Assembly: GCF_000151105.2 (NCBI RefSeq)
Contig: NC_014804.1
Location: forward strand, 744,001-808,000
Length of the DNA stretch: 64,000 bases
Source of the DNA: Thermococcus barophilus MP
Lineage (GTDB): Archaea > Methanobacteriota_B > Thermococci > Thermococcales > Thermococcaceae
Direction: 5' to 3'
The notes beneath the pieces are model-generated. The model did not search any database and was not told where the DNA came from. It worked only from the letters and a program-made list of their open reading frames with translations. Of this stretch, positions 1 to 64,000 are shown piece after piece; position 1 is the stretch's first letter; each line of letters opens with the position of its first letter. A program made the position numbers and the translations under genes.

Positions 1-620
1 GGTATGAAGCCAGCACTGAAGAGCCTCCCTATGTTGGCATGACCGAGTTGCCACGTTTGCCATATCCAATCAAAGAGGAAGTACCCACCAATTATCAAGC
101 CAATAAGACCAACTGCAACGTATCCCATTCCAGCCAAACCTTCAAGAGGCTCAAAGACGTTGTGCGGAATTTCATACTCCCTGAACGCTAAGTAGAGCAT
201 TAAGAATGCAGTTGCAATTGTTGCCCCACCTGGAAATCCTCCTCCCGGTGTTAAGTGACCATGAATGAATATGTAAGCACCGAAGAGCATTATGAATGGC
301 AACAGCAGTTTTGAACCGGTCTGGAGGACAACACTGCCTTCGCTCTTGGCTGTTCTCTCCCTTTTCTTCCTCCAGAGCAGAGCAGCAACCCCTGTAGCTG
401 CTATGAACAGAACAGTGACCTCACCAAGTGTATCGAGACCTCTGTAGTTAACGACAACAGCTGTAACGGCATTTACGGCACCAGTCTGTTCCTTCACATT
501 CTCAAGGTAATACTTTCCAACGAGCATCTTATCAGCACCAAAGGGAACCTGAGCAAGTGCATTTGCAAGCCAGTATCCAGTAATCAGTATAAGGATGATA
601 GCCAGTACCCTCTTCACCAT
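1..620 (-). CDS. Membrane-bound hydrogenase/Mrp-type antiporter subunit, MbhE plus MbhF (MnhB-like), 3' end cut by window
   Basis: Reading inward from an ATG at 620, the frame stays open to the window edge (over 200 residues), so the gene is partial. The first ~90 residues resemble MbhE (the C-terminal MrpA-like segment). They run without a stop into an MnhB-type membrane domain carrying GHLTPGGGFPGG, the signature of MrpB/MnhB. Such subunits form the Na+/H+ antiporter arm of the energy-converting hydrogenase, which couples H2 evolution to ion translocation across the membrane. The start overlaps the end of the preceding gene by 7 nt, as expected inside an operon. An mrp or mbx operon is an alternative, but the SurR-type operators upstream favour mbh. 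Confidence 0.8.
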   Translation of the reverse strand, partial: MVKRVLAIILILITGYWLANALAQVPFGADKMLVGKYYLENVKEQTGAVNAVTAVVVNYRGLDTLGEVTVLFIAATGVAALLWRKKRERTAKSEGSVVLQTGSKLLLPFIMLFGAYIFIHGHLTPGGGFPGGATIATAFLMLYLAFREYEIPHNVFEPLEGLAGMGYVAVGLIGLIIGGYFLFDWIWQTWQLGHANIGRLFSAGFI

Positions 621-898
621 CTAACCCACCACCCTGTTCCTTCTTCCTCGCTCTCATACCTCTCGGTCCTCTTTATTGCAAAGATAAACACGGCAGCGCT
701 CATTGCTGCACCTATAGCTGCCTCAACCATGGCAACATCTGGAGCTTGGAGCAGGAAGAAAGCGATTGACGCGAATAAGCTCACTGCAGCCATTCCAACC
801 ACTGCTGCCAATAAATCCCTCCACTCTACTGCGAAAATTGCTGAAACTATCATGAGGATGACAATTAGATACTCAATACATTGAACACAATTAATCAT
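614..898 (-). CDS. mbhD: MbhD-like subunit (DUF4040, MrpA C-terminal segment)
   Basis: This 94-residue protein has about three membrane helices and the APDVAMVEAAIGAA motif typical of the MrpA C-terminal/DUF4040 family. In the hydrogenase it is a small membrane subunit of the sodium-translocating module. It overlaps its neighbours by a few bases on both sides, which indicates translational coupling. The C-terminal tail is charged and probably cytoplasmic. The family assignment is strong. Choosing mbhD over an mrp or mbx homologue rests on the operon order A-B-C-D-E/F and the promoter. Confidence 0.8.
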   Translation of the reverse strand: MINCVQCIEYLIVILMIVSAIFAVEWRDLLAAVVGMAAVSLFASIAFFLLQAPDVAMVEAAIGAAMSAAVFIFAIKRTERYESEEEGTGWWVRW

Positions 899-1278
899 TG
901 CTCTCCCTCCTTTGTCTCCTCAGAAGCCTCTTTCTCCTTTTTTAGATACTCCCCGTACTTATCAACAATGCTGCCTTCCCACAGGGGAATTCCGCTCTTA
1001 TATGCCGCTCTGATTAATGCATGTGCACTTATCGGGTTAGTTAACAGCAGAAACACTGCAATCACGAGGGTTTTTGGGAGCCATGCATAGGAACCAACAT
1101 ATCCAATTGCCCAAATGCCAACTCCAATGATGACGCCAAGTGAACCAAGTGTAGCACTCTTAGTTGCAGTCTGCATTCTGTTGTAAACATCGGGCATTCT
1201 GATAAGACCAAGAGATGACAGGAAGTAGAATATCGTTCCAAAGAGAACTAAAAACTCCCCAACAATTTCCGCGATCAT
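895..1278 (-). CDS. mbhC: MbhC, MnhG/MrpG-like antiporter subunit
   Basis: This 127-residue membrane protein contains the MnhG hallmarks: GLIRMPDVYNRMQTATKSATLG near residues 24-45 and TNPISAHALIRAA near residue 80. Three hydrophobic helices are followed by an acidic C-terminal tail of about 20 residues. MnhG subunits pack beside MnhE and MnhF in Mrp complexes and Mbh. The start ATG overlaps the stop of the preceding mnhF-like gene, and the stop overlaps the next gene, so it is translationally coupled within the operon. Confidence 0.85.
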   Translation of the reverse strand: MIAEIVGEFLVLFGTIFYFLSSLGLIRMPDVYNRMQTATKSATLGSLGVIIGVGIWAIGYVGSYAWLPKTLVIAVFLLLTNPISAHALIRAAYKSGIPLWEGSIVDKYGEYLKKEKEASEETKEGEQ

Positions 1279-1529
1279 ATCCCTCCCTCCAAGTATCTTG
1301 CGAATGCTATGACACCTAAAAACGCTAAAACTGCATAGACCAGTGCGACATCAAGGAATATTGCTCTCCTGTAGTAAAGTGCAAACAGAACCATTAGTCC
1401 AGTCGTTATTGTGGTCATGATATCAACAGCAACCAGTCTGTCAACTGTCGTCGGTCCTCTAAAAAATCTGTACATACTGAGGAGCGTCGCTACTACTATA
1501 ACCGCAAGATAAACGTTAATTCCTATCAT
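1275..1529 (-). CDS. mbhB: MbhB, MnhF/MrpF-like antiporter subunit
   Basis: This 84-residue protein has three predicted membrane helices. The conserved segment RGPTTVDRLVAVD, diagnostic of the MnhF/MrpF family, is near residues 24-36. It is a structural membrane subunit of the ion-translocating module. Its ATG overlaps the end of the mnhE-like gene by 4 nt. Length and motif match the family. Confidence 0.85.
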   Translation of the reverse strand: MIGINVYLAVIVVATLLSMYRFFRGPTTVDRLVAVDIMTTITTGLMVLFALYYRRAIFLDVALVYAVLAFLGVIAFARYLEGGI

Positions 1530-2032
1530 TCGAAGATCACCTTTAAGAATTTTTCAAATGGTTTTGTGATATTCTCAGATGCTCCTTCAACAGTGGCATC
1601 TTTAACATCAATCCAGTGAATGAAGTAGCGATCCCCTTTTACGTCCAAGGTTATCGTACCTGGGGTTAAGGTTATCGAGTTAGCCAGGGTGAGCTTGCCA
1701 ACGTTGTTCCTTAGAACCGTTTTGCACTCAACAATTCCCGGGTTTATTGGTCTCTTTGGATGCAGCACTCTGTAGGCAACATCCAGATTTGCCATTATCA
1801 TTGCCCAAAGAAAATAGGGCACATATGCTACAGCATATGCAATCCTCTTAGGGTGAAGATTTGCAAGACCCTTCTCCGTGAATACTTCGTAAGTTAGCGC
1901 TGCCACAATTAGGGAAAACAATGCGCCTATTATCAATTCTTGCGGATCAAGGCTGCTCGTCAGGAAAAGCCAAATCACAAAAAGCACAATCACGGTGTAT
2001 AGGTAACGGCTTATTCTGCTTGCCTCTTCCAT
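1526..2032 (-). CDS. mbhA: MbhA, MnhE/MrpE-like antiporter subunit, first gene of the operon
   Basis: This 168-residue protein has two or three N-terminal membrane helices and the MnhE-type C-terminal domain (around NSITLTPGTITLDV), which is typical of MrpE. I chose the ATG at 2032 because GGAGGG lies 6 nt upstream. A TTG six bases earlier is possible but less well placed. It opens the operon and is preceded by a TATA box near 2099-2107 and SurR-like sites at 2077-2143. In Pyrococcus furiosus the mbh operon is activated by the redox-responsive regulator SurR, and the same is inferred here. Confidence 0.85.
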   Translation of the reverse strand: MEEASRISRYLYTVIVLFVIWLFLTSSLDPQELIIGALFSLIVAALTYEVFTEKGLANLHPKRIAYAVAYVPYFLWAMIMANLDVAYRVLHPKRPINPGIVECKTVLRNNVGKLTLANSITLTPGTITLDVKGDRYFIHWIDVKDATVEGASENITKPFEKFLKVIFE

Positions 2033-2076
2033 TACCAACCCTCCAAGAGTTTAAACTTGAAAGTTTTTACATCCTT

Positions 2077-2143
2077 AACTTTTGGTTCAAAATTGATATT
2101 TATAAACTTTATCAAACAAACTTTTAGTTTCAAACAGAAAGTT
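2077..2143 (-). promoter_or_regulatory. mbh promoter with SurR-type operator array
   Basis: On the plus strand 2119-2143 reads AAC-n5-GTT-n3-AAC-n5-GTT. This is a perfect doubled version of the SurR consensus GTTn3AACn5GTT, directly upstream of the minus-strand TATA box TTTATAAA (about 2099-2107). A second, weaker copy (AACn5GTTn3AAT) at 2077-2093 falls near the predicted start site. SurR is known in Thermococcales to activate mbh in the absence of sulfur. Binding here is inferred from the motif. Confidence 0.75.
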
Positions 2144-2162
2144 AAAAATGGAGGTAGCAAAA

Positions 2163-2273
2163 ATGTCCTTTGGTGTAATAGAGGAGCCTTCAAAGTGCAC
2201 AGCATGCCATCAATGCTTAGAGACATTTTTAAGTTGCGGAGACAACATGGCAAAGTTACACCGCCCAGCATAA
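2163..2273 (+). CDS. Small Cys-rich peptide (36 aa) divergent from mbh, unknown function
   Basis: An ATG at 2163 sits 7 nt after GGAGGT and opens a 36-codon frame ending in TAA. The peptide contains KCTACHQC followed by a fourth Cys (LSCG). This CxxCxxC spacing resembles the start of a [4Fe-4S] ferredoxin motif, but the usual Cys-Pro and the second cluster are missing. The palindromic TATA region near 2099-2107 could also drive plus-strand transcription with a start near 2127, inside the SurR array. It could be a real redox micro-protein, a leader peptide or a ferredoxin remnant. I do not recognise it. Confidence 0.4.
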   Translation: MSFGVIEEPSKCTACHQCLETFLSCGDNMAKLHRPA

Positions 2274-2303
2274 CATAAAAAGTTAAGCAGAAAAAGCTTG
2301 AAA

Positions 2304-2804
2304 TTAGTATATTGAGATCCTCTTGACTCCTTCAAGTTTTGAAAGCTCGTTAATAAGGTCTCCTGGAATTGGCTTCTCTGTGATTATAGTTAAGGTAGCT
2401 TCTGGATAAAGTTCTGGATCTTCGGCCACAACTTGAATAATGTTTATTCCCCTCTCTGCGATTTTGCCTGCTATTTTTGCCAGAATTCCAATAGCTCTCG
2501 GCTCTGGCTCAATTTCAATAACTCCGTAACCCACGTGCCTGCCGACGAATTTCATGTGAACTGTTGGCTCCAAGTTTGTGTATATTTCTCTAAGCTCTGG
2601 TATCTTGAGGATCATTGCTACAGTTTCTTTAACGACCCTTCTGTCAACGTCAAGAGCTTTCGCTATCTTTGTATATGGTACTTCAATATTGCCGCATTTG
2701 ATTTTCATGTCGTCTGAGACCTTAAGTCCGTATTTCAAAAGTGTCTTTGCTATTTGCTTTCTAACAGGATATTCATCAAAGTAATGCTCAATCTTTCCCC
2801 ACAT
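2304..2804 (-). CDS. ACT-domain regulator of amino acid metabolism (COG2150-like)
   Basis: This is a soluble protein of 166 residues. The N-terminal half looks like a helix-turn-helix (PYTKIAKALDVDRRVVKETV). The C-terminal half is an ACT domain (GILAKIAGKIAERGINIIQV, then ATLTIITEKPIPGDLINEL). Proteins of this layout are annotated in archaea as predicted amino-acid-responsive regulators, and ligand and targets are unknown. The ATG at 2804 is preferred because AAGGTGGT lies just upstream. It is monocistronic, with its promoter in the 2805-2947 divergent region. Confidence 0.75.
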   Translation of the reverse strand: MWGKIEHYFDEYPVRKQIAKTLLKYGLKVSDDMKIKCGNIEVPYTKIAKALDVDRRVVKETVAMILKIPELREIYTNLEPTVHMKFVGRHVGYGVIEIEPEPRAIGILAKIAGKIAERGINIIQVVAEDPELYPEATLTIITEKPIPGDLINELSKLEGVKRISIY

Positions 2805-2947
2805 AGGTACCACCTTGGGCAATCCAGTTCAGCATTATACTTTAAGCGACAATAATATTAAAATGTTTCCATGTCCACATTTATCGCTGAGAATGTACGA
2901 ATTAGACATTTAAAATTTACTCAAGATTTTTAAACCATCGTTTATGA

Positions 2948-4222
2948 ATGGCAAACATGATCAAAATTAAGCTTCCCCACTCATATTTTGAAGATTTGGG
3001 AGAAAGCGTGAGGTTAGTCTGGAGAAACACTCTTTATGCAGATTTTGAGAAGAAGATCCTTGCAAAGGTTATAAAAAAGAAATACAGAGTTAGACCGGAA
3101 ATTACAGCCGAGAAGGGTTATCTCATCATTGATAACATTGATGACCCAGACGTTGAAAAATTTGTTGAATTTTTTATCTCAAACAATCTTGGGGCATTTC
3201 TCAAAAGTCGATATACACGAAGAGAGGTAATTTATATTCATGAAGGAATGAATGTCCCATTGCTGGGATATAATGCATTTGGGCTGATAGACAGGGGAAC
3301 AAACCTTATCCAAGTAAGGGGCTCGAGTGGATGCAATCTGTCATGCATTTTCTGCTCGGTTGATGAGGGTCCTTACTCCAGAACCAGAAGGATCGATTAT
3401 GTTGTTGATATTGACTACCTCATGAAGTGGTTTGATGAAGTTGCAAGGTTTAAGGGCAAGGGTCTTGAGGCACACTTAGATGGACAAGGTGAACCCTTGC
3501 TCTATCCATTCATAGTTGAGCTTGTGCAGGCATTGAAGGAGCATCCAAATGTTGATGTCGTATCAATGCAGAGCAATGGTGTTCTTTTGAATGACAAGTT
3601 AGTTGAGGAGTTAGCTGAGGCTGGATTAGACAGGATAAATCTTTCGGTGCACTCCCTTGATCCCGAAAAGGCAAAGATGCTCATGGGAATGAAAAATTAC
3701 GATCTGAATCATGTTTTAGAGATGGCAGAGGCTTTGGTAAATGCTGGAATTGATGTACTCCTTGCCCCAGTGATTATCTTTGGAGTGAATGACAACGAAG
3801 CCGAGGCATTCATAGAGTTTGCGAGAAAGATTGGGGCTGGAAAGAGATGGCCTGCGTTGGGTTTTCAGAACTATATGCCTTATAAGTTTGGCAGAAATCC
3901 AGCAATAGCCAGGCTTGTACCGTTTAAGAAGTTTTATGAATGGTTAAGGGAGCTTGAAAAAAAGACTGGAATGAAGCCCCTTGTCCTGAGACCAGAGCAC
4001 TTTGGAATGCATAGGAGAAAATTTATTCCTTTGGCATTTAGAACAGGGGAAGTGGTAAAAGCCGAAGTTGTATTACCAGGGAGAATTGAGGGTGAGATGC
4101 TTGCAGTTGCAAGGAACAGGCTGATTGAGGTAATAAACACCAATGCCAGAGTAGGAGACAAGATAAGGGTTAAGATCGTGAGGACAAGACACGGGATTTA
4201 TGTAGGGACGCCAGTTAAATAA
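2948..4222 (+). CDS. Radical SAM protein with C-terminal TRAM-like domain (COG2100)
   Basis: This 424-residue protein has the radical SAM cluster motif GCNLSCIFC (CxxxCxxC) near residues 129-137. A TIM-barrel with DGQGEPLLYP and NLSVHSLDPEKA follows, typical of SPASM-less archaeal radical SAM enzymes. The last ~55 residues (PGRIEGEMLAVARNRL...GDKIRVKIVRTRHGIYVG) look like a small beta-barrel TRAM domain, which suggests an RNA substrate. The reaction is not known to me. There is no clear ribosome binding site. An AT-rich box at 2908-2918 would place the RNA start at the ATG, so a leaderless message is likely. The 3' end overlaps wecB by 8 nt, tail to tail. Confidence 0.8.
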   Translation: MANMIKIKLPHSYFEDLGESVRLVWRNTLYADFEKKILAKVIKKKYRVRPEITAEKGYLIIDNIDDPDVEKFVEFFISNNLGAFLKSRYTRREVIYIHEGMNVPLLGYNAFGLIDRGTNLIQVRGSSGCNLSCIFCSVDEGPYSRTRRIDYVVDIDYLMKWFDEVARFKGKGLEAHLDGQGEPLLYPFIVELVQALKEHPNVDVVSMQSNGVLLNDKLVEELAEAGLDRINLSVHSLDPEKAKMLMGMKNYDLNHVLEMAEALVNAGIDVLLAPVIIFGVNDNEAEAFIEFARKIGAGKRWPALGFQNYMPYKFGRNPAIARLVPFKKFYEWLRELEKKTGMKPLVLRPEHFGMHRRKFIPLAFRTGEVVKAEVVLPGRIEGEMLAVARNRLIEVINTNARVGDKIRVKIVRTRHGIYVGTPVK

Positions 4223-5348
4223 ACCTCGAGCTTCTAACTTTCAGCTCTCCCCTTTCATAAAGCTCAAGCAAAATCTTCACAATCCTCTCCCCAGCTTTTC
4301 CATCGCCGAAGGGATTCTCTGCGGATGCCATCTTTTCGTAGAATTCCTTATTATTCAAAAGCTTGTTAACATAATACAGTGCCCTATCCTTCTCAAGACC
4401 AACTAAAATATTGCCACCAGCTTTAACTGTCTCGGGTCTCTCCGTATTATAGCGCAAAGTTAAGCAGGGCACATTTAGGATTATGCTTTCCTCCTGTACT
4501 CCGCCAGAATCCGTCATTACAATCTTGGCATTCTTCTGCAGCTTTAGAAAGTCAAGATATCCTAAAGGTTGGGTAATTATGAGGTTTTCAATTTTCTTAA
4601 CTCTCTCCCACAGCCCAAACTCTTTAAGCCTGTTTCTTGTTCTCGGATGCATTGGGTAAACTGCTTTTATTGGAAGGGCTTCAAGGATTTCAACCAATTT
4701 TTTGAGATTTTCTTTGCTGTCAGTGTTCTCCGCCCTGTGAGCCGTAATGAGGATATACTCTTTTGGTGTAAGATTGAATCTATCAAGAACATCACTCTTT
4801 CGCTCAGCTATCTCTGAATTCTGGAGAACTGCGTCAACTATTGTGTTTCCAACAACATAAACGCCTTCTCTAATACCCTCATTCTCCAAATTTTTCTTGG
4901 CTTCCTCTGTTGGAGCGAAGAGGACTTCACTTGCATGATCCGCCAAAATTCTGTTTATTTCTTCAGGCATTGTCCTATCAAAGCTCCTCAGCCCAGCTTC
5001 AACATGTGCCACGGGAATTTTCAATTTAACGCTGGCTAAAGCTCCAGCCAAAACCGTGTTCGTATCTCCCTGAACGAGTGTAACATCTGGCTTCTCTTTC
5101 ATCAAAACCTTTTCGATTTTAATCATGGCAATTCCTGTTTGCTCCGCCTGAGTTCCAGAGCCGACTTCAAGATGATAATCAATGCTGTTAAGCTCAAGCT
5201 CCTCTAAGAAAATGCGGCTCATCTCGTAGTCGTAATGCTGTCCCGTATGAATCAGGAGGGGCTTAATACCTCTTTTCTCGAATTCTCTAATAACCGGGGC
5301 AAGCTTTATGATCTCAGGACGTGTTCCGAAGACAAATGCTGGCTTCAA
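4215..5348 (-). CDS. wecB: UDP-N-acetylglucosamine 2-epimerase (non-hydrolysing)
   Basis: This 377-residue enzyme interconverts UDP-GlcNAc and UDP-ManNAc in the cytoplasm. Diagnostic segments are FGTRPEIIKLAPV at the N-terminus, HTGQHYDYEMS near residue 36, QGDTNTVLAG near 94, HVEAGLRS near 116, and DSGGVQEE near 280, the nucleotide-binding end of the GT-B-like fold. Length fits the family. The ATG overlaps the stop of wecC by 4 nt, so the two form an operon that makes UDP-ManNAcA for surface glycans. Confidence 0.93.
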   Translation of the reverse strand: MKPAFVFGTRPEIIKLAPVIREFEKRGIKPLLIHTGQHYDYEMSRIFLEELELNSIDYHLEVGSGTQAEQTGIAMIKIEKVLMKEKPDVTLVQGDTNTVLAGALASVKLKIPVAHVEAGLRSFDRTMPEEINRILADHASEVLFAPTEEAKKNLENEGIREGVYVVGNTIVDAVLQNSEIAERKSDVLDRFNLTPKEYILITAHRAENTDSKENLKKLVEILEALPIKAVYPMHPRTRNRLKEFGLWERVKKIENLIITQPLGYLDFLKLQKNAKIVMTDSGGVQEESIILNVPCLTLRYNTERPETVKAGGNILVGLEKDRALYYVNKLLNNKEFYEKMASAENPFGDGKAGERIVKILLELYERGELKVRSSRFI

Positions 5349-6631
5349 TACTCGCCCCTCCCAATGCCCTTAAATATGAAGCCCTTGGGGGGCTTGTCTA
5401 TTACATGCCTACCATCAATGAGGATTTTATTTCTCATCAGCTTCCCCAGCTCCTCCCAATTGAGTTTTTTAAACTGTGAATGATCAGTTGCAATTACAAT
5501 TGCGTCAGAATCTTTTACTGCCTCCTCCAAGGTTTCGTGCGTCCCGCTAACATATGGATCATAAGAGCGAACCTCTTTAACATCATCTTGGATAGCTTCA
5601 ATAAACACATATGCGGGTGAATTCCTTGTGTCATCAGAATTCCCTTTGTATGCCAAACCAAGGACTGTTACAACAGCTTCCTCTGGAGGCAAGTTTATCA
5701 TTTTAAATGCTTCAAACAGCAAATCTTTTGCCATCAAAGGCATGTCTTCATTGATTTCTCTCGCTTTCTTAATCAGTCCAAAATCCTCTTTTGCTGAACT
5801 AAGCAATAAATATGGATCTTTCGGCAAACAGTGCCCGCCAACGCCTATCCCAGGAATGTGTATTTTAACCCTTGGATGGGTGTTCGCCAGCTCAATAGCT
5901 TCAAATATGTTAATCCCATACTGGTGAGCCAAAAATGCGAATTCATTTGCAAGTGCAATGTTCACATCCCTAAATGTATTCTCCATGAGCTTTACCATTT
6001 CACTTGTGGTTGGATCTGTTTTAAAAATCTGCCCTTTAACAAAGGTTCTATACAAAATTTCAGCCAAATCGGCGCTTTCTCTGGTTATTCCCCCGAGAAT
6101 TCTTGAGTTGTATACAAGTTCCTTAAAGATCCTTCCCGGCATTACCCTTTCCGGGGCATGAACCATGTAAAAGTCCTCTCCAGCTTTAAGTCCTGTAAGG
6201 GTCTCAATTAATCTTGCCATTCTCACAGTTGTTAGGGGAGGAACCGTGCTCTCAATTATCACCATGGAGCCTTTTTTCATAGCTCTTGCTACTGTTTTTA
6301 CAGCACTTTCAAGATACTCTAAATTAGGTGTTTTGTCTTCTCTGAGTGGGGTTTGAACACAGATTATATAGACGTCTTTATTTTTTATATCCTCTGGGTT
6401 TGAAGTTGCCCTGAGTTTCCCACTCTTAATCGCCTCCTGAAGAAGCTTATTTATTTCAGGCTCCACTATATGTGCAGTTCCGGAATTAAGCTTCTTTACT
6501 ACCTCTTCTCTTATTTCATACCCAGTTACGTTAAATCCAGAATTTGCGAACATTATAGCAGTAGGGAGACCTATGTATCCCAAACCAATAACAGCGATTT
6601 CCACGTTCCTGTTCTGTATCCTCTCCCTCAT
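5345..6631 (-). CDS. wecC: UDP-N-acetyl-D-mannosaminuronate dehydrogenase (nucleotide-sugar dehydrogenase)
   Basis: This 428-residue enzyme oxidises UDP-ManNAc to UDP-ManNAcA with NAD+. It has an N-terminal Rossmann motif (VIGLGYIGLPTA) and the catalytic Cys in GVGGHCLPKDPYLL near residue 265. The C-terminal UDP-binding domain contains LGLAYKGNSDDTRNSPA. I chose the ATG at 6631 because GAGGGGG lies just upstream. An in-frame upstream extension to 6781 is not family-like. A TATA-like box on the minus strand at 6663-6673 fits this start. wecB follows with a 4-nt overlap. A related UDP-glucose dehydrogenase role is less likely given the wecB partner. Confidence 0.9.
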   Translation of the reverse strand: MRERIQNRNVEIAVIGLGYIGLPTAIMFANSGFNVTGYEIREEVVKKLNSGTAHIVEPEINKLLQEAIKSGKLRATSNPEDIKNKDVYIICVQTPLREDKTPNLEYLESAVKTVARAMKKGSMVIIESTVPPLTTVRMARLIETLTGLKAGEDFYMVHAPERVMPGRIFKELVYNSRILGGITRESADLAEILYRTFVKGQIFKTDPTTSEMVKLMENTFRDVNIALANEFAFLAHQYGINIFEAIELANTHPRVKIHIPGIGVGGHCLPKDPYLLLSSAKEDFGLIKKAREINEDMPLMAKDLLFEAFKMINLPPEEAVVTVLGLAYKGNSDDTRNSPAYVFIEAIQDDVKEVRSYDPYVSGTHETLEEAVKDSDAIVIATDHSQFKKLNWEELGKLMRNKILIDGRHVIDKPPKGFIFKGIGRGEY

Positions 6632-6931
6632 CTTCTTCCCCCTCAGAATAAGGAGTAAAGAAGTAAATTTAAGGCTTTTCCAAGTAACGATTTCAGATAT
6701 CAATATGATGCGGTTGATACAAAATTTTAATTTCAACAACAACATCAGATCCCTCTTGCTGCATTTTCCGAATATATCCATCTACACCTGCGAAATCATC
6801 CCTTGAAAACGTAATAAACATTAAAACATTGAAATCAACGATAAGAAATCTTAAAAAAGAAGCCTTCACAACCGTTTTACGGAAACCCTTTTAATGGACA
6901 AAGCTGCTCATTATAATTAGGTGGGAATACT
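6632..6931. promoter_or_regulatory. Divergent intergenic region between wecC and the DUF354 gene
   Basis: These 300 bases hold no convincing gene. On the minus strand CTTAAATTTA at about 6663-6673 is a plausible TATA box for wecC. On the plus side AT-rich elements near 6887-6904 precede the DUF354 gene, whose ATG follows AGGTGGG. No repeat or RNA motif was seen in the middle. Confidence 0.45.
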
Positions 6932-8011
6932 ATGAAGATATGGATTGACATTGTAAATTCGCCTCATGCTCACTTCTTCAAGGGTATAATTAAAGAGCTT
7001 GAAAAAAGGGGTCATGAAATTCTGGTTACGACGAGAGAGTTTGATGGGCTAACTGATATTCTCGACATGCTTGGGATCGACTATTATGTTGTTGGCAAGC
7101 ATGGTGGATCAACTTTAGAGGGTAAGCTTCTTGCAAGCGCTGAGAGACAGTACAAGCTGGCAAAGCTTATAATTGAAGAAAAACCAGATCTCTGTGCTCA
7201 TAAGAATTCTCCAGAGGCTCCAAGAATAGCTTATGGGTTGGGAATCCCAACTATTGGATTTGTGGACAATGATACCTCAATTCCTGTTAACAAGCTCATG
7301 CTACCTTTTACAAATAGGGTGATTTATCCCAAAGCTATTGATGCTTATGACTTAATTAGATGTGGTGCCGATGCGAACTCCCTGAGACCAATTAATGGAT
7401 TTCCAGAAATAGCTCACTTATATGGATTCAAACCCAACACAGCGCCCTTAAAAGAGCTTGGGATTGAGAAATACAGTTATATCGTTATGAGAACTGAGCC
7501 CATAAAAGCCAACTACTTTAACGGAGATGCCGAAAAAAGCATTCTTGAGGACATCATCCCCCTTCTCCCGGATCTCCCGATAGTCTTATTCCCCAGAACA
7601 GAAGAACAGGCTAAGAGATTTAAACGGTTTGATAATGTCATAATTCCTGATCATGTAACCGACAGTTTGAGCCTTCTCTATTATGCAAAGCTCATGATAG
7701 GAGCGGGGGGAACCATGAACAGAGAAGCATTGGCACTGGGCACACCGACCATTTCAACATATCCTGGAAAGCTCTTAGCAGTTACAAAATGGCTCATAAG
7801 CTTGGGAATTAAATACCATTCAACTAACCCAATTGAAGTTGCAAGCAAGGCTTGGGAAATGGTCAGGAAAAATGGCACATACAGAAATTACATTCGCAGT
7901 GTTGTTTCAACCCTTGAGAATCCTGTTGAAGTAATGATTGAAGAAATAGAGACATATGAGGAGCTTGGAACATTTCCCCCACTGCAAAACTCAAAAGCTG
8001 TAACCAGCTAA
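6932..8011 (+). CDS. DUF354 family protein (COG1817), GT-B-like
   Basis: This is a soluble protein of 359 residues. The N-terminus (IDIVNSPHAHFFKGIIKEL) and later segments (GIPTIGFVDNDTS, IGAGGTMNREALALGTPTIS) match the archaeal DUF354 family, which has a glycosyltransferase-B-like two-domain fold. The GAGGTMNREA loop is where GT-B enzymes bind the nucleotide. Substrate and reaction are unknown. Placement beside wecC-wecB suggests nucleotide-sugar chemistry. AGGTGGG precedes the ATG. The 3' end overlaps the convergent SpoIIM-like gene by 21 nt. Confidence 0.8.
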   Translation: MKIWIDIVNSPHAHFFKGIIKELEKRGHEILVTTREFDGLTDILDMLGIDYYVVGKHGGSTLEGKLLASAERQYKLAKLIIEEKPDLCAHKNSPEAPRIAYGLGIPTIGFVDNDTSIPVNKLMLPFTNRVIYPKAIDAYDLIRCGADANSLRPINGFPEIAHLYGFKPNTAPLKELGIEKYSYIVMRTEPIKANYFNGDAEKSILEDIIPLLPDLPIVLFPRTEEQAKRFKRFDNVIIPDHVTDSLSLLYYAKLMIGAGGTMNREALALGTPTISTYPGKLLAVTKWLISLGIKYHSTNPIEVASKAWEMVRKNGTYRNYIRSVVSTLENPVEVMIEEIETYEELGTFPPLQNSKAVTS

Positions 8012-8551
8012 GGAAGGAGTAACATATGCTTCAATGAGCGCCGCAATTAAAAGCAAGAAAATAGCAATGCCAAGCATTTTCATAGCTGTTTTAAATCCTC
8101 TTCTGAATCTATCACCAAGAGTTCCTCTCCCTTTAATAATCTCCAGATACCATTCAATTCCTCCCAAACCTGCAATTGCAAATGCAGGGATTTCAACAAT
8201 CCCATGGGGCAGAATTGAGAGCAGGATTTTTGTTAAGCTTTCACCCTGGAGATAAGAATATTCCATGACGATTCCCACTAAGAAGCCATTAAAGAAGAGA
8301 ATCCCCAAGGGCACGACCCCAAACAGTACACCACCAAAAGCCGCCAAAATCGCCACTCGTGTATTGTTTAGAAATATCAATTTAAAAAGGGTAAAACTGT
8401 CTGGAACGCCATTAAGTTTGCCACTAAAAATCTGTTTTAAATTCAAGAATAGATTTTCTGCAAACTGGGGATTTAAAACTGTAAAGACCACTCCCAATGA
8501 AACTCCAATCAAAAATGTTCCGAGAAGAGCCAAGAAGATTTTCTTATTCAT
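7991..8551 (-). CDS. SpoIIM/DUF95-like membrane protein
   Basis: This 186-residue protein has about five membrane helices. The segments FLNNTRVAILAAFGGVLFGVVPLGILFFNG and LLSILPHGIVEIPAFAIAG are characteristic of the stage II sporulation protein M (DUF95) superfamily, which is widespread in non-sporulating archaea and has no defined role there. GGGGAGAG precedes the ATG. The start overlaps the stop of the lipoate-ligase-like gene by 8 nt, so the two are co-transcribed. Confidence 0.8.
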   Translation of the reverse strand: MNKKIFLALLGTFLIGVSLGVVFTVLNPQFAENLFLNLKQIFSGKLNGVPDSFTLFKLIFLNNTRVAILAAFGGVLFGVVPLGILFFNGFLVGIVMEYSYLQGESLTKILLSILPHGIVEIPAFAIAGLGGIEWYLEIIKGRGTLGDRFRRGFKTAMKMLGIAIFLLLIAALIEAYVTPSLAGYSF

Positions 8552-8828
8552 GCTCTCCCCTCAATGCATTCTTTAATGCTATTTTGAAATCTTCAACATT
8601 TATGTAAGGCATTTCCACATCAAGCCTCATTGCAAAAAATTCATCAATTATATGCTCAAGCTCTTCAAGTTTATGCCCTTTGAGTTTTTTCTCAAGCTCC
8701 TCGATAGTATTTTCGGGATATATAAAGAAATCCCCCGTAATTTTAACATTCTCAGCAATACCATCTTTTTCTTCAATTTCAAATCTTATCAGCCCCTTCC
8801 TTGCCTTGTGTTCTCCTATCTTCTTCAT
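8544..8828 (-). CDS. Lipoate-protein ligase C-terminal domain protein (LplB-like)
   Basis: This 94-residue protein starts MKKIGEHKARKGLIRFEIE and continues VKITGDFFIYPENTIEELEKKL. That pattern matches the stand-alone C-terminal domain of lipoate ligase A, which in some archaea is a separate subunit (LplB) needed with LplA to activate and transfer lipoate. The start at 8828 is supported by TGAGGG just upstream. A longer in-frame start at 8879 adds residues unlike the family. No LplA catalytic domain gene lies in this window. Confidence 0.7.
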   Translation of the reverse strand: MKKIGEHKARKGLIRFEIEEKDGIAENVKITGDFFIYPENTIEELEKKLKGHKLEELEHIIDEFFAMRLDVEMPYINVEDFKIALKNALRGEHE

Positions 8829-8896
8829 TGCCCTCACGTAAAAATTTAAAGTGGAGAAGTTTTTAAAGGTTAAGCTCAACTCACGTTAGGTGGTGA

Positions 8897-10843
<1,947 letters not shown>

Positions 10844-11281
10844 TCACAAAATTGGTTTTCCTGTGTTTACTTCAATCTTTTGCTCTTCTTTTTCACTTAC
10901 TAATATCAAAGACCCAGCCCCTATCAGAACTAAAGAAATTGCGTATTTTATAATTGAGGGATGCTGCCTAAGTTCAACATAAACTATGCACTCCTGGTTG
11001 CTTTCAACTTCTATTAAATGTTCGCCCTTAAATCTTGCAGAATACATTTTGAATTCTCCTACTCTCTCCCCATCAATTTTCACTGTAAATGGTGTATCAG
11101 AAGTCAACTTTACTGAAATATCTCCATTTAAATAGAGAGCATCTGTAAATTGATTGGAGTGTGTAAGAATCATCTGCTCTCCTCCACCGTACCCACCTAC
11201 GAGGTGTGGATACATCGTGAGGAGGAAAACAAGGTAAAGTGTTCCCCCTATTATCAAGCCACTCCCAAAGAGTTTTCTCAT
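10844..11281 (-). CDS. Hypothetical membrane-anchored protein, 145 aa
   Basis: I do not recognise a family. An N-terminal hydrophobic helix (residues ~5-22) is followed by an extracellular-looking beta-rich segment (GDISVKLTSDTPFTVKIDGE). A second helix near residues 115-133 (YAISLVLIGAGSLILV) is followed by a charged tail. This looks like a small two-helix surface protein with an exposed loop of ~85 residues. The ATG at 11281 follows GGTGAG. Its stop directly abuts that of argS. Confidence 0.6.
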   Translation of the reverse strand: MRKLFGSGLIIGGTLYLVFLLTMYPHLVGGYGGGEQMILTHSNQFTDALYLNGDISVKLTSDTPFTVKIDGERVGEFKMYSARFKGEHLIEVESNQECIVYVELRQHPSIIKYAISLVLIGAGSLILVSEKEEQKIEVNTGKPIL

Positions 11282-11399
11282 GCTCTCACCTATTTTGATT
11301 ATCATTATTTAGCTATATAACTTTTACTCAAAAATCAAGTATTAACAAACTTTGGAAAACCCTAAAAACCTCAAAAACTAAGGGGGTATGGTGAGCTTC

Positions 11400-12284
11400 A
11401 TGAGGGGTGTAATTGTTCCATTAGTTACTCCGTTTAATGAAGACTACTCATTGGACTTCCAAGCTTTAGAGGAGCATATAGGGTATCTCGAGAAAGTGGG
11501 GGTTCATGGGATTTTTGTAAATGCAACTACGGGAGAGTTCACAAGCCTCACCAAGGAAGAAAGAAAGCTCTTAGCTGAAAGAGGGCGGGAACTTGTAAAT
11601 GCATCGTTTTATCTTGTGGGAACTGCCTCGACAAACACATTTGAAGTGGTAGAGCTAACCAAACATGCTGAAGATATCGGCGCAGATTATGCAGTAATAG
11701 CCCCACCATATTACTGTCCGCTAAATGACGAGGCACTATTCATTCATTATTCAATGATAGCCGAGAGAACGGATATCCCAATAATTCTCTACAACATTCC
11801 AAGCTGTGCAAATCCTTTAAGTGTTTCATTGATAAAGAAGCTGGCTCTTGAGTACAGCAACATAGCCGGAGTTAAAGAAACAATAGACAGCATAAGTCAT
11901 GTGAGAGACGTTATCTTTGAAGTCAAAGGAGAAAGAAAAGACTTCAAGGTATTTACAGGATTGGATCATCACTTCCTAAACACATTAATCCTTGGAGGCG
12001 ATGGGGGCATAATGGCATGTGCAAATTTTGCTCCTGAAATCCATCTCAAGCTCTTTAAGGCATTTGAAGATAAGAAGCCAGAAATGTTTGAATACGCCAG
12101 AAAACTGGCAAAACTCTCACAAGTTTATAATTTGGCATCTTCTTTCGGTTCTGCGATAAAAATCGCAATGCAGCTTAGAGGTTTTCCAGTAAAACCAGTG
12201 CTAAGACCCCCATACGTGATAGATGGAAAAGAAACAAGAGAAAAGATAAAAGAACTGTTATCCTTACTGGAGCTTATACCTTAA
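11400..12284 (+). CDS. DapA/N-acetylneuraminate lyase family aldolase
   Basis: This ~294-residue TIM-barrel Schiff-base aldolase carries the family features: VIVPLVTPF at the start, NATTGEF (TTGE loop) near residue 40, the Tyr of LYNIP near 130, and the Schiff-base Lys in GVKETI near 160. Substrate cannot be read from sequence. Thermococcales make lysine by the alpha-aminoadipate route, so a sugar-acid or keto-acid aldolase role is as likely as dihydrodipicolinate synthesis. GGTGAG precedes the ATG at 11400. An ATG at 11388 is an alternative. The end overlaps aRF1 by 21 nt. Confidence 0.8.
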
Positions 12285-13511
12285 GAATGCACCTAATCCG
12301 CCAAAGGCTTTGTAGAACTGCTGCCCCTCCTCAGTGTCAAGCGAAATAATCTCAACTCTTGCCCCTATCCCCTCCGCCATCTTTATTAGCTCCTCTGCAA
12401 CATCCCATTTTTCAAAGCTGATGTTCTGGCTGCCACATTTTGGGCATGTCTTAAGTTTCCTTCTATAAACCTCAAACTCCTGCTCGTTCATTGTTTTGAG
12501 CTCTTCCCAACCGCAGTTGTTGCACTTGGCTTTAACCCTAACCTTATCATACCCCTCGCTGATCAGCAAAATATCAACGGCACCAAGTTCTAAAGCTCTC
12601 CTTACTTCTTTCTCTCCGTATGTTATCATCCCTGTGTCCTTAACAAGATGTCTGAAGAAATCCTGGATCAGCTTCTTCTCTTTGATCGCTTCGTGTTCTG
12701 AGAGAATGTCACTTGCTTTTTCAACAAGCTCTCTCAGACCATACTCACCGTGATAGCTTATGTCAACGACTCCAATTATTTTCTTTCTGAGCTCATGATG
12801 GAGGTAGTCCCCTTCGATAAATTCCTCCTTTGTTGGCCCCGGCCCTCCGACTATGATCCCTTTAAGCTCACCTTTTTCAAGAAGGGGTAAAAACGCTTTA
12901 TTGGCGTGTTCTCCAATTCTCTTCATAAATTCATGAGTTTCCTGTTCTCTAATTCGCTCATATCTTCGAGCAGACTGTCCTCCAGCTCTTGTCTTTCCAG
13001 GGACGTTTGATGTAAGCTCATCAACGACTTCGATTCTCTTCCCTCGGAGAATACCTATTGTGGCTTCATTTTTTTCAACAGTTATGAGACCATAAGCATC
13101 TTTAACTCGGAGCATCTCTTCTAAGGGTTCTGTGACAAAAGTTTGATCACATCGATAAAGCCTTACTTTTAAAGGTTCTGGCGGAATGACCGCAAACACC
13201 CTGATATCACTTACACCTTCCTGCTCGCTTACATTGCCAACGAATAACGCCAATCCCGTGGGAGGGGTCTGCTTGTAAAGCTTGAGATGCTGCATTGCTC
13301 TTTCCAAAGCCCCAAGAACGTTCTTTCTGGTTGATTTTGATTTGATGTTCTGGGCAGTTCCGTACTCCTCCCTAAGCTGCTGCATGACCTTATTGAGATC
13401 ATAACCGGCAGGAATATACAGAGAGACAAGTTCAGTTGCTCTCCCCCTGAACTTTTTCAGCTCTTCCACTTTTTTCTTTAACTCATACATTTCAGCTGAA
13501 GTGTGAGACAT
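12264..13511 (-). CDS. prf1: Peptide chain release factor aRF1
   Basis: This ~415-residue protein recognises all three stop codons and triggers peptidyl-tRNA hydrolysis with aEF1A as GTPase partner. The N domain has the stop-codon motif in [11 protein letters not shown] (TASNIKS-like). The catalytic GGQ is in [10 protein letters not shown] near residue 180. The C domain has a zinc-ribbon-like CNNCGW...CPKCG near 340-370. The ATG at 13511 lies 6 nt after GAGGTG; the GTG and ATG just upstream are within that binding site. It is transcribed alone and meets the DapA-like gene tail to tail. Confidence 0.96.
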
Positions 13512-13594
13512 GAGCATCACCTCAAAACCGCTCTCGCTAACGACTTAAAAGAATTCGAATTTATAAAGATTTGGTCATGAAAAAGCCAGAAGAA

Positions 13595-13831
13595 TTATAT
13601 GAAAGACAACACCAGCAAAATAAAAACTCCAACAACTCCACCCACAGCTATTATTAGGAGATTAACGAGGTTCAGTTCAATATGTGCAATGCCAAGGAAA
13701 TTAATTATGCCTACTAAGATCAATCCTATTATTGTATTCATAGCCATCCACTTCAGTATTGCCAGTGTCAGTTTCAAAACCAGATAACCTGCCAGGATTA
13801 ACAAGACTAAAAATATCAACCATTGGAACAC
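13595..13831 (-). CDS. BofA-family small membrane protein
   Basis: This 78-residue, very hydrophobic protein has two or three membrane helices. The central block GLILVGIINFLG and the Gly-rich C-terminus (AVGGVVGVFILLVL) match the pro-sigmaK processing inhibitor BofA family. In Bacillus BofA restrains an intramembrane protease. In archaea the role is unknown. The start is GTG preceded by GAGGGGTGAT. It follows the HEAT-like gene by 5 nt and is probably in its operon. Confidence 0.7.
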   Translation of the reverse strand: MFQWLIFLVLLILAGYLVLKLTLAILKWMAMNTIIGLILVGIINFLGIAHIELNLVNLLIIAVGGVVGVFILLVLSFI

Positions 13832-13836
13832 CTAAA

Positions 13837-14403
13837 TCACCCCTCAAGCCTTCTTAACACATCTTTTGCTATCTCACCAAGAGGTACCCATTTCATACCC
13901 TCAAAGGGCAGTATGACTTTTTCTTGAACAGATATCAGCTCTTCTACGTATGGTCTCAGCTCTGCTATTCTGAACTCCCTGATCATTAAAAGGGCAAAAG
14001 CTTTGTCATTTTTGTCTCCAGAGAGAAGAACATCCTTGGTTTTGGCAATAACATCATTTTTAAATTCCGTAAATAAGCTTGGGTTTTCTTTAATTAAAAA
14101 GCTGAGGAACACCATTGCATTTTCTTTTACATAGGAATTTCTTGACTTGACAAGATCAAAACTTTTGAGGAAATGCTCTATTCTGAGGTTTCTGATGATT
14201 AAGTTTTTATCCCGTTCAAGAATGTTCGTAAGAGCCAACAAAGAATCCCCAACAATACCAGGATTTTTTTCATTAAGAAGCTCAAAGAGGGCATTAATAA
14301 CTTTTCTATCCTTTAATGCTTGCTCCACCACCGCCTCAATTTGGTTAGTCTCAAGCATCTTTCTGACTTTATCTTTTTTAGAACCGAAGGAAAATAACCC
14401 CAT
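13837..14403 (-). CDS. HEAT-repeat-like protein, 188 aa
   Basis: This soluble alpha-helical protein has repeated helix pairs such as NALFELLNEKNPGIVGDSLLAL and AMVFLSFLIKENPSLF, which resemble HEAT/ARM repeats used for protein-protein contact. The function is unknown and there is no catalytic motif. The ATG at 14403 follows GGTGAGTGAT; a GTG three codons upstream is less likely. It is co-transcribed with the BofA-like gene. The promoter lies in 14404-14480, shared with the divergent sRNA/MazG region. Confidence 0.6.
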   Translation of the reverse strand: MGLFSFGSKKDKVRKMLETNQIEAVVEQALKDRKVINALFELLNEKNPGIVGDSLLALTNILERDKNLIIRNLRIEHFLKSFDLVKSRNSYVKENAMVFLSFLIKENPSLFTEFKNDVIAKTKDVLLSGDKNDKAFALLMIREFRIAELRPYVEELISVQEKVILPFEGMKWVPLGEIAKDVLRRLEG

Positions 14404-14497
14404 ATCACTCACCAGTGCTCTTTTTTAAAAAATATACTGCAAAGGTTAAAGCTTTTTTGCATAGTTAACTTTAAAACCTCAATATGGAGGTTAATTT

Positions 14498-14553
14498 AGG
14501 CTATGAAGAGAGCGAATTGCACTGAAGGGTGATGAACCTCCACTGCGGAGCCT
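14498..14553 (+). ncRNA. Candidate C/D box sRNA with non-consensus C and D boxes
   Basis: The order is: C-like box ATGAAGA (14503-14509), 12-nt guide, D' box CTGA (14522-14525), 3-nt spacer, perfect C' box GTGATGA (14529-14535), 10-nt guide, and a D-like box CGGA (14546-14549). A 4-bp terminal stem AGGC/GCCT (14498-14501 with 14550-14553) closes it. A TATA-like CTTTAAAAC at 14469-14477 is about 25 bases upstream. The D'/C' half is canonical and the terminal C/D half deviates in one base of each box. It lies immediately before the MazG-like gene, so it could also be part of that gene's leader. Confidence 0.4.
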
Positions 14554-14568
14554 TTGAGAGGTGATAAG

Positions 14569-14859
14569 ATGAATATTAGAGAGTTTCAGCAAATGATAAG
14601 GGACATATACTTTCACAGAGATTCACAGAGAGGATTAGAGCGGACTTTCCTATGGTTTGTTGAAGAAGTGGGAGAGCTTTCTGAGGCTTTAAGGAAAGGA
14701 AAGAAAGAAGATATAGAAGAAGAGTTTGCTGATGTTTTTGCTTGGCTTGTGAGTTTAGCCAACTTAGCTGGTGTTGATCTTGAGAAAGCCGCCCTCAAGA
14801 AATACCCAAATAAGTGTCCTTACTGCGGGAAAAATCCATGTGAATGTAAGAAGGAGTGA
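14569..14859 (+). CDS. MazG-like nucleotide pyrophosphohydrolase
   Basis: This 96-residue all-alpha NTP pyrophosphohydrolase has the MazG metal-binding pattern EEVGELSEAL (residues ~28-37) and EEFADVFAWLVSLAN (~47-61). Such enzymes remove pyrophosphate from non-canonical or surplus NTPs. The C-terminus ends with CPYCGKNPCEC, a possible small zinc site not present in all family members. The ATG at 14569 follows GAGAGGTGAT. A mobile element is inserted a few bases after its stop. Confidence 0.82.
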   Translation: MNIREFQQMIRDIYFHRDSQRGLERTFLWFVEEVGELSEALRKGKKEDIEEEFADVFAWLVSLANLAGVDLEKAALKKYPNKCPYCGKNPCECKKE

Positions 14860-14976
14860 CTTTTTACAAGCCTCGCCCTTTAGAGCGGGGTTCAGTGTTC
14901 GAGAATTTGGCTCTTGAGTGGGAAAGCAAAAGAAAGATTTAAATACTTGTATGTATTAATACTTAATGGTGGGAGA

Positions 14977-15132
14977 GTGGGAGTCATAACTGTTTCCGTT
15001 GATGATGGGGTTGAGGAGAGGTTCAGAAAGCTCGTGGCAAAGAAGTATGGACGGATTAGGGGGGCATTGGGAGTTGCAGTAACTGAAGCAATGAAGCTCT
15101 GGATTGAAAAAGTTGAGCAGGAAGAAAAATGA
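14977..15132 (+). CDS. Small ribbon-helix-helix-like protein upstream of tnpB
   Basis: A GTG at 14977, preceded by GGTGGGAG, opens 51 codons. The sequence begins with a beta-strand (VITVSVDDGVEERFRKLV), followed by a helix-turn-helix-sized segment (GALGVAVTEAMKLWIEKVE). This is the layout of MetJ/Arc-type RHH DNA-binding proteins. Its stop overlaps the tnpB ATG by 4 nt, so they are translationally coupled. A TATA-like TTTAAATA at about 14939-14946 precedes it. A role as repressor of the element is inference. A longer frame upstream lacks a good start. Confidence 0.6.
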   Translation: MGVITVSVDDGVEERFRKLVAKKYGRIRGALGVAVTEAMKLWIEKVEQEEK

Positions 15133-16433
15133 AGCGTTCGGTAACGGTTAAACTTCAGCCCTCAAAAGCTCAAGAGAAGATCCTCTTCGAGTTAGCTCAA
15201 GCTACAGCCATAATCTGGAACAAAATCAATTACCAGAGACTAAAACAGTTCAAAGAATTCGGTAAGATAGACTTCTCAACGACAGAAAAAGAAGCATACC
15301 ACAAGTTCAAGAACTGGATTGGCGGCTCGACAGTTCAGCAATTAGCTCGAAAAAACGCCGAAGCTTGGAGGAGCTTCTTCTCGCTCAACAGGAAGAAAAA
15401 GAAAGGAGAACTGCCCGAATGGTTCAAGCCAAGACCGCCCAAATTCGTTAGAGAAGAAAACGGCAGAAAACTCTTCATAATTCCTTTGAGAAATGACCAG
15501 TATCGGATTAATGGTAACGTTCTCGAATTGAGAAGACTCGGAAAATTTGGTAGGCTGAGAATTCAGTTCAAGGGGAGAATACACTTGAGGGGAAAACAGG
15601 GAAGACTTGAAATAATCTATGACGATGTGAAGCGGAAGTTCTACGCTCACATCAGCTACACGGTAGAAGAGAAATTAACTAAGAAGGGGTGGGTCAAGGT
15701 TCCAAGACAACCTCCGGGAAGTTTAATTGCAGGAATTGACTTGGGCGTGAACAATTTAATGGCTGTCTATGTTGAAAATTGTGAATCCCTCTTGGTCAAT
15801 GGAAGGCCACTAAAATCCATAGCCTTCTATTGGCAGAAAAAGATTGCCGAGTACCAGTCTAAAATCAACAAATCAGGCTGTAAAAAGAGCAGAAAACTCA
15901 GGAGAATGCATGAGAAGGCTAAACTTCAGGCAAAACACTACATTAACACTGCCGTAAGGCAAACCGTCGAAAAACTCTACCACTTGGGCGTTTCGAGAAT
16001 TGTCGTGGGTTATCCAAGAGAAATCGCAAGGAACTCTGATAAGGGCAGAAAGCAGAATTTCATTCTCTCTCATGTTTGGCGTTTCAATTACGTTATCAAA
16101 CGGCTTAAGGAAGTTGCTGAGGAGTATGGTGTTACTGTTATAATCACGGATGAGGCTTTCACTTCTCAAACCTGCCCTCTCTGTGGCCAGTGCCACTCTA
16201 ATGCTCGTTTCGTTAGAGGTTTGTTTAAGTGTCACAGGGAGGGCGTTGTAATGAATGCTGATTTAGTTGGAGCCTTCAACATTTTGAAGAAGGTTGTTAG
16301 AACGATAACCCTGAGCCTTGAGGGTTTGAAAGCCTTCAAGGTGAGGGGTAATGGGCTCAAGGCCGAGCCCGAGGGGCTGATTTTTGGCTTTAATGAAGCC
16401 CCTCAAACCTCCCCGCCAATGGCGAGGGGCTAA
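15129..16433 (+). CDS. tnpB: TnpB-family RNA-guided nuclease (OrfB, IS200/IS605)
   Basis: This 434-residue protein has a helical N-terminal region (MKRSVTVKLQPSKAQEKIL). The RuvC-I motif GIDLGVNNLMAVYV is near residue 200. A central region reads VVGYPREIARNSDKG near 295, and a zinc-finger region reads TSQTCPLCG...FKCHREG near 350-375. The RuvC-III Asp is in NADLVGAFNIL near 385. The usual ExL of RuvC-II is replaced by a GYP motif, and the second zinc pair is C-H rather than C-C. TnpB proteins of this type cut DNA guided by an RNA made from the element's right end. It is intact, with no frameshift. Confidence 0.88.
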   Translation: MKRSVTVKLQPSKAQEKILFELAQATAIIWNKINYQRLKQFKEFGKIDFSTTEKEAYHKFKNWIGGSTVQQLARKNAEAWRSFFSLNRKKKKGELPEWFKPRPPKFVREENGRKLFIIPLRNDQYRINGNVLELRRLGKFGRLRIQFKGRIHLRGKQGRLEIIYDDVKRKFYAHISYTVEEKLTKKGWVKVPRQPPGSLIAGIDLGVNNLMAVYVENCESLLVNGRPLKSIAFYWQKKIAEYQSKINKSGCKKSRKLRRMHEKAKLQAKHYINTAVRQTVEKLYHLGVSRIVVGYPREIARNSDKGRKQNFILSHVWRFNYVIKRLKEVAEEYGVTVIITDEAFTSQTCPLCGQCHSNARFVRGLFKCHREGVVMNADLVGAFNILKKVVRTITLSLEGLKAFKVRGNGLKAEPEGLIFGFNEAPQTSPPMARG

Positions 16434-16524
16434 GCTAAACCCTCAGTCAAAGCAGGGAGGAGGTCAGATAAGCTAACAAAATTATTAAATATTATTTTAT
16501 CTCACTCATCATTTGGGAAAGACT
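16434..16524. promoter_or_regulatory. IS right end, possible guide-RNA end, and promoter of the pilin-like gene
   Basis: Downstream of the tnpB stop lies a C/G-rich stretch (16438-16465, AAACCCTCAG...GGGAGGAGG). It resembles the reverse complement of the left-end sequence and would form the 3' part of an omega-type guide RNA. Beyond about 16470 the sequence becomes A+T rich (TTATTAAATATTATTTTATC), which would serve as the promoter of the following pilin-like gene. Confidence 0.4.
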
Positions 16525-16989
16525 ATGAAAAAAGGGCAAAGCTCCTTAGAGTATCTTATTTTCATCGCTGTTGCGATTATAATTGTAGCCCTTGTGATTA
16601 AATACACCGAACCTGCAGTAAAGGAAGTACCTATTACTGGGATAGTATATATTGATCCCGAGACTTCTCCTGTAGTAGAGCAGACCTCAGAGAAAATAAA
16701 ATGGAAGGTCACCTATTATTACCCTCCTGGATGCCAAGCAACAAAATGCGACTTCTACGTTTCTGTTAATCTTAAGTATTATTATTCCAGCGACAAATAC
16801 AGAATCGATGTCTATATTGGGGGAGAAGCTGACAGGATAAAAAAGATCAAGGTCTCAATGTGTACTGGATGGGAGAAGGTAGTGGACGCAAATGGATTTG
16901 ACCGTAACTACTTTGTAGGATATTTCGCCAAAAAAGAACTTGACCCTCTTTTCCCGTGTCAAGTCACAGTAATGGCATGGATAAAGTGA
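16525..16989 (+). CDS. Class III signal peptide (type IV pilin-like) protein
   Basis: The N-terminus MKKGQSSLEYLIFIAVAII is a class III (DUF361-type) prepilin signal: two Lys, the QSSLEY cleavage region, then one hydrophobic helix (residues ~7-27). The remaining ~125 residues form an exterior domain with four Cys (CQATKC, MCTGW, FPCQ) that could make two disulfides. Such proteins are processed by an EppA/PibD-type peptidase and assembled into pilus-like fibres. The ATG at 16525 directly precedes the class III signal; a TTG four codons upstream is possible. It sits at the head of a glycan gene cluster. Confidence 0.75.
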   Translation: MKKGQSSLEYLIFIAVAIIIVALVIKYTEPAVKEVPITGIVYIDPETSPVVEQTSEKIKWKVTYYYPPGCQATKCDFYVSVNLKYYYSSDKYRIDVYIGGEADRIKKIKVSMCTGWEKVVDANGFDRNYFVGYFAKKELDPLFPCQVTVMAWIK

Positions 16990-17053
16990 AGAACTAAGTT
17001 GATTCCCAAAAGAAAAATCTAAAAATATGTGAGCAGTCAAATCAATAGGGAGG

Positions 17054-19354
17054 ATGATGTGGAAGAGAAAAGTTAAATCAATAGATAAAAAGGTATTGGC
17101 GTTTATAATGATCTTCTTGTATTATTTTGTTACCCGTCTTTATGGGATTTCTGGTCATATGAATGAGTATTTTGATTATGATGAAGGCACATATCTCATG
17201 ATTGCAAGGCTAATTAATCAAGGATATTTGCCCTATAGAGATATTTTTGCAGTTCATCCACCACTTTTTTATTACATGCTTGCTCTCTGGCTTAGGATAT
17301 TTGGAGATAATTACGTGGTGGGCAGATTGTTCTCTGTGTTTCTTGGGTTTTTATCGCTAATTATTGCCTACTGTATAGGAAAAGAAGTCAAAAGCTGGGA
17401 ACTGGGGGTTACGTTTACTGGGTTGCTGGCTATGGATCCGCTGTTAATTCATGTAAATCCTTTGGTTTTCCATGAAAGTTCAATTGAGTTTTTTACCTTG
17501 TTGTCTTTGTACTATTTTGTAAGATTTGTAAAAACAGAGAATCTTAAGTACGCCTATATTTCGCTCTTTTGGGCTGGACTGGGAAGTACATCCAAGTTTA
17601 CAATACTTCCCTTTGCTGTTGCTTTATATCTTACAATTTTCTTCTCCCTCAATCAAGAAATTTTTGAACACGCTAAAAATGCCAGCAAAGTATTATTAAA
17701 CAAAAAACAAGTGTTTATATGTTTAGTTAGTTATATCCTAATAACTATTATCTCTATGTCAACAATTTTTATGTGGCCATCCGAGTTAGTAAGAAAGCTG
17801 ATGATCGTTCCAGGTTTGCATAAAATAGAGGTTTATGGGCAGATAATCCCCTCTGCATTTTTGCTTGCAATATGGGGAATTTTGACGATATATGTATTCA
17901 GGATATCCTATGTAGACAAACTTATTAGATTTGCAATCTTTTCAATAAAAAACATAAGATCCGCAATTTTACTCGCTTTGGCTTTTTTACTTCCCAAACT
18001 TATTATTGAGGGGATATTGGGTGTTATGATAAGCAGAGACTACATCTATCAAACATATCTTGCTCAAGGGGGGAGAGGTTTTCCAATTATAAATCTTTTT
18101 ATGTATATCGGAGATAAATTTGGTCATATCTACAACAACACGCTGGAGCTCATGATCGCAAATGTTCCGCTAATACTACTAGTCGCCGTTATCCTCCTTG
18201 TATGGACACTTGACCTAAGTTCTGAGCCAAATCCCGTTAGTCAGCACCTAAGGGTACTGTTTATTGTTAGCTTTTTTATGTATTTTTTCGTATCCCCAAC
18301 CCTGCCAAATGACAGATTTTTAATTTCTTTGTGGCTTGTGCTATATTTACTTCTACTTGAGTTTTTAAGCTCTGTTAAATTTACCAAGAAACAACTATAC
18401 GGCATGTTGTCTATCTTCATAGTCTTTCTGCTAATTGCGGATTATGGAATGGTTTATCAGTACCCCCAAGGAAAGCTAAAGTTTATCTGGGCGGTGCATA
18501 GCAAAGAAATGAGGGACGAATTAAAAGAGTACATTCTAAAAAACAATCTGTCAAACGAGAAGTTCTATGCTGTAAATCCTATGAATACATACTATTTGGG
18601 TCTTCAAACCGAGCCATATTACATTGATACTTTTGGTCTGATACTCTTGAAAGATACGAACACCACCGAAATTCTCTCGGCACTTTCTAGGAGAGATGTT
18701 AAATACTATATCCTAAGCACTTGGATATATTACAAATGGCCTGAACCTGCTAATAAAGAGTTTAACAATCTAATCTCATATATTAACAAAAATGGATATT
18801 TACTCTACGGAGATTCATATAAAAATGGAGACATAATTGAAATCTACAAATTAAAAGAATTCCCAAGATGGAACAACTCAGAAATTGCTCTCTTTTCATA
18901 CACTGGAGCTATACTCATAGAGAATCATTCAGAATACATAGCCAAGATTTATGCCACTAGAAACAATAAACACTACAACCTTAGGACTAAAATTAAAATA
19001 TCCTCCATCAATCCATTAATATATGATGTAACTCAGTACTCTACAGATACTCAAGTTAAATTTTCGCTATCTATAGCTTCAGATTCACTAAAGTTCGTTC
19101 TTCCATCTGATAGTGAGTTGATAATGGAATTCTATGCTCCAGTAACAGTTGGATATTCTCTAACCTCCAATCCCAATGTAGAAAAAATACTCACCAAAAA
19201 TCACAGTGTGCATGCCACAAAAGTCAATATCTACTATAAGGACTACATCCTTTCGCTGAGTGGAGATAACATAAAATTAACAAAAATCTCAGAAGATACC
19301 GTTGAGATTATTGGGAATAACATAACAATCAAAATCACGAGGGAAAGATTATGA
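17054..19354 (+). CDS. Multi-spanning membrane glycosyltransferase-like protein (PMT/ArnT type)
   Basis: This 766-residue protein has about ten membrane helices in its first two thirds and a soluble C-terminal part. The first outside loop holds YDEGTYLMIARLINQGYLPY followed by RDIFAVHPPLFYYML, the acidic DE and HPPL signatures of GT39/GT83-type enzymes that use polyprenyl-phosphate sugars. It likely transfers a sugar to a glycan or protein on the outer face. GGGAGG directly precedes ATGATG; either ATG could be used. The TGA overlaps the ATG of the next gene. Confidence 0.75.
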   Translation: MMWKRKVKSIDKKVLAFIMIFLYYFVTRLYGISGHMNEYFDYDEGTYLMIARLINQGYLPYRDIFAVHPPLFYYMLALWLRIFGDNYVVGRLFSVFLGFLSLIIAYCIGKEVKSWELGVTFTGLLAMDPLLIHVNPLVFHESSIEFFTLLSLYYFVRFVKTENLKYAYISLFWAGLGSTSKFTILPFAVALYLTIFFSLNQEIFEHAKNASKVLLNKKQVFICLVSYILITIISMSTIFMWPSELVRKLMIVPGLHKIEVYGQIIPSAFLLAIWGILTIYVFRISYVDKLIRFAIFSIKNIRSAILLALAFLLPKLIIEGILGVMISRDYIYQTYLAQGGRGFPIINLFMYIGDKFGHIYNNTLELMIANVPLILLVAVILLVWTLDLSSEPNPVSQHLRVLFIVSFFMYFFVSPTLPNDRFLISLWLVLYLLLLEFLSSVKFTKKQLYGMLSIFIVFLLIADYGMVYQYPQGKLKFIWAVHSKEMRDELKEYILKNNLSNEKFYAVNPMNTYYLGLQTEPYYIDTFGLILLKDTNTTEILSALSRRDVKYYILSTWIYYKWPEPANKEFNNLISYINKNGYLLYGDSYKNGDIIEIYKLKEFPRWNNSEIALFSYTGAILIENHSEYIAKIYATRNNKHYNLRTKIKISSINPLIYDVTQYSTDTQVKFSLSIASDSLKFVLPSDSELIMEFYAPVTVGYSLTSNPNVEKILTKNHSVHATKVNIYYKDYILSLSGDNIKLTKISEDTVEIIGNNITIKITRERL

Positions 19355-20598
19355 AAACAAAAATAATCTCAATACTCAATGACAAATTTGTAAAAGATGC
19401 CGCAATAATGACATTAGCAACTACATTTGCAAACTTTTTCAATTACCTTTATCAATTAATAATGGGAAGACTGTTAGTTCCCTCCGAGTACGGGGATCTT
19501 TTTAGTCTATTATCGCTGTTTTACATCTTCTCAGTTATATTCGCAGTGATCAATGTATCAACAGCAAAGTTTACAACAATCTACTCACTAAGAGGAGAAT
19601 ATGAAAAGATAAAAGGTTTTCTAATAGAGATTTCTAAAAAACTTTGTGTTATAGGATTTATTATTGCTATTTTGGCAATTTTTATCTCGGACTTATTGGC
19701 GAGTTTTTTAAATATTAACACAAATCTTGCCCTTATATACCTCTCCTTGGCAATTCCCTTTGCGCTATTATTCACCCTCCATCAAGGCATACTGAGGGGC
19801 TTGCAAAGATTTACAGCACTGGGACTTAGCATAGTCGGATGGGCATTTTTAAAACTTTTATTTGGGATACTGTTGGTATTAATTTGGAAAAACTTTCTTG
19901 GGGGAATAGCAGGGTTTACACTAGCGTATGTCATCATCTTGGCTCTTACATTTTTTTATCTTAGAGATATTCTAAAGTTTCCGAAAATGCATCATGTCGA
20001 TTTAAAAGGGTTTATAAAGTACAGCTGGATAAGTTTTTTAGCGCTGTTTTCATATTCTCTAATGTGGAATATTGATGTCATTTTGGTGAAACACTATTTT
20101 CCCCCATTTCAGGCTGGAATATATGCCGCAATTTCAGTTCTCGGAAAAATTGTTCTGTTTGCTTCGGTTTCAATTGGAATAGTGCTATTTCCAGAAAGTG
20201 CCCAAAGATATGAAAAAAATGAGTCACATCTCCAAATATTCCTGCGAGCATTAGGATTAACCGCGGCAATTGGATTTGGTATAATAGCTGTCTATGTGTT
20301 TTTCCCTTATACAATTGTCAAGATCATCTATGGTGAGGGATACATGATGATTGCTGAATACCTATGGAAATATGGAACTGCAATGTTGTTGCTATCTCTT
20401 GTTAATGTGACACTGAACTATGCGCTCTCAATAAATATAAAAGAAATAGCGTATTCGCTTCTATTGGGAAATTGTTTGGAAATTATATTTATATATACAT
20501 TTAGAACCTCTATAGACTACATAATCAACAGCTTGGTTACGGTAATGCTTATAACCTTAATAGTTTCCTTACTTCAAATTTGGAGGCATAGAAAGTGA
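19351..20598 (+). CDS. Flippase of the MOP superfamily (Wzx-like polysaccharide exporter)
   Basis: This 415-residue protein has 12 or more predicted membrane helices. Its N-terminal block (ATTFANFFNYLYQLIMGRLLVPSEYGDLFSLLS) is typical of polysaccharide biosynthesis/oligosaccharide flippases. It would move lipid-linked oligosaccharides across the membrane. It overlaps the preceding gene by 4 nt and the next glycosyltransferase by 4 nt, so the three are translated as a unit. The substrate is unknown. Confidence 0.85.
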   Translation: MKTKIISILNDKFVKDAAIMTLATTFANFFNYLYQLIMGRLLVPSEYGDLFSLLSLFYIFSVIFAVINVSTAKFTTIYSLRGEYEKIKGFLIEISKKLCVIGFIIAILAIFISDLLASFLNINTNLALIYLSLAIPFALLFTLHQGILRGLQRFTALGLSIVGWAFLKLLFGILLVLIWKNFLGGIAGFTLAYVIILALTFFYLRDILKFPKMHHVDLKGFIKYSWISFLALFSYSLMWNIDVILVKHYFPPFQAGIYAAISVLGKIVLFASVSIGIVLFPESAQRYEKNESHLQIFLRALGLTAAIGFGIIAVYVFFPYTIVKIIYGEGYMMIAEYLWKYGTAMLLLSLVNVTLNYALSINIKEIAYSLLLGNCLEIIFIYTFRTSIDYIINSLVTVMLITLIVSLLQIWRHRK

Positions 20599-21311
20599 AG
20601 TTTTCTCTAATTATTCCAGCATACAATGAAGAAAAAAGAATCCTAAGGACTCTAAATGAGTACTATGCAGCTCTAAAAGCAACATTTAATGAGGACTTTG
20701 AGATTATTATTGAGATGGATGGTTGTACTGATAGAACCCCTCAGGTAGTTAGGAATTTTGCACAAGACAAAGAGAATGTAAAAATCTTAGAATTTCCAAA
20801 ACGACTTGGCAAAGGAGGAGGACTTCTTCAGGCATTTAAGGTTGCAAAAGGAGAAATTATTGGATTCACTGATGCTGACGGCTCTACACCAGCAAAGGAA
20901 TATATTAGGCTGATTCGTACTATCAACAAAGGGTATGATGTGATTATAGGGTCCAGATGGCTCCCTGAAAGTAAAGTTACCATTCCCCAACCACTAATCC
21001 GGAGAATATTAAGCAGGGGGTTTAATCTATTAGTACGGCTCTTATTTAACCTTAATATTAGAGATACACAGTGTGGAGCTAAAGTTTTTAGGCGAGAAGT
21101 CATCGAGAGTGCTATTCCTTATATAAAAATTGGAGGCTTTGCTTTTGATGTGGAATTGTTATACATTGCCAAAACAATGGGATTCAAAATCAAAGAGGAA
21201 CCTATAGAATGGCACAATGAAAAAGAATCAAAGCTGAATCTAAAATCTGTAGTTCCAAGAATGTTCATAGATATAATAAAACTGAGAATCCGAACAATAA
21301 GATTTAGGTGA
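20595..21311 (+). CDS. GT2 glycosyltransferase, dolichyl-phosphate hexose synthase-like
   Basis: This 238-residue GT-A enzyme has SLIIPAYNEEKRI at the N-terminus, the metal-binding TDADGSTP (DxD) near residue 93, GSRWLPES near 116 and DTQCGAKVFRREV near 155. The pattern is that of dolichyl-phosphate glucose/mannose synthases (ALG5/DPM1-like). These load a sugar onto a polyprenyl phosphate for use by membrane transferases such as the PMT-like protein in this cluster. The start is a GTG overlapping the flippase stop (GTGA). There are no membrane helices. Confidence 0.85.
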   Translation: MKFSLIIPAYNEEKRILRTLNEYYAALKATFNEDFEIIIEMDGCTDRTPQVVRNFAQDKENVKILEFPKRLGKGGGLLQAFKVAKGEIIGFTDADGSTPAKEYIRLIRTINKGYDVIIGSRWLPESKVTIPQPLIRRILSRGFNLLVRLLFNLNIRDTQCGAKVFRREVIESAIPYIKIGGFAFDVELLYIAKTMGFKIKEEPIEWHNEKESKLNLKSVVPRMFIDIIKLRIRTIRFR

Positions 21312-21315
21312 GACA

Positions 21316-22416
21316 ATGAGGATATTAATCCTAAACTGGAGAGAAATTAACGATCCGCTAGCAGGAGGAGCAGAAAAATATCTATATGAAATTGGAAAAA
21401 GAATAGCAAAGATGGGACACTCTGTTGTATTTTTTGGGAGAGAATACTACCCACAAATCCCAAAGAAAGACAAGATTAATGAAATTAAAATTGTAAGGGG
21501 AGGCAACAAGTTTACAGTATACCTCTGGGCTCTCTGGTATCTCGCCAAAAACAGGAAGAAATTTGATGTGGTAATCGACTCTGAAAATGGAATTCCCTTC
21601 TTTTCTCCATTAGTATTCAACAATGTTATATGTGTCATGCACCATGTACACTTAGATGTCTTTGATAAAGAGCTTTCATTTCCTCTTAATCTGGTAGGAA
21701 AGTTTCTGGAAGGCAGACTAATGCCGTATATTTATAAGAATAAACTTTTTGTTAGTGTCTCACCTTCTACAAAAAAAGAAATTATAGAGAGATTAAAAAT
21801 TAAGCCTGAACAAATAAAGATTGTGTACAATGGTGTTGATTATGAAAAACTATCCACCCAGTCTATCATAAGCAAGTTCAAAGACCCAACTGTCATTTAT
21901 TTCGGCAGGGTAAAAAGATACAAACGGATTGATCACGTGATAAGGGCACTTGCTTTAACTAAGAGAAAAATTAAAAATGTAAAACTAATAATAGCTGGAA
22001 AAATGGATAATAATATTTGTAATGAACTGAAAAAACTCGCAGATGAACTAAATGTTTACGTAGAATGGTACAGCAATGTGGAAAATTCTTTAAAAAATGA
22101 ACTTCTGAGTAAATCGTGGATATATGTGATAACATCGCTAAAGGAGGGATGGGGGATAAGTGTTATTGAAGCAAATGCCTGTGGTACTCCTGTGGTCAGC
22201 TATGATGTACCAGGATTAAGGGACTCAGTAAGAAATAGTTACAATGGGATATTGGTGAGAAACGGGAACATTAAAGCACTTAGTAAAGTTATAATTTGCC
22301 TCTTAGAAAATCCCAAAGTTAGAAAGAAGCTTTCTCATAATGCCAGGAAATGGGCGAAAAGATTTAGTTGGGAGAGAAGTATGCAATATATAATCCAAAT
22401 AATCTCAGAAAGGTGA
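21316..22416 (+). CDS. GT4 family glycosyltransferase
   Basis: This 366-residue GT-B enzyme has LNWREINDPLAGGAEKYLYEIGKRI at the donor-side N-terminus. The C-terminal EX7E-type motif is in TSLKEGWGISVIEANACGTPVV near residues 275-297, as in GT4 retaining transferases. It likely adds a hexose to a lipid-linked oligosaccharide in the cytoplasm. AGGTGAG precedes the ATG, 4 nt after the previous stop. In-frame family length indicates an intact gene. Confidence 0.9.
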   Translation: MRILILNWREINDPLAGGAEKYLYEIGKRIAKMGHSVVFFGREYYPQIPKKDKINEIKIVRGGNKFTVYLWALWYLAKNRKKFDVVIDSENGIPFFSPLVFNNVICVMHHVHLDVFDKELSFPLNLVGKFLEGRLMPYIYKNKLFVSVSPSTKKEIIERLKIKPEQIKIVYNGVDYEKLSTQSIISKFKDPTVIYFGRVKRYKRIDHVIRALALTKRKIKNVKLIIAGKMDNNICNELKKLADELNVYVEWYSNVENSLKNELLSKSWIYVITSLKEGWGISVIEANACGTPVVSYDVPGLRDSVRNSYNGILVRNGNIKALSKVIICLLENPKVRKKLSHNARKWAKRFSWERSMQYIIQIISER

Positions 22417-22424
22417 TTCTAGTA

Positions 22425-23354
22425 ATGTACTTCCCACGTATTTCAATAGGGATCCCTGTTTATAACGAACAAGAAAATATTCAAAAATTATTATTGTCAA
22501 TTCTTTGCCAAAAGGGAGTTAATATACGTGAAATAATTATCATTAATGACGGATCCACTGATAATACTCTTAAAAAAATTATGGAGATTAGCTCGATTAT
22601 CGAGAGAGACATAGTTTTAAAGGTGATAAATTTACGGCATAATATAGGCAAGGCTAATGCTCTAAATATAATTTTTAGAATAGCTTCATCTGAATATTTA
22701 GTGTTACTCGATTCAGATGTCATTTTAATGGATGAATATACTCTAAAAAGATTGGTATATCCCTTGATTAAGAATGAAGACATTGGTCTAGTTAGTGGAT
22801 GGTACGAAATTTCTTCGTACTCTTCAATAAATATGTCTGTCTTTAATAAAATTATTACATGGGCATATAAATTTTCTGCCAAACTATTAAAAGAGATAGG
22901 TTCGAATTTTGGAGTATATGGTGCTACCGGTGCTATTATGGCAGTTCCAAGGAATATTTATAAAGAGCTACAACTTCCAACTAATATGCTTAGAGATGAC
23001 CTTTATGTTTACCTTGATGTTCTTAGTAAAAATAAGAAGTTTGTCTTTCAACCCAATGCAAAAGTAATTGTTCATATTAATCCAACTCTTAAAAATTACT
23101 TGAGATATCAGGTGAGAGTTAGAAGTATACCCAAAGATATTATAATAGGATTTGGTAATATTGCACAGGAAGAATTAAGAAAACCTCCTTATAGCATGTT
23201 ACTATTAACCCTACTAAGATTATCTATAAAGTACCCCCTAGAAGGCATAAGTTGGGTTTTATTAAAAGTAATCTCACTAATATATATCAAATATCTCAAA
23301 AATATAAAAATATCAGTTAGATGGAGAGCTCGTAAGGAGGGCATAAATGAGTGA
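22425..23354 (+). CDS. GT2 family glycosyltransferase
   Basis: This 309-residue protein has an N-terminal GT-A domain: SIGIPVYNEQENIQKLLLSI, NDGSTDNTLKK near residue 40, and LLDSDVILMDEY near 97. The C-terminal region has one or two hydrophobic segments. The ATG at 22425 follows AAAGGTGATTC, and a longer frame overlapping the previous gene is less likely. The gene is markedly A+T rich and rich in ATA and TTA codons, more so than neighbouring housekeeping genes. Acceptor and donor are unknown. Confidence 0.82.
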   Translation: MYFPRISIGIPVYNEQENIQKLLLSILCQKGVNIREIIIINDGSTDNTLKKIMEISSIIERDIVLKVINLRHNIGKANALNIIFRIASSEYLVLLDSDVILMDEYTLKRLVYPLIKNEDIGLVSGWYEISSYSSINMSVFNKIITWAYKFSAKLLKEIGSNFGVYGATGAIMAVPRNIYKELQLPTNMLRDDLYVYLDVLSKNKKFVFQPNAKVIVHINPTLKNYLRYQVRVRSIPKDIIIGFGNIAQEELRKPPYSMLLLTLLRLSIKYPLEGISWVLLKVISLIYIKYLKNIKISVRWRARKEGINE

Positions 23355-24816
23355 GAATTCAACAAAAGATAGAAAAAAAGTTGCTAAATATATCCTAATT
23401 TGTGCCTTTATTTTTATATTACAACTTATTTATTCGATTCTAAGATACCATGTATTTTTTACGTCAGCTTTTGATTTAGGCATATATATTAGGAAAATAT
23501 CCCACTATGGGGCAAAGAGAATAGCATTTTTAGGGCACTCAGAACCAATTCTCCTCCTTATCCTCCCACTTTACGAACTCTTCCCATATGCAGAAACCCT
23601 TCTCATCTTGCAAGCTCTTTCTGTAGCATTAAGTGGTTTAATTTTCTACAAGTTTGCAAACGAAATCTTAAAGAACAGAGACATCTCTTTCGGATTAATG
23701 TTGCTCTATTTCCTAAATCCCTTTTTGCTTGGCTTAATTAGATACGACTTTCATCCAGTCTCTCTCGCGCTTCCATTTATTTTTCTAACTGCATACTACT
23801 TAGAAAAGAGAAAATATAAAAAAGCTCTTATAGCATCTCTCTTTATTCTTTCTGTTAAGGAAGATGCTGGAATAGCACTAGTGAGCTTAGGCTCATACTA
23901 CTTATTAAAATCAAATAACTTCTCATTAAAAGTCACAATAAAAAAAGGACTTAAACTGAGATTCAAAAGAGAAGAATGGCCGTTAATAATTCTAACACTC
24001 TTAGGAATCTTATGGATTCTGCTCTCAATCTTTATCTTAATTCCCCATTATAGTGCTAGAAGACATTATGGATACACAAACAGATACTCAAATCCCCTCT
24101 CCTATTTGCCTGAAAAAATAGCATATATCCTACTACACGGGGTCTTTGTTGGATTCATTCCCTATACCTTTCCTCCAAATATATTCCTTTTTGGAGTTCC
24201 AATGCTCGAAAACCTTCTTTCTTCGAGGATATATCAAATAGCCATTGGATATCAGTACCAGTATATGGTTGTGCCATTGCTGTTCATAGCTACAACATAC
24301 GCAATAAAAATAAAAAAGTTGGACTGGGAAAGCATAAAGAAAATTATTTTGACAAGTCTTCTTATAAGCGTGCTTTTCTCTCCGCTAATACCACCATATG
24401 GAATCGAGGAATACTTCCCAATACTGTACAAGGATCCACGCTTTCCAATTCCAAGCGAACATGATAGGATGTTAAAAAATGTCATCGATATTATCTCAGT
24501 CACAAACTTAACAGTCCTACCCCAACCAACAATATACCCACACATGGCAAATAGAAAAGAAACCTACCTATTTTATAACCAGACAAATCCACCAGATATA
24601 CTCCTACTTGATCCCTACATACCTCTATATTGTATACAAAAAGACGATACTTGGTGCTATGACGTTCACTATTTCTTTGAACTATTCAATATCTCCAAGA
24701 AATATAAACTATACACATTCAAAGGAATCGAGATATATGTAAGATACGACAAAGTTAACAGTGATAATATTCAGAAGTTACTGGCAAAAATCAGACAGGT
24801 AACGAGTAAAAATTAA
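23347..24816 (+). CDS. DUF2079 multi-spanning membrane protein
   Basis: This 489-residue protein has about ten membrane helices. The family signatures FDLGIYIRKISHYG near residue 43 and YDFHPVSLALPF near 135 identify DUF2079, which is related to GT-C-type membrane transferases. The C-terminal ~110 residues are soluble. It probably acts on the outer face with the other surface-glycan enzymes. AAGGAGGGC precedes the ATG, which overlaps the end of the preceding gene by 8 nt. It is the last gene of the cluster. Confidence 0.8.
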   Translation: MSENSTKDRKKVAKYILICAFIFILQLIYSILRYHVFFTSAFDLGIYIRKISHYGAKRIAFLGHSEPILLLILPLYELFPYAETLLILQALSVALSGLIFYKFANEILKNRDISFGLMLLYFLNPFLLGLIRYDFHPVSLALPFIFLTAYYLEKRKYKKALIASLFILSVKEDAGIALVSLGSYYLLKSNNFSLKVTIKKGLKLRFKREEWPLIILTLLGILWILLSIFILIPHYSARRHYGYTNRYSNPLSYLPEKIAYILLHGVFVGFIPYTFPPNIFLFGVPMLENLLSSRIYQIAIGYQYQYMVVPLLFIATTYAIKIKKLDWESIKKIILTSLLISVLFSPLIPPYGIEEYFPILYKDPRFPIPSEHDRMLKNVIDIISVTNLTVLPQPTIYPHMANRKETYLFYNQTNPPDILLLDPYIPLYCIQKDDTWCYDVHYFFELFNISKKYKLYTFKGIEIYVRYDKVNSDNIQKLLAKIRQVTSKN

Positions 24817-24848
24817 AAGCTACAATAAGATACGAAGAAAAATACCCA

Positions 24849-25034
24849 TCAAGCACTTGCAGCCGCACTTAGTTCACTTGCAACCTGGCTTGTAAGTGCA
24901 CTTGCAGCACTGCTAACTGCACTACCTGTTGAGCTCCCAGTTCCCTTCAGGTATCTTAACACGATAGCGATTATAATCAAAGCCGCAGCAATCATGAACA
25001 GGTATTCAATTGCTCCCTGTGCCTTCCTCCTCAT
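24849..25034 (-). CDS. Short class III signal peptide pilin-like protein
   Basis: This 61-residue protein begins MRRKAQGAIEYLFMIAAAL, a class III prepilin signal with cleavage expected near QGAIEYL. One hydrophobic helix and a Ser/Ala-rich tail (SSTGSAVSSAASALTSQVAS) follow. The size is that of a minimal pilin. A TATA-like GATATATAAC (about 25082-25091, minus strand) lies upstream, directly abutted by a 12-bp palindrome. It faces away from the HTH gene that follows. Confidence 0.8.
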   Translation of the reverse strand: MRRKAQGAIEYLFMIAAALIIIAIVLRYLKGTGSSTGSAVSSAASALTSQVASELSAAASA

Positions 25035-25097
25035 TTACATCACCTCCGTATGCTTCTTTCATCATTCCTACTAAAGAAAAAGTTATATATCTTTTTA

Positions 25098-25109
25098 CTC
25101 AAATTTGAG
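25098..25109. promoter_or_regulatory. 12-bp palindromic operator candidate between pilin and HTH gene
   Basis: CTCAAATTTGAG is a perfect palindrome. It lies just upstream of the TATA/BRE region of the minus-strand pilin gene and about 40 bp upstream of the start of the divergent HTH gene. A position upstream of BRE is typical of archaeal activator sites. Binding by the adjacent HTH protein is inference. Confidence 0.5.
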
Positions 25110-25147
25110 ATGATTATACTCAATAATGATTATGCAAGGTGTCCCAA

Positions 25148-25714
25148 ATGGTGTTAAAAATTTTCCAAGCAGAGTCTGCGAATATTGAAGAATGCTTAAA
25201 TCATATTAAAACAACATCAAAAGAAGAATTTCTAAAAACTCCAGGTAAAATAGAAAAATCAAAAATTTCTTTAAATTTTGGAGCTTTTATGAACGTCATA
25301 ATAGCTTTGGACATCGACGAAAGCCAGCCGGCTGAAAAAGGTCTGATAACTGCATATGCCAGTGCGAGAAACAAGAGGGATGCATTAAAAAAACTCCAAG
25401 ATGCCCTTAACAAACAGATAAAAAGCACTATGGAAATAGTAGATTTCGAAATTGGAACTTATACAACCCCAGTAACAAGAAGGACATATGCTGTGGGCAT
25501 TATCGTGTACAATATCCCCCTCCACGAAGTCGAGTTTAGCAAATTAAGCATAAAGGAAAGGAGGAAGATACTTGCCAAAGCTTTAGAGCTATTCAACTAC
25601 AATCCCAAAGTTCTAAACATCTCAGAAGTTGCAAGAACATTTGGAGTTTCAAGGGACTCAATTTATTATGATATAGAGCAGATACTAAAAGAAAGAAGGC
25701 TAAGAAGTGGATAA
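25148..25714 (+). CDS. HTH-domain protein, putative transcription regulator
   Basis: This is a soluble protein of 188 residues. The C-terminal ~30 residues form a clear helix-turn-helix (NISEVARTFGVSRDSIYYDIEQIL). The N-terminal ~120 residues have mixed alpha/beta pattern and no family I recognise. The ATG at 25148 follows AGGTG; a GTG three codons upstream is the alternative. It is divergent from a class III pilin gene and shares a region with a palindrome, so control of the pilin is plausible. The 3' end overlaps the convergent protease gene by 15 nt. Confidence 0.6.
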   Translation: MVLKIFQAESANIEECLNHIKTTSKEEFLKTPGKIEKSKISLNFGAFMNVIIALDIDESQPAEKGLITAYASARNKRDALKKLQDALNKQIKSTMEIVDFEIGTYTTPVTRRTYAVGIIVYNIPLHEVEFSKLSIKERRKILAKALELFNYNPKVLNISEVARTFGVSRDSIYYDIEQILKERRLRSG

Positions 25715-26929
25715 TGGAACCGGAGTTGCAGAAAGAACAAAAATCAGCAAAGCAATTACTGCAAGTATTTTTCTTTTAAATGAAATGGGAGACACTTCAT
25801 CAAGAGCTCCGGGATTCCCTATTCTTCCCATCAGGAGAATTATTCCTCCCCATATTAGCCAGCCTACCCAAAGGTAACTCAGCGCTATTAATGCAAAACC
25901 CAATCCAAAAGTTAAATATGCATGCATCTTTTCATTCAGAAATGCCCTTGCAATGTGTCCTCCATCAAGCTGTGCTGCAGGAACTAAATTCAAAAATGTT
26001 ACCAAAATACCAACCCAACCAGCTATCGCAACTGGATGAAACAGAATAACATACCCCTCTCCAAGGTGAAGGAAGTACTTTTCAAGAATCATGAAAAACA
26101 AATTGGTTCCAAAAATTATGCCTCCTTCCTTAAGATTCACAATTGAAGCAGGCAGGACTAAGGAGAGCTTAAGTCCTATTATTGAAACGGGAAGAGCAAC
26201 TAAAAATCCAGCAAGAGGTCCGCTAACTCCCAGATCAATAGCTGCATTCCTTGTTGGAATCGGAGATTTTACCCTGATCACAGCACCCATTGTCCCGATA
26301 AACGAGGGGAATGGTATGAAATATGGAAACGTGGACTTAACACCATGGAGTGTTGCCGCTATTTTATGCCCCATCTCATGAGTTCCAAGGATCGCCATTA
26401 TGCTTATTGAAAATGCCAGGGCATTGAGGTAAATGTTTCTGATTCCGGGAAGGTTGTACTGATCTAAAGCCTGAACATAGCCAAGAGACAACAAATAGCC
26501 TGCCCCAAAAGTGCTTATGAGCGTGGCAACAAACAATAGAATCCCTATAAGAGGGTTTTCACTCTTAACATGCTGTGCAGGAAATACATAAAGTACAATT
26601 TTTCCTCCTCTTCTCTTTAAAGCCGCCCAGTATCCTAAGCTCTCAAGTTCTCTCAGCACAACCTCAAAGTTCTCTTCTTTAATTGATAGAACTTCAAAAG
26701 CAAGCAAATTAGCCTCCTGCCGAAGAACTCCTCCAATATCGTAAAATTTTTTAATTTCTTGAATCAGTTTCTGGGAAATTGGTTCTTCCACAGCTTCAAT
26801 CTCTTCAGTAAACCCCACAAGAACCATGTCTCCTCCGCAGTTAGGACAAGACCTTTCAAGTAACGGTTCTGTAGATTCCCTCACTTCTCGATAACCGCAG
26901 TCAATACACTCATAAATTCCTTTCGGCAT
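25700..26929 (-). CDS. Site-2-type intramembrane metalloprotease (M50) with N-terminal zinc ribbon
   Basis: This 409-residue protein starts with a zinc ribbon (CIDCGY...CPNCGG, residues 8-32), then a soluble region to ~120, then several membrane helices. The zinc-binding HEMGH lies near residue 185 (GTHEMGHKIAATL) and the third ligand is in NLVPAAQLDGGH near 315, as in S2P/SpoIVFB proteases. It probably cleaves membrane-bound regulators or signal-peptide remnants. The substrate is unknown. It is transcribed alone. Confidence 0.9.
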   Translation of the reverse strand: MPKGIYECIDCGYREVRESTEPLLERSCPNCGGDMVLVGFTEEIEAVEEPISQKLIQEIKKFYDIGGVLRQEANLLAFEVLSIKEENFEVVLRELESLGYWAALKRRGGKIVLYVFPAQHVKSENPLIGILLFVATLISTFGAGYLLSLGYVQALDQYNLPGIRNIYLNALAFSISIMAILGTHEMGHKIAATLHGVKSTFPYFIPFPSFIGTMGAVIRVKSPIPTRNAAIDLGVSGPLAGFLVALPVSIIGLKLSLVLPASIVNLKEGGIIFGTNLFFMILEKYFLHLGEGYVILFHPVAIAGWVGILVTFLNLVPAAQLDGGHIARAFLNEKMHAYLTFGLGFALIALSYLWVGWLIWGGIILLMGRIGNPGALDEVSPISFKRKILAVIALLIFVLSATPVPLSTS

Positions 26930-26964
26930 TTTTCCACCTTACCTTGTTATTTTAAAACTACTAT

Positions 26965-27369
26965 TTAAATGCCTTCCTCTTCATGGATTATAATCTCTCC
27001 CCTATCCGCATCAACTTCAATGATCTGCCCGTTTTTAATCTTCCTTATGTCAATTCTATCCACCATCGGGATTTCTGCAATTATTGCACCAGTTGCCACT
27101 ATTGTCTCTGCATCTTCCACTACAATGGCTTTTGGAGCAACGTTGTTCTTTTTGAGCTGGTAAATAATGTAAGAGCCGACAGTTGAACCTTTACCCCTGG
27201 GAAATACAAGGATTTTGTCTTTAACACTTTCTCCCCTTATATCGCTCTCCACATCAGTTATAATTCCAGTTTTTGGATCAATTCCTCCTAAAAATGAGAG
27301 AGGTCTTCGAGAAACCAGAGCAATTCCCTTAGCCTTTCCCTTTGTTATCCTTCTTCCTTTAAGCTTCAT
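26965..27369 (-). CDS. Phosphomevalonate dehydratase small subunit (aconitase X swivel domain, DUF126)
   Basis: This ~134-residue protein has the DUF126 pattern: KGRRITKGKAKGIALVSRRPLSFLGG, FPRGKGSTVGSYIIYQL and VATGAIIAEIPMVD. In archaea it pairs with the large AcnX subunit to dehydrate (R)-5-phosphomevalonate to trans-anhydromevalonate phosphate in the archaeal mevalonate pathway, feeding lipid isoprenoids. The start at 27369 follows GGTGGGAGGG. The large-subunit gene is immediately upstream and its stop overlaps this gene's leader. Confidence 0.88.
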   Translation of the reverse strand: MKLKGRRITKGKAKGIALVSRRPLSFLGGIDPKTGIITDVESDIRGESVKDKILVFPRGKGSTVGSYIIYQLKKNNVAPKAIVVEDAETIVATGAIIAEIPMVDRIDIRKIKNGQIIEVDADRGEIIIHEEEGI

Positions 27370-27379
27370 CCCTCCCACC

Positions 27380-28540
27380 TCACGGAGCTTCAAGAATCAG
27401 CTTATCCGTATTATCGAGTCTTACTTTCAGTCCAGCTGATGAAAAATAGAAGCTTGCCTTTCCGCTGTTCGTTGCAATTCCCTTGTACCAACTCTTGATT
27501 GGTGAAACAATTAGGCATGCATCCACAACAATCTTACCATTATAGCGCTCTATGACTTCTGTGTAGCCCAAAGAATCTGCTAAATATCTCACGACCCTGC
27601 TTGCCGTTATGAAGAGAGGAACTTTCAGAGGTTTTCCCCTCATCCTTAAAAGCTCAGCGACTTCTTTTATTTCATGAATTGAAGCATGTGGACAGCCAAT
27701 TAAAATGGCATCAATCTCATCCCAGCCAGCGTTGTACTTTTCTTTAACTTCCTTGAGCTCTTTGTCATCAACCTGTATTCTTTCAAGCTTATCTGTAATG
27801 GCAGTTTTATACTCCGGGGTTTCCCCCTCAACATGATATAACGCAATTGAGCCTGTTGCAGCCATTGAGGCACCAAGCTCTTTCAAATAATCTGTCTTTT
27901 CAGGTCTTAATCCTCTAAAATAAGGAACATCATTTTTAAGTATCTTTCCAAGGTGATACCCCAAAAAACTGTAATCAACAAAGTCTTTAACTTTGGCTTG
28001 AATTTCAACAATAACCGTTGCTTTTCTGTTTTCTTCTAAGTGAAGCCCATAGTTTGGTGTTTTTCCCACAATTGCAGCCGCCAGACTTGAGGGTCCACCC
28101 TCTCTGTTCGTTCTTGCACCTATGATAGAGTTTGCAAAGCTTACGGCAGAACTTTCACTCCAAGCTAAGTGATCACCAAATTTTGGCAGATTTGCCCCAT
28201 AATATGGGGTGCATGTTGAAGTTATCTCAATCCCCATCGCCTTGTAAAGCTCCAGAACCTCTCTTTGTTTTTCCATGAACTCTTCATTGCCAATTCCTGC
28301 AGGATTTAAGGTTGTATAAACACTAACTTTAGCTCCCGCATCTACAAAATCTCTCAAAAATTCTATGCCAGCATCCCCAATGTTTTTATAAGAAACTCCA
28401 GCTATTTGGGCACTTTTGATTGGAATTAGCCTATCCGCTCCATAAATCTCTCCGAGGGCAACAAGAATCTCCATGGCTTTCTGCAGAGCATATCCGTACT
28501 CTCCTGCTAAAATCAGCTCTTCTTCCTTTGTTAGATACAT
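27380..28540 (-). CDS. Phosphomevalonate dehydratase large subunit (aconitase X, DUF521)
   Basis: This 386-residue protein is the catalytic, Fe-S binding subunit of archaeal AcnX. Diagnostic segments are GAKVSVYTTLNPAG, TCTPYYGANLPKFGDHLAWSESSA (cluster Cys in TCTPYY), GARTNREGGPSSLAAAIVGKTPNYG, and IGCPHASIHEI. Together with the small subunit it performs the dehydration step of the modified mevalonate route. GGTGATAG precedes the ATG. No gene lies immediately upstream on its strand. Confidence 0.9.
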   Translation of the reverse strand: MYLTKEEELILAGEYGYALQKAMEILVALGEIYGADRLIPIKSAQIAGVSYKNIGDAGIEFLRDFVDAGAKVSVYTTLNPAGIGNEEFMEKQREVLELYKAMGIEITSTCTPYYGANLPKFGDHLAWSESSAVSFANSIIGARTNREGGPSSLAAAIVGKTPNYGLHLEENRKATVIVEIQAKVKDFVDYSFLGYHLGKILKNDVPYFRGLRPEKTDYLKELGASMAATGSIALYHVEGETPEYKTAITDKLERIQVDDKELKEVKEKYNAGWDEIDAILIGCPHASIHEIKEVAELLRMRGKPLKVPLFITASRVVRYLADSLGYTEVIERYNGKIVVDACLIVSPIKSWYKGIATNSGKASFYFSSAGLKVRLDNTDKLILEAP

Positions 28541-28689
28541 GCTATCACCATAAGAGATATCTCATAGAGGGTTTAAAGCTTTTACACTCTTCGAAACATC
28601 ACATGTAGAGCCGTAAAGCCTTATTTTGCTATTAAGATTAGGCAAATTAAACAAAAGAGTTTTGTAATCGGAGTTTTTGAATAGTAAAG

Positions 28690-28697
28690 TTTATAAA
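28690..28697 (+). promoter_or_regulatory. TATA box of the initiator tRNA gene
   Basis: GTTTATAAAC around 28689-28698 contains the archaeal TATA core TTTATAAA. It is centred about 36 bp upstream of the mature tRNA 5' end at 28730, a normal distance allowing a short 5' leader. Confidence 0.7.
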
Positions 28698-28729
28698 CTT
28701 ACCATATATTAGTATGTATCGGGTTGTGC

Positions 28730-28807
28730 AGCGGGGTGGGGCAGCTAGGAGTGCCCGCCGGGCTCATAACCCGGAGGTCGGAGGTTCAAATCCTCCCCCC
28801 GCTACCA
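28730..28807 (+). tRNA. Initiator tRNA-Met (anticodon CAU), CCA encoded
   Basis: The sequence folds as a standard tRNA. The acceptor AGCGGGG pairs with CCCCGCT, the D arm is GGGC...GCCC, the anticodon stem is CCGGG/CCCGG with loop CTCATAA, and the T arm is GGAGG TTCAAAT CCTCC. It is followed by discriminator A and an encoded CCA. The A1-U72 terminal pair and three consecutive G-C pairs (GGG/CCC) flanking the anticodon loop are the marks of an archaeal initiator rather than an elongator. There is no intron. Confidence 0.95.
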
Positions 28808-28882
28808 ATGTATACATTTGTACGTCCAATTTTGGGTAATGTTTTTAGAAACGTTTTTAATGATGTATGTTTTCTTATAACT

Positions 28883-29789
28883 ATGCGTAGTTTGAAAGAG
28901 TTATCTCCAACAGAATTGCAAATTCTTATTGAGTTTGTCATAAGTTTACGGAAAGAGGGAGTTAGTTACAAGAAGATTGTCAGCAAAGTTTCTGAAGAAT
29001 TTGACGTCAAAGTTTCTAAAGCGACCGTGATTCGATGGTACAAAGGATACAGTAATCCATTCAACAAAATAAAACGCATTAACTTAAAACCTTCTCCCGA
29101 GCTTTCATACATAATTGGAGTTTATTTGGGTGATGGGAGCATTCATCGAAAATCCAACGGAAGGTATCTAATAAAACTTCAAAGTAGTGGATAAAGGATT
29201 CGCGGAGACATTTTTAAATGGTGTTAACTCAACTTTTGGCTTTGAGAGAGACACCTCACGTGTTAATAGATGGTATGTAGAAGCCAGTAACAAAGAGCTT
29301 TTTATGTTTCTCAATAAATCCATTGACAAATTAATTGAGACTGCAGGGAATTATCCAGCTGATTTCCTAAGAGGATTCTTTGACAGTGAGGGCTATCCAA
29401 TAATTGAGGCCAAGAACAGATTTCGAGTTATGGTCGGTGTTGCTAACTCCAATTTGGAGACCATTGGAGCTGTGAAGGATATGCTTGCTCAGTTGGGGAT
29501 AAGTTCAACTATTAGAAGGTCTAATCTCATCGGACAAGAAGTTGTAATCCGCGGCATTAAATACACGTCTAATGTCGATATGTATACTCTAACAGTAAGT
29601 CGAAAAGCAGACGTGAAACGCTTTGCTGAGCTCGTGGGATTTTCTTCATCAACAAAAATGAAGAAGCTCCAATTTGCTATTCAACTCATGGATCTACCTG
29701 ATGATAAGGCTATTTCTAAGTGGCATAGATTGTACTACAAAACTCCTCGCGGATACAAACTTAAAAACTCAACAGGCAAAAGTTTTTAA
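28883..29789 (+). pseudogene. LAGLIDADG homing endonuclease, frameshifted
   Basis: Two reading frames together make one protein of about 300 residues. The first (ATG 28883 to TAA 29194) has an N-terminal HTH-like segment (SYKKIVSKVSEEF...ATVIRWYKG) and the first LAGLIDADG helix YIIGVYLGDGSI. The second (from about 29184 to 29789) carries the other half, with the second helix FLRGFFDSEGYP. One extra base near 29181-29184 (CAAAG) breaks the frame; removing one A restores KLQVVDKGFAETF. The gene is free-standing, between the initiator tRNA and rpsO, not inside an intron or intein. It is probably a decayed selfish gene; programmed shifting or a sequencing error are alternatives. Confidence 0.75.
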
Positions 29790-29868
29790 ACACACCTTGG
29801 CAATTCCAATTGGCTATGCCATAAGGGGCGGCTGGCGGGAGCTGGCCGTCACCAAGGAGGTGTTATAT
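29783..29868 (+). promoter_or_regulatory. rpsO promoter and structured leader (possible S15 autoregulatory RNA)
   Basis: A TATA-like TTTTTAAA at 29783-29790 overlaps the endonuclease stop. The leader contains a 10-bp hairpin, 29827-29836 paired with 29841-29850 (GGCGGCTGGC / GCTGGCCGTC, three G-U pairs, GGGA loop), that ends 4 nt before AAGGAGGTG. CCTTGG at 29795-29800 can pair with CCAAGG at 29852-29857, enclosing the hairpin next to the ribosome binding site. Bacterial S15 autoregulates through leader structures. The same idea here is inference. Confidence 0.5.
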
Positions 29869-30324
29869 ATGGCAAGGATACATGCGAGAAAGAGAGGTAA
29901 ATCGGGATCAAAAAGACCCCCAAGGACTGCCCCACCAACTTGGGTGGAATACACAGCTGAGGAAGTTGAGAACCTTGTCATAAAGCTTAGGAAAGAAGGC
30001 TACAGCACGGCTATGATAGGGACTATTCTCAGAGACCAGTATGGAATTCCAAGCGTTAAGCTAATTACAGGCAAAAAGATAACCAAGATCCTTGAAGAGA
30101 ACGGCTTAGCACCAGAAATTCCAGAGGATTTGATGTTCCTCATTAAGAGGGCAGTTAACTTGAGAAGACATCTCGAGGAACATCCCAAGGACATACACTC
30201 AAGGAGAGGGCTTCAGCTCATTGAAAGCAAGATCAGAAGACTTGTGAAATACTACAGAAGAACAGGAAAGCTTCCACCAAAGTGGAGATACGATCCAGAG
30301 CAGGCAAAACTCTTAGTTCGCTGA
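29869..30324 (+). CDS. rpsO: Small ribosomal subunit protein uS15
   Basis: This 151-residue archaeal/eukaryal-type S15 has the N-terminal extension [17 protein letters not shown] and core motifs ([29 protein letters not shown]). It binds the central domain of 16S rRNA early in 30S assembly. AAGGAGGTG precedes the ATG. It heads a cluster with GAN nuclease, pcc1 and rps3ae, an arrangement I recall from other Thermococcales. Confidence 0.96.
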
Positions 30325-30355
30325 TTTCTCACTTTTTCCTTCTTAAGGTGATAGG

Positions 30356-31774
30356 ATGGACAAGAGCGGCTTTTTGGAGAAGGTTAGGGAAGGTGCCGAA
30401 CTGATAAAAATGCACATCGAGTTAGGGCACACTATACGCATCATTTCCCACAGAGATGCCGACGGGATAACTGCTGGCGCCATTCTTGCAAAGGCAATTG
30501 CACGGGAAGGCGGGAACTTTCATTTGAGCATTGTTAAACAGCTCAGCGAGGATTTAATCACGGAACTTGCAAATGAAAAGCAGAAAATTTACGTTTTCAG
30601 CGATTTAGGTAGTGGATCAATAAAGCTCATTGAGAAACACCTCAGTGATGCAAGTGTTGTTATAGCTGATCATCATCCACCAGAGGATGGAGAGATTAAG
30701 AACGATAACCACATCTTAGTTAACCCAACACAATTTGGAGCCGACAGCGTTAGAGATCTAAGCGGTTCTGGAGTTGCTTATTTTGTTGCAAGGGAGATTA
30801 ATGAGAAGAACAGGGATTTAAGCTATTTGGCCTTAGTTGGTGCCGTTGGAGATATGCAGGAAATAGATGGGCAGTTCCACGGCATGAACTTGGACATAAT
30901 AGAAGATGCAAAAGAACTTGACTTGATTGAAATACGGAAGGAGATTAGGCTTTATGGAAGGGAGACGAGGAAGCTCTACCAAATGCTCGCCTATGCCACT
31001 AATCCAGAGATTCCAGAAATTACCGGAGATGAGAGAAAGGCCATTGAATTCCTCAGGGCTAAGGGATTTGACCCAGATATGTACTACTGGCAGCTCAGAG
31101 AAGAAGAAAAGAAGAGATTCAATGACTTGATTGTAATTCATCTGATCAAACACGGAGCTGGGAAAGAAGTGATCGACAGAATAATCGGAGATGTAGTCCT
31201 AATAAAGGTCTACAAAGAAGGAGATCCAAGACACGAGGCAAGAGAATTCGCTACTCTGCTCAATGCAACTGGAAGACTAAACGCAGGCACCCTTGGAGTA
31301 GCAATATGCTTGGGAGATGATGATGCATTTAAAGCCGCACTAAAGCTGGTCGATGAGTACAAGAAAGAGCAGATTGAGGCAAGAAAATATTTAATACAAA
31401 ATTGGAACAGCAGTGTTATTGAAAAGGAAAATGTCTACGTCTTTTACGCGGGTAAAAACATCAAAGATACTCTCGTGGGCATAGCAGCAAACATTGCAAT
31501 AAGTTCAAGACTTGCAAGCCCAGAAAAGCCGGTGATTATTTTGGCAGACAGTGAGGAAGATGAGAGCCTCGTTAAAGGCTCAGCAAGAACTACCGAAAGA
31601 GCGTTAGCCAAGGGGTATCATCTTGGAGAGGCTTTGAGAAAAGTTGCGGAGATTATTGGCGGAGAAGGCGGAGGTCATGCGATAGCTGCTGGCATTAGAT
31701 TTCCAAAGGACAAATTGGAGGAATTTGCAGAGCTTATAAACAAAGCGTTGGAGGAGCAGACAAATGGAAATTAA
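30356..31774 (+). CDS. GAN, GINS-associated RecJ/Cdc45-like nuclease (DHH family)
   Basis: This 472-residue DHH phosphoesterase has motif [17 protein letters not shown] (residues ~24-39), the DHH motif in [11 protein letters not shown] near 105, and the DHHA1 domain with [12 protein letters not shown] near 445. In Thermococcus this protein is a 5'-3' exonuclease that binds GINS in the archaeal replisome (CMG-like complex). Key catalytic Asp and His residues are present. GGTGATAGG precedes the ATG. The end overlaps pcc1 by 11 nt. Confidence 0.9.
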
Positions 31775-32009
31775 AGCCAATGCGGAGATAATCTGGCAGT
31801 ACAACGATGAAAGAACCGCCGAGGCAATAGCGAGAGCTATTGATGTTGATAATTTAAACCTTCCAAAAAATTTAAAGGTTAAAACTTATTGGGAAGATTG
31901 TAAGGTCATAACAAAAGTTAAATACTCCGGTGAGATTGAAAGCCTTATAGTGGCTTTGGATGATTTGGTGTTTTCAATCAAGATCGCCGAAGATAGTTTA
32001 AAACTGTGA
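31764..32009 (+). CDS. pcc1: KEOPS complex subunit Pcc1
   Basis: This 81-residue alpha/beta protein has a dimer-forming helix ([13 protein letters not shown]) and strands ([23 protein letters not shown]) typical of archaeal Pcc1/CTAG-like proteins. In KEOPS it bridges Kae1 and helps make t6A37 in ANN-decoding tRNAs. GGAGGAG lies in the 3' end of the GAN gene just before the ATG. It is followed after 18 nt by rps3ae. Confidence 0.88.
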
Positions 32010-32027
32010 AAGTTAGGAGGTGTTAAG

Positions 32028-32630
32028 ATGGCCAGAGCTAATCCAAGAAAAAGAGCTGCCGCTGCAAGAGATAAGTGGAAGCTCAAGCAGTGGTATATTG
32101 TTTATGCTCCCGAGTTTTTTGGAAGCCAGGAGATTGGTTTAACTCCAGCAGACGATCCTGAAAAGGTTAAGGGCAGGGTTATAGAAACAACGCTCAAAGA
32201 CTTAACTGGAGACTTCACAAAGGGTCACGTTAAGCTATACTTCCAGATTTATGACGTCAAAGGGCAGAACGCTTACACAAAGTTCAAGGGACACAAGCTT
32301 GCAAGGAGCTACATTAGGAGCTTAGTTAGAAGAAGAACAACAAGAATTGATGGTATCTTTAATGTGACAACAAAGGACGGCTACAAGCTTAGAGTTATGG
32401 GAATGGTCATTGCAATAAGAAGAATTCAGACAAGCCAAGAGAGGGCAATTAGAGAAATCATGAGAAACATCATATACAAGAAGGCTGAAGAGCTGCCGTT
32501 TACACAGTTTGTTCTTGAGGCTGTCACAGGTAAGATGGCTTCTGAGATTGCCAAGGAAGCAAAGAAGATATATCCGCTTAAGAGAGCAGAAATCAGAAAG
32601 ATTAAGGTTCTTGCTGAACCGGAGATTTGA
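32028..32630 (+). CDS. rps3ae: Small ribosomal subunit protein eS1 (S3Ae)
   Basis: This 200-residue ribosomal protein has a basic N-terminus ([23 protein letters not shown]) and family segments [15 protein letters not shown] and [17 protein letters not shown]. It is a 30S platform protein of archaea and eukaryotes. TTAGGAGGTG precedes the ATG. It is downstream of pcc1 in the same operon, which links translation and tRNA modification genes. Confidence 0.96.
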
Positions 32631-32713
32631 TTTTTCTCCGCTTCCATTTCTCCTCTAAAGCGCTTCTGCTAAAGCTTTTAAGTTTATTCTCCAATTCCTA
32701 TCAGGTGATAGCG

Positions 32714-33760
32714 ATGAAATTTTTAATAAAAACTCAGAGGGGAATGGAAGCAGTTGCTGGTAATTACATCAAGGAAGCTTTGGAAGATTCTAAGGTCTGG
32801 ATTTCCCCTCAAGGGTATTCCGGACTGATTTTAGTTGAAACCGATGATAAAAATGCAAAAGAGAAGATTTTAGAAATCCCAGAAGTTGAGAGAGTTATTG
32901 AGGTCTTACATGAGGTTCCCGCTAAAATTGAAGATATTTTAAATGTCGCCGAAGATCTTGCCAAGTTTATCAATGAGGGAGAGACATTTGCCGTTAAGAC
33001 TAAGAGGAGAGGAAAGCACGACTTCACAAGTGTTGATGTTAATGTTCAGCTTGGGGCTAAAATAAAAGAGCTCACAAATGCTGAAGTTGATTTGAGCTTT
33101 CCAGATAAAGCAATTCTGGTTGAAATAATCGGAGATAAAGCTTACATCTCAGTTGTTGGAAAAGAGGAGTGGAAGAAGTACACTCCAGAGAAGACAGATG
33201 CAAGGAAGCTTTTCAAAAAAGTCAGCATAGTCCAGATGCCGTACTGGGGTGATTACAAAGCCTGCAGAAACTTCGGTGAGAAAATTGGCAGAGCTGCTCA
33301 GGCATTTGAAGTTAAAGAACTAATAATAGCACCAAAAGAAAAAATTGACGGCTATGAGCTCATGGAATTTTTGAGAGGAGTGAAGATTGGACAGGAGTCA
33401 AGGTATCAGATACAAAGGGAAGCTTACCCCTGGAAAATCGAGAAAGTTCCCGTATATGTTTGGGATTTATACCAAGTGATAAGAGACAAGAGAAGAAACA
33501 AGCGTTTGCTCATAATTACAGACCCCAAAGGGCATACTCTGGCTGAGGTTAAAGATGAACTGGCGAAAGACATGTATTACGCAAAGGAAGTTGTTGTGTT
33601 CATCGGTTCGCGAGAGGGTATTCCGAGGGGACTTTTCAGATTTGCGGATTACGTTGTTGACTTAGCACCTTACATGACATTTGCAACTGAACATGGAATC
33701 CCTGGTGCATTAATAGCACTGTGGACAATTTATGAAGAAGAGCTTAGGAGAAGGGAATAA
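32714..33760 (+). CDS. THUMP-SPOUT type RNA methyltransferase (COG1818-like)
   Basis: This 348-residue protein starts MKFLIKTQRGMEAVAGNYI. A THUMP-like RNA-binding region covers ~residues 60-160 (VKTKRRGKHDFTSVDVNVQLGAKIKEL). The C-terminal half has SPOUT-like features (FIGSREGIPRGLFRFADYVVDLAPYMTFATEHGIPGAL), where the trefoil knot binds SAM. The target RNA is unknown. GGTGATAG precedes the ATG at 32714. A longer frame upstream overlaps rps3ae and is not convincing. A C/D sRNA lies directly after its stop on the opposite strand. Confidence 0.8.
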   Translation: MKFLIKTQRGMEAVAGNYIKEALEDSKVWISPQGYSGLILVETDDKNAKEKILEIPEVERVIEVLHEVPAKIEDILNVAEDLAKFINEGETFAVKTKRRGKHDFTSVDVNVQLGAKIKELTNAEVDLSFPDKAILVEIIGDKAYISVVGKEEWKKYTPEKTDARKLFKKVSIVQMPYWGDYKACRNFGEKIGRAAQAFEVKELIIAPKEKIDGYELMEFLRGVKIGQESRYQIQREAYPWKIEKVPVYVWDLYQVIRDKRRNKRLLIITDPKGHTLAEVKDELAKDMYYAKEVVVFIGSREGIPRGLFRFADYVVDLAPYMTFATEHGIPGALIALWTIYEEELRRRE

Positions 33761-33812
33761 TCAGCCCCTAAGGTCGTCATCATCTCTCAGCAATCCGCCT
33801 TTTCATCACATT
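33759..33812 (-). ncRNA. C/D box sRNA, canonical two-guide
   Basis: On the minus strand: C box GTGATGA (33809-33803), 12-nt guide, D' CTGA (33790-33787), 3-nt spacer, C' ATGATGA (33783-33777), 12-nt guide, D CTGA (33764-33761). All four boxes are perfect and both guides are 12 nt, the Thermococcales norm. With L7Ae, Nop5 and fibrillarin such RNAs direct 2'-O-methylation of the target base paired 5 nt upstream of D or D'. Predicted target words are CCCCTAAGGTCG and CAATCCGCCTTT. Which RNA carries them was not checked. It lies between two convergent genes. Confidence 0.88.
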
Positions 33813-33819
33813 TTAAACT

Positions 33820-34533
33820 TTACACAAGGGATAAAAAGATTATCCCTCCAATGATCCCACCAACAACTGTTGCAATGAAATTCGTGCCGTTATTATCAAC
33901 AATGCCCCTGTTTTCTAAGGTTGCCCCTACAATGCTATCAATGTTGCACCCAATGAATCCTCCAAGCAGTGTCGCCAAGAGCATCTGCCATTTGTACTGA
34001 GTTATCTCTGCTGCAATGAAAGCAATCACCAATGCACCAATGAATGCAAAGAGTTCACCCTGAAAAGAAACGGCTCCATTAGATCCAGGCGTTGCAGGCT
34101 TTAAATTTGTGATGATCCTTGGCTTTTTCCCCAAGATTTTTCCAAGCTCACTCGCCAGTGTGTCTGCATTTGCCGTAGCTATTGAGGCAAATGTAGCTGC
34201 CCACAGAAAATCCTGTTGAAAGGCATGCTCAAACATCACAAATATCCCTGCTGCCAATCCGTTTCCCAGAACATTCCTCCAACTTCTTATGCCTTTCTTT
34301 CCCTCGGCAATTCCGATTTTCAGCTTATCTGAATATCTATATCTTGTAGAAAGAACACCCATAACAACAAAGACAACCAGTGCCAGAAAAGGATACATCC
34401 CCCCAAAATACAGGATGAGCATTCCAAGAAAAACAGCTGAAACACTGCCCATTTTATCCAGTGCTTTAAAGACATAAGCCGCGAATCCAAATACAACGAG
34501 CATGATGAACTGAATCACTGAAATCCCTGTCAT
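33820..34533 (-). CDS. DUF92 family membrane protein
   Basis: This ~237-residue integral membrane protein has six or seven helices. Segments DTLASELGKILGKKPR and TPGSNGAVSFQGELFAFIGALV match DUF92 (TIGR00297), related to polyprenol/phytol kinase-type CTP-dependent kinases. A biochemical role in archaea is not established to my knowledge. The ATG at 34533 follows GGTGGC. The C/D sRNA lies just beyond its stop on the same strand and may be co-transcribed or processed from the same RNA. Confidence 0.8.
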   Translation of the reverse strand: MTGISVIQFIMLVVFGFAAYVFKALDKMGSVSAVFLGMLILYFGGMYPFLALVVFVVMGVLSTRYRYSDKLKIGIAEGKKGIRSWRNVLGNGLAAGIFVMFEHAFQQDFLWAATFASIATANADTLASELGKILGKKPRIITNLKPATPGSNGAVSFQGELFAFIGALVIAFIAAEITQYKWQMLLATLLGGFIGCNIDSIVGATLENRGIVDNNGTNFIATVVGGIIGGIIFLSLV

Positions 34534-34635
34534 TTGTGCCACCATTTCAAAGGTTATTTTAAATCAAAGAAGGATAAATAAGAAGCTTTATTACATTTTC
34601 TCTCGCTTATTGACGAAAGAGGAATAGGAAAAGAG

Positions 34636-35085
34636 CTAAAGTATCTCAAACTTAACGATTTCGGTGATAAATGTTATGTCCATCTTGTCAATCCCGTCTA
34701 TTTTCTTAGATATCTCATGTATCTTTTTCTCAATATCCTTCATATCCTTGGGGGCGACCAAATGGATCACAAGGTTGTGAGAACCAATAGCCCTTTCAAT
34801 GATCTTAATGTCCTGATCATCCTTCAGCCTCTCAATTATCTCATCAACTGGGGCTGCGGGTTTAAGAGTAATGCCCAGTATAACATAAACGTACCCCAAC
34901 CTGTCAAAATCTGGTATTATGGTATACTTCTTGATGACTCCCATCTTTTCAAGTTTATCCAATCTTCTGGAGATTCTCTGTCGTGTTGTTTTTAATTGCT
35001 CCGCCAATTCTTTGTATGTAAGTCTTGAATTCTTCGCCAAGAGGTTGATAAGCTGTATGTCGACCTTATCTATTTTAGCCCTCAT
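34636..35085 (-). CDS. Lrp/AsnC family transcription regulator
   Basis: This 149-residue protein has an N-terminal winged helix (DKVDIQLINLLAKNSRLTYKELAEQLKTTRQRISRRLDKLEKMGVI) and a C-terminal RAM/ACT-like effector domain (VYVILGITLKPAAPVDEIIERL). Such feast/famine regulators form dimers to octamers and respond to amino acids. GAGGTG precedes the ATG at 35085. It is monocistronic. A repeat-bearing intergenic region lies upstream. Confidence 0.92.
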   Translation of the reverse strand: MRAKIDKVDIQLINLLAKNSRLTYKELAEQLKTTRQRISRRLDKLEKMGVIKKYTIIPDFDRLGYVYVILGITLKPAAPVDEIIERLKDDQDIKIIERAIGSHNLVIHLVAPKDMKDIEKKIHEISKKIDGIDKMDITFITEIVKFEIL

Positions 35086-35206
35086 CAGCAAACACCTCAA
35101 TGTTATACTATACACAATTTATTAAAAATGTTTCGAATCTTATCCAATATACTAAATGTCCTCCAGAACATTGTGAAACAAGTTGTTACGTCAAACCCTC
35201 GTTACT

Positions 35207-35311
35207 TTGGAATATACAGGGCAATATAGTTACCAAAAGTTACATGAAAGTATTAGTGGTAATGATGGGATTAGGGGAGTAGTTTGGAATACACAATTCA
35301 AAGTAGTTACG
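35207..35311. repeat. Imperfect direct repeat pair upstream of the Lrp gene
   Basis: Two copies of TGGAATAyACAnnnCAAnnTAGTTAC occur at 35208-35233 and 35285-35310, 77 bp apart in the same orientation. The second ends inside the stop region of the MazG-like gene. The unit is ~26 bp with matches in about two thirds of positions. It may be paired regulator sites or the remains of a small duplication. Confidence 0.4.
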
Positions 35312-35606
35312 AATTGTCATTGCCATCCAATTTATCGCGATTCCGATATTTTGATATGGATGCAAGAAGAGCATTTTCGACATCTATACCATAATAATTT
35401 GCTATGCATAATAAAGCGAACAGCACGTCTCCAATTTCCTCTTTCAGGTTCTCCATTTTTCCATTTCCCTTTACGTTCTCAAACTTGAGCATTTCGTCAG
35501 AAAGTTCCCCCAGTTCTTCCACGAGTGCTGCAAGCATCTCAAATGGTGCCCAGTACCCACCAAGCTCTCGAATTAACTTATCAACCTCTCTTTGCAGCTT
35601 GTTCAT
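35307..35606 (-). CDS. MazG-like nucleotide pyrophosphohydrolase
   Basis: This 99-residue all-alpha protein carries ALVEELGELSDEM (residues ~27-39) and LKEEIGDVLFALLCIANYYG (~54-73), the ExxE and ExxD metal ligands of MazG-type NTP pyrophosphohydrolases. It is the second MazG-like gene in the window and only loosely similar to the one at 14.6 kb. It lies 27 nt downstream of an ArsR-type regulator and is probably in its operon. Confidence 0.82.
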   Translation of the reverse strand: MNKLQREVDKLIRELGGYWAPFEMLAALVEELGELSDEMLKFENVKGNGKMENLKEEIGDVLFALLCIANYYGIDVENALLASISKYRNRDKLDGNDNS

Positions 35607-35633
35607 GATAGATCACCAAGAAAATATTGAAAA

Positions 35634-36011
35634 TCAGCTAAACTCTGCCTCTAAGAGCTTAATGTATTTTCTAACTTCTTCTAAATTCGTTCTGTAGAAC
35701 TTTAATTTTCCTTCCCTTCTCTCATAAACGAGGTTCATATCCTTAAGAGAGCGGAGGTGGTGGCTTATAAGAGTTTGGTCCTCCTCAAGAGCCTGGGAGA
35801 TCAAACAAACACACATCCATCTGTTTTTAACCATTTTGAGAATCTTATATCGAATTGGGTTTGAAATGAGCTTCAGGAATCTTAAAAGCTTCTCGTTGGT
35901 TTCAATGCCAACCTCCTCGTCAAGATCTATTATTTCACAGCTTTGAAGACATCTTTTCACTGTTCTTTTCTGCTTTTCATTCAACTTTTCGATGAGATCC
36001 CGAATCTTCAC
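35634..36011 (-). CDS. ArsR-family winged-helix regulator with Cys-x-Cys motif
   Basis: This 125-residue protein has an ArsR core (LISNPIRYKILKMV, then LISQALEEDQTLISHHLRSLKDMNLVYERREGKLKFYR). MCVC just before the recognition-helix region corresponds to the ELCVCDL metal box of ArsR/SmtB sensors, so metal or arsenite sensing is plausible. Two further Cys in the N-terminal extension (RCLQSC) could join a site. It is divergent from the SDH-type protease gene and sits upstream of mazG-like. Confidence 0.82.
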   Translation of the reverse strand: MKIRDLIEKLNEKQKRTVKRCLQSCEIIDLDEEVGIETNEKLLRFLKLISNPIRYKILKMVKNRWMCVCLISQALEEDQTLISHHLRSLKDMNLVYERREGKLKFYRTNLEEVRKYIKLLEAEFS

Positions 36012-36166
36012 ATTGCATCACCCACATACAGGTTATTCTCACAACTCCTTTATAAAATTTCATGTGAAATTCTTTTTGCTTAATTTGTTTAGTTACCAAA
36101 ATTATTAAAAACTTTTTGTTAGTATACTAAAATTAGAGTGGTCGTAAAACATGGGGAGGTGATAAT

Positions 36167-37006
36167 TTGGACCCATTAAGCGGATTTTTGGGATCACTTA
36201 TCTGGTGGCTGTTTTTCCTGTATCTACTACTCTGGCCCCAGATGCAGTACAGACAACTTCAGCTTATGAGAGCGAGGCTTCTTCAAAAACTATCCAGAAA
36301 GAGGAACTCAACTGTAATAACAATGATCCACAGACAAGAGAGCATTGGTCTTTTTGGAATACCCTTCTACAAGTTTATCAGCATTGAGGACAGTGAGGAA
36401 ATTTTAAGGGCTATACGAATGGCTCCGAAAGATAAACCAATTGACCTAATTATTCACACTCCCGGAGGGTTAGTTTTAGCGGCAACACAAATAGCAAAAG
36501 CACTAAAGGATCATCCTGCAGAGACGAGAGTCATAATCCCTCACTACGCAATGAGCGGTGGAACTTTAATAGCCCTTGCAGCAGACAAGATAATAATGGA
36601 TCCCCACGCGGTTCTTGGACCTGTTGATCCACAGCTCGGACAGTATCCAGCTCCAAGCATAGTTAGGGCAGTTGAAAAGAAAGGTCCAGAAAAAGTCGAT
36701 GATCAAACCCTAATTTTGGCTGATGTTGCGGAAAAGGCTATCAACCAAGTTAGGAACTTTGTTTACGAATTGCTTAAAGACAAATATGGTGAAGAAAAAG
36801 CCAAAGAGCTTGCCCAAATCCTCACAGAAGGCAGATGGACTCATGATTATCCAATAACTGTTGAAGAGGCACAAAAACTTGGTCTTCATGTAAGCACTGA
36901 CGTCCCAGAGGAAGTTTATGAGCTAATGCAGCTTTATCCCCAGCCAATGAAGCAGAGAGGAACAGTTGAGTTTATGCCATACCCGGTTAGACAGGAAAAG
37001 AAGTAA
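36167..37006 (+). CDS. SDH/SppA-class ClpP-fold serine protease, membrane anchored
   Basis: This 279-residue protein has an N-terminal membrane helix (residues ~8-25, IWWLFFLYLLLWPQ). A ClpP-like fold follows: LIIHTPGGLVLAATQIAKAL near 95, then AMSGGTLIALAADKIIMDP with the nucleophile Ser near 125. This is the PF01972-type SDH proteinase family, probably acting on membrane proteins. The start is TTG at 36167, placed by GGGGAGGTGATAAT. A TATA-like region near 36100-36110 precedes it. The stop abuts the next gene. Confidence 0.85.
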   Translation: MDPLSGFLGSLIWWLFFLYLLLWPQMQYRQLQLMRARLLQKLSRKRNSTVITMIHRQESIGLFGIPFYKFISIEDSEEILRAIRMAPKDKPIDLIIHTPGGLVLAATQIAKALKDHPAETRVIIPHYAMSGGTLIALAADKIIMDPHAVLGPVDPQLGQYPAPSIVRAVEKKGPEKVDDQTLILADVAEKAINQVRNFVYELLKDKYGEEKAKELAQILTEGRWTHDYPITVEEAQKLGLHVSTDVPEEVYELMQLYPQPMKQRGTVEFMPYPVRQEKK

Positions 37007-37375
37007 CTAATCGACAATTTCTATTTTTACTTCCTTTCCGTCACTTGTGTATGCTTTTACGCTCCATTTTTCAAAAGGATATGCGATTATTATATGAATC
37101 CCACCAAATTTAGAAAAGAAATGCAAATCCGCTTTTGAAGGTCTCCCATAGGGAGTGGGATGTGAATGCACAGTTCCTTTTATGTTTTCGTCATGGGGCA
37201 AAAGCCATGGATCAAAGAATATCGAGCGCTTTCCGAAGTGTCCTTTGGGTATAATTAACACTTCCTCAAATATGCCATCTATTTCCCTCAAAAAGCCTCC
37301 AAATTCATTTGGATAGAAGTCTCTTGCAAGTTGGAGGAGATATTCAAAGAGCTCTCTTCTAATCTTTACTTTCAT
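37007..37375 (-). CDS. JAMM/MPN+ metalloprotease
   Basis: This 122-residue protein has a complete JAMM site: Glu in PNEFGGFL near residue 24, HSHP near 71, and Ser/Asp in RPSKADL near 79-82 (ExnHSHx7SxxD). Archaeal JAMM1 enzymes of this size cleave ubiquitin-like SAMPs from proteins, and the similarity to a Pyrococcus JAMM1-type protein appears high. Its ATG overlaps the stop of the upstream unknown gene by 17 nt, so the two are co-expressed. Confidence 0.85.
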   Translation of the reverse strand: MKVKIRRELFEYLLQLARDFYPNEFGGFLREIDGIFEEVLIIPKGHFGKRSIFFDPWLLPHDENIKGTVHSHPTPYGRPSKADLHFFSKFGGIHIIIAYPFEKWSVKAYTSDGKEVKIEIVD

Positions 37376-37967
37376 TTTTCTCCCTCAGCATGTCAAGAGG
37401 AGTGTACAAGGTAATCCCCTCTTTTCCTTTAACCAAATCGCACGCCTTGTCAACTTCTTTTATAATTCCTTTCCAGAGCTCCTCGTTCTGCATTTTAAAG
37501 CTCTCAAAAATAGCTTTTAGTTCTTCTTTTTTCTTGATCACCTCTGGATCCTCTCTAAGCTTCAGTTCATCTTGATCTTTAAGCTCTTTTCGTAGAATAT
37601 AAGTCCCAAGAAATGCCGCGGGGAACCTTGATACAGGGAACGACAGAAACAAAGCTGACCTTAGGGGGACTGCTTTATATGCCTGCATGCTGTTTATCCC
37701 TTCCACAACAACACCGTATTTTTTGGGAATTGACTTTATTCTGGTTAAGAGGACTTTCCTACCAAGCAATCCTTTTCTAAGCTCCAGTTGGATGTAGCCA
37801 TCTTTTATAAGCTTGGCCAATGTTGCTCCAACTATGGAGTAGGCAACGTCATAGGCATTGTATCTTTTCTGCCATTCAAAATATTTAACCCCTTTTCTTA
37901 TCGAGTTTGTCTCTCTTGCAAAATCTTCAAGAAACAGCAAGACCAGCACACTTGGACTCAGCTCCAT
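37359..37967 (-). CDS. Unknown 202-aa protein co-transcribed with the JAMM protease
   Basis: I do not recognise a family with confidence. The N-terminal half (SPSVLVLLFLEDFARE..., YDVAYSIVGATLAKLIKDGYIQLE) looks like a winged-helix or GPP34-like helical bundle. The middle has a hydrophobic patch (LFLSFPVSRFPAAFLGTYIL). The C-terminal ~60 residues are a charged helix, probably coiled coil. The ATG at 37967 follows GTGGTT. The 17-nt overlap with the JAMM gene suggests a shared job. Confidence 0.5.
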   Translation of the reverse strand: MELSPSVLVLLFLEDFARETNSIRKGVKYFEWQKRYNAYDVAYSIVGATLAKLIKDGYIQLELRKGLLGRKVLLTRIKSIPKKYGVVVEGINSMQAYKAVPLRSALFLSFPVSRFPAAFLGTYILRKELKDQDELKLREDPEVIKKKEELKAIFESFKMQNEELWKGIIKEVDKACDLVKGKEGITLYTPLDMLREKNESKD

Positions 37968-38016
37968 TTTAACCACAAAATAGAGATAATTAAAGAGGAT
38001 TATAAGAATTTCTGCT

Positions 38017-38409
38017 TCACTCAAATATGGCAATTGCTTCAATTTCTACCTTCACACCCTTTGGAAGATTTGACACCTCAACGACAGCTCTTGCAGGCTT
38101 TGAATGTCCAAAATATTCCTCATAAACCTTATTGAACTCTTCAAAATCTCCCATATCTCTTAGATACACTGTGACTTTGACTACATCTTCAACCGTAGCC
38201 CCTGCTGCTTCAAGTACTGCAATGAGATTCTCAATTGCTTGCCTTGCTTGTTCCCTTATGTCTCCTCTTACAATCTGACCACTTTCTGGATCAATAGGGA
38301 TCTGTCCAGAAATCGCCAAGAATTTGCCGGGATTTTCAACAAGGATAGCCTGACTGTACGGACCTATTGGTTTAGGTGCATTTTCAGTAAAGATCATAAC
38401 TTTCTTCAT
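38017..38409 (-). CDS. RidA/YjgF/UK114 family enamine/imine deaminase
   Basis: This 130-residue protein has the full RidA pattern: [12 protein letters not shown] at the N-terminus, [15 protein letters not shown] near 30, the conserved Arg in VYLRDMGDF near 85, and [25 protein letters not shown] at the C-terminus. RidA trimers hydrolyse reactive 2-aminoacrylate from serine/threonine dehydratases. GAGGTGA precedes the ATG at 38409. It is transcribed in the same direction as its neighbours. Confidence 0.93.
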
Positions 38410-38472
38410 CTCTCTCACCTCAGATTAATATAATAGCATTTTACTGCCAAAAATTTTGTGGTGGATAAAATA

Positions 38473-38536
38473 TGGAGTCAGCGAAGCGAAGAGTCCTCAT
38501 TGCCTCTGCTCGGGTGTCCTCGGCATCATCATCCAC
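38473..38536 (-). ncRNA. C/D box sRNA
   Basis: On the minus strand: C box ATGATGA (38532-38526), 12-nt guide, D' CCGA (38513-38510), 9-nt spacer, C' ATGAGGA (38500-38494), 12-nt guide, D CTGA (38481-38478). TGGA and TCCA at the two ends form a terminal stem. The outer C and D boxes are perfect and the inner C'/D' differ by one base each, which is normal. Predicted target words are CGAAGCGAAGAG and GTGTCCTCGGCA. It begins 4 nt after the stop of the DUF2666-like gene and may be processed from that transcript. Confidence 0.8.
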
Positions 38537-38540
38537 AGCT

Positions 38541-39335
38541 TCAACCTTTTTTCTCCAAATACTTTTCAAGAGGTTTTGCTGGAACATCAAGGCTAAGCCC
38601 AACCTTTTCAAGCATTTTTCTCAAGGCATAGATCCGGGCATGCTTTTCAAATTCTGAAGGTGCATATCTGTGGGCAGGGAAGTGGAGGTACTTGTCAACG
38701 AGGGTTTTTATCTCCACATCACTTTTTGCCTTTTTGACTCCAGCAAACCATTCATCAATGCCTTTTAAATCTATTTCCGCATAGATTGGCAGCTTTGATG
38801 TAATGGTTTCATTTATGCTTGCCAGAAGCCTTGCTACATCAGCCAGTTCGGTTTTTTCGTCTATAATAAGCCTTTTTACAACTATCCAGCTCCCATGTTT
38901 GGCTGTAAAGTTTATGTGATCCTCTTTATATGGCAGCATTATTTTAAGTTCCATTATTGGATCTTCGGGGTAATAAACGCTCAACATTCTTGAAAGAGTT
39001 TCCCTGACAAGTAATGCCTTTGCAACATCTACTAACTGTTTTTTGAGCTTTTTATCACTTTCAAACACCATTTTTCCAATCTTTCTTGAAGTTTTTGGAG
39101 ATTTCAGAACCTTAACAACCTCCCACAACTCTCCTTCAGCAAGGTCTTCAGCAAGACTCATAACTGCAGCCACATCAATTACATCAATTAGATACTCCGA
39201 AATCTTCATATTTACAGTGTTGGAGATGCTTGCCAGAAAGTGTGCAATGTTTTCGTCTCTCATTACCAGAAGCTTGTCCCCAACCTTCCAATTTTTATGT
39301 TTGGCTGTAAACATTACGTGCTCCTCAATCTTCAT
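38541..39335 (-). CDS. DUF2666-like protein with two tandem copies of one domain
   Basis: This is a soluble protein of about 264 residues. The segments EEHVMFTAKHKNWKVGDKLL (near residue 3) and DHINFTAKHGSWIVVKRLI (near 135) are clearly homologous. Each is followed by a similar block (ENIAHFLASISNTV..., ADVARLLASINETI), so the protein is an internal duplication. This matches, from memory, the archaeal DUF2666 family, whose function is unknown. The ATG at 39335 follows GGTGGTG. It is transcribed toward the C/D sRNA. Confidence 0.6.
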   Translation of the reverse strand: MKIEEHVMFTAKHKNWKVGDKLLVMRDENIAHFLASISNTVNMKISEYLIDVIDVAAVMSLAEDLAEGELWEVVKVLKSPKTSRKIGKMVFESDKKLKKQLVDVAKALLVRETLSRMLSVYYPEDPIMELKIMLPYKEDHINFTAKHGSWIVVKRLIIDEKTELADVARLLASINETITSKLPIYAEIDLKGIDEWFAGVKKAKSDVEIKTLVDKYLHFPAHRYAPSEFEKHARIYALRKMLEKVGLSLDVPAKPLEKYLEKKG

Positions 39336-39456
39336 TTCCACCACCTTCACTTTTTTGTAGTACCCTATATTTTAGCTTTTCCTAACCTCATAAAAAAAGT
39401 TTATAAGATTAGCACAGTTTAACCATTCATGAAAGCGAGAATTAGGGGTATTAAGA

Positions 39457-41376
39457 ATGGGCGAGGGGGAAAAGAAAGAAGATAGAATTGAACCGTCTCA
39501 GGGGTATGGGGAGAGACTTGATCTTGGAATTGAGTTTCAAACTACTGAGGAGATTAAAGTTCCAGATAAGCTTATTGATCAGGTTATTGGTCAAGAGCAT
39601 GCTGTCGAGGTTATAAAAACCGCAGCGAGACAGAAAAGGCACGTTCTTTTAATAGGTGAACCGGGAACCGGAAAGTCAATGCTTGGACAGGCAATGGCTG
39701 AGCTTTTGCCAACAGAAGAACTGGAGGATATCCTTGTATTTCCAAATCCTGAAGATGAAAACATGCCTCGCATTAAGACAGTCCCAGCGTGTCAAGGAAA
39801 AAGGATAGTGGAGAGATATAGGGAAAAAGCTAAGAGTCAAGAGAGCATTAAGTCCTATCTCCTGCTCTTTGTACTGTTTGTGGTTATGATAGCAGTCTTG
39901 ATGGATCCCAGCCCCCAAACCCTCTTAATGGGTCTCTTTGTGGTAATAATTTCAATAATGGCGATTTCCAACCTGAGACTTAAGAATCAAGTTCTTGTGC
40001 CGAAGCTCCTTGTTGATAACTGCGGAAAGAGAAAGGCACCATTTGTAGATGCCACCGGTGCACATGCTGGTGCATTGCTTGGGGATGTTAGGCATGACCC
40101 TTTCCAGAGTGGTGGATTAGGAACACCAGCCCATGAAAGGGTAGAGCCAGGAATGATACACCGCGCTCATAAAGGAGTTCTGTTTATAGATGAGATTGCG
40201 ACTCTCAGCATAAAGATGCAGCAGAGCCTTTTGACTGCAATGCAGGAGAAGAAATTCCCAATAACTGGTCAGAGTGAGCTTTCAAGCGGTGCAATGGTTA
40301 GAACTGAGCCAGTGCCATGTGATTTTGTACTGGTTGCCGCAGGAAATCTTGACACAGTCGAAAAAATGCATCCTGCATTGAGATCGAGAATTAGGGGTTA
40401 CGGTTATGAGATATATATGAGGACCACAATGCCCGACACCTTAGAAAACAGGAAAAAATTAGTCCAGTTTGTAGCCCAAGAAGTGAAGAAAGATGGGAAA
40501 ATTCCCCACTTTACCAAAGATGCTGTTGAGGAGATAGTCAGAGAAGCCCAGAAGAGAGCTGGAAGAAAAGGACATTTAACATTAAGGCTGAGGGATCTTG
40601 GTGGTGTTGTTAGAGCCGCAGGAGATATAGCAATTAGGGAAGGAGCAAAATATGTAACAAGGGAACATGTACTTAGGGCTCTCCAGCTTGCAAAACCTCT
40701 CGAAAAACAGCTTGCAGACTGGTATATTGAAAGAAAGAAGGAGTATCAGGTTATCAAAGTAGAAGGCGGCGAGATTGGTAGAGTGAACGGCTTAGCCGTC
40801 ATCGGAGAACAGAGCGGTATTGTGCTTCCAATTGAAGCTGTTGTTGCCCCCGCAGCGAGCAGGGAGGAGGGTAAGATAATAGTTACCGGTAAGCTTGGTG
40901 AAATTGCAAAGGAAGCTGTTCAAAATGTCTCTGCTATCATAAAACGCTACAAAGGTGAGGACATAAGCAACTATGATATCCACGTTCAGTTCCTGCAAAC
41001 TTATGAGGGGGTTGAGGGTGACTCTGCAAGCATAAGCGTTGCAACAGCGGTTATATCAGCCTTAGAAGAGGTTCCAGTTAAGCAGAGTGTAGCAATGACA
41101 GGGTCTTTAAGTGTTAGGGGTGAAGTGTTACCCGTTGGTGGTGTAACTCCAAAGATTGAGGCAGCAATTGAAGCGGGGATAAAGAAAGTGATAATTCCAA
41201 AGGCGAATGAGAAGGATGTCTTCCTAAGTCCAGATAAGGCTGAAAAGATAGAGATAATCCCAGTTGAGACAATAGACCAAGTTCTTGAAATAGCACTTGA
41301 AGAATCAGAGAAGAAAGAGAAGCTCATAAAGAGGATTAAAGAAGCCCTTCCGCTTTATCCATCCACACAATCATAA
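39457..41376 (+). CDS. lonB: Archaeal Lon protease (LonB), membrane bound
   Basis: This 639-residue ATP-dependent protease has Walker A GEPGTGKS near residue 66. Two membrane helices (~130-175) are inserted between Walker A and Walker B, as in all LonB. Walker B is [11 protein letters not shown] near 240. The C-terminal protease domain has catalytic Ser in GDSASIS near 523 and its Lys partner after [11 protein letters not shown]. No intein is present. A TATA box TTTATAAG (39400-39407) and AGGGG precede the ATG. The end overlaps a convergent gene by 22 nt. Confidence 0.96.
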
Positions 41377-41633
41377 ACAGTTTTGGCAATCTCTTCCCCC
41401 TTCTTTGTATCTGTAAGTTCTTTGATTATCACTTTCCCTCCGGGATATATGCTTGTCTCAAATCCGTTCATGACAGCTATCAGAAGCATGTTTGGAATCA
41501 GCTTCTTTATCTCTATTCCCTTCTTCTTGAGGCACTCTGAAACTTTATCCAAGTCGAGTTTTATCTCTTTGTCCCAAGAATAAAGCTGAACCACTACTCC
41601 CTTCATGGTCACACAGGGCTTTGCTATTATCAT
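41355..41633 (-). CDS. Small alpha/beta protein (92 aa), unknown
   Basis: I do not recognise a named family. The pattern of strands and the stretch [33 protein letters not shown] resembles half of a TATA-binding-protein-like (helix-grip) fold, where NG...[10 protein letters not shown] forms a strand-turn-strand and the last helix packs across the sheet. This resemblance is weak evidence. GGTGGT precedes the ATG at 41633. It ends inside the lonB 3' end on the opposite strand. Confidence 0.55.
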
Positions 41634-41694
41634 CGCTTACCACCAACAGAAGCTCCAAATTAAAAGTTAAAAACCTTTAAGCACAGTGGATATC

Positions 41695-42744
41695 ATGCTG
41701 CTTGAAATTACCCTATTAATTATAGTGCTGTGGGACGCCTATTTTTTCTTTAACTACATAATTAGCTTATTGTGGACTTACAGAATTAAAGAATGGACTC
41801 CACTTGTGAGCATAATCATTCCAGCATATAATGAGGAGGGAAACATTAAAGAGTCAATAAAATCTGCACTTTCTCAGGATTATCCAGCCTTAGAAGTTAT
41901 TGTGGTCGATGATGGAAGCGAGGATAAAACGTTCAAAACTGCAAGTTCCATAAAGGATGAGCGCCTAAAAGTTTTCAGAAAAAAACATGAGGGAAAAGCC
42001 AAAGCTTTAAATTTCGGATTAACCAAAGCCCAAGGAGAAATAATAGTAACAACAGATGCAGATACAGTATTGGACAATTCTGCGGTTAAAGAATTGGTAA
42101 AGCGATTCTATGATGAAAGCGTTTTAGGTGTTGGTGGACAAGTTAGAGTTTTAGCCGACTCCCTTTTAGAAAGAGCTCAAGATGCTGAACATCTGAGAAT
42201 AGCAATGTTCAGAAGAGCCAAAGAGCTTGAAGACTTAAGCGTGGCTCCTGGTCCTATAAGTGCTTTTAGGAAGGAAGCTCTGGAGAAGATAGGTGGCTTT
42301 GTCAAGAGTAGAGTTGAAGATTATGCAACCACAAGGAAAATTAAAAAATTTGGTAAGGTAGTTTATGCCCCAAAAGCCAAAGCATACACAAAGATGCCAA
42401 ATTCATTAAAAACGCTTTGGATTCAAAGAAGAAGATGGTTTTTGGGAGATTTGATGCACTTGGGGGGAGGATTATCGAAGGAATGGACATTTCTAATTCT
42501 AAGCGACATTATAGCCCTTTTTGATGTGCTTGTGCCCCTTCTCCTGATGATCCATAGAAATTGGGCCCTGCTTGCGGCATTCATAGCTTTTGAAATTATA
42601 ACAATGTTGATCCCAACATTAATAGAAGGAGGAAGTATGGTAAATGCTCTCATGTTCCCCGTATTCCTATGGTTCTGGGCACTGTTCTACTTGACATTGC
42701 ATATCTACGGATATTTATGTCTTTTAAAATCGAGAATCACATAA
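41695..42744 (+). CDS. Membrane-bound GT2 glycosyltransferase
   Basis: This ~349-residue processive-type GT2 has an N-terminal membrane helix (~1-25), then a GT-A domain with SIIIPAYNEEGN, VVDDGSEDKT near 80 and TTDADTVLD (DxD) near 120. The acceptor motif is VEDYATT near 215 with QRRRW (QxxRW) near 245. Three or four C-terminal helices follow. The QxxRW and ED pattern is that of cellulose/hyaluronan synthase-like enzymes, so a beta-linked polysaccharide or lipid glycosylation role is likely. It is transcribed alone. Confidence 0.85.
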   Translation: MLLEITLLIIVLWDAYFFFNYIISLLWTYRIKEWTPLVSIIIPAYNEEGNIKESIKSALSQDYPALEVIVVDDGSEDKTFKTASSIKDERLKVFRKKHEGKAKALNFGLTKAQGEIIVTTDADTVLDNSAVKELVKRFYDESVLGVGGQVRVLADSLLERAQDAEHLRIAMFRRAKELEDLSVAPGPISAFRKEALEKIGGFVKSRVEDYATTRKIKKFGKVVYAPKAKAYTKMPNSLKTLWIQRRRWFLGDLMHLGGGLSKEWTFLILSDIIALFDVLVPLLLMIHRNWALLAAFIAFEIITMLIPTLIEGGSMVNALMFPVFLWFWALFYLTLHIYGYLCLLKSRIT

Positions 42745-42772
42745 CTCTTCCTTCTTTTCTCAGCCGTAAAGC

Positions 42773-42826
42773 TTAAAAACTCAACAACTTGTCTATATAG
42801 TCTATATAGAGCACTATAGAATATAG
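42773..42826 (+). promoter_or_regulatory. Phosphate transporter promoter with tandem CTATATAG palindromes
   Basis: A TATA-like CTTAAAAAC (42773-42781) is followed by two exact 8-bp palindromes CTATATAG (42793-42800 and 42802-42809) and partial copies CTATAG (42814-42819) and ATATAG (42821-42826). These overlap the predicted transcription start and run into the ribosome binding site GAGGTGAT. The position suggests a repressor operator controlling Pi uptake. The regulator is not identified. Confidence 0.6.
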
Positions 42827-42836
42827 AGGTGATTGC

Positions 42837-43766
42837 ATGGAGTTGGCAATAATTGCAGCAGGGCTCTTTATGGCATGGAGCATAGGAGCTAACGACAGTG
42901 CAAAAGCTGTTGGAATTGCTGTAGGATCAGAGATTTTAAACTTTAAAAGGGCAGTTTTTTTGATTGGAGTGTTTTCCCTCTTGGGAGCATTTCTCGGCAG
43001 TTCAAATGTTGCCCACACAGTGGGTAGCAATATTGTACCAGACTTTAACAGAAATTATCTTTCTTTTGCACTTTTAGCATCTGCTTTAGCTGTAACTTTT
43101 GCTTCACTTAAGGGATTGCCGATTTCAACTACCCAGTCTATTATAGGAGCGATCGTTGGGATTGGGATTTACCAGAAGACTTACGTGAATTGGGGCATTG
43201 TTTTAAAGATAGCTTTAGCCTGGGTAGTCTCCCCAATAGTATCAGCTATACTGTCCATTTTGATTTTTGCTGTGTATGGATGGATCATAAACCACATTTC
43301 AAAAATTTATGAGATTGAAATTCTGTACAGATGGATGATAATTTTAAGCTCTGCTTATGCATCTTTTAATCTTGGAGCAAACGAACTCTCAAACGTAGTT
43401 GGCCTCTTAACCTACTCAACAAATATTGAAGTCGGCACATTAAAGCTAATCCTTGCGCTGGCGTTATTCATTGGAGCCCTAACTTTCAGCTATGAGGTGC
43501 TGATGACTATTGGCAAAAATCTGACCCAACTCGGCCCTTTAGCTGGGTTTTCTGCTCAGTTTGGTGCAGCCCTTGCTGTAACCTCAGCAAACATAATAGG
43601 ACTCCCCGTAAGCTCTGGCCAGGCAATCATTGGAGGAATTATTGGATTGGGAGTATTGAAAGGACACAAAATCAACAAGAAGTTGGCTTTTAATATTGTA
43701 AAAGGCTGGATTTTGGCGCCTTTGGTTTCTTGTTTATTGACTTTGTTGTTTATCAAAATTTTTTAG
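42837..43766 (+). CDS. Inorganic phosphate transporter, PiT family
   Basis: This 309-residue membrane protein has about ten helices and the two inverted PiT signature repeats: WSIGANDSAKAVGIAVGS near residue 15 and FNLGANELSNVVGLL near 178. Further conserved parts are GLPISTTQSIIGAIVG and GLPVSSGQAIIGGIIGLG. It co-transports phosphate with Na+ or H+. GAGGTGAT precedes the ATG. The promoter region carries tandem palindromes. Confidence 0.92.
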   Translation: MELAIIAAGLFMAWSIGANDSAKAVGIAVGSEILNFKRAVFLIGVFSLLGAFLGSSNVAHTVGSNIVPDFNRNYLSFALLASALAVTFASLKGLPISTTQSIIGAIVGIGIYQKTYVNWGIVLKIALAWVVSPIVSAILSILIFAVYGWIINHISKIYEIEILYRWMIILSSAYASFNLGANELSNVVGLLTYSTNIEVGTLKLILALALFIGALTFSYEVLMTIGKNLTQLGPLAGFSAQFGAALAVTSANIIGLPVSSGQAIIGGIIGLGVLKGHKINKKLAFNIVKGWILAPLVSCLLTLLFIKIF

Positions 43767-43887
43767 TGTTTTGCTAATGCCATTTTAAACACTCAGGATT
43801 ACCAAAAACCATTGCAAGAAACACTTCAAGAGAGTGCTTCGGAATACCTTTTAAACCACCTCCCCTATTAGCTTTTGGTGTTGAGAA

Positions 43888-45624
43888 ATGTTCAAGTTTG
43901 AGATAAAAGCGAGAGATGCTGCTGGCAGGATTGGAAGGCTTGAAGTTAATGGAAAGAAAATTGAAACTCCAGCCATCATGCCCGTGGTCAATCCAAAACA
44001 GCTCATAGTGACCCCAAAAGAGCTGAGAAAGATGGGATTCCACATAATAATCACAAACTCGTACATCATTTACAAGGATGAAGAGCTGAGACAAAAAGCT
44101 CTTGAAATGGGAATTCATAAGCTTTTGGACTACGACGGCATAATTGAAGTTGATTCCGGCTCATTCCAGCTCATGCGCTATGGGGGAGTTGAAGTCACGA
44201 ACAGAGAGATCATTGAATTTCAGCATAAAATCGGCGTAGACATTGGAACCTTTCTTGATATTCCCACAGTTCCAGACGCTCCAAGAGAAAAAGCTGAGGA
44301 AGACCTGAGGATAACCTTAGAGAGAGCTAAGGAAGCTGAGGAAATAAAGCAGGTTCCGATGAACGCAACGGTTCAAGGCTCAACATATCTCGACTTAAGG
44401 ACTTATGCTGCCAAGAAGCTCAGCGAGATGAACTTTGAGATTCATCCAATCGGAGCAGTTGTCCCATTGATGGAGTCCTACCGTTACAGGGAATTAGTCG
44501 ATGTCGTTGTCGCTTCAAAGCTCGGCTTGAGACCTGACAGACCTGTTCATCTCTTCGGCGCTGGACATCCAATGATATTTGCATTAGCCGTTGCTATGGG
44601 AATTGACCTCTTTGATTCAGCATCATATGCCTTGTATGCAAAAGATGACCGCTACTTAACTCCAGAAGGAACTAAGCATTTGAGCGAGCTCGAATACTTC
44701 CCATGCTCCTGTCCAGTCTGCTCCCGCTATACGCCCCAGGAACTTAAAGAAATGCCGAAAGAGAAAAGGGTCAAGATGCTTGCACTCCACAACCTCTGGG
44801 TGATTAGAGAAGAAATCAACAGAGTAAAGCAAGCAATAAAAGAAGGAGAACTTTGGAGGTTAGTTGATGAGCGCTCAAGGTCTCATCCAAAGCTTTTCTC
44901 TGCGTACAAGAGGCTGCTTGAGTACAGAGATTACCTTGAAGAAAATGAGCCAATAACAAAAAGCTCGGCTTTCTTTAAAGTTAGCGAAGAAATAATGGGG
45001 ACGCCCATAGTCTGGAGAGCTAAGCAGAGGGCTGAGAGGGTTAAGCAGAAGTTCTCTGAAACTATAAACCATCCAATCTTCGGTGAGATTCCAAAGTATT
45101 TGAGTTTGAGCTATCCTTTTGCCCAGAGTGAAGGAGAAGAGGACTTCACAATTGAGAAGCCAAAGAAAAACGAGGCAAAGCTCTACATCCAAGCTGTGGC
45201 AGAATACCAATTTGGCGAAGGAGCTGCCGAAGCTTTCAAAGATGCATTTGTTGAGCTGTCAAGGAAGACAGGAATGCCGAGGCAGATAAAAGCTAAGGGC
45301 AAGCATTTAGCAACATTTAGAGCTGAAGATGGATTGTTGACACTTGGAATTGAAGGGGCGAAGAGAGTTCACCAGATTTTACCTTATCCAAGGATGAGAG
45401 TCGTTGTCAATGAGGATGCAGAGCCTTTTGCAAGAAAAGGAAAGAACGTCTTTGCGAAGTTCGTGATTGATGCCGATGAGAACATAAGACCATATGATGA
45501 GGTTTTGGTTGTCAACAAAAACGATGAGCTTTTAGCTACTGGACAGACTCTGCTCAGTGGAAAAGAGCTTAAGATATTCCAGCAAGGGTTAGCTGTAAAG
45601 GTGAGGAGGGGAATTGAAAAATAA
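43888..45624 (+). CDS. tgtA: tRNA-guanine(15) transglycosylase (archaeosine synthesis)
   Basis: This 578-residue enzyme swaps G15 in the tRNA D-loop for preQ0. The catalytic domain has the nucleophile region DSGSFQLMRYGG near residue 88, FLDIPTVPDAP near 130, LFGAGHPMIFALAVAMGIDLFDSASYALYA near 225, and the zinc site CSCPVC near 272. Further C-terminal domains end in a PUA domain (DEVLVVNKNDELLATGQTLLSG). A TATA-like CTTTTAAAC is near 43848-43856. The TAA is immediately followed by the convergent nurA stop. Confidence 0.95.
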   Translation: MFKFEIKARDAAGRIGRLEVNGKKIETPAIMPVVNPKQLIVTPKELRKMGFHIIITNSYIIYKDEELRQKALEMGIHKLLDYDGIIEVDSGSFQLMRYGGVEVTNREIIEFQHKIGVDIGTFLDIPTVPDAPREKAEEDLRITLERAKEAEEIKQVPMNATVQGSTYLDLRTYAAKKLSEMNFEIHPIGAVVPLMESYRYRELVDVVVASKLGLRPDRPVHLFGAGHPMIFALAVAMGIDLFDSASYALYAKDDRYLTPEGTKHLSELEYFPCSCPVCSRYTPQELKEMPKEKRVKMLALHNLWVIREEINRVKQAIKEGELWRLVDERSRSHPKLFSAYKRLLEYRDYLEENEPITKSSAFFKVSEEIMGTPIVWRAKQRAERVKQKFSETINHPIFGEIPKYLSLSYPFAQSEGEEDFTIEKPKKNEAKLYIQAVAEYQFGEGAAEAFKDAFVELSRKTGMPRQIKAKGKHLATFRAEDGLLTLGIEGAKRVHQILPYPRMRVVVNEDAEPFARKGKNVFAKFVIDADENIRPYDEVLVVNKNDELLATGQTLLSGKELKIFQQGLAVKVRRGIEK

Positions 45625-46947
45625 TCACTCCAAAGGCGACCTTCCATATTTTATGAAAACTCTCAGCTCTTTGTTTTTTCTCTTTAAGTAGTTCATGAGT
45701 GCCTCAAGCTCCGCCTTGAACATCCTCTGCTCAATCTTTACTCCTTCATGCGCCCTCTGAAGAGGCCTTATATACCCGCTGCTCTCATGCCAGAGGAGCT
45801 TTCCTATGAGCTCATCGTCGATTGTGCGGTTAGATTGAAGCAGATATATGACTCCACCCTTCATTGTCCTGATGTAAGCTGACGGAACTCCTTTTTCTAT
45901 GAACTCCTGAACAGTTGGGAAGTATTTTCTTAAAACCCTTGGAAGACGATGAGCTATTCTCTTTTTCTCCTCGGTTTTCTCCGGGTCGTAAATTACGTAA
46001 TAACCTGGAAGTTCTTCCCCATAAACCTTGAGCAGGTAAGCATCAAGGAACGGAACATCAACAGCGCTGATGCCAAACTTTGAAGTAATTTTTCTGTTGT
46101 AAAAGCTCTTTGCTATGTATATAAGCTCCTTCTGGAGAAGCTTTTCGAGAGAGTAAAGATATTCAAGGTAACCCAAAACGACGTGGATGGTATTCTTGGC
46201 ATCTTCAAGGGTTAGAGTTTTTGGCTCAGTATATTCTTCCAGCCTCTCTGCAATTTTTATGATTTCATCTTGAGGCATGTTGGTTCTCAGGGCATCTCTC
46301 AACTTCTTTAATGCCCCATCATAGTTGACAACTTCTTTACCTTCCATTGCTTTGTAAAATTCCGAATAATCCCCTATGACATCATCCGCTAATATAACTC
46401 CACTGTAAAGCTCCCTCTTTTCCTTTAAGCGCCTGGATAGATCATAATAGTGATAATCAAGCCTATCAATGAAGTCCTTAATAAGGTCTTCGAGCATCTT
46501 ATCTCCTAATGTCTCCATTACAGTAGTTATACCCCTCACGCTCTCCGGATAAACTGGAGGTCTCGTTAAAGAACCTGTAAGGGTTCCGTCCATCAAAATC
46601 ATGTGCTCTTCAGTCCCAACCAGAGCACCAAGCTTGTTCTCAAGGGTTTCCATCTGCAACCTGATTATCTGGTCAGAGATTCCATGATTGTAAATCATGG
46701 CATTGGTGTAAACCAAACGTGCGCTTTTGCCATTACCAAAGGCAAAGGATGCAACGGTATAGATTATCGTTCCGCTTAGCCTTGCCTTACCTTGACTGCC
46801 ATCAACAGCATAAACTTTGCTCTCTTTCTTTTCTGGCAGAGGTTTCCACTCAATCTTCCCACTTAAAGCATTTTCAGCCTCTCTAAGCTCACTGATGAGC
46901 ATGTTGAGAATTTTATCCGCCTGATCCTTTGAAATTAGGCGATACAT
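45625..46947 (-). CDS. nurA: NurA 5'-3' nuclease
   Basis: This 440-residue nuclease is the last gene of the herA-mre11-rad50-nurA operon. Active-site Asp residues lie in [15 protein letters not shown] near residue 48 and [11 protein letters not shown] near 117. The C-terminal HEDR-like end contains [19 protein letters not shown]. With HerA it makes 3' overhangs at DNA double-strand breaks for RadA. GAGGTGAGCTGA precedes the ATG, 1 nt after the rad50 stop region. Confidence 0.93.
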
Positions 46948-49599
46948 TCAGCTCACCTCGACCTCTTCCACTCTTGAAACCCCATTCTCAAGTCTAACCC
47001 TAATGACCCTGTCTGCAGCGTCTTTCAGCTCCTCATCGTGAGAAACTATGATCACCTGCGGGATTTTTCTAAGGTAGCGCTCCATTATATCAACAAGCCT
47101 CCTCCTTCTCTCGTCATCAAGATAGGGCGTCGGTTCGTCCATTATAAGTAAGGGGATTTCTCCAGCAAGATACAAAGACAGAGCCAGTCTAAACGCCAGT
47201 CCAAGGGCTATCCTTTCACCACCACTTAAGAATGACAAATCCCTTTCTTTTCCATCGTAAATAACGCCAAGAACAACCTTACTCTCCTTAGCCTTCACAG
47301 TTATCCCTGAATACTTCTCCTCTGTCAGCTCCTCAAAGATTTCACTTGCATATTCTCCAACTTTTGCCAAAGCATCTTCCTTGAGAATATTCTTGAACAT
47401 TCTGACTTTTTCTCTCAGCTTTTGAACTCTCTCACGGGCTTTCTTTAAGTCTTCAAGCTCCTTTCTCTTGATTTTAACGTTTTCCTTCTCATTCTTTAAG
47501 TTTTCTAAGTTTTTAATCAGCTCCTCTTTTCTTTTTTCAAGATTTTCAAGCTCAGTTTCTGCCTTTACAAGTGCCTCCCTCTTTTTAATGTGCTCTTTTC
47601 TAACTCTTTCATGTTCATCTTTGCTGTAATCCTTTTCAAGCTCTCCTAACCTTTCTTTTATCTCAGAAAGAGCTTTTTCCAGCCCAGCTTTTTTCTCTTT
47701 AAGTATCTCTAATTCGTTCTTGTCCCTTTGAAGACGTTCTTTTTCAGCCTTGAGTTCTTTCTGCGAGTTCAAGAGCTTTAGATATTTTTCATAAATCGGT
47801 TTCAACATTCCAATCTCGGCTTTTAGAGTGTCGATGTCCTCAAATCCGAGATTCTTAAGTTTAACTTCATACTCATACAAATTGGCTTTGATTTCAGAAA
47901 TCTTTCTCTCCAGATAGATTTTCTTCTTCTCCAAGGCAGCTTTTTTCTTCAGTTCCTCTTGAATGCTCCTCAATCTCCCCTCAAGCTTGTTCTTCTCAGC
48001 AGAGAGGTTCTCATGCTTCTTAACTTTCTCCTCAAGCTCCTTGAGGTTAAATTTAGAAAGCCTCTTTTCATGTTCCTGCATTTGATTGAAAATCTCCTCG
48101 TTAGCTATAACCTCCTTCTCCTTTTTCAGTATTTTCTCAATCTTTACAAGCTCAGCCCTGAGTTCTTTTTCCCTCCTCATAAGCTGCTCCATTTCTTTTG
48201 CATAGCTCTCGATTTCCAGAGTATATTTTTTAATCAAATCCTCCCTGTGCTTCTCCGTTAGTTCAGCTCCACAAACTGGACATTTGCCCTTAGCTTTTCT
48301 GAGCTCCAAAATGGCTTTGTTCTTCTCACTTGTGGCGTTTTTTAGCTCTCCCTTTTTCTCTCCAATTTCTTCAATTTCCCTAAGGATTTCCTCTTTCCTC
48401 TGCTTGGCGTTTTCAATTTCAGCTTTGAGCTTTTTGAGTTCCTCTCCGCTTAAGCTGAGCCTTTTCCTTAGGGATTCAATCGTCTTTTTAATTCTTAAGG
48501 CTTCATCATACTGCTTGACATATTCTTCCAGTTCTCCAAGCTGTTCGTCAAGTTTTGATATCTTCTCTTGTAATTCCTCAAGTTCCTCCGCCCTTCCTTC
48601 CAGCTCCTCGAGTCTTTCCTTGATCTGAGATATCTGACCTTCATATCTCTCAACCTCTTTTTCTGCTTTGGCTTTTATCTCGCTGTACTCTTTGTAAAAT
48701 TCTTCAAGCTCTTTGTACCTTTCTGCCTTGGGCTTAATTTTCTCAAGCTCTTTGACCTTTTCATCAAGTTCTTTAACTTTTAACTCCCTCTCAGCTATGG
48801 AAGCAGCAAGGGAGTTTATCTTTGCGTTTATTCCTTCAAGGGATTTCTCAATCCCAGACTTGCTTTCTTTTAACTTCTCAAGCTCCCTGGCAAGTTTGTC
48901 AAGCTCGTCTAATTTTTTCTCAAGCTCCTCAACTTCCCTTCTAAGTCTTGGAATTTGAGGAGAAAGCTCATTTATCTGCCTAATAGCACTGCTTAGTTCT
49001 TTCTCAGCCTCTTTAATCATATCATCTATGTTCTTCATTGCGTTCAGGTATTCTTCAATTCCTTTAATTTTGGAGTCTATCACTTTTCTGACCTCAAGAA
49101 GGTTTTTGTATGCGTTTTCGTATTTATCAAGCCCCAACACTTTCCTCACAACTTTCTCTCTGCTTTCATCACTCTCAAGTATTGCATCAATCTCTCCCTG
49201 TCTTATGTAAATTGCATTAACAAAAATGTCATAAGGAATAAGCTTTTCCATCCAGTCTCTCACAGCTTTTTGATTGGCATCGGTTACATAGTGCCAAGTG
49301 CCGTCATAGTACTTAGCAAAGGCGATGCCCCTCGTTATGTTGCGGTGAACTTGATATCTCACTCCATCTTTTTCGAAGAATATCGTTATCTCTGTGCTTT
49401 TTCCATTAACACGGAGGAAGCTGTCTTTTTTGAGGTCTTTAGGTTTTGCAGGCCAGTATAAGCCAATGAGTATCGCATCAAGCAGGGAGCTTTTTCCAGA
49501 ACCATTTTGACCTATTATCAGGTTTATTCCAGACGTAAAAGTTACTTTAGTAAATTCATGAGAGCGGAAGTCCCTCACAATGATTTTTTCAATTCTCAT
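46948..49599 (-). CDS. rad50: DNA repair ATPase Rad50
   Basis: This 883-residue SMC-like ATPase has Walker A GQNGSGKSS near residue 34 and ~600 residues of heptad-rich coiled coil interrupted by the zinc hook KCPVCGAEL near 440. The ABC signature is FLSGGERIALGLAFRLAL near 790 and Walker B is LLIMDEPTPYLD near 820. It forms a complex with Mre11 that tethers and resects DNA ends. GGGGTGAG precedes the ATG. Only 4 nt separate it from mre11. Confidence 0.97.
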   Translation of the reverse strand: MRIEKIIVRDFRSHEFTKVTFTSGINLIIGQNGSGKSSLLDAILIGLYWPAKPKDLKKDSFLRVNGKSTEITIFFEKDGVRYQVHRNITRGIAFAKYYDGTWHYVTDANQKAVRDWMEKLIPYDIFVNAIYIRQGEIDAILESDESREKVVRKVLGLDKYENAYKNLLEVRKVIDSKIKGIEEYLNAMKNIDDMIKEAEKELSSAIRQINELSPQIPRLRREVEELEKKLDELDKLARELEKLKESKSGIEKSLEGINAKINSLAASIAERELKVKELDEKVKELEKIKPKAERYKELEEFYKEYSEIKAKAEKEVERYEGQISQIKERLEELEGRAEELEELQEKISKLDEQLGELEEYVKQYDEALRIKKTIESLRKRLSLSGEELKKLKAEIENAKQRKEEILREIEEIGEKKGELKNATSEKNKAILELRKAKGKCPVCGAELTEKHREDLIKKYTLEIESYAKEMEQLMRREKELRAELVKIEKILKKEKEVIANEEIFNQMQEHEKRLSKFNLKELEEKVKKHENLSAEKNKLEGRLRSIQEELKKKAALEKKKIYLERKISEIKANLYEYEVKLKNLGFEDIDTLKAEIGMLKPIYEKYLKLLNSQKELKAEKERLQRDKNELEILKEKKAGLEKALSEIKERLGELEKDYSKDEHERVRKEHIKKREALVKAETELENLEKRKEELIKNLENLKNEKENVKIKRKELEDLKKARERVQKLREKVRMFKNILKEDALAKVGEYASEIFEELTEEKYSGITVKAKESKVVLGVIYDGKERDLSFLSGGERIALGLAFRLALSLYLAGEIPLLIMDEPTPYLDDERRRRLVDIMERYLRKIPQVIIVSHDEELKDAADRVIRVRLENGVSRVEEVEVS

Positions 49600-49603
49600 A
49601 TTC

Positions 49604-50935
49604 TCACCCCTTCAACCAAGCCAAAATATCAGATTTCTTCTTTGGGGGAGCTTTTTTCACTTTTTTCTCAGCTTTTTGCACCTTTATCTCCCTTTCCGCC
49701 CGTGGCTCTGTCTTTTGGAGCTTTTCTTCTGTCTCTTCCTTCTCAACGACTTTCTTGTCAGCATTGGTGGAATCTTCTATGCCCTCCAAGATGAGCTTTA
49801 TTATCTCATCGAACTCCTCAAAGTCCTTCTCTCCAACTCTCTCAATTACCTTAAGCTCCATAGGTGTGAAAAACTCGCTTGCAGTTGTCCCTTTCGCCTT
49901 CAGGAGGGAAGCTTTGCCGAACTTCGTTCTTATGTGGAGATACCTAACCTTGAAAACATCATGGAGGAAGGAAACGTCAAAAGGCTTTTCCCATTCAATA
50001 TGGACTCTCAAAAATGCCTCATTCGGTATCTTTGCCACCAACCTCTTCAGCTCCCTTCTTGCAACACTTTCATTTGCCTTTATCCTGATATCATAGAAAG
50101 GTCTGACGTCTAATTTAATGAACCGGGGCTTAAAGTCTTCAACTATCAAAAAGCCCTTATCCTCTCCAGCTTGAAGTGAGAACTTATTTCCATCCCATCT
50201 GTATCTGATCTCATAATCCCCAAAGTCCCACCTCTGCAGTGAACCAGGATAAGCTACGATGCCAAGACCCTTGCTCGTCTGCCACCTCTTGTGTATATGC
50301 CCCATTGCATAATAGAGAAATCCATCTGGCAGATCCTCAAGGGTTATCTCAAAGTAATCTCTCTGAGTTTCAAGATAAAGCTTGTCCATCATCTCCTTTA
50401 TTCCCTGATGGAGCATCAGTATGGCATCTCCATCTGGCTTGAAATAATCGCTGAGCTTATTTCTCTCAAACCATGCGGCACTCATGAACTTCATTCCGTA
50501 AATCTCAATGCTCTTATTCCCTTTCTCAAAAACTCCCTTGACAATTAATTTTCCATTGACTTTTTCCGTAGTTTGGTATTCATTCTCCTTTTTCTCCTCG
50601 CTGAATCCGAGAAGATGAATCAACCCCAAAGACTCAAGGAGATGATAGGCGGAGATCTTCTTCTGGGTTCTGTCATGATTTCCTTCAACGGCAAAAACTG
50701 GAATGTTATCTTCTTTCGGAATCGACAAGATGTCAATAGCATCTTTAATGGTTTGGGGGCTTGGATTGCTCCTGTGGAATAAATCTCCGGCTATCAAAAT
50801 AAAATCGACTTTCTCCTCAACTGCTTTTTTTATTGCAGTCTCAAATGCCTCTCTGAACTCTTCAGCTCTATAGGGCAAGCGGTACTGCTCAAATCCAAGA
50901 TGGACGTCAGCAATGTGGGCAAATTTAAAGGTCAT
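49604..50935 (-). CDS. mre11: Mre11 nuclease
   Basis: This 443-residue Mn-dependent nuclease shows all phosphodiesterase motifs: [10 protein letters not shown] (8-17), [11 protein letters not shown] near 48, VEGNHDRT near 83, MLHQG near 175 and [10 protein letters not shown] near 205. A capping domain and a charged tail rich in Lys/Glu follow, ending [12 protein letters not shown]. It resects DNA ends with Rad50. Its start overlaps the herA stop by 11 nt, and GGGGATAG precedes the ATG. Confidence 0.96.
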
Positions 50936-52658
50936 ACTCTATCCCCTCATCCTCATAAATCTGCTGAATTTCCCTCTCCCTTTCTTCTTCCTCAGCCCTC
51001 TTGAGCCATCTTGAAACGACCCCTATATCCTCACCACCGTAATCTCCGCCTTTAGATTTAAAGTTGTGTATTTTGACCAAAGCGGGTAGAGCAATTGCTT
51101 GGCCAACTATTACAGCCTCACCTTTACCGAGAGAGGCGATATCTGAGAGCAAATCAGAGCTCAGCTGTTCACTCGCTTTGAGAACATAATCTTGGTCTTT
51201 TGGATTCACAATCCTCAAAATTATCTTCGTGTTTGTTTGACTCAAGACATCCTCATTCAGCTTATTTGGTCTTTGGGAGACTATCCCCAACCCTACACCG
51301 AATTTTCTACCTTCCCTTGCAATCCTGCTTAAAATTCTCACAGCATCATTGTGCTCTCCTTGCGGAGCAAAGATGTGAGCCTCCTCCACAATCAGAAGGA
51401 TTGGTTCAGCAAGGGCTTTGCTCTTAGCCTCAATATCCTTCATAGTTTTTTCAAGCTCTTTCATTTCTTCATCAAGCTTTGAAGTTCTGGCAACTCTGCT
51501 TTCTCTCAACTCTTCCTTTATGCGTTCAAGCTTCTTCCTTGCTTTTTCATAATCAACTCTCGCCTCAAAAATAGCATGCAAAAGCTTACCAACTACAACT
51601 TTCATCTGCCCCTCATCCAAAGGACCTAAATCAATGACATTTGCTTTACCCGGCTCAATTTGGGAAATCAAATCCTCACTCGTCAATAACGCTCCATAGT
51701 TTCTCAGGAATCTTCTGATTCTCAGGACAACTCCCCTTAAAGTATCAACTCTCTCCGACTTGAGCTCCTCAGTGAGATAACTCTGCTTTGCTCCATCCCA
51801 GTATTTTGCCTCCTTGTGTCTTATCCAGTCGTTTATCGTTTCCATAAGCTTTTCGATAATCTCTCTGCCGCCAAGATTAGGGTAGTCATGCTTAACTGTT
51901 TCCCAAGCCTTAGCCAAGAACTCTCTCTGAATTGTCGCATTCTTTGCAACCTCGATCAAATCAGCCAATTCCTCACTGTCCATCTCCTCCGGTCTTATTT
52001 TAGCTTCAATTATCTTGACATACTCTTTTCCAGTATTTGGAAGCTTTAGCTTAATATAATCTCCATGAGGATCAAGAACAACAACTGTACCTCTAAGCTT
52101 TTCAACAATCTGGCTAATCATCACAGCCACAGTATTTGATTTACCAGCACCCGTAACAGCCAAAACTGCAAAATGCCTTGAAACGAGCTCATCAGCATTC
52201 AGATAAATTGGAACACTTTCTCTCAAAAGAAGATTTCCAACCTCTATATACCCAACTCCGGGATTGTATATTGCCCTGAGAACTTCGTCGCTTAGACGAT
52301 ACACCTTCCTACCATTAGGAATGGGCACCCTATTTGGCAAAACCTCAACTTTTCCTCCGTTAACTTTGATTTTACCAAGGATTCTTACAGTAGCTATAAG
52401 TTCTTCATTAGCTTCAATACTATCCCCATATTGTTCTAAATCCAGTTGAAGAGCATGATATGTGCTTTTTCCTCCGCTGAGAAGCCAGTTTATATTTTCA
52501 AGCTTTCTAATGTTGCCAATGACCCACTCACCCTCCCTATTTTGAGCAACAACAAATTCTCCGAATCGTAATTCGGCATCAGGCTGAGCAGAGAATGTGT
52601 AGTTTGTGACAGTTGCCTCTCCTCTGACTATACCAACGACCTCTTCTGTTACTCTCAT
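50925..52658 (-). CDS. herA: HerA bipolar DNA helicase
   Basis: This 577-residue hexameric ATPase of the HerA/FtsK class has a N-terminal HAS barrel domain (~1-120), Walker [18 protein letters not shown] near residue 167, a helical insertion of ~200 residues, and Walker [14 protein letters not shown] near 430. An arginine-finger region follows ([14 protein letters not shown]). It translocates DNA while NurA degrades a strand. It is first in the operon; GGTGATAG precedes the ATG and a TATA-like TTTATATC is at about 52690-52699. Confidence 0.96.
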
Positions 52659-52719
52659 GCTATCACCATCTCATAATTACTCCTGACGTGGATATAAATC
52701 TTTGTCCGATAAAAAGAGG

Positions 52720-52777
52720 AATCAGCCAGGAATCCGCTCATCATCTTTTCATCAGGATCAAGGGCACTCATCACTGA
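52720..52777 (-). ncRNA. C/D box sRNA upstream of herA
   Basis: On the minus strand: C box GTGATGA (52774-52768), 12-nt guide, D' CTGA (52755-52752), 7-nt spacer, C' ATGATGA (52744-52738), 12-nt guide, D CTGA (52725-52722). All boxes are perfect. A TATA-like TTTAAAAG on the same strand at about 52796-52805 is at the right distance for its own promoter. Predicted target words are CCAGGAATCCGC and GATCAAGGGCAC. Its 3' end is about 25 bp from the herA TATA box, so readthrough could place it in the herA leader. Confidence 0.88.
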
Positions 52778-52849
52778 GCATAGCTCTTCATGGAATCTTT
52801 TAAATCTTGCTCCCAAAATGTTAAAAGTTCTTGGGGAGTAAATTAAAAC

Positions 52850-53359
52850 ATGAGTGCATCTTCAAGAGACCTGCCACAGATGAAAAGAATTCCGCTGAGC
52901 TTAGTTGTAATCAGACCTGCAAAGCTCTTTGATTTACCCGAGATAGTTAGGATTGAGCATCAATCGTTCAGAGAGCAGTACCCAAGGGGACTCTTTATGA
53001 TGTTCTTAGAAAACAACCCAGACACTTTTTTGGTCGCTGAGTACAATGGAAAAGTTGTGGGCTATGTTATGGCATATCTAAAGCCAGATTTGGAAGGACA
53101 CGTAATGAGCATAGCCGTTGATCCCCTTTACCGGGGAAACGGGATAGGTAAGGCTTTGATGATTTCAGTTATCAATAAGCTCATAGAAAGAGGAGCAAAG
53201 TATATAGGATTAGAGGTTAGGGTAAGCAATGAAAGGGCTATAAAGCTTTACGAAAGGCTTGGATTTAGAAAGGTGAAAAGGATCATCGGCTATTACTCAG
53301 ATGGAGAAGACGCATACTACATGGTTTTGCCAGCGAACGAATGGAGGGAAGGAAATTGA
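52850..53359 (+). CDS. rimI: N-alpha-acetyltransferase (RimI/ArdI type GNAT)
   Basis: This 169-residue GNAT enzyme has IRPAKLFDLPEIVRIEHQSF at the N-terminus, the acetyl-CoA pyrophosphate loop VDPLYRGNGIGKAL (Q/RxxGxG/A) near residues 90-103, and RVSNERAIKLYERLGFRKVKRIIGYY typical of RimI/Naa10-like enzymes. It probably acetylates protein N-termini. The first ~18 residues are poorly conserved in such enzymes. TTGGGGAG precedes the ATG at a longish spacing. Its TGA overlaps a TTG that may start endA. Confidence 0.88.
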   Translation: MSASSRDLPQMKRIPLSLVVIRPAKLFDLPEIVRIEHQSFREQYPRGLFMMFLENNPDTFLVAEYNGKVVGYVMAYLKPDLEGHVMSIAVDPLYRGNGIGKALMISVINKLIERGAKYIGLEVRVSNERAIKLYERLGFRKVKRIIGYYSDGEDAYYMVLPANEWREGN

Positions 53360-53871
53360 AGGAACCAATAGCCTTTTATCTCAGCGGAGAAAGGGTTTTT
53401 AGTGAAAGGGAGAAGGCGATAAATCAGTTTTACAACAAGCGGTATTTTGGAGAAGTTGTTAATGGGAAGCTCTTCTTATCCTTAATTGAAGCTGCATACC
53501 TGATGGACAGAGGAAAGATTAAAGTGTTCGACGGGAACAAAGAGCTAAGCCTAAAAGAGCTTTTTGATTTGGGAAGGAAGAAAGACGAGCAGTTCGATCT
53601 GAAGTTTTTAGTGTACAAAGATTTAAGAGATAGAGGGTATGTTGTAAAAACTGCCCTTAAATACGGCTCTCACTTTAGAGTTTACCGCAAAGGCATGGAG
53701 GAGCATTCAGACTGGCTTGTTTGGGTTGTGAGTGAAAACCAAAAGATGTTTCCGAACGATCTAACGGCGAGGGTTAGAGTCGCACATGGAGTGAGGAAGA
53801 AAATGATCATGGCGGTTGTTGATGAAGACAACGACATTGTGTACTATCAAATTGAAAGGGTGAAGTTTTAA
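53341..53871 (+). CDS. endA: tRNA-splicing endonuclease
   Basis: This ~176-residue archaeal homodimeric/homotetrameric EndA cleaves bulge-helix-bulge introns. The catalytic triad residues are seen in LKYGSHFRVYRKG (Tyr and His near 115-120) and VAHGVRKKMIMAVVD (Lys near 156). The N-terminal half has YNKRYFGEVVNGKLFLSLIEAAYLM. Two starts are possible: ATG at 53341, or TTG at 53356, which has GGAGGG 8 nt upstream and overlaps the rimI TGA. The latter fits translational coupling better. Confidence 0.93.
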   Translation: MEGRKLKEPIAFYLSGERVFSEREKAINQFYNKRYFGEVVNGKLFLSLIEAAYLMDRGKIKVFDGNKELSLKELFDLGRKKDEQFDLKFLVYKDLRDRGYVVKTALKYGSHFRVYRKGMEEHSDWLVWVVSENQKMFPNDLTARVRVAHGVRKKMIMAVVDEDNDIVYYQIERVKF

Positions 53872-53872
53872 A

Positions 53873-54688
53873 TCAGATGTTAAGCTCTCCAAACTCCCTT
53901 TTTAGAAGGCTGAGCTCTTTTTCATCAAAGGCATCCATCTTTATTGGGACCACAATGATCGTGTTGTTCATGACGGCATGATCTTTCAAAGCGGTCAAGA
54001 ATTTAAAAACTGGTGTAAAACCATTCTCTAATACAAGGTATTCCAACCCGTCAAGCAGTATAATCTTTGATGTGCTGTCTCGTTTCATGAAGTCCACCAA
54101 GGTATGGAGCAGAAACTCCAGACGGTGCGGATGGACAGTCTTCCCACCTTCCACCTTTGTAAGCCACAGAATTGGAGTTTTTTCTAAGTTAAGTCTTTTC
54201 CGTAGGATCTCTGGAGGAACTCTTGATATTATAACCCCTGCACGGCCCTTCAGCAGATTCAGAAACGCTGAATACCCCTTATCAATATTGCAGATATAAA
54301 GCCCGGGGGAGACTTTAACTTGAACCCTGCCATTTCCAAGCTCGACCACAGGTGTGAGAATGTATTTTGTAGTCAGCGTCTTTATTAGGTGTGCCCATCC
54401 CAGAACAATGAAGAAAATACCGATTATAAAGAAGAAGTTTCCCAAAAGGTTCAACATAGATCTTTCAGAAGATGTAATTACAATTAGTCCCATGTCACCC
54501 AAATCCAAGGGGAGGAATACCAATTTTGCAAAAGTTGACACCATGAAACCTAAAAGGATATAATCATAAAACTTCTTCAGTCTGGGGTGGTGCCTTATGA
54601 ATACTGGCCTGTACTTGATGCTGAACGCCAAAATAATTAGGAGGGCTACTTCAATCGCCACAGCAATAAGTGCTCCAAGTATCGTCAT
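53873..54688 (-). CDS. DUF835 protein with N-terminal membrane helices
   Basis: This ~271-residue protein has four membrane helices in the first ~110 residues. A cytoplasmic DUF835 domain follows, with the core IILLDGLEYLVLENGFTPVFKFLTALKDHAV and a Walker-B-like strand but no Walker A. DUF835 is common in Thermococcales and its function is unknown; a signalling role is a guess. GGAGGTGAG precedes the ATG at 54688. A second DUF835 protein of the same layout lies at 60.5-61.4 kb. Confidence 0.78.
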   Translation of the reverse strand: MTILGALIAVAIEVALLIILAFSIKYRPVFIRHHPRLKKFYDYILLGFMVSTFAKLVFLPLDLGDMGLIVITSSERSMLNLLGNFFFIIGIFFIVLGWAHLIKTLTTKYILTPVVELGNGRVQVKVSPGLYICNIDKGYSAFLNLLKGRAGVIISRVPPEILRKRLNLEKTPILWLTKVEGGKTVHPHRLEFLLHTLVDFMKRDSTSKIILLDGLEYLVLENGFTPVFKFLTALKDHAVMNNTIIVVPIKMDAFDEKELSLLKREFGELNI

Positions 54689-54811
54689 TTTTCTCACCTC
54701 CTGTATATAAAATCTCCCAGACAAAATATAAGATTTTATGCGGAAAAATAGACACTGTTACTCAGAAAAGTTCAGAAAAGTAGGAAAATATAGAGATGAA
54801 AGGTGCAGGAA

Positions 54812-55999
54812 TTACTTCAAAAAGCCAGTCTTCTTTCCAAGGTCTTCAAAGGCATCAATAACGTACTGCAGGTCTTCTTTGCTGTGAGCTGCTGAAGGCT
54901 CAAGTCTGATACGGGCAGTTCCCAATGGAACCGTTGGATAAACGATTGCTTGTGCAAAGATGTTGTATTCCTCATACAGTCTCCTTGAGAACTCCTGAGC
55001 CAATTTCTCATCATAGAGCATAACCGGGGTAATCGGGTGCTTGGTGTTTCCAAGATCATAGCCTAAGTCTCTTAAACCTTTCTGGAGGAAGTGGGTGTTG
55101 TCCCAGAGCTTTTTGACAAGCTCATCACTGTGCTGAAGGATCTCAACGGCAGCTATTGCAGCAGCAACATCTGGTGGATTTAATGCACTTGAGAACAAGA
55201 ACGGTCTTCCCCTCTGCTTCAGATACTCAATAGCCTCCTCAGAACCCGCAACATAGCCACCGATGACACCGAATGCTTTACTCAGCGTACCCATTTCAAA
55301 GTCAACTCTGTCGTGGAGCTTGTAGTGGTCAACGATACCCCTTCCGTGGTCTCCTAAAACACCTTCACCGTGAGCATCGTCAACGTAAACCATTGCATCA
55401 TACTGCTCAGCTAATTCAACGATCTCCGGCAATGGTGCAAGGTCACCATCCATGCTGAATACCCCATCGGTAACAATAAGCTTCTTCTTGTAGTTCTTTG
55501 TCTCCTCAAGCTTCTTCTTTAAATCCTCCATATCAAGGTGCTTGTAGATAACCTTTGGAGCACCGCTCAAGCGCATGCCATCGATTATGCTCGCATGGTT
55601 GAGTTCCTCACTGATAAAGACGCCGTTATCCTTCTTAGTTATTAAGGCACTTATTGCGCCTAAGTTGGCATTGTAGCCGCTCTGGAATAGGATCGCAGCC
55701 TCTCTCTTTTTAAACTTTGCAAGTTTCTCTTCAAGTTCAACGTGGAGCTCCATTGTTCCGGCAATTGTTCTTACTGCTCCAGCACCAACACCATAGTCGA
55801 GAATAGCTCTTATTGCTGCCTCCTTAATCTTTGGATGTGCAGCTAAGCCAAGGTAGTTGTTTGAACACATGTTCAAAACCTTCTTTCCGTCAACGACAAC
55901 CCATGGGCCTTGGGCACTTTGAAGGACTCTAATCCTGACGTAGAGACCTTTTTCTTTAAGCTCGTTTAATTCTTCGGTAATCCAGTCAAGCTTCCCCAT
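54812..55999 (-). CDS. kbl: Glycine C-acetyltransferase (2-amino-3-ketobutyrate CoA ligase)
   Basis: This ~395-residue PLP enzyme of the alpha-oxoamine synthase family has [10 protein letters not shown] near residue 48, [12 protein letters not shown] near 110, [16 protein letters not shown] near 205 and the Schiff-base Lys in [12 protein letters not shown] near 240. It converts 2-amino-3-ketobutyrate and CoA to glycine and acetyl-CoA after threonine dehydrogenase. The related 5-aminolevulinate and biotin-pathway synthases are alternatives. TGGTGG precedes the ATG at 55999. No tdh gene is adjacent. Confidence 0.88.
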
Positions 56000-56060
56000 A
56001 GAAACCACCAAAAGAAATTAAGTTTCATGGGTATAAAAGTTTTGCACCGCTCAGAAGTTG

Positions 56061-56549
56061 TCACAATGATGAAAATTTCAACCGGAACAGCAGAGCAATT
56101 AGCGCAACCAACGCTATTGCCAAACTTTCATTTGAAAATCCGACATAGCTTCCCCTTGATCTGGCGGGATACCCAACGAGGATTTCATATTTAACATTTA
56201 TCTTTGGCAGGCTTTCAAAGACTATAACTCCAGAAACCTTTATCCCAAACCCTTTCTTCCTTAGAGGGTACAGAAACGGTATAACACCTGATAAAAAATC
56301 CAAAAAGAAGTGCATCCCAAGCCCAAAGACAAACAGCCAAAGATAATGGTTTTGGATGTAAAACGAAAGCGTAAAAATCGGCATAATAAACAGAAGGGAG
56401 TGAAAATAACCCCTATGCTCCTCAAAAAGGACATCGAAATCTGGAAAAACAGCACCGAATAGGAGAACAGCAACCGAAACTAAGCTTGGACTTTTGCTGA
56501 CAGCCAAAAATGCAAGTAAAGGAATTGATGCATGTTTTAAGGGATCCAT
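56061..56549 (-). CDS. Membrane-bound metal-dependent hydrolase-like protein (YdjM/DUF457 type)
   Basis: This 162-residue protein has about four membrane helices. KHASIPLLAFLAV, GAVFPDFDVLF, HRGYFHSLLF and GMHFFLDFLSG give the paired His/Asp pattern of the YdjM (LexA-regulated hydrolase-like) family. The enzymatic role is unproven. The C-terminal quarter contains a conserved-looking exterior loop and a final helix. GGGAGAT precedes the ATG at 56549. It is transcribed alone, divergent from rfcS. Confidence 0.72.
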   Translation of the reverse strand: MDPLKHASIPLLAFLAVSKSPSLVSVAVLLFGAVFPDFDVLFEEHRGYFHSLLFIMPIFTLSFYIQNHYLWLFVFGLGMHFFLDFLSGVIPFLYPLRKKGFGIKVSGVIVFESLPKINVKYEILVGYPARSRGSYVGFSNESLAIALVALIALLFRLKFSSL

Positions 56550-56618
56550 CTTATCTCCCAAAGTTTTTAATATCTCAAGGCATAATAAACCTTTAGCTCA
56601 CGATGATGGGTGATAGCT

Positions 56619-57599
56619 ATGAGCGAAGAGGTCAAAGAAGTTAAAATTCTGGAAAAACCATGGGTTGAAAAATATAGACCACAGAGATTAGATGACATTG
56701 TTGGACAAGATCATATAGTTAAGAGACTCAAGCACTACGTTAAAACAGGCTCGATGCCCCACCTTCTATTCGCTGGCCCTCCCGGTGTTGGAAAAACGAC
56801 TGCAGCTTTGTGTTTAACAAGAGAACTCTTTGGAGAACACTGGAGACACAACTTCCTCGAACTGAACGCGAGTGATGAGAGAGGAATTAACGTTATTAGA
56901 GAAAAAGTCAAAGAATTCGCAAGAACAAAGCCAATTGGTGGAGCAAGCTTTAAGATAATCTTCCTCGATGAGGCAGATGCTTTAACACAAGACGCCCAGC
57001 AGGCATTGAGAAGAATGATGGAGATGTTCTCGAATAACGTTCGCTTTATATTAAGCTGTAATTATTCGTCAAAGATCATTGAGCCGATTCAGTCAAGATG
57101 TGCAATATTCAGGTTCAGACCCCTTAAGGATGAAGACATTGCAAAGAGAATCAGGTTTATAGCAGAGAACGAAGGACTGGAGCTAACGGAAGAAGGGCTC
57201 CAAGCGCTCCTGTACATAGCTGAGGGGGACTTAAGAAGGGCAATTAACGTTCTGCAAGCGGCAGCAGCACTTGACACAAAGATTACAGACGAGAATGTGT
57301 TCCTTGTTGCAAGCAGAGCAAGACCAGAAGATATTAGGGAAATGATGCTCATGGCATTGGAGGGTAATTTCCTCAAGGCAAGGGAGAAGCTCAGAGAAAT
57401 TCTCCTTAAGCAGGGCCTAAGTGGAGAAGACGTTCTTATCCAAATGCATAAAGAAGTGTTCAACCTGCCAATAAGCGAGCCCAAGAAAGTTGCTTTAGCC
57501 GATAAGATTGGAGAGTACAACTTTAGACTGGTTGAGGGAGCAAATGAAATGATTCAGCTTGAGGCTCTGCTTGCCCAGTTTACTCTGCTGGGCAAATGA
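56619..57599 (+). CDS. rfcS: Replication factor C small subunit
   Basis: This 326-residue AAA+ clamp loader subunit has [17 protein letters not shown] at the N-terminus and Walker [10 protein letters not shown] near residue 54. Walker B is [11 protein letters not shown] near 115, the Arg finger is SRC near 158, and the sensor-2 region is [14 protein letters not shown] near 205. Four small and one large subunit load PCNA onto DNA. The ATG at 56619 follows GGTGAT. No intein is present, although some Thermococcales have one here. rfcL follows after 13 nt. Confidence 0.97.
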
Positions 57600-57612
57600 T
57601 TAGGTGAGCACG

Positions 57613-59124
57613 ATGGATATACCCTGGGTTGAGAAGTACCGTCCAAAAAGACTGAGAGAAATAGTTAATCAAAGGCAGGCTCTTGAAAAAGTCGAGGCAT
57701 GGATTAAGCAGTGGGTTCATGGAACTCCAAAGAAAAAGGCTCTCCTCCTTGCAGGCCCACCGGGAAGTGGAAAGACCACCACGGTTTATGCCCTGGCTAA
57801 TGAGTATAAGTTTGAGGTTATTGAGCTCAACGCAAGCGATGAAAGAACCTTCGAGAAAATAAGGAGATACCTTGATGCTGCATACACAATGGACATTTTT
57901 GGAAGGAGGAGAAAGCTGATATTTCTTGATGAGGCCGATAACATTGAGCCAAGCGGTGCTCACGAGATAGCAAAGCTCATAGACAGGGCAAGAAACCCCA
58001 TAATCATGGCTGCCAATAAATACTGGGAAGTGCCCGCTGAGATAAGAAATAAAGCCGAGGTCGTTGAATACAAGCGCTTAACTCAGCGAGACATTATGCA
58101 GGCACTTTTCAGAATTATTAAGGCAGAGGGCATATTTGTTCCAAAGGAGATAGTGGCAGAGATAGCAAAAAGGGCAAGCGGAGATTTAAGAGCTGCAATA
58201 AATGATCTGCAAACTGTAGTTGCCGGCGGAATAGAGGACGCAAGGGAAGTGCTTGCTTACAGAGATGTGGAAAAAACAATCTTTCAAGCACTGGGACTGA
58301 TCTTTGGAAGCGATAATGCAAAGAGGGCAAAAATGGCAACATGGAACTTGGACATGACACCCGACGAGCTCCTTCTCTGGGTTGATGAGAACATCCCCTA
58401 TATCTACTATAAGCCGGAAGATATTGCTGAAGCTTACAACGCCATAAGCAGAGCTGATATCTATTTAGGAAGGGCTAAAAGAAGCGGAAACTACGGGCTG
58501 TGGAAGTATGCAATAGACATGATGACAGCAGGAGTTGCAGTTTCAGGAGTGAAAAAGAAGGGCTTCCTCAAATTCTATCCTCCGAAGACTCTTAGAATGC
58601 TTAAGGATACAAAGGAAGAAAGGGGAATCAGGGACTCAATTATCAAGAAAATCATGAAGCAGATGCACATGAGCAAGCTTGAAGCTATTGAGACAATGCA
58701 GATATTCAAAACGATCTTCGAAAACAACTTAGACGTTGCTGCCCATATAGCTGTTTTTTTGGACTTGGGAGACAAAGAGATAGAGTTCTTAGCTGGAGAC
58801 AAAGAAAAAGCAACGAAGATTAAGGGCAAAACACTCTCAATTCACAGAAAGCTCAAGAAAGCTGGAATTGAGATAAAAGTTGAGATAGAAGGGGAACCCT
58901 CCAAAGAGATCGAAGAGGAAGAAATTGGAGAAGAACCTGAGGAAGAAACTGCAGAAGCAGAGGGTGAAGAAGTTTCTGAGGAAGAAAAAGAAAGCAAAGA
59001 AATCGAAAAGGAAATAGAAGAGGCAGAATGGGAGAAAGAAGAAAAACCTAAGAAGGAGGAGAAGATCGACAAAGCAAAGAAGAAAGGCAAGCAGGCGACG
59101 CTGTTTGACTTTCTAAAGAAATAA
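57613..59124 (+). CDS. rfcL: Replication factor C large subunit
   Basis: This ~503-residue AAA+ subunit has Walker [10 protein letters not shown] near residue 50, Walker [12 protein letters not shown] near 104 and a [10 protein letters not shown] sensor-2 region near 192. The C-terminal part is a long acidic and Lys-rich stretch (from ~residue 415), ending in the PCNA-interacting motif QATLFDFL. It completes the RfcS4-RfcL clamp loader. AGGTGA precedes the ATG at 57613. It is co-transcribed with rfcS. Confidence 0.97.
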
Positions 59125-59157
59125 GCCCTCTTTTATTTCTACTTGACGGTGGAATTC

Positions 59158-61406
<2,249 letters not shown>

Positions 61407-61461
61407 GCACATCACTCTATGTTATATGGATCCATTTATTATTAAAATTTCCTAACCGTGA

Positions 61462-62385
61462 TCATATCCAATATGGCCGTCTTAACATTATTGCTTGCTT
61501 AAAGATTTCAATGAGCTCTTCATCTGTGGCCCCATTTCTGATAGGGGTTAGAATATCAACTAAATCGTCCCTCCTCAAAAGGCATGTCTTTAGGTACCCA
61601 TCAGAAGTAAGTCTTATTCTTGTGCAATTTGCACAAAACACTGTGTTATGCATTGAGCGAACAACTTCAACTTCAGCAATTCCATTTTCGGTCGGAATAA
61701 AGTACTTCTTCCTTCTGTGCATTCTCCTTTCCCTTATCTCAACAGCTTTTTTTGAGAATTCATCTTCAAGAGGCTTTAATGGATAAAAGTACCGTTTAAA
61801 GAACCAAGATTCAGTCATTTCACGAGGAACTTCAATCTCTATGAGTTGGAGAACTGCACCAATTTTAGCTGCATAGTTTATCATATCCCATATCTCTTCA
61901 TGATTTAAGTCCCTCATGACTACCATGTTGAGTTTAACCAGCTTAAACAGTTTGACAGATTTTTCAATACCTTTTAAGACCCAAGGGAGGACATCAAATC
62001 CAGTTATTTTTTTGTATTTTTCTCTATCAAGGGTATCAAGGCTTATGTTTACTCTATCTAAACCTGCTGCTCTGAGCTCCTCAGCAAGCCTATGCATGAC
62101 AGTTCCATTGGTTGTCATAGACAGATCAACAACGTATGGCCGTATCCGCTTAACAATTTCTACAATGTCACTCCTTATTGTAGGTTCTCCACCAGTTAGT
62201 TTTACCTTCTTTATACCCAGATTGGAGGCAACTTTAACTATCCTTTCAATTTCTTGGGGTGTCATCTGCCTCTTCCCTTTCATCTGACCTTCCCTATGAC
62301 AGTAGAAACAACTTAAGTTGCATTCTTCAGTTACAGATATTCTGAGGTTTGTCACTGGTCTCCCGAATCTGTCAACTAAAACCAT
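61462..62385 (-). CDS. moaA: GTP 3',8-cyclase MoaA
   Basis: This 307-residue radical SAM enzyme performs the first step of molybdopterin/tungstopterin synthesis. The N-terminal cluster motif is [12 protein letters not shown] near residue 22 and the SAM-binding GGEP is [10 protein letters not shown] near 62. The C-terminal cluster motif is [20 protein letters not shown] near 250-270. Thermococcales need tungstopterin for ferredoxin oxidoreductases. It appears monocistronic, with a start at 62385 in a weak ribosome-binding context (GAAGGTGAAATC). Confidence 0.94.
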
Positions 62386-62506
62386 GATTTCACCTTCGTT
62401 ATTTGATTAATTCATCCACTTAAAAAAAGATTATGGGAAAACACTTCTATTTAACAACGAAAAGTAAAAGTATGATATATGAGCATAGATTATTAGGGGG
62501 GCAAAT

Positions 62507-63265
62507 GTGGATGTGGAAAAATTAAAAGAGCTAATTTTAAAGGCAGAAGACATTCATAAGAACTTTGAAAAACTGTTCCTGAGGCTTTATGAGTACGCAG
62601 GCCAAAACCATCCTGAAAGAGTTGAGGAGATTATTCTCAAGCTTCATGAGCTGAGTGAGGAAAAATTTGAGATTGCATCTCAGATTTATAGAAAAACAGC
62701 CTCAATAGGAGGAGAGATTGAAAGAGTCGGAAAAGAACTGCAGAAAAACGAGCATCAAATGAAATTTAGACTTGAGGAAATAATGAGTCTCATAGGGCAT
62801 GCAAAAGAGAGCTTTAGCGAAAAACTCAAAACAAAAGCCTCTCTTCAGAGATTATTCCAATTTCACAGGATTTATGATTATTCGGTGACTCAATCATTAC
62901 AACGACTCAGTGCGGAAATTGAGGGACTGGTTCTTATAAGCGAAAAAGAGAAAAAGCCACCGACAAGTATAATTGAAAGACTCAAAAAAATTGAAGAACT
63001 TGAAGAAAGATTAACAACCCTAACAAATTTAGTCTTTCATCTTTACTCTCATCCTTCCTGGGTTTACAAAATTGAAGAATCCTTAAAAGAATGGCATTCC
63101 AAAGGATTACTGTGGGTCGAATCAAGAAACGTTGAGCAAAATACTGGGATTGATAGAGAACATGTCGCTCAAATTTTAGACGGTTTAACGCTGATCGGAG
63201 TTGTGGAAAAAAGAAAAAGAGGTGGTGAAAGTGTCTACAAACTCAGGGGTTTCGGTGAGGATTAG
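62507..63265 (+). CDS. Coiled-coil protein with C-terminal winged-helix domain, unknown
   Basis: This 252-residue protein starts at a GTG (62507) after AGGGGGGC. Most of residues 1-175 are charged amphipathic helices likely to form coiled coils ([37 protein letters not shown]). The last ~60 residues look like a winged helix ([37 protein letters not shown]). I do not recognise a family. It overlaps the FAU-1 gene by 35 nt, so the two proteins are made together. Confidence 0.6.
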
Positions 63266-64000
63266 AGGGATATACAGCACAGCATTGACAAAGCTTCTGT
63301 TAGATAAAGGGTTTAAAATCAGCCAGCCCAGTCAGAAGATCGCAGAAAGATTAAAAATTGAAAAGACATACAGCGAATTCGATGTTGATATCTACGACAG
63401 AAAAGACGGTAGAGGCGTTATTTTAGTTGGAACCAAAGTTGATGATGTTAAAGATGTTTTTGAGGAGGAATTTATAGACGTATTTTTTAGAAAAATGCCA
63501 TACCAACTCTATGGCATCTACAAAGGAATAGTGGTCAAAAGGGATGAGCAGTATCTATACGTTGACATAGGAAGTGCCATTGGGACTGTGCTTATAGAAG
63601 AAATGCCCGATGCTGTAGAAGGAGATGAAGTTTTAGTCCAAGTTAAAAAGCACAACCTGCTTCCTCATCTCAGTACATTATTGACAATCCCCGGGGATTA
63701 TGCTGTGCTGATACCCAAACCAATTGGTGCTCAGAGGCATGTAAAAATCTCAAGAAAGATAAGAGATCCAGAAGAAAGAGAAAGACTCAGAATTCTGGGG
63801 TTGAGTGTTGACCTGGGTGAATGGGGAATACTCTGGAGAACTGCTGCCGCATACAAAGACTGGAATACTCTAAGAGACGAGCTCGTAAATCTGTCAAAAA
63901 TTGCGGATAAGTTAAAGGATGCGGACAAATATTCGGCACCTGCAAGAATAATTGAGGGAAGGGACATATATGAAGTAGAGTTCGGAGGAGGCACAAGGAA
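63231..64000 (+). CDS. fau-1: FAU-1/AU-1 RNA-binding ribonuclease (RNase E/G-like with DUF402), 3' end cut by window
   Basis: A GTG at 63231 preceded by AGGTGGTGAAA opens a frame that runs off the window (at least 256 residues). The start [20 protein letters not shown] and later segments ([61 protein letters not shown]) match archaeal FAU-1. This protein binds AU-rich RNA and has been reported to act in rRNA processing. The central S1-like domain is visible ([21 protein letters not shown]). It overlaps the preceding coiled-coil gene by 35 nt. Confidence 0.9.

What the first reader, a model, noticed from the sequence alone, without database searches (positions are those of the whole stretch)
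15129..16433. TnpB with GYP in place of the RuvC-II glutamate motif
The expected ExL segment reads VVGYPREIA, while acidic residues occur further on in TDEAFTSQTC before the zinc finger, and the zinc finger's second pair is Cys-His. Catalytic-site rearrangements are known in the TnpB superfamily. This intact thermophilic example may use a relocated glutamate.
Basis: partly seen in the sequence, partly recalled or inferred. Interest (0 to 1): 0.52.

Follow-up and report, generated by a model that had tools for sequence, protein, structure and literature searches.

The report
Archaeal TnpB with relocated catalytic glutamate
This is an intact heat-loving archaeal TnpB, an RNA-guided DNA cutter carried by a small mobile element, whose active-site glutamate sits at a second position already described for Fanzors and many other TnpBs, so the oddity is real but belongs to a known type.

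Summary
ORF 15129-16433 is an intact 434-aa TnpB with Gly294 (VVGYP) where canonical TnpBs carry the RuvC-II glutamate. Glu342 (TDEAFTSQTC), six residues before the first zinc-finger Cys, most likely takes over: exactly the 'Ealt' position of Yoon et al. 2023 (PMC10711439) and, by inference, that of the Mg-coordinating Glu541 of Fanzor SpuFz1. In 57 Thermococcaceae TnpBs the exchange is reciprocal without exception: 43 Gly294+Glu342, 14 Glu294+Pro342. All 72 viral-contig relatives with ORFs of 300 aa or more are Gly/Glu (sampling leans that way). The Glu after GYP is Glu in 9 of 37 GYP-type rows.

The Cys-His zinc pair is wrong in detail: His369 varies, the fourth Cys is lost in 37 of 37 GYP-type rows, and His356 is invariant there, so a C-C-H-C site is likely (not shown).

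The gene lies in a 1,607-bp element (14861-16467) without TnpA, with a guide-RNA-like right end; three relatives have the empty site. In passing: a coupled ribbon-helix-helix-like gene (14977-15132) sits in the TnpA slot, and Rfam's HgcC RNA covers right ends of this TnpB group in 19 of 30 fetched loci.

The parts
14861..16467 (+). whole mobile element, 1,607 bp, inserted after TGAC (14857-14860, which overlaps the stop of a MazG-like gene)
   Evidence: left and right ends line up across copies with unrelated flanks; three relatives (L102, L103, L106) have both flanks and no element; exact left boundary read by eye
14857..14860 (+). TGAC next to the left end, putative transposon-associated motif
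   Evidence: read; of 42 loci a pattern that itself required T[GT]A[CT] parsed 22: TGAC 18, TTAC 3, TGAT 1; the window's own junction was not parsed by it; inference
14868..14890 (+). left-end hairpin AAGCCTCGCCCTTTAGAGCGGGG
   Evidence: conserved in many copies
14938..14962 (+). TATA-like box TTTAAATA (14938-14945) and palindrome GTATTAATAC (14953-14962), putative promoter and operator
   Evidence: similar TATA-like stretches in most of 20 RHH-bearing loci, but the exact palindrome in only 4 of 20 (L071-L073, L075; L071 is the window); function inferred
14977..15132 (+). 51-aa ribbon-helix-helix-like gene (GTG start), overlapping tnpB by 4 bases (ATGA)
   Evidence: third codon positions change most in 13 of 13 comparisons; helices 10-24 and 30-50 predicted; no Pfam or NCBIfam match
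15129..16433 (+). tnpB, Ealt type, DLG (DPhiG) in RuvC-I
16008..16016 (+). codons of Gly294-Tyr295-Pro296, canonical glutamate position lost
16152..16154 (+). codon of Glu342, the relocated glutamate
16173..16232 (+). zinc ribbon Cys349-Cys352-His356-Cys368; the fourth Cys site holds Glu371
   Evidence: metal binding inferred
16348..16467 (+). right end, putative omega-RNA scaffold ending GGAGGAGGTCAG
   Evidence: consensus fold of 30 right ends
16468..16487 (+). flank that would be the guide
   Evidence: follows directly on the conserved right end; unrelated between copies; inference

Best explanation
It is an RNA-guided DNA endonuclease TnpB of the Ealt, DPhiG type. The RuvC triad is Asp204, Glu342 and Asp378: Glu342, at the end of a RuvC strand just before the zinc ribbon, replaces the canonical RuvC-II Glu (here Gly294) in binding the catalytic metal ions. 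The protein is made from a TnpA-less, IS200/IS605-like element, takes the right-end transcript as its omega-RNA and uses the 3' flank as guide next to a TGAC-like motif, so it would cut the empty donor site and help the element persist. Shown: sequence, conservation, reciprocity, element ends, empty sites in relatives. Inferred: catalysis, metal binding, guide use, biological role.
For: Reciprocal pairs, 43 and 14 of 57; 72 of 72 viral relatives Asp/Gly/Glu/Asp; Asp204, Gly294, Glu342, Asp378 invariant in 60 aligned sequences; spacing identical to published Ealt; ISDra2 TnpB and AsCas12f have Pro at the Ealt column (alignments); SpuFz1 Glu541 with Asp383 and Asp606 coordinates two Mg2+ (PMC10432273, PMC11423790, passages). 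Model pLDDT 86.2, pTM 0.79, Asp204 at the end of strand 199-205, Glu342 after strand 336-341, Asp378 at the start of helix 377-389; matches ISDra2 TnpB 8h1j (Z 22.5) and mimivirus Fanzor2 9b0l (Z 19.7) over residues 1-391/392. dN/dS 0.057-0.093 in five comparisons. Right-end RNA fold conserved.
Against: No biochemistry on this protein or a close relative was found. The loop 300-310 after GYP has pLDDT under 50. One of 43 Ealt rows (L029) has Asn for Asp378. The genome has no Y1 transposase match. The second right-end hairpin of this copy is shortened, and its right end gave no Rfam match.
Confidence: 0.88

Rival explanations
1. Nuclease-dead, exapted TnpB (TldR-like RNA-guided repressor): loss of the canonical Glu marks loss of cutting.
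For: The canonical Glu is absent; a coupled DNA-binding-like gene suggests regulation.
Against: Asp204, Glu342 and Asp378 are kept and invariant in 60 sequences. Copies with conserved ends and unrelated flanks look mobile rather than exapted.
Confidence: 0.06
2. The glutamate that follows GYP (Glu298) swings back into the canonical site.
For: It lies four residues from the canonical column, just before a poorly modelled loop.
Against: Residue 298 is Gly 24, Glu 9 and Lys, Ser, Asn, Asp one each in 37 GYP-type rows.
Confidence: 0.02
3. Asp341, next to Glu342, is the metal ligand.
For: It is acidic and adjacent.
Against: Residue 341 is Asp 18, Asn 15, Gly 3, Ser 1 of 37.
Confidence: 0.01
4. The active site is of the Ealt kind, but this copy or its guide RNA no longer works (a decaying IS). 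This overlaps with the best explanation, so the odds do not add up to one.
For: No Y1 transposase match in the genome, two broken sister copies, a shortened right-end hairpin.
Against: Full open frame, dN/dS 0.057-0.093, core motifs kept.
Confidence: 0.15

Closest known systems
Ealt, DPhiG TnpB clade (Yoon et al. 2023, PMC10711439; passages seen)
   Same: Glu six residues before the first zinc-finger Cys; DLG in RuvC-I; no Glu at the canonical position
   Different: Second CxxC pair lost (C-x-x-E/T) with an invariant His356; it would fail that paper's search expression, which asks for the second CxxC; the word archaea does not occur in the held text
Fanzor1/2, e.g. SpuFz1 (PMC10432273, PMC11423790; passages seen) and mimivirus Fanzor2 (9b0l)
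   Same: Relocated Glu (the equivalence with Glu541 is inferred), overall fold
   Different: RuvC-I is DLG, not DPG; prokaryotic element
SisTnpB1 of Sulfolobus islandicus (PMC10640517, part 1 of 2 read)
   Same: Archaeal, thermophilic, IS200/IS605 type, active at 75 C
   Different: Catalytic Asp187, Glu271, Asp335; the spacing fits the canonical Glu position (inference)
ISDra2 TnpB (8h1j, 8exa)
   Same: Fold and domain order; right-end guide RNA principle (recalled)
   Different: Canonical Glu (recalled); Pro at the Ealt column

Membership tests
TnpB (guided_TnpB, NF040570) | Score over the curated cut-off | tested here: met
   166.6 bits, cut-off 100
TnpB (guided_TnpB, NF040570) | RNA-guided DNA cleavage | not testable with these tools
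   needs purified RNP
Ealt TnpB (PMC10711439) | Glu six residues before the first zinc-finger Cys, none at the canonical column | tested here: met
   E342-AFTSQT-C349, Gly294
Ealt TnpB (PMC10711439) | DPhiG in RuvC-I (the non-Fanzor Ealt clade) | tested here: met
   D204-L-G
Ealt TnpB (PMC10711439) | CxxC ... CxxC of that paper's search expression (a search filter, not its definition of Ealt) | tested here: not met
   second pair C368-x-x-E371; fourth Cys absent in 37 of 37 GYP-type rows
Fanzor / pro-Fanzor | DPG together with Ealt | tested here: not met
   DLG
IS200/IS605 element | Y1 TnpA in the element | tested here: not met
   no such ORF between the ends and no Y1 match in the genome; relatives chosen for it, L223-L230, carry it directly upstream of the same TnpB group
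IS200/IS605 element | Hairpin ends, insertion 3' of a short fixed motif without target duplication | tested here: inconclusive
   ends and motif as; the absence of a duplication rests on diverged empty sites
TldR-like nuclease-dead TnpB | Loss of the RuvC triad (definition recalled; paper not held) | tested here: not met
   Asp204, Glu342, Asp378 kept
Ribbon-helix-helix regulators (ORF 14977-15132) | Strand-helix-helix fold / Pfam RHH model | tested here: inconclusive
   two helices at the expected places, pLDDT 90; Foldseek lists three ParD chains among 10 matches, best E 3.9; no Pfam match

The most novel reading that the evidence does not exclude
Thermococcales run a self-regulated Ealt TnpB system: a ribbon-helix-helix repressor encoded in the TnpA slot controls its own and tnpB expression, the nuclease has a C-C-H-C zinc ribbon, and its guide RNAs are the long-orphan HgcC RNAs, also made by tnpB-less short elements that could program the nuclease in trans.
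Probability: 0.25. Interest if true: 0.6.

Novelty: new member of a known kind. Interest (0 to 1): 0.32.

Why it matters
The active-site relocation is known, so the main point is a clean confirmation: within one archaeal family the canonical and the alternative Glu exclude each other without exception in the 57 sequences examined, with Pro at the alternative place when the canonical Glu is present. It points to hyperthermophilic Ealt TnpBs, for which no biochemistry turned up in the searches made (listings). If the side finding holds, an archaeal RNA family called of unresolved function in 2017 (HgcC; PMC5732400, passage) becomes, at least in part, a TnpB guide RNA.

Tried and rejected
Considered and rejected: Glu298 or Asp341 as the catalytic acid; a dead TnpB; membership in Fanzors (DLG, not DPG). 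The first alignment of relatives took minus-strand loci in the wrong orientation and is void; one search replaces it. In the Rfam search of four own-genome loci HgcC was reported at the right end of L043 only (38.6 bits, under the gathering score of 50), not at the right ends of L001 (the window), L002 or L042; a second HgcC match in L002 (27.5 bits) lies upstream of its tnpB, not at the right end.

Limits of the counts: the viral set was confirmed against the window protein and leans to Ealt; the tool kept 80 of 213 confirmed loci, and 8 of the 80 were dropped for ORFs under 300 aa; it holds near-copies. The tree mixes loci fetched because they carry the RHH-like gene or TnpA, so 22 / 8 / 31 are not frequencies. 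Right ends: a pattern found 33 of 42 loci, of which 3 short ones were dropped; the first stem lies inside tnpB's coding sequence, so its conservation may partly reflect the protein; column shuffling is a weak control.

Full report
What was checked. The ORF at 15129-16433 is intact (434 aa) and is a TnpB by Pfam and NCBIfam. Its RuvC residues are Asp204 in GIDLG, Gly294 in VVGYP where canonical TnpBs have Glu, Glu342 in TDEAFTSQTC, and Asp378 in NADL. The 22 named loci fetched with it are all Thermococcus, Thermococcaceae, Thermococcales or Thermococci. In 82 of 94 genomes of the family the protein has a match at E up to 0.001 (the weak ones are other TnpBs, as the low scores suggest).

Is it a relocation? 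In 57 Thermococcaceae TnpBs (L001 = the window, L002, L007-L031, L109-L138) the residues at 294/342 are Gly/Glu in 43 and Glu/Pro in 14; no other pair occurs. Six of the 43 form a second Ealt group (IGEL ... DEAYTS) without the zinc-finger cysteines; the other 37 are GYP-type (one reads GYL). A scan of viral contigs confirmed 213 relatives, of which 80 were kept; 72 have an ORF of at least 300 aa and all 72 read Asp/Gly/Glu/Asp at 204/294/342/378. This set leans towards the query by construction. In a 60-sequence alignment the same four residues are invariant. The Glu after GYP (298) is Glu in 9 of 37 GYP-type rows, and Asp341 is Asp in 18 of 37, so neither is a good candidate. ISDra2 TnpB and AsCas12f show Pro at the Ealt column.

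What is known. Yoon et al. 2023 (PMC10711439; [quoted passage not shown] In the Fanzor SpuFz1, Glu541 with Asp383 and Asp606 coordinates two magnesium ions (PMC10432273, PMC11423790; passages); that Glu541 is the Ealt residue is my inference from its place between the fifth strand and the TNB domain, as the second paper words it. The archaeal SisTnpB1 is active at 75 C with Asp187, Glu271 and Asp335 (PMC10640517, part 1 of 2); its spacing fits the canonical type. From memory only: Altae-Tran et al. 2023 (PNAS) report rearranged catalytic sites in several TnpB branches; that paper is not held.

Structure. AlphaFold2 on the 60-row alignment gives pLDDT 86.2 and pTM 0.79. Asp204 ends strand 199-205, Gly294 lies inside strand 288-295, Glu342 follows strand 336-341 and Asp378 lies at the start of helix 377-389. 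The loop 300-310 and the tail from 404 are under pLDDT 50. The model aligns with AsCas12f (Z about 24), ISDra2 TnpB 8h1j (Z 22.5, rmsd 4.0, 343 aligned) and mimivirus Fanzor2 9b0l (Z 19.7, rmsd 3.5, 352 aligned) over nearly residues 1-392.

Zinc ribbon. Residue 369 is Arg 14, Pro 12, His 10, Gln 1 of 37; the fourth Cys site (371) is Glu 27 or Thr 10; His356 is His in 37 of 37. The canonical-Glu rows have Cys at 371 in 13 of 14, the other being a gap. A C-C-H-C site is the simplest reading; metal binding is not shown.

The element. Left ends (hairpin after a pyrimidine run) and right ends (mostly GGAGGAGGTCAG) line up across copies with unrelated flanks, which puts the window element at 14861-16467, after TGAC at the stop of a MazG-like gene. 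Of 42 loci a pattern that itself asked for T[GT]A[CT] parsed 22 left junctions (18 TGAC, 3 TTAC, 1 TGAT); the window's own junction has a short pyrimidine run and was read by eye. For the empty site, eight loci with the MazG-like gene were compared (L101 is the window): the left end was found in the window only; three relatives (L102, L103, L106) also match the DNA downstream of the element, 57-102 bases after the MazG-like match; the other four (L104, L105, L107, L108) match upstream only. Thirty right ends (33 found by pattern, three short ones dropped) share a fold of -23.7 kcal/mol against a mean of -0.1 for 50 column-shuffled alignments, and two pairs (columns 53/89, 54/88) change on both sides; that stem lies in coding sequence. 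TnpB is under purifying selection (dN/dS 0.057-0.093 in five comparisons). No Y1 transposase match exists in the genome, while 25 of 94 family genomes have one; in eight loci fetched for that reason (L223-L230) it lies directly upstream of this TnpB group. Mobilisation in trans is an inference.

The coupled small gene. A 51-aa ORF (14977-15132, GTG) overlaps tnpB by ATGA. Of 30 loci fetched with it from 94 genomes, 22 (L071-L091, L100; the window included; some of these TnpBs are cut or broken) have a TnpB of this group directly downstream, and 8 (L092-L099, 51-54% identical) have none. Third codon positions change most in 13 of 13 comparisons; dN is 0.009-0.165, dS larger wherever defined and undefined in 5. 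The model shows two helices as in ribbon-helix-helix proteins; Foldseek gives only weak ParD matches and Pfam none, so the fold is likely but not proven. On a tree of 61 GYP-type TnpBs the accessory gene is scattered: RHH 22, TnpA 8, none 31, 14 changes for RHH, at least 5 forced by well-supported branches (sampling not random). Searches on this pairing found nothing: (TnpB with ribbon-helix-helix: 3 papers, passages seen, none on it; listings only), in a library that lacks most subscription journals.

HgcC. The Rfam family HgcC matched the right end of a tnpB-less short element of the same genome (L043, 38.6 bits, gathering score 50) together with sot0042 (34.7 bits, gathering 88), a family set up from archaeal IS1341 transcripts (PMC8303175, passage). 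The right ends of the window, L002 and L042 gave no HgcC match at E up to 0.1. In 94 family genomes 75 have an HgcC match at E up to 0.001 and 21 one over the gathering score; of 14 named control genomes it rings in 3, over the score in 1. Of 30 fetched loci, by my reading, 19 lie in sense over the 3' end of a GYP-type tnpB, 5 lie divergently beside a TnpB whose best match among five queries is a canonical-Glu one, and 6 have no such TnpB or only a fragment. Of the five fetched loci over 90 bits, four are divergent and one has no TnpB match; so the identity with omega-RNA is plausible for the sense cases and open for the best-scoring HgcC RNAs. In T. [quoted passage not shown] furiosus one is antisense (PMC4247193, passage). 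A 2017 paper calls the function unresolved (PMC5732400, passage).

Verdict. The added value lies in the strict reciprocity, the His-for-Cys change in the zinc ribbon, and the two side findings.

Noticed in passing
14977-15132; L071-L091, L100: 51-aa ribbon-helix-helix-like gene coupled to tnpB by a 4-base overlap, in the slot that TnpA takes in some relatives.
   Followed up: partly
L239-L268; L043:1411-1588: Rfam HgcC (RF00062) lies in sense over the 3' ends of GYP-type tnpB genes in 19 of 30 fetched loci: part of HgcC looks like TnpB guide RNA.
   Followed up: partly
L239, L240, L241, L242, L260: HgcC RNAs, four of them over 90 bits, lie divergently beside a TnpB closest to the canonical-Glu queries, an unusual arrangement for a guide RNA.
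   Followed up: no
L042 (G000:C1 about 582370-582729), L043/L235 (1329645-1330030), also G000:C1:516370-516760: Elements of roughly 360-390 bp without tnpB, with ends like those of the window element and a long conserved middle; a fourth, partial match at 294521-294838.
   Followed up: partly
L029: A relative has Asn in place of the RuvC-III Asp (NANLVG), as in the active Fanzor GtFz1 (N658; PMC11423790, passage).
   Followed up: no
L117, L120, L121, L124, L132, L133: A second Thermococcaceae Ealt group (IGEL ... DEAYTS) without the zinc-finger cysteines.
   Followed up: no
L003/L005 and L004/L006: Two broken sister copies of the element in the same genome: one split over two frames with a stop, one with an internal deletion.
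   Followed up: no
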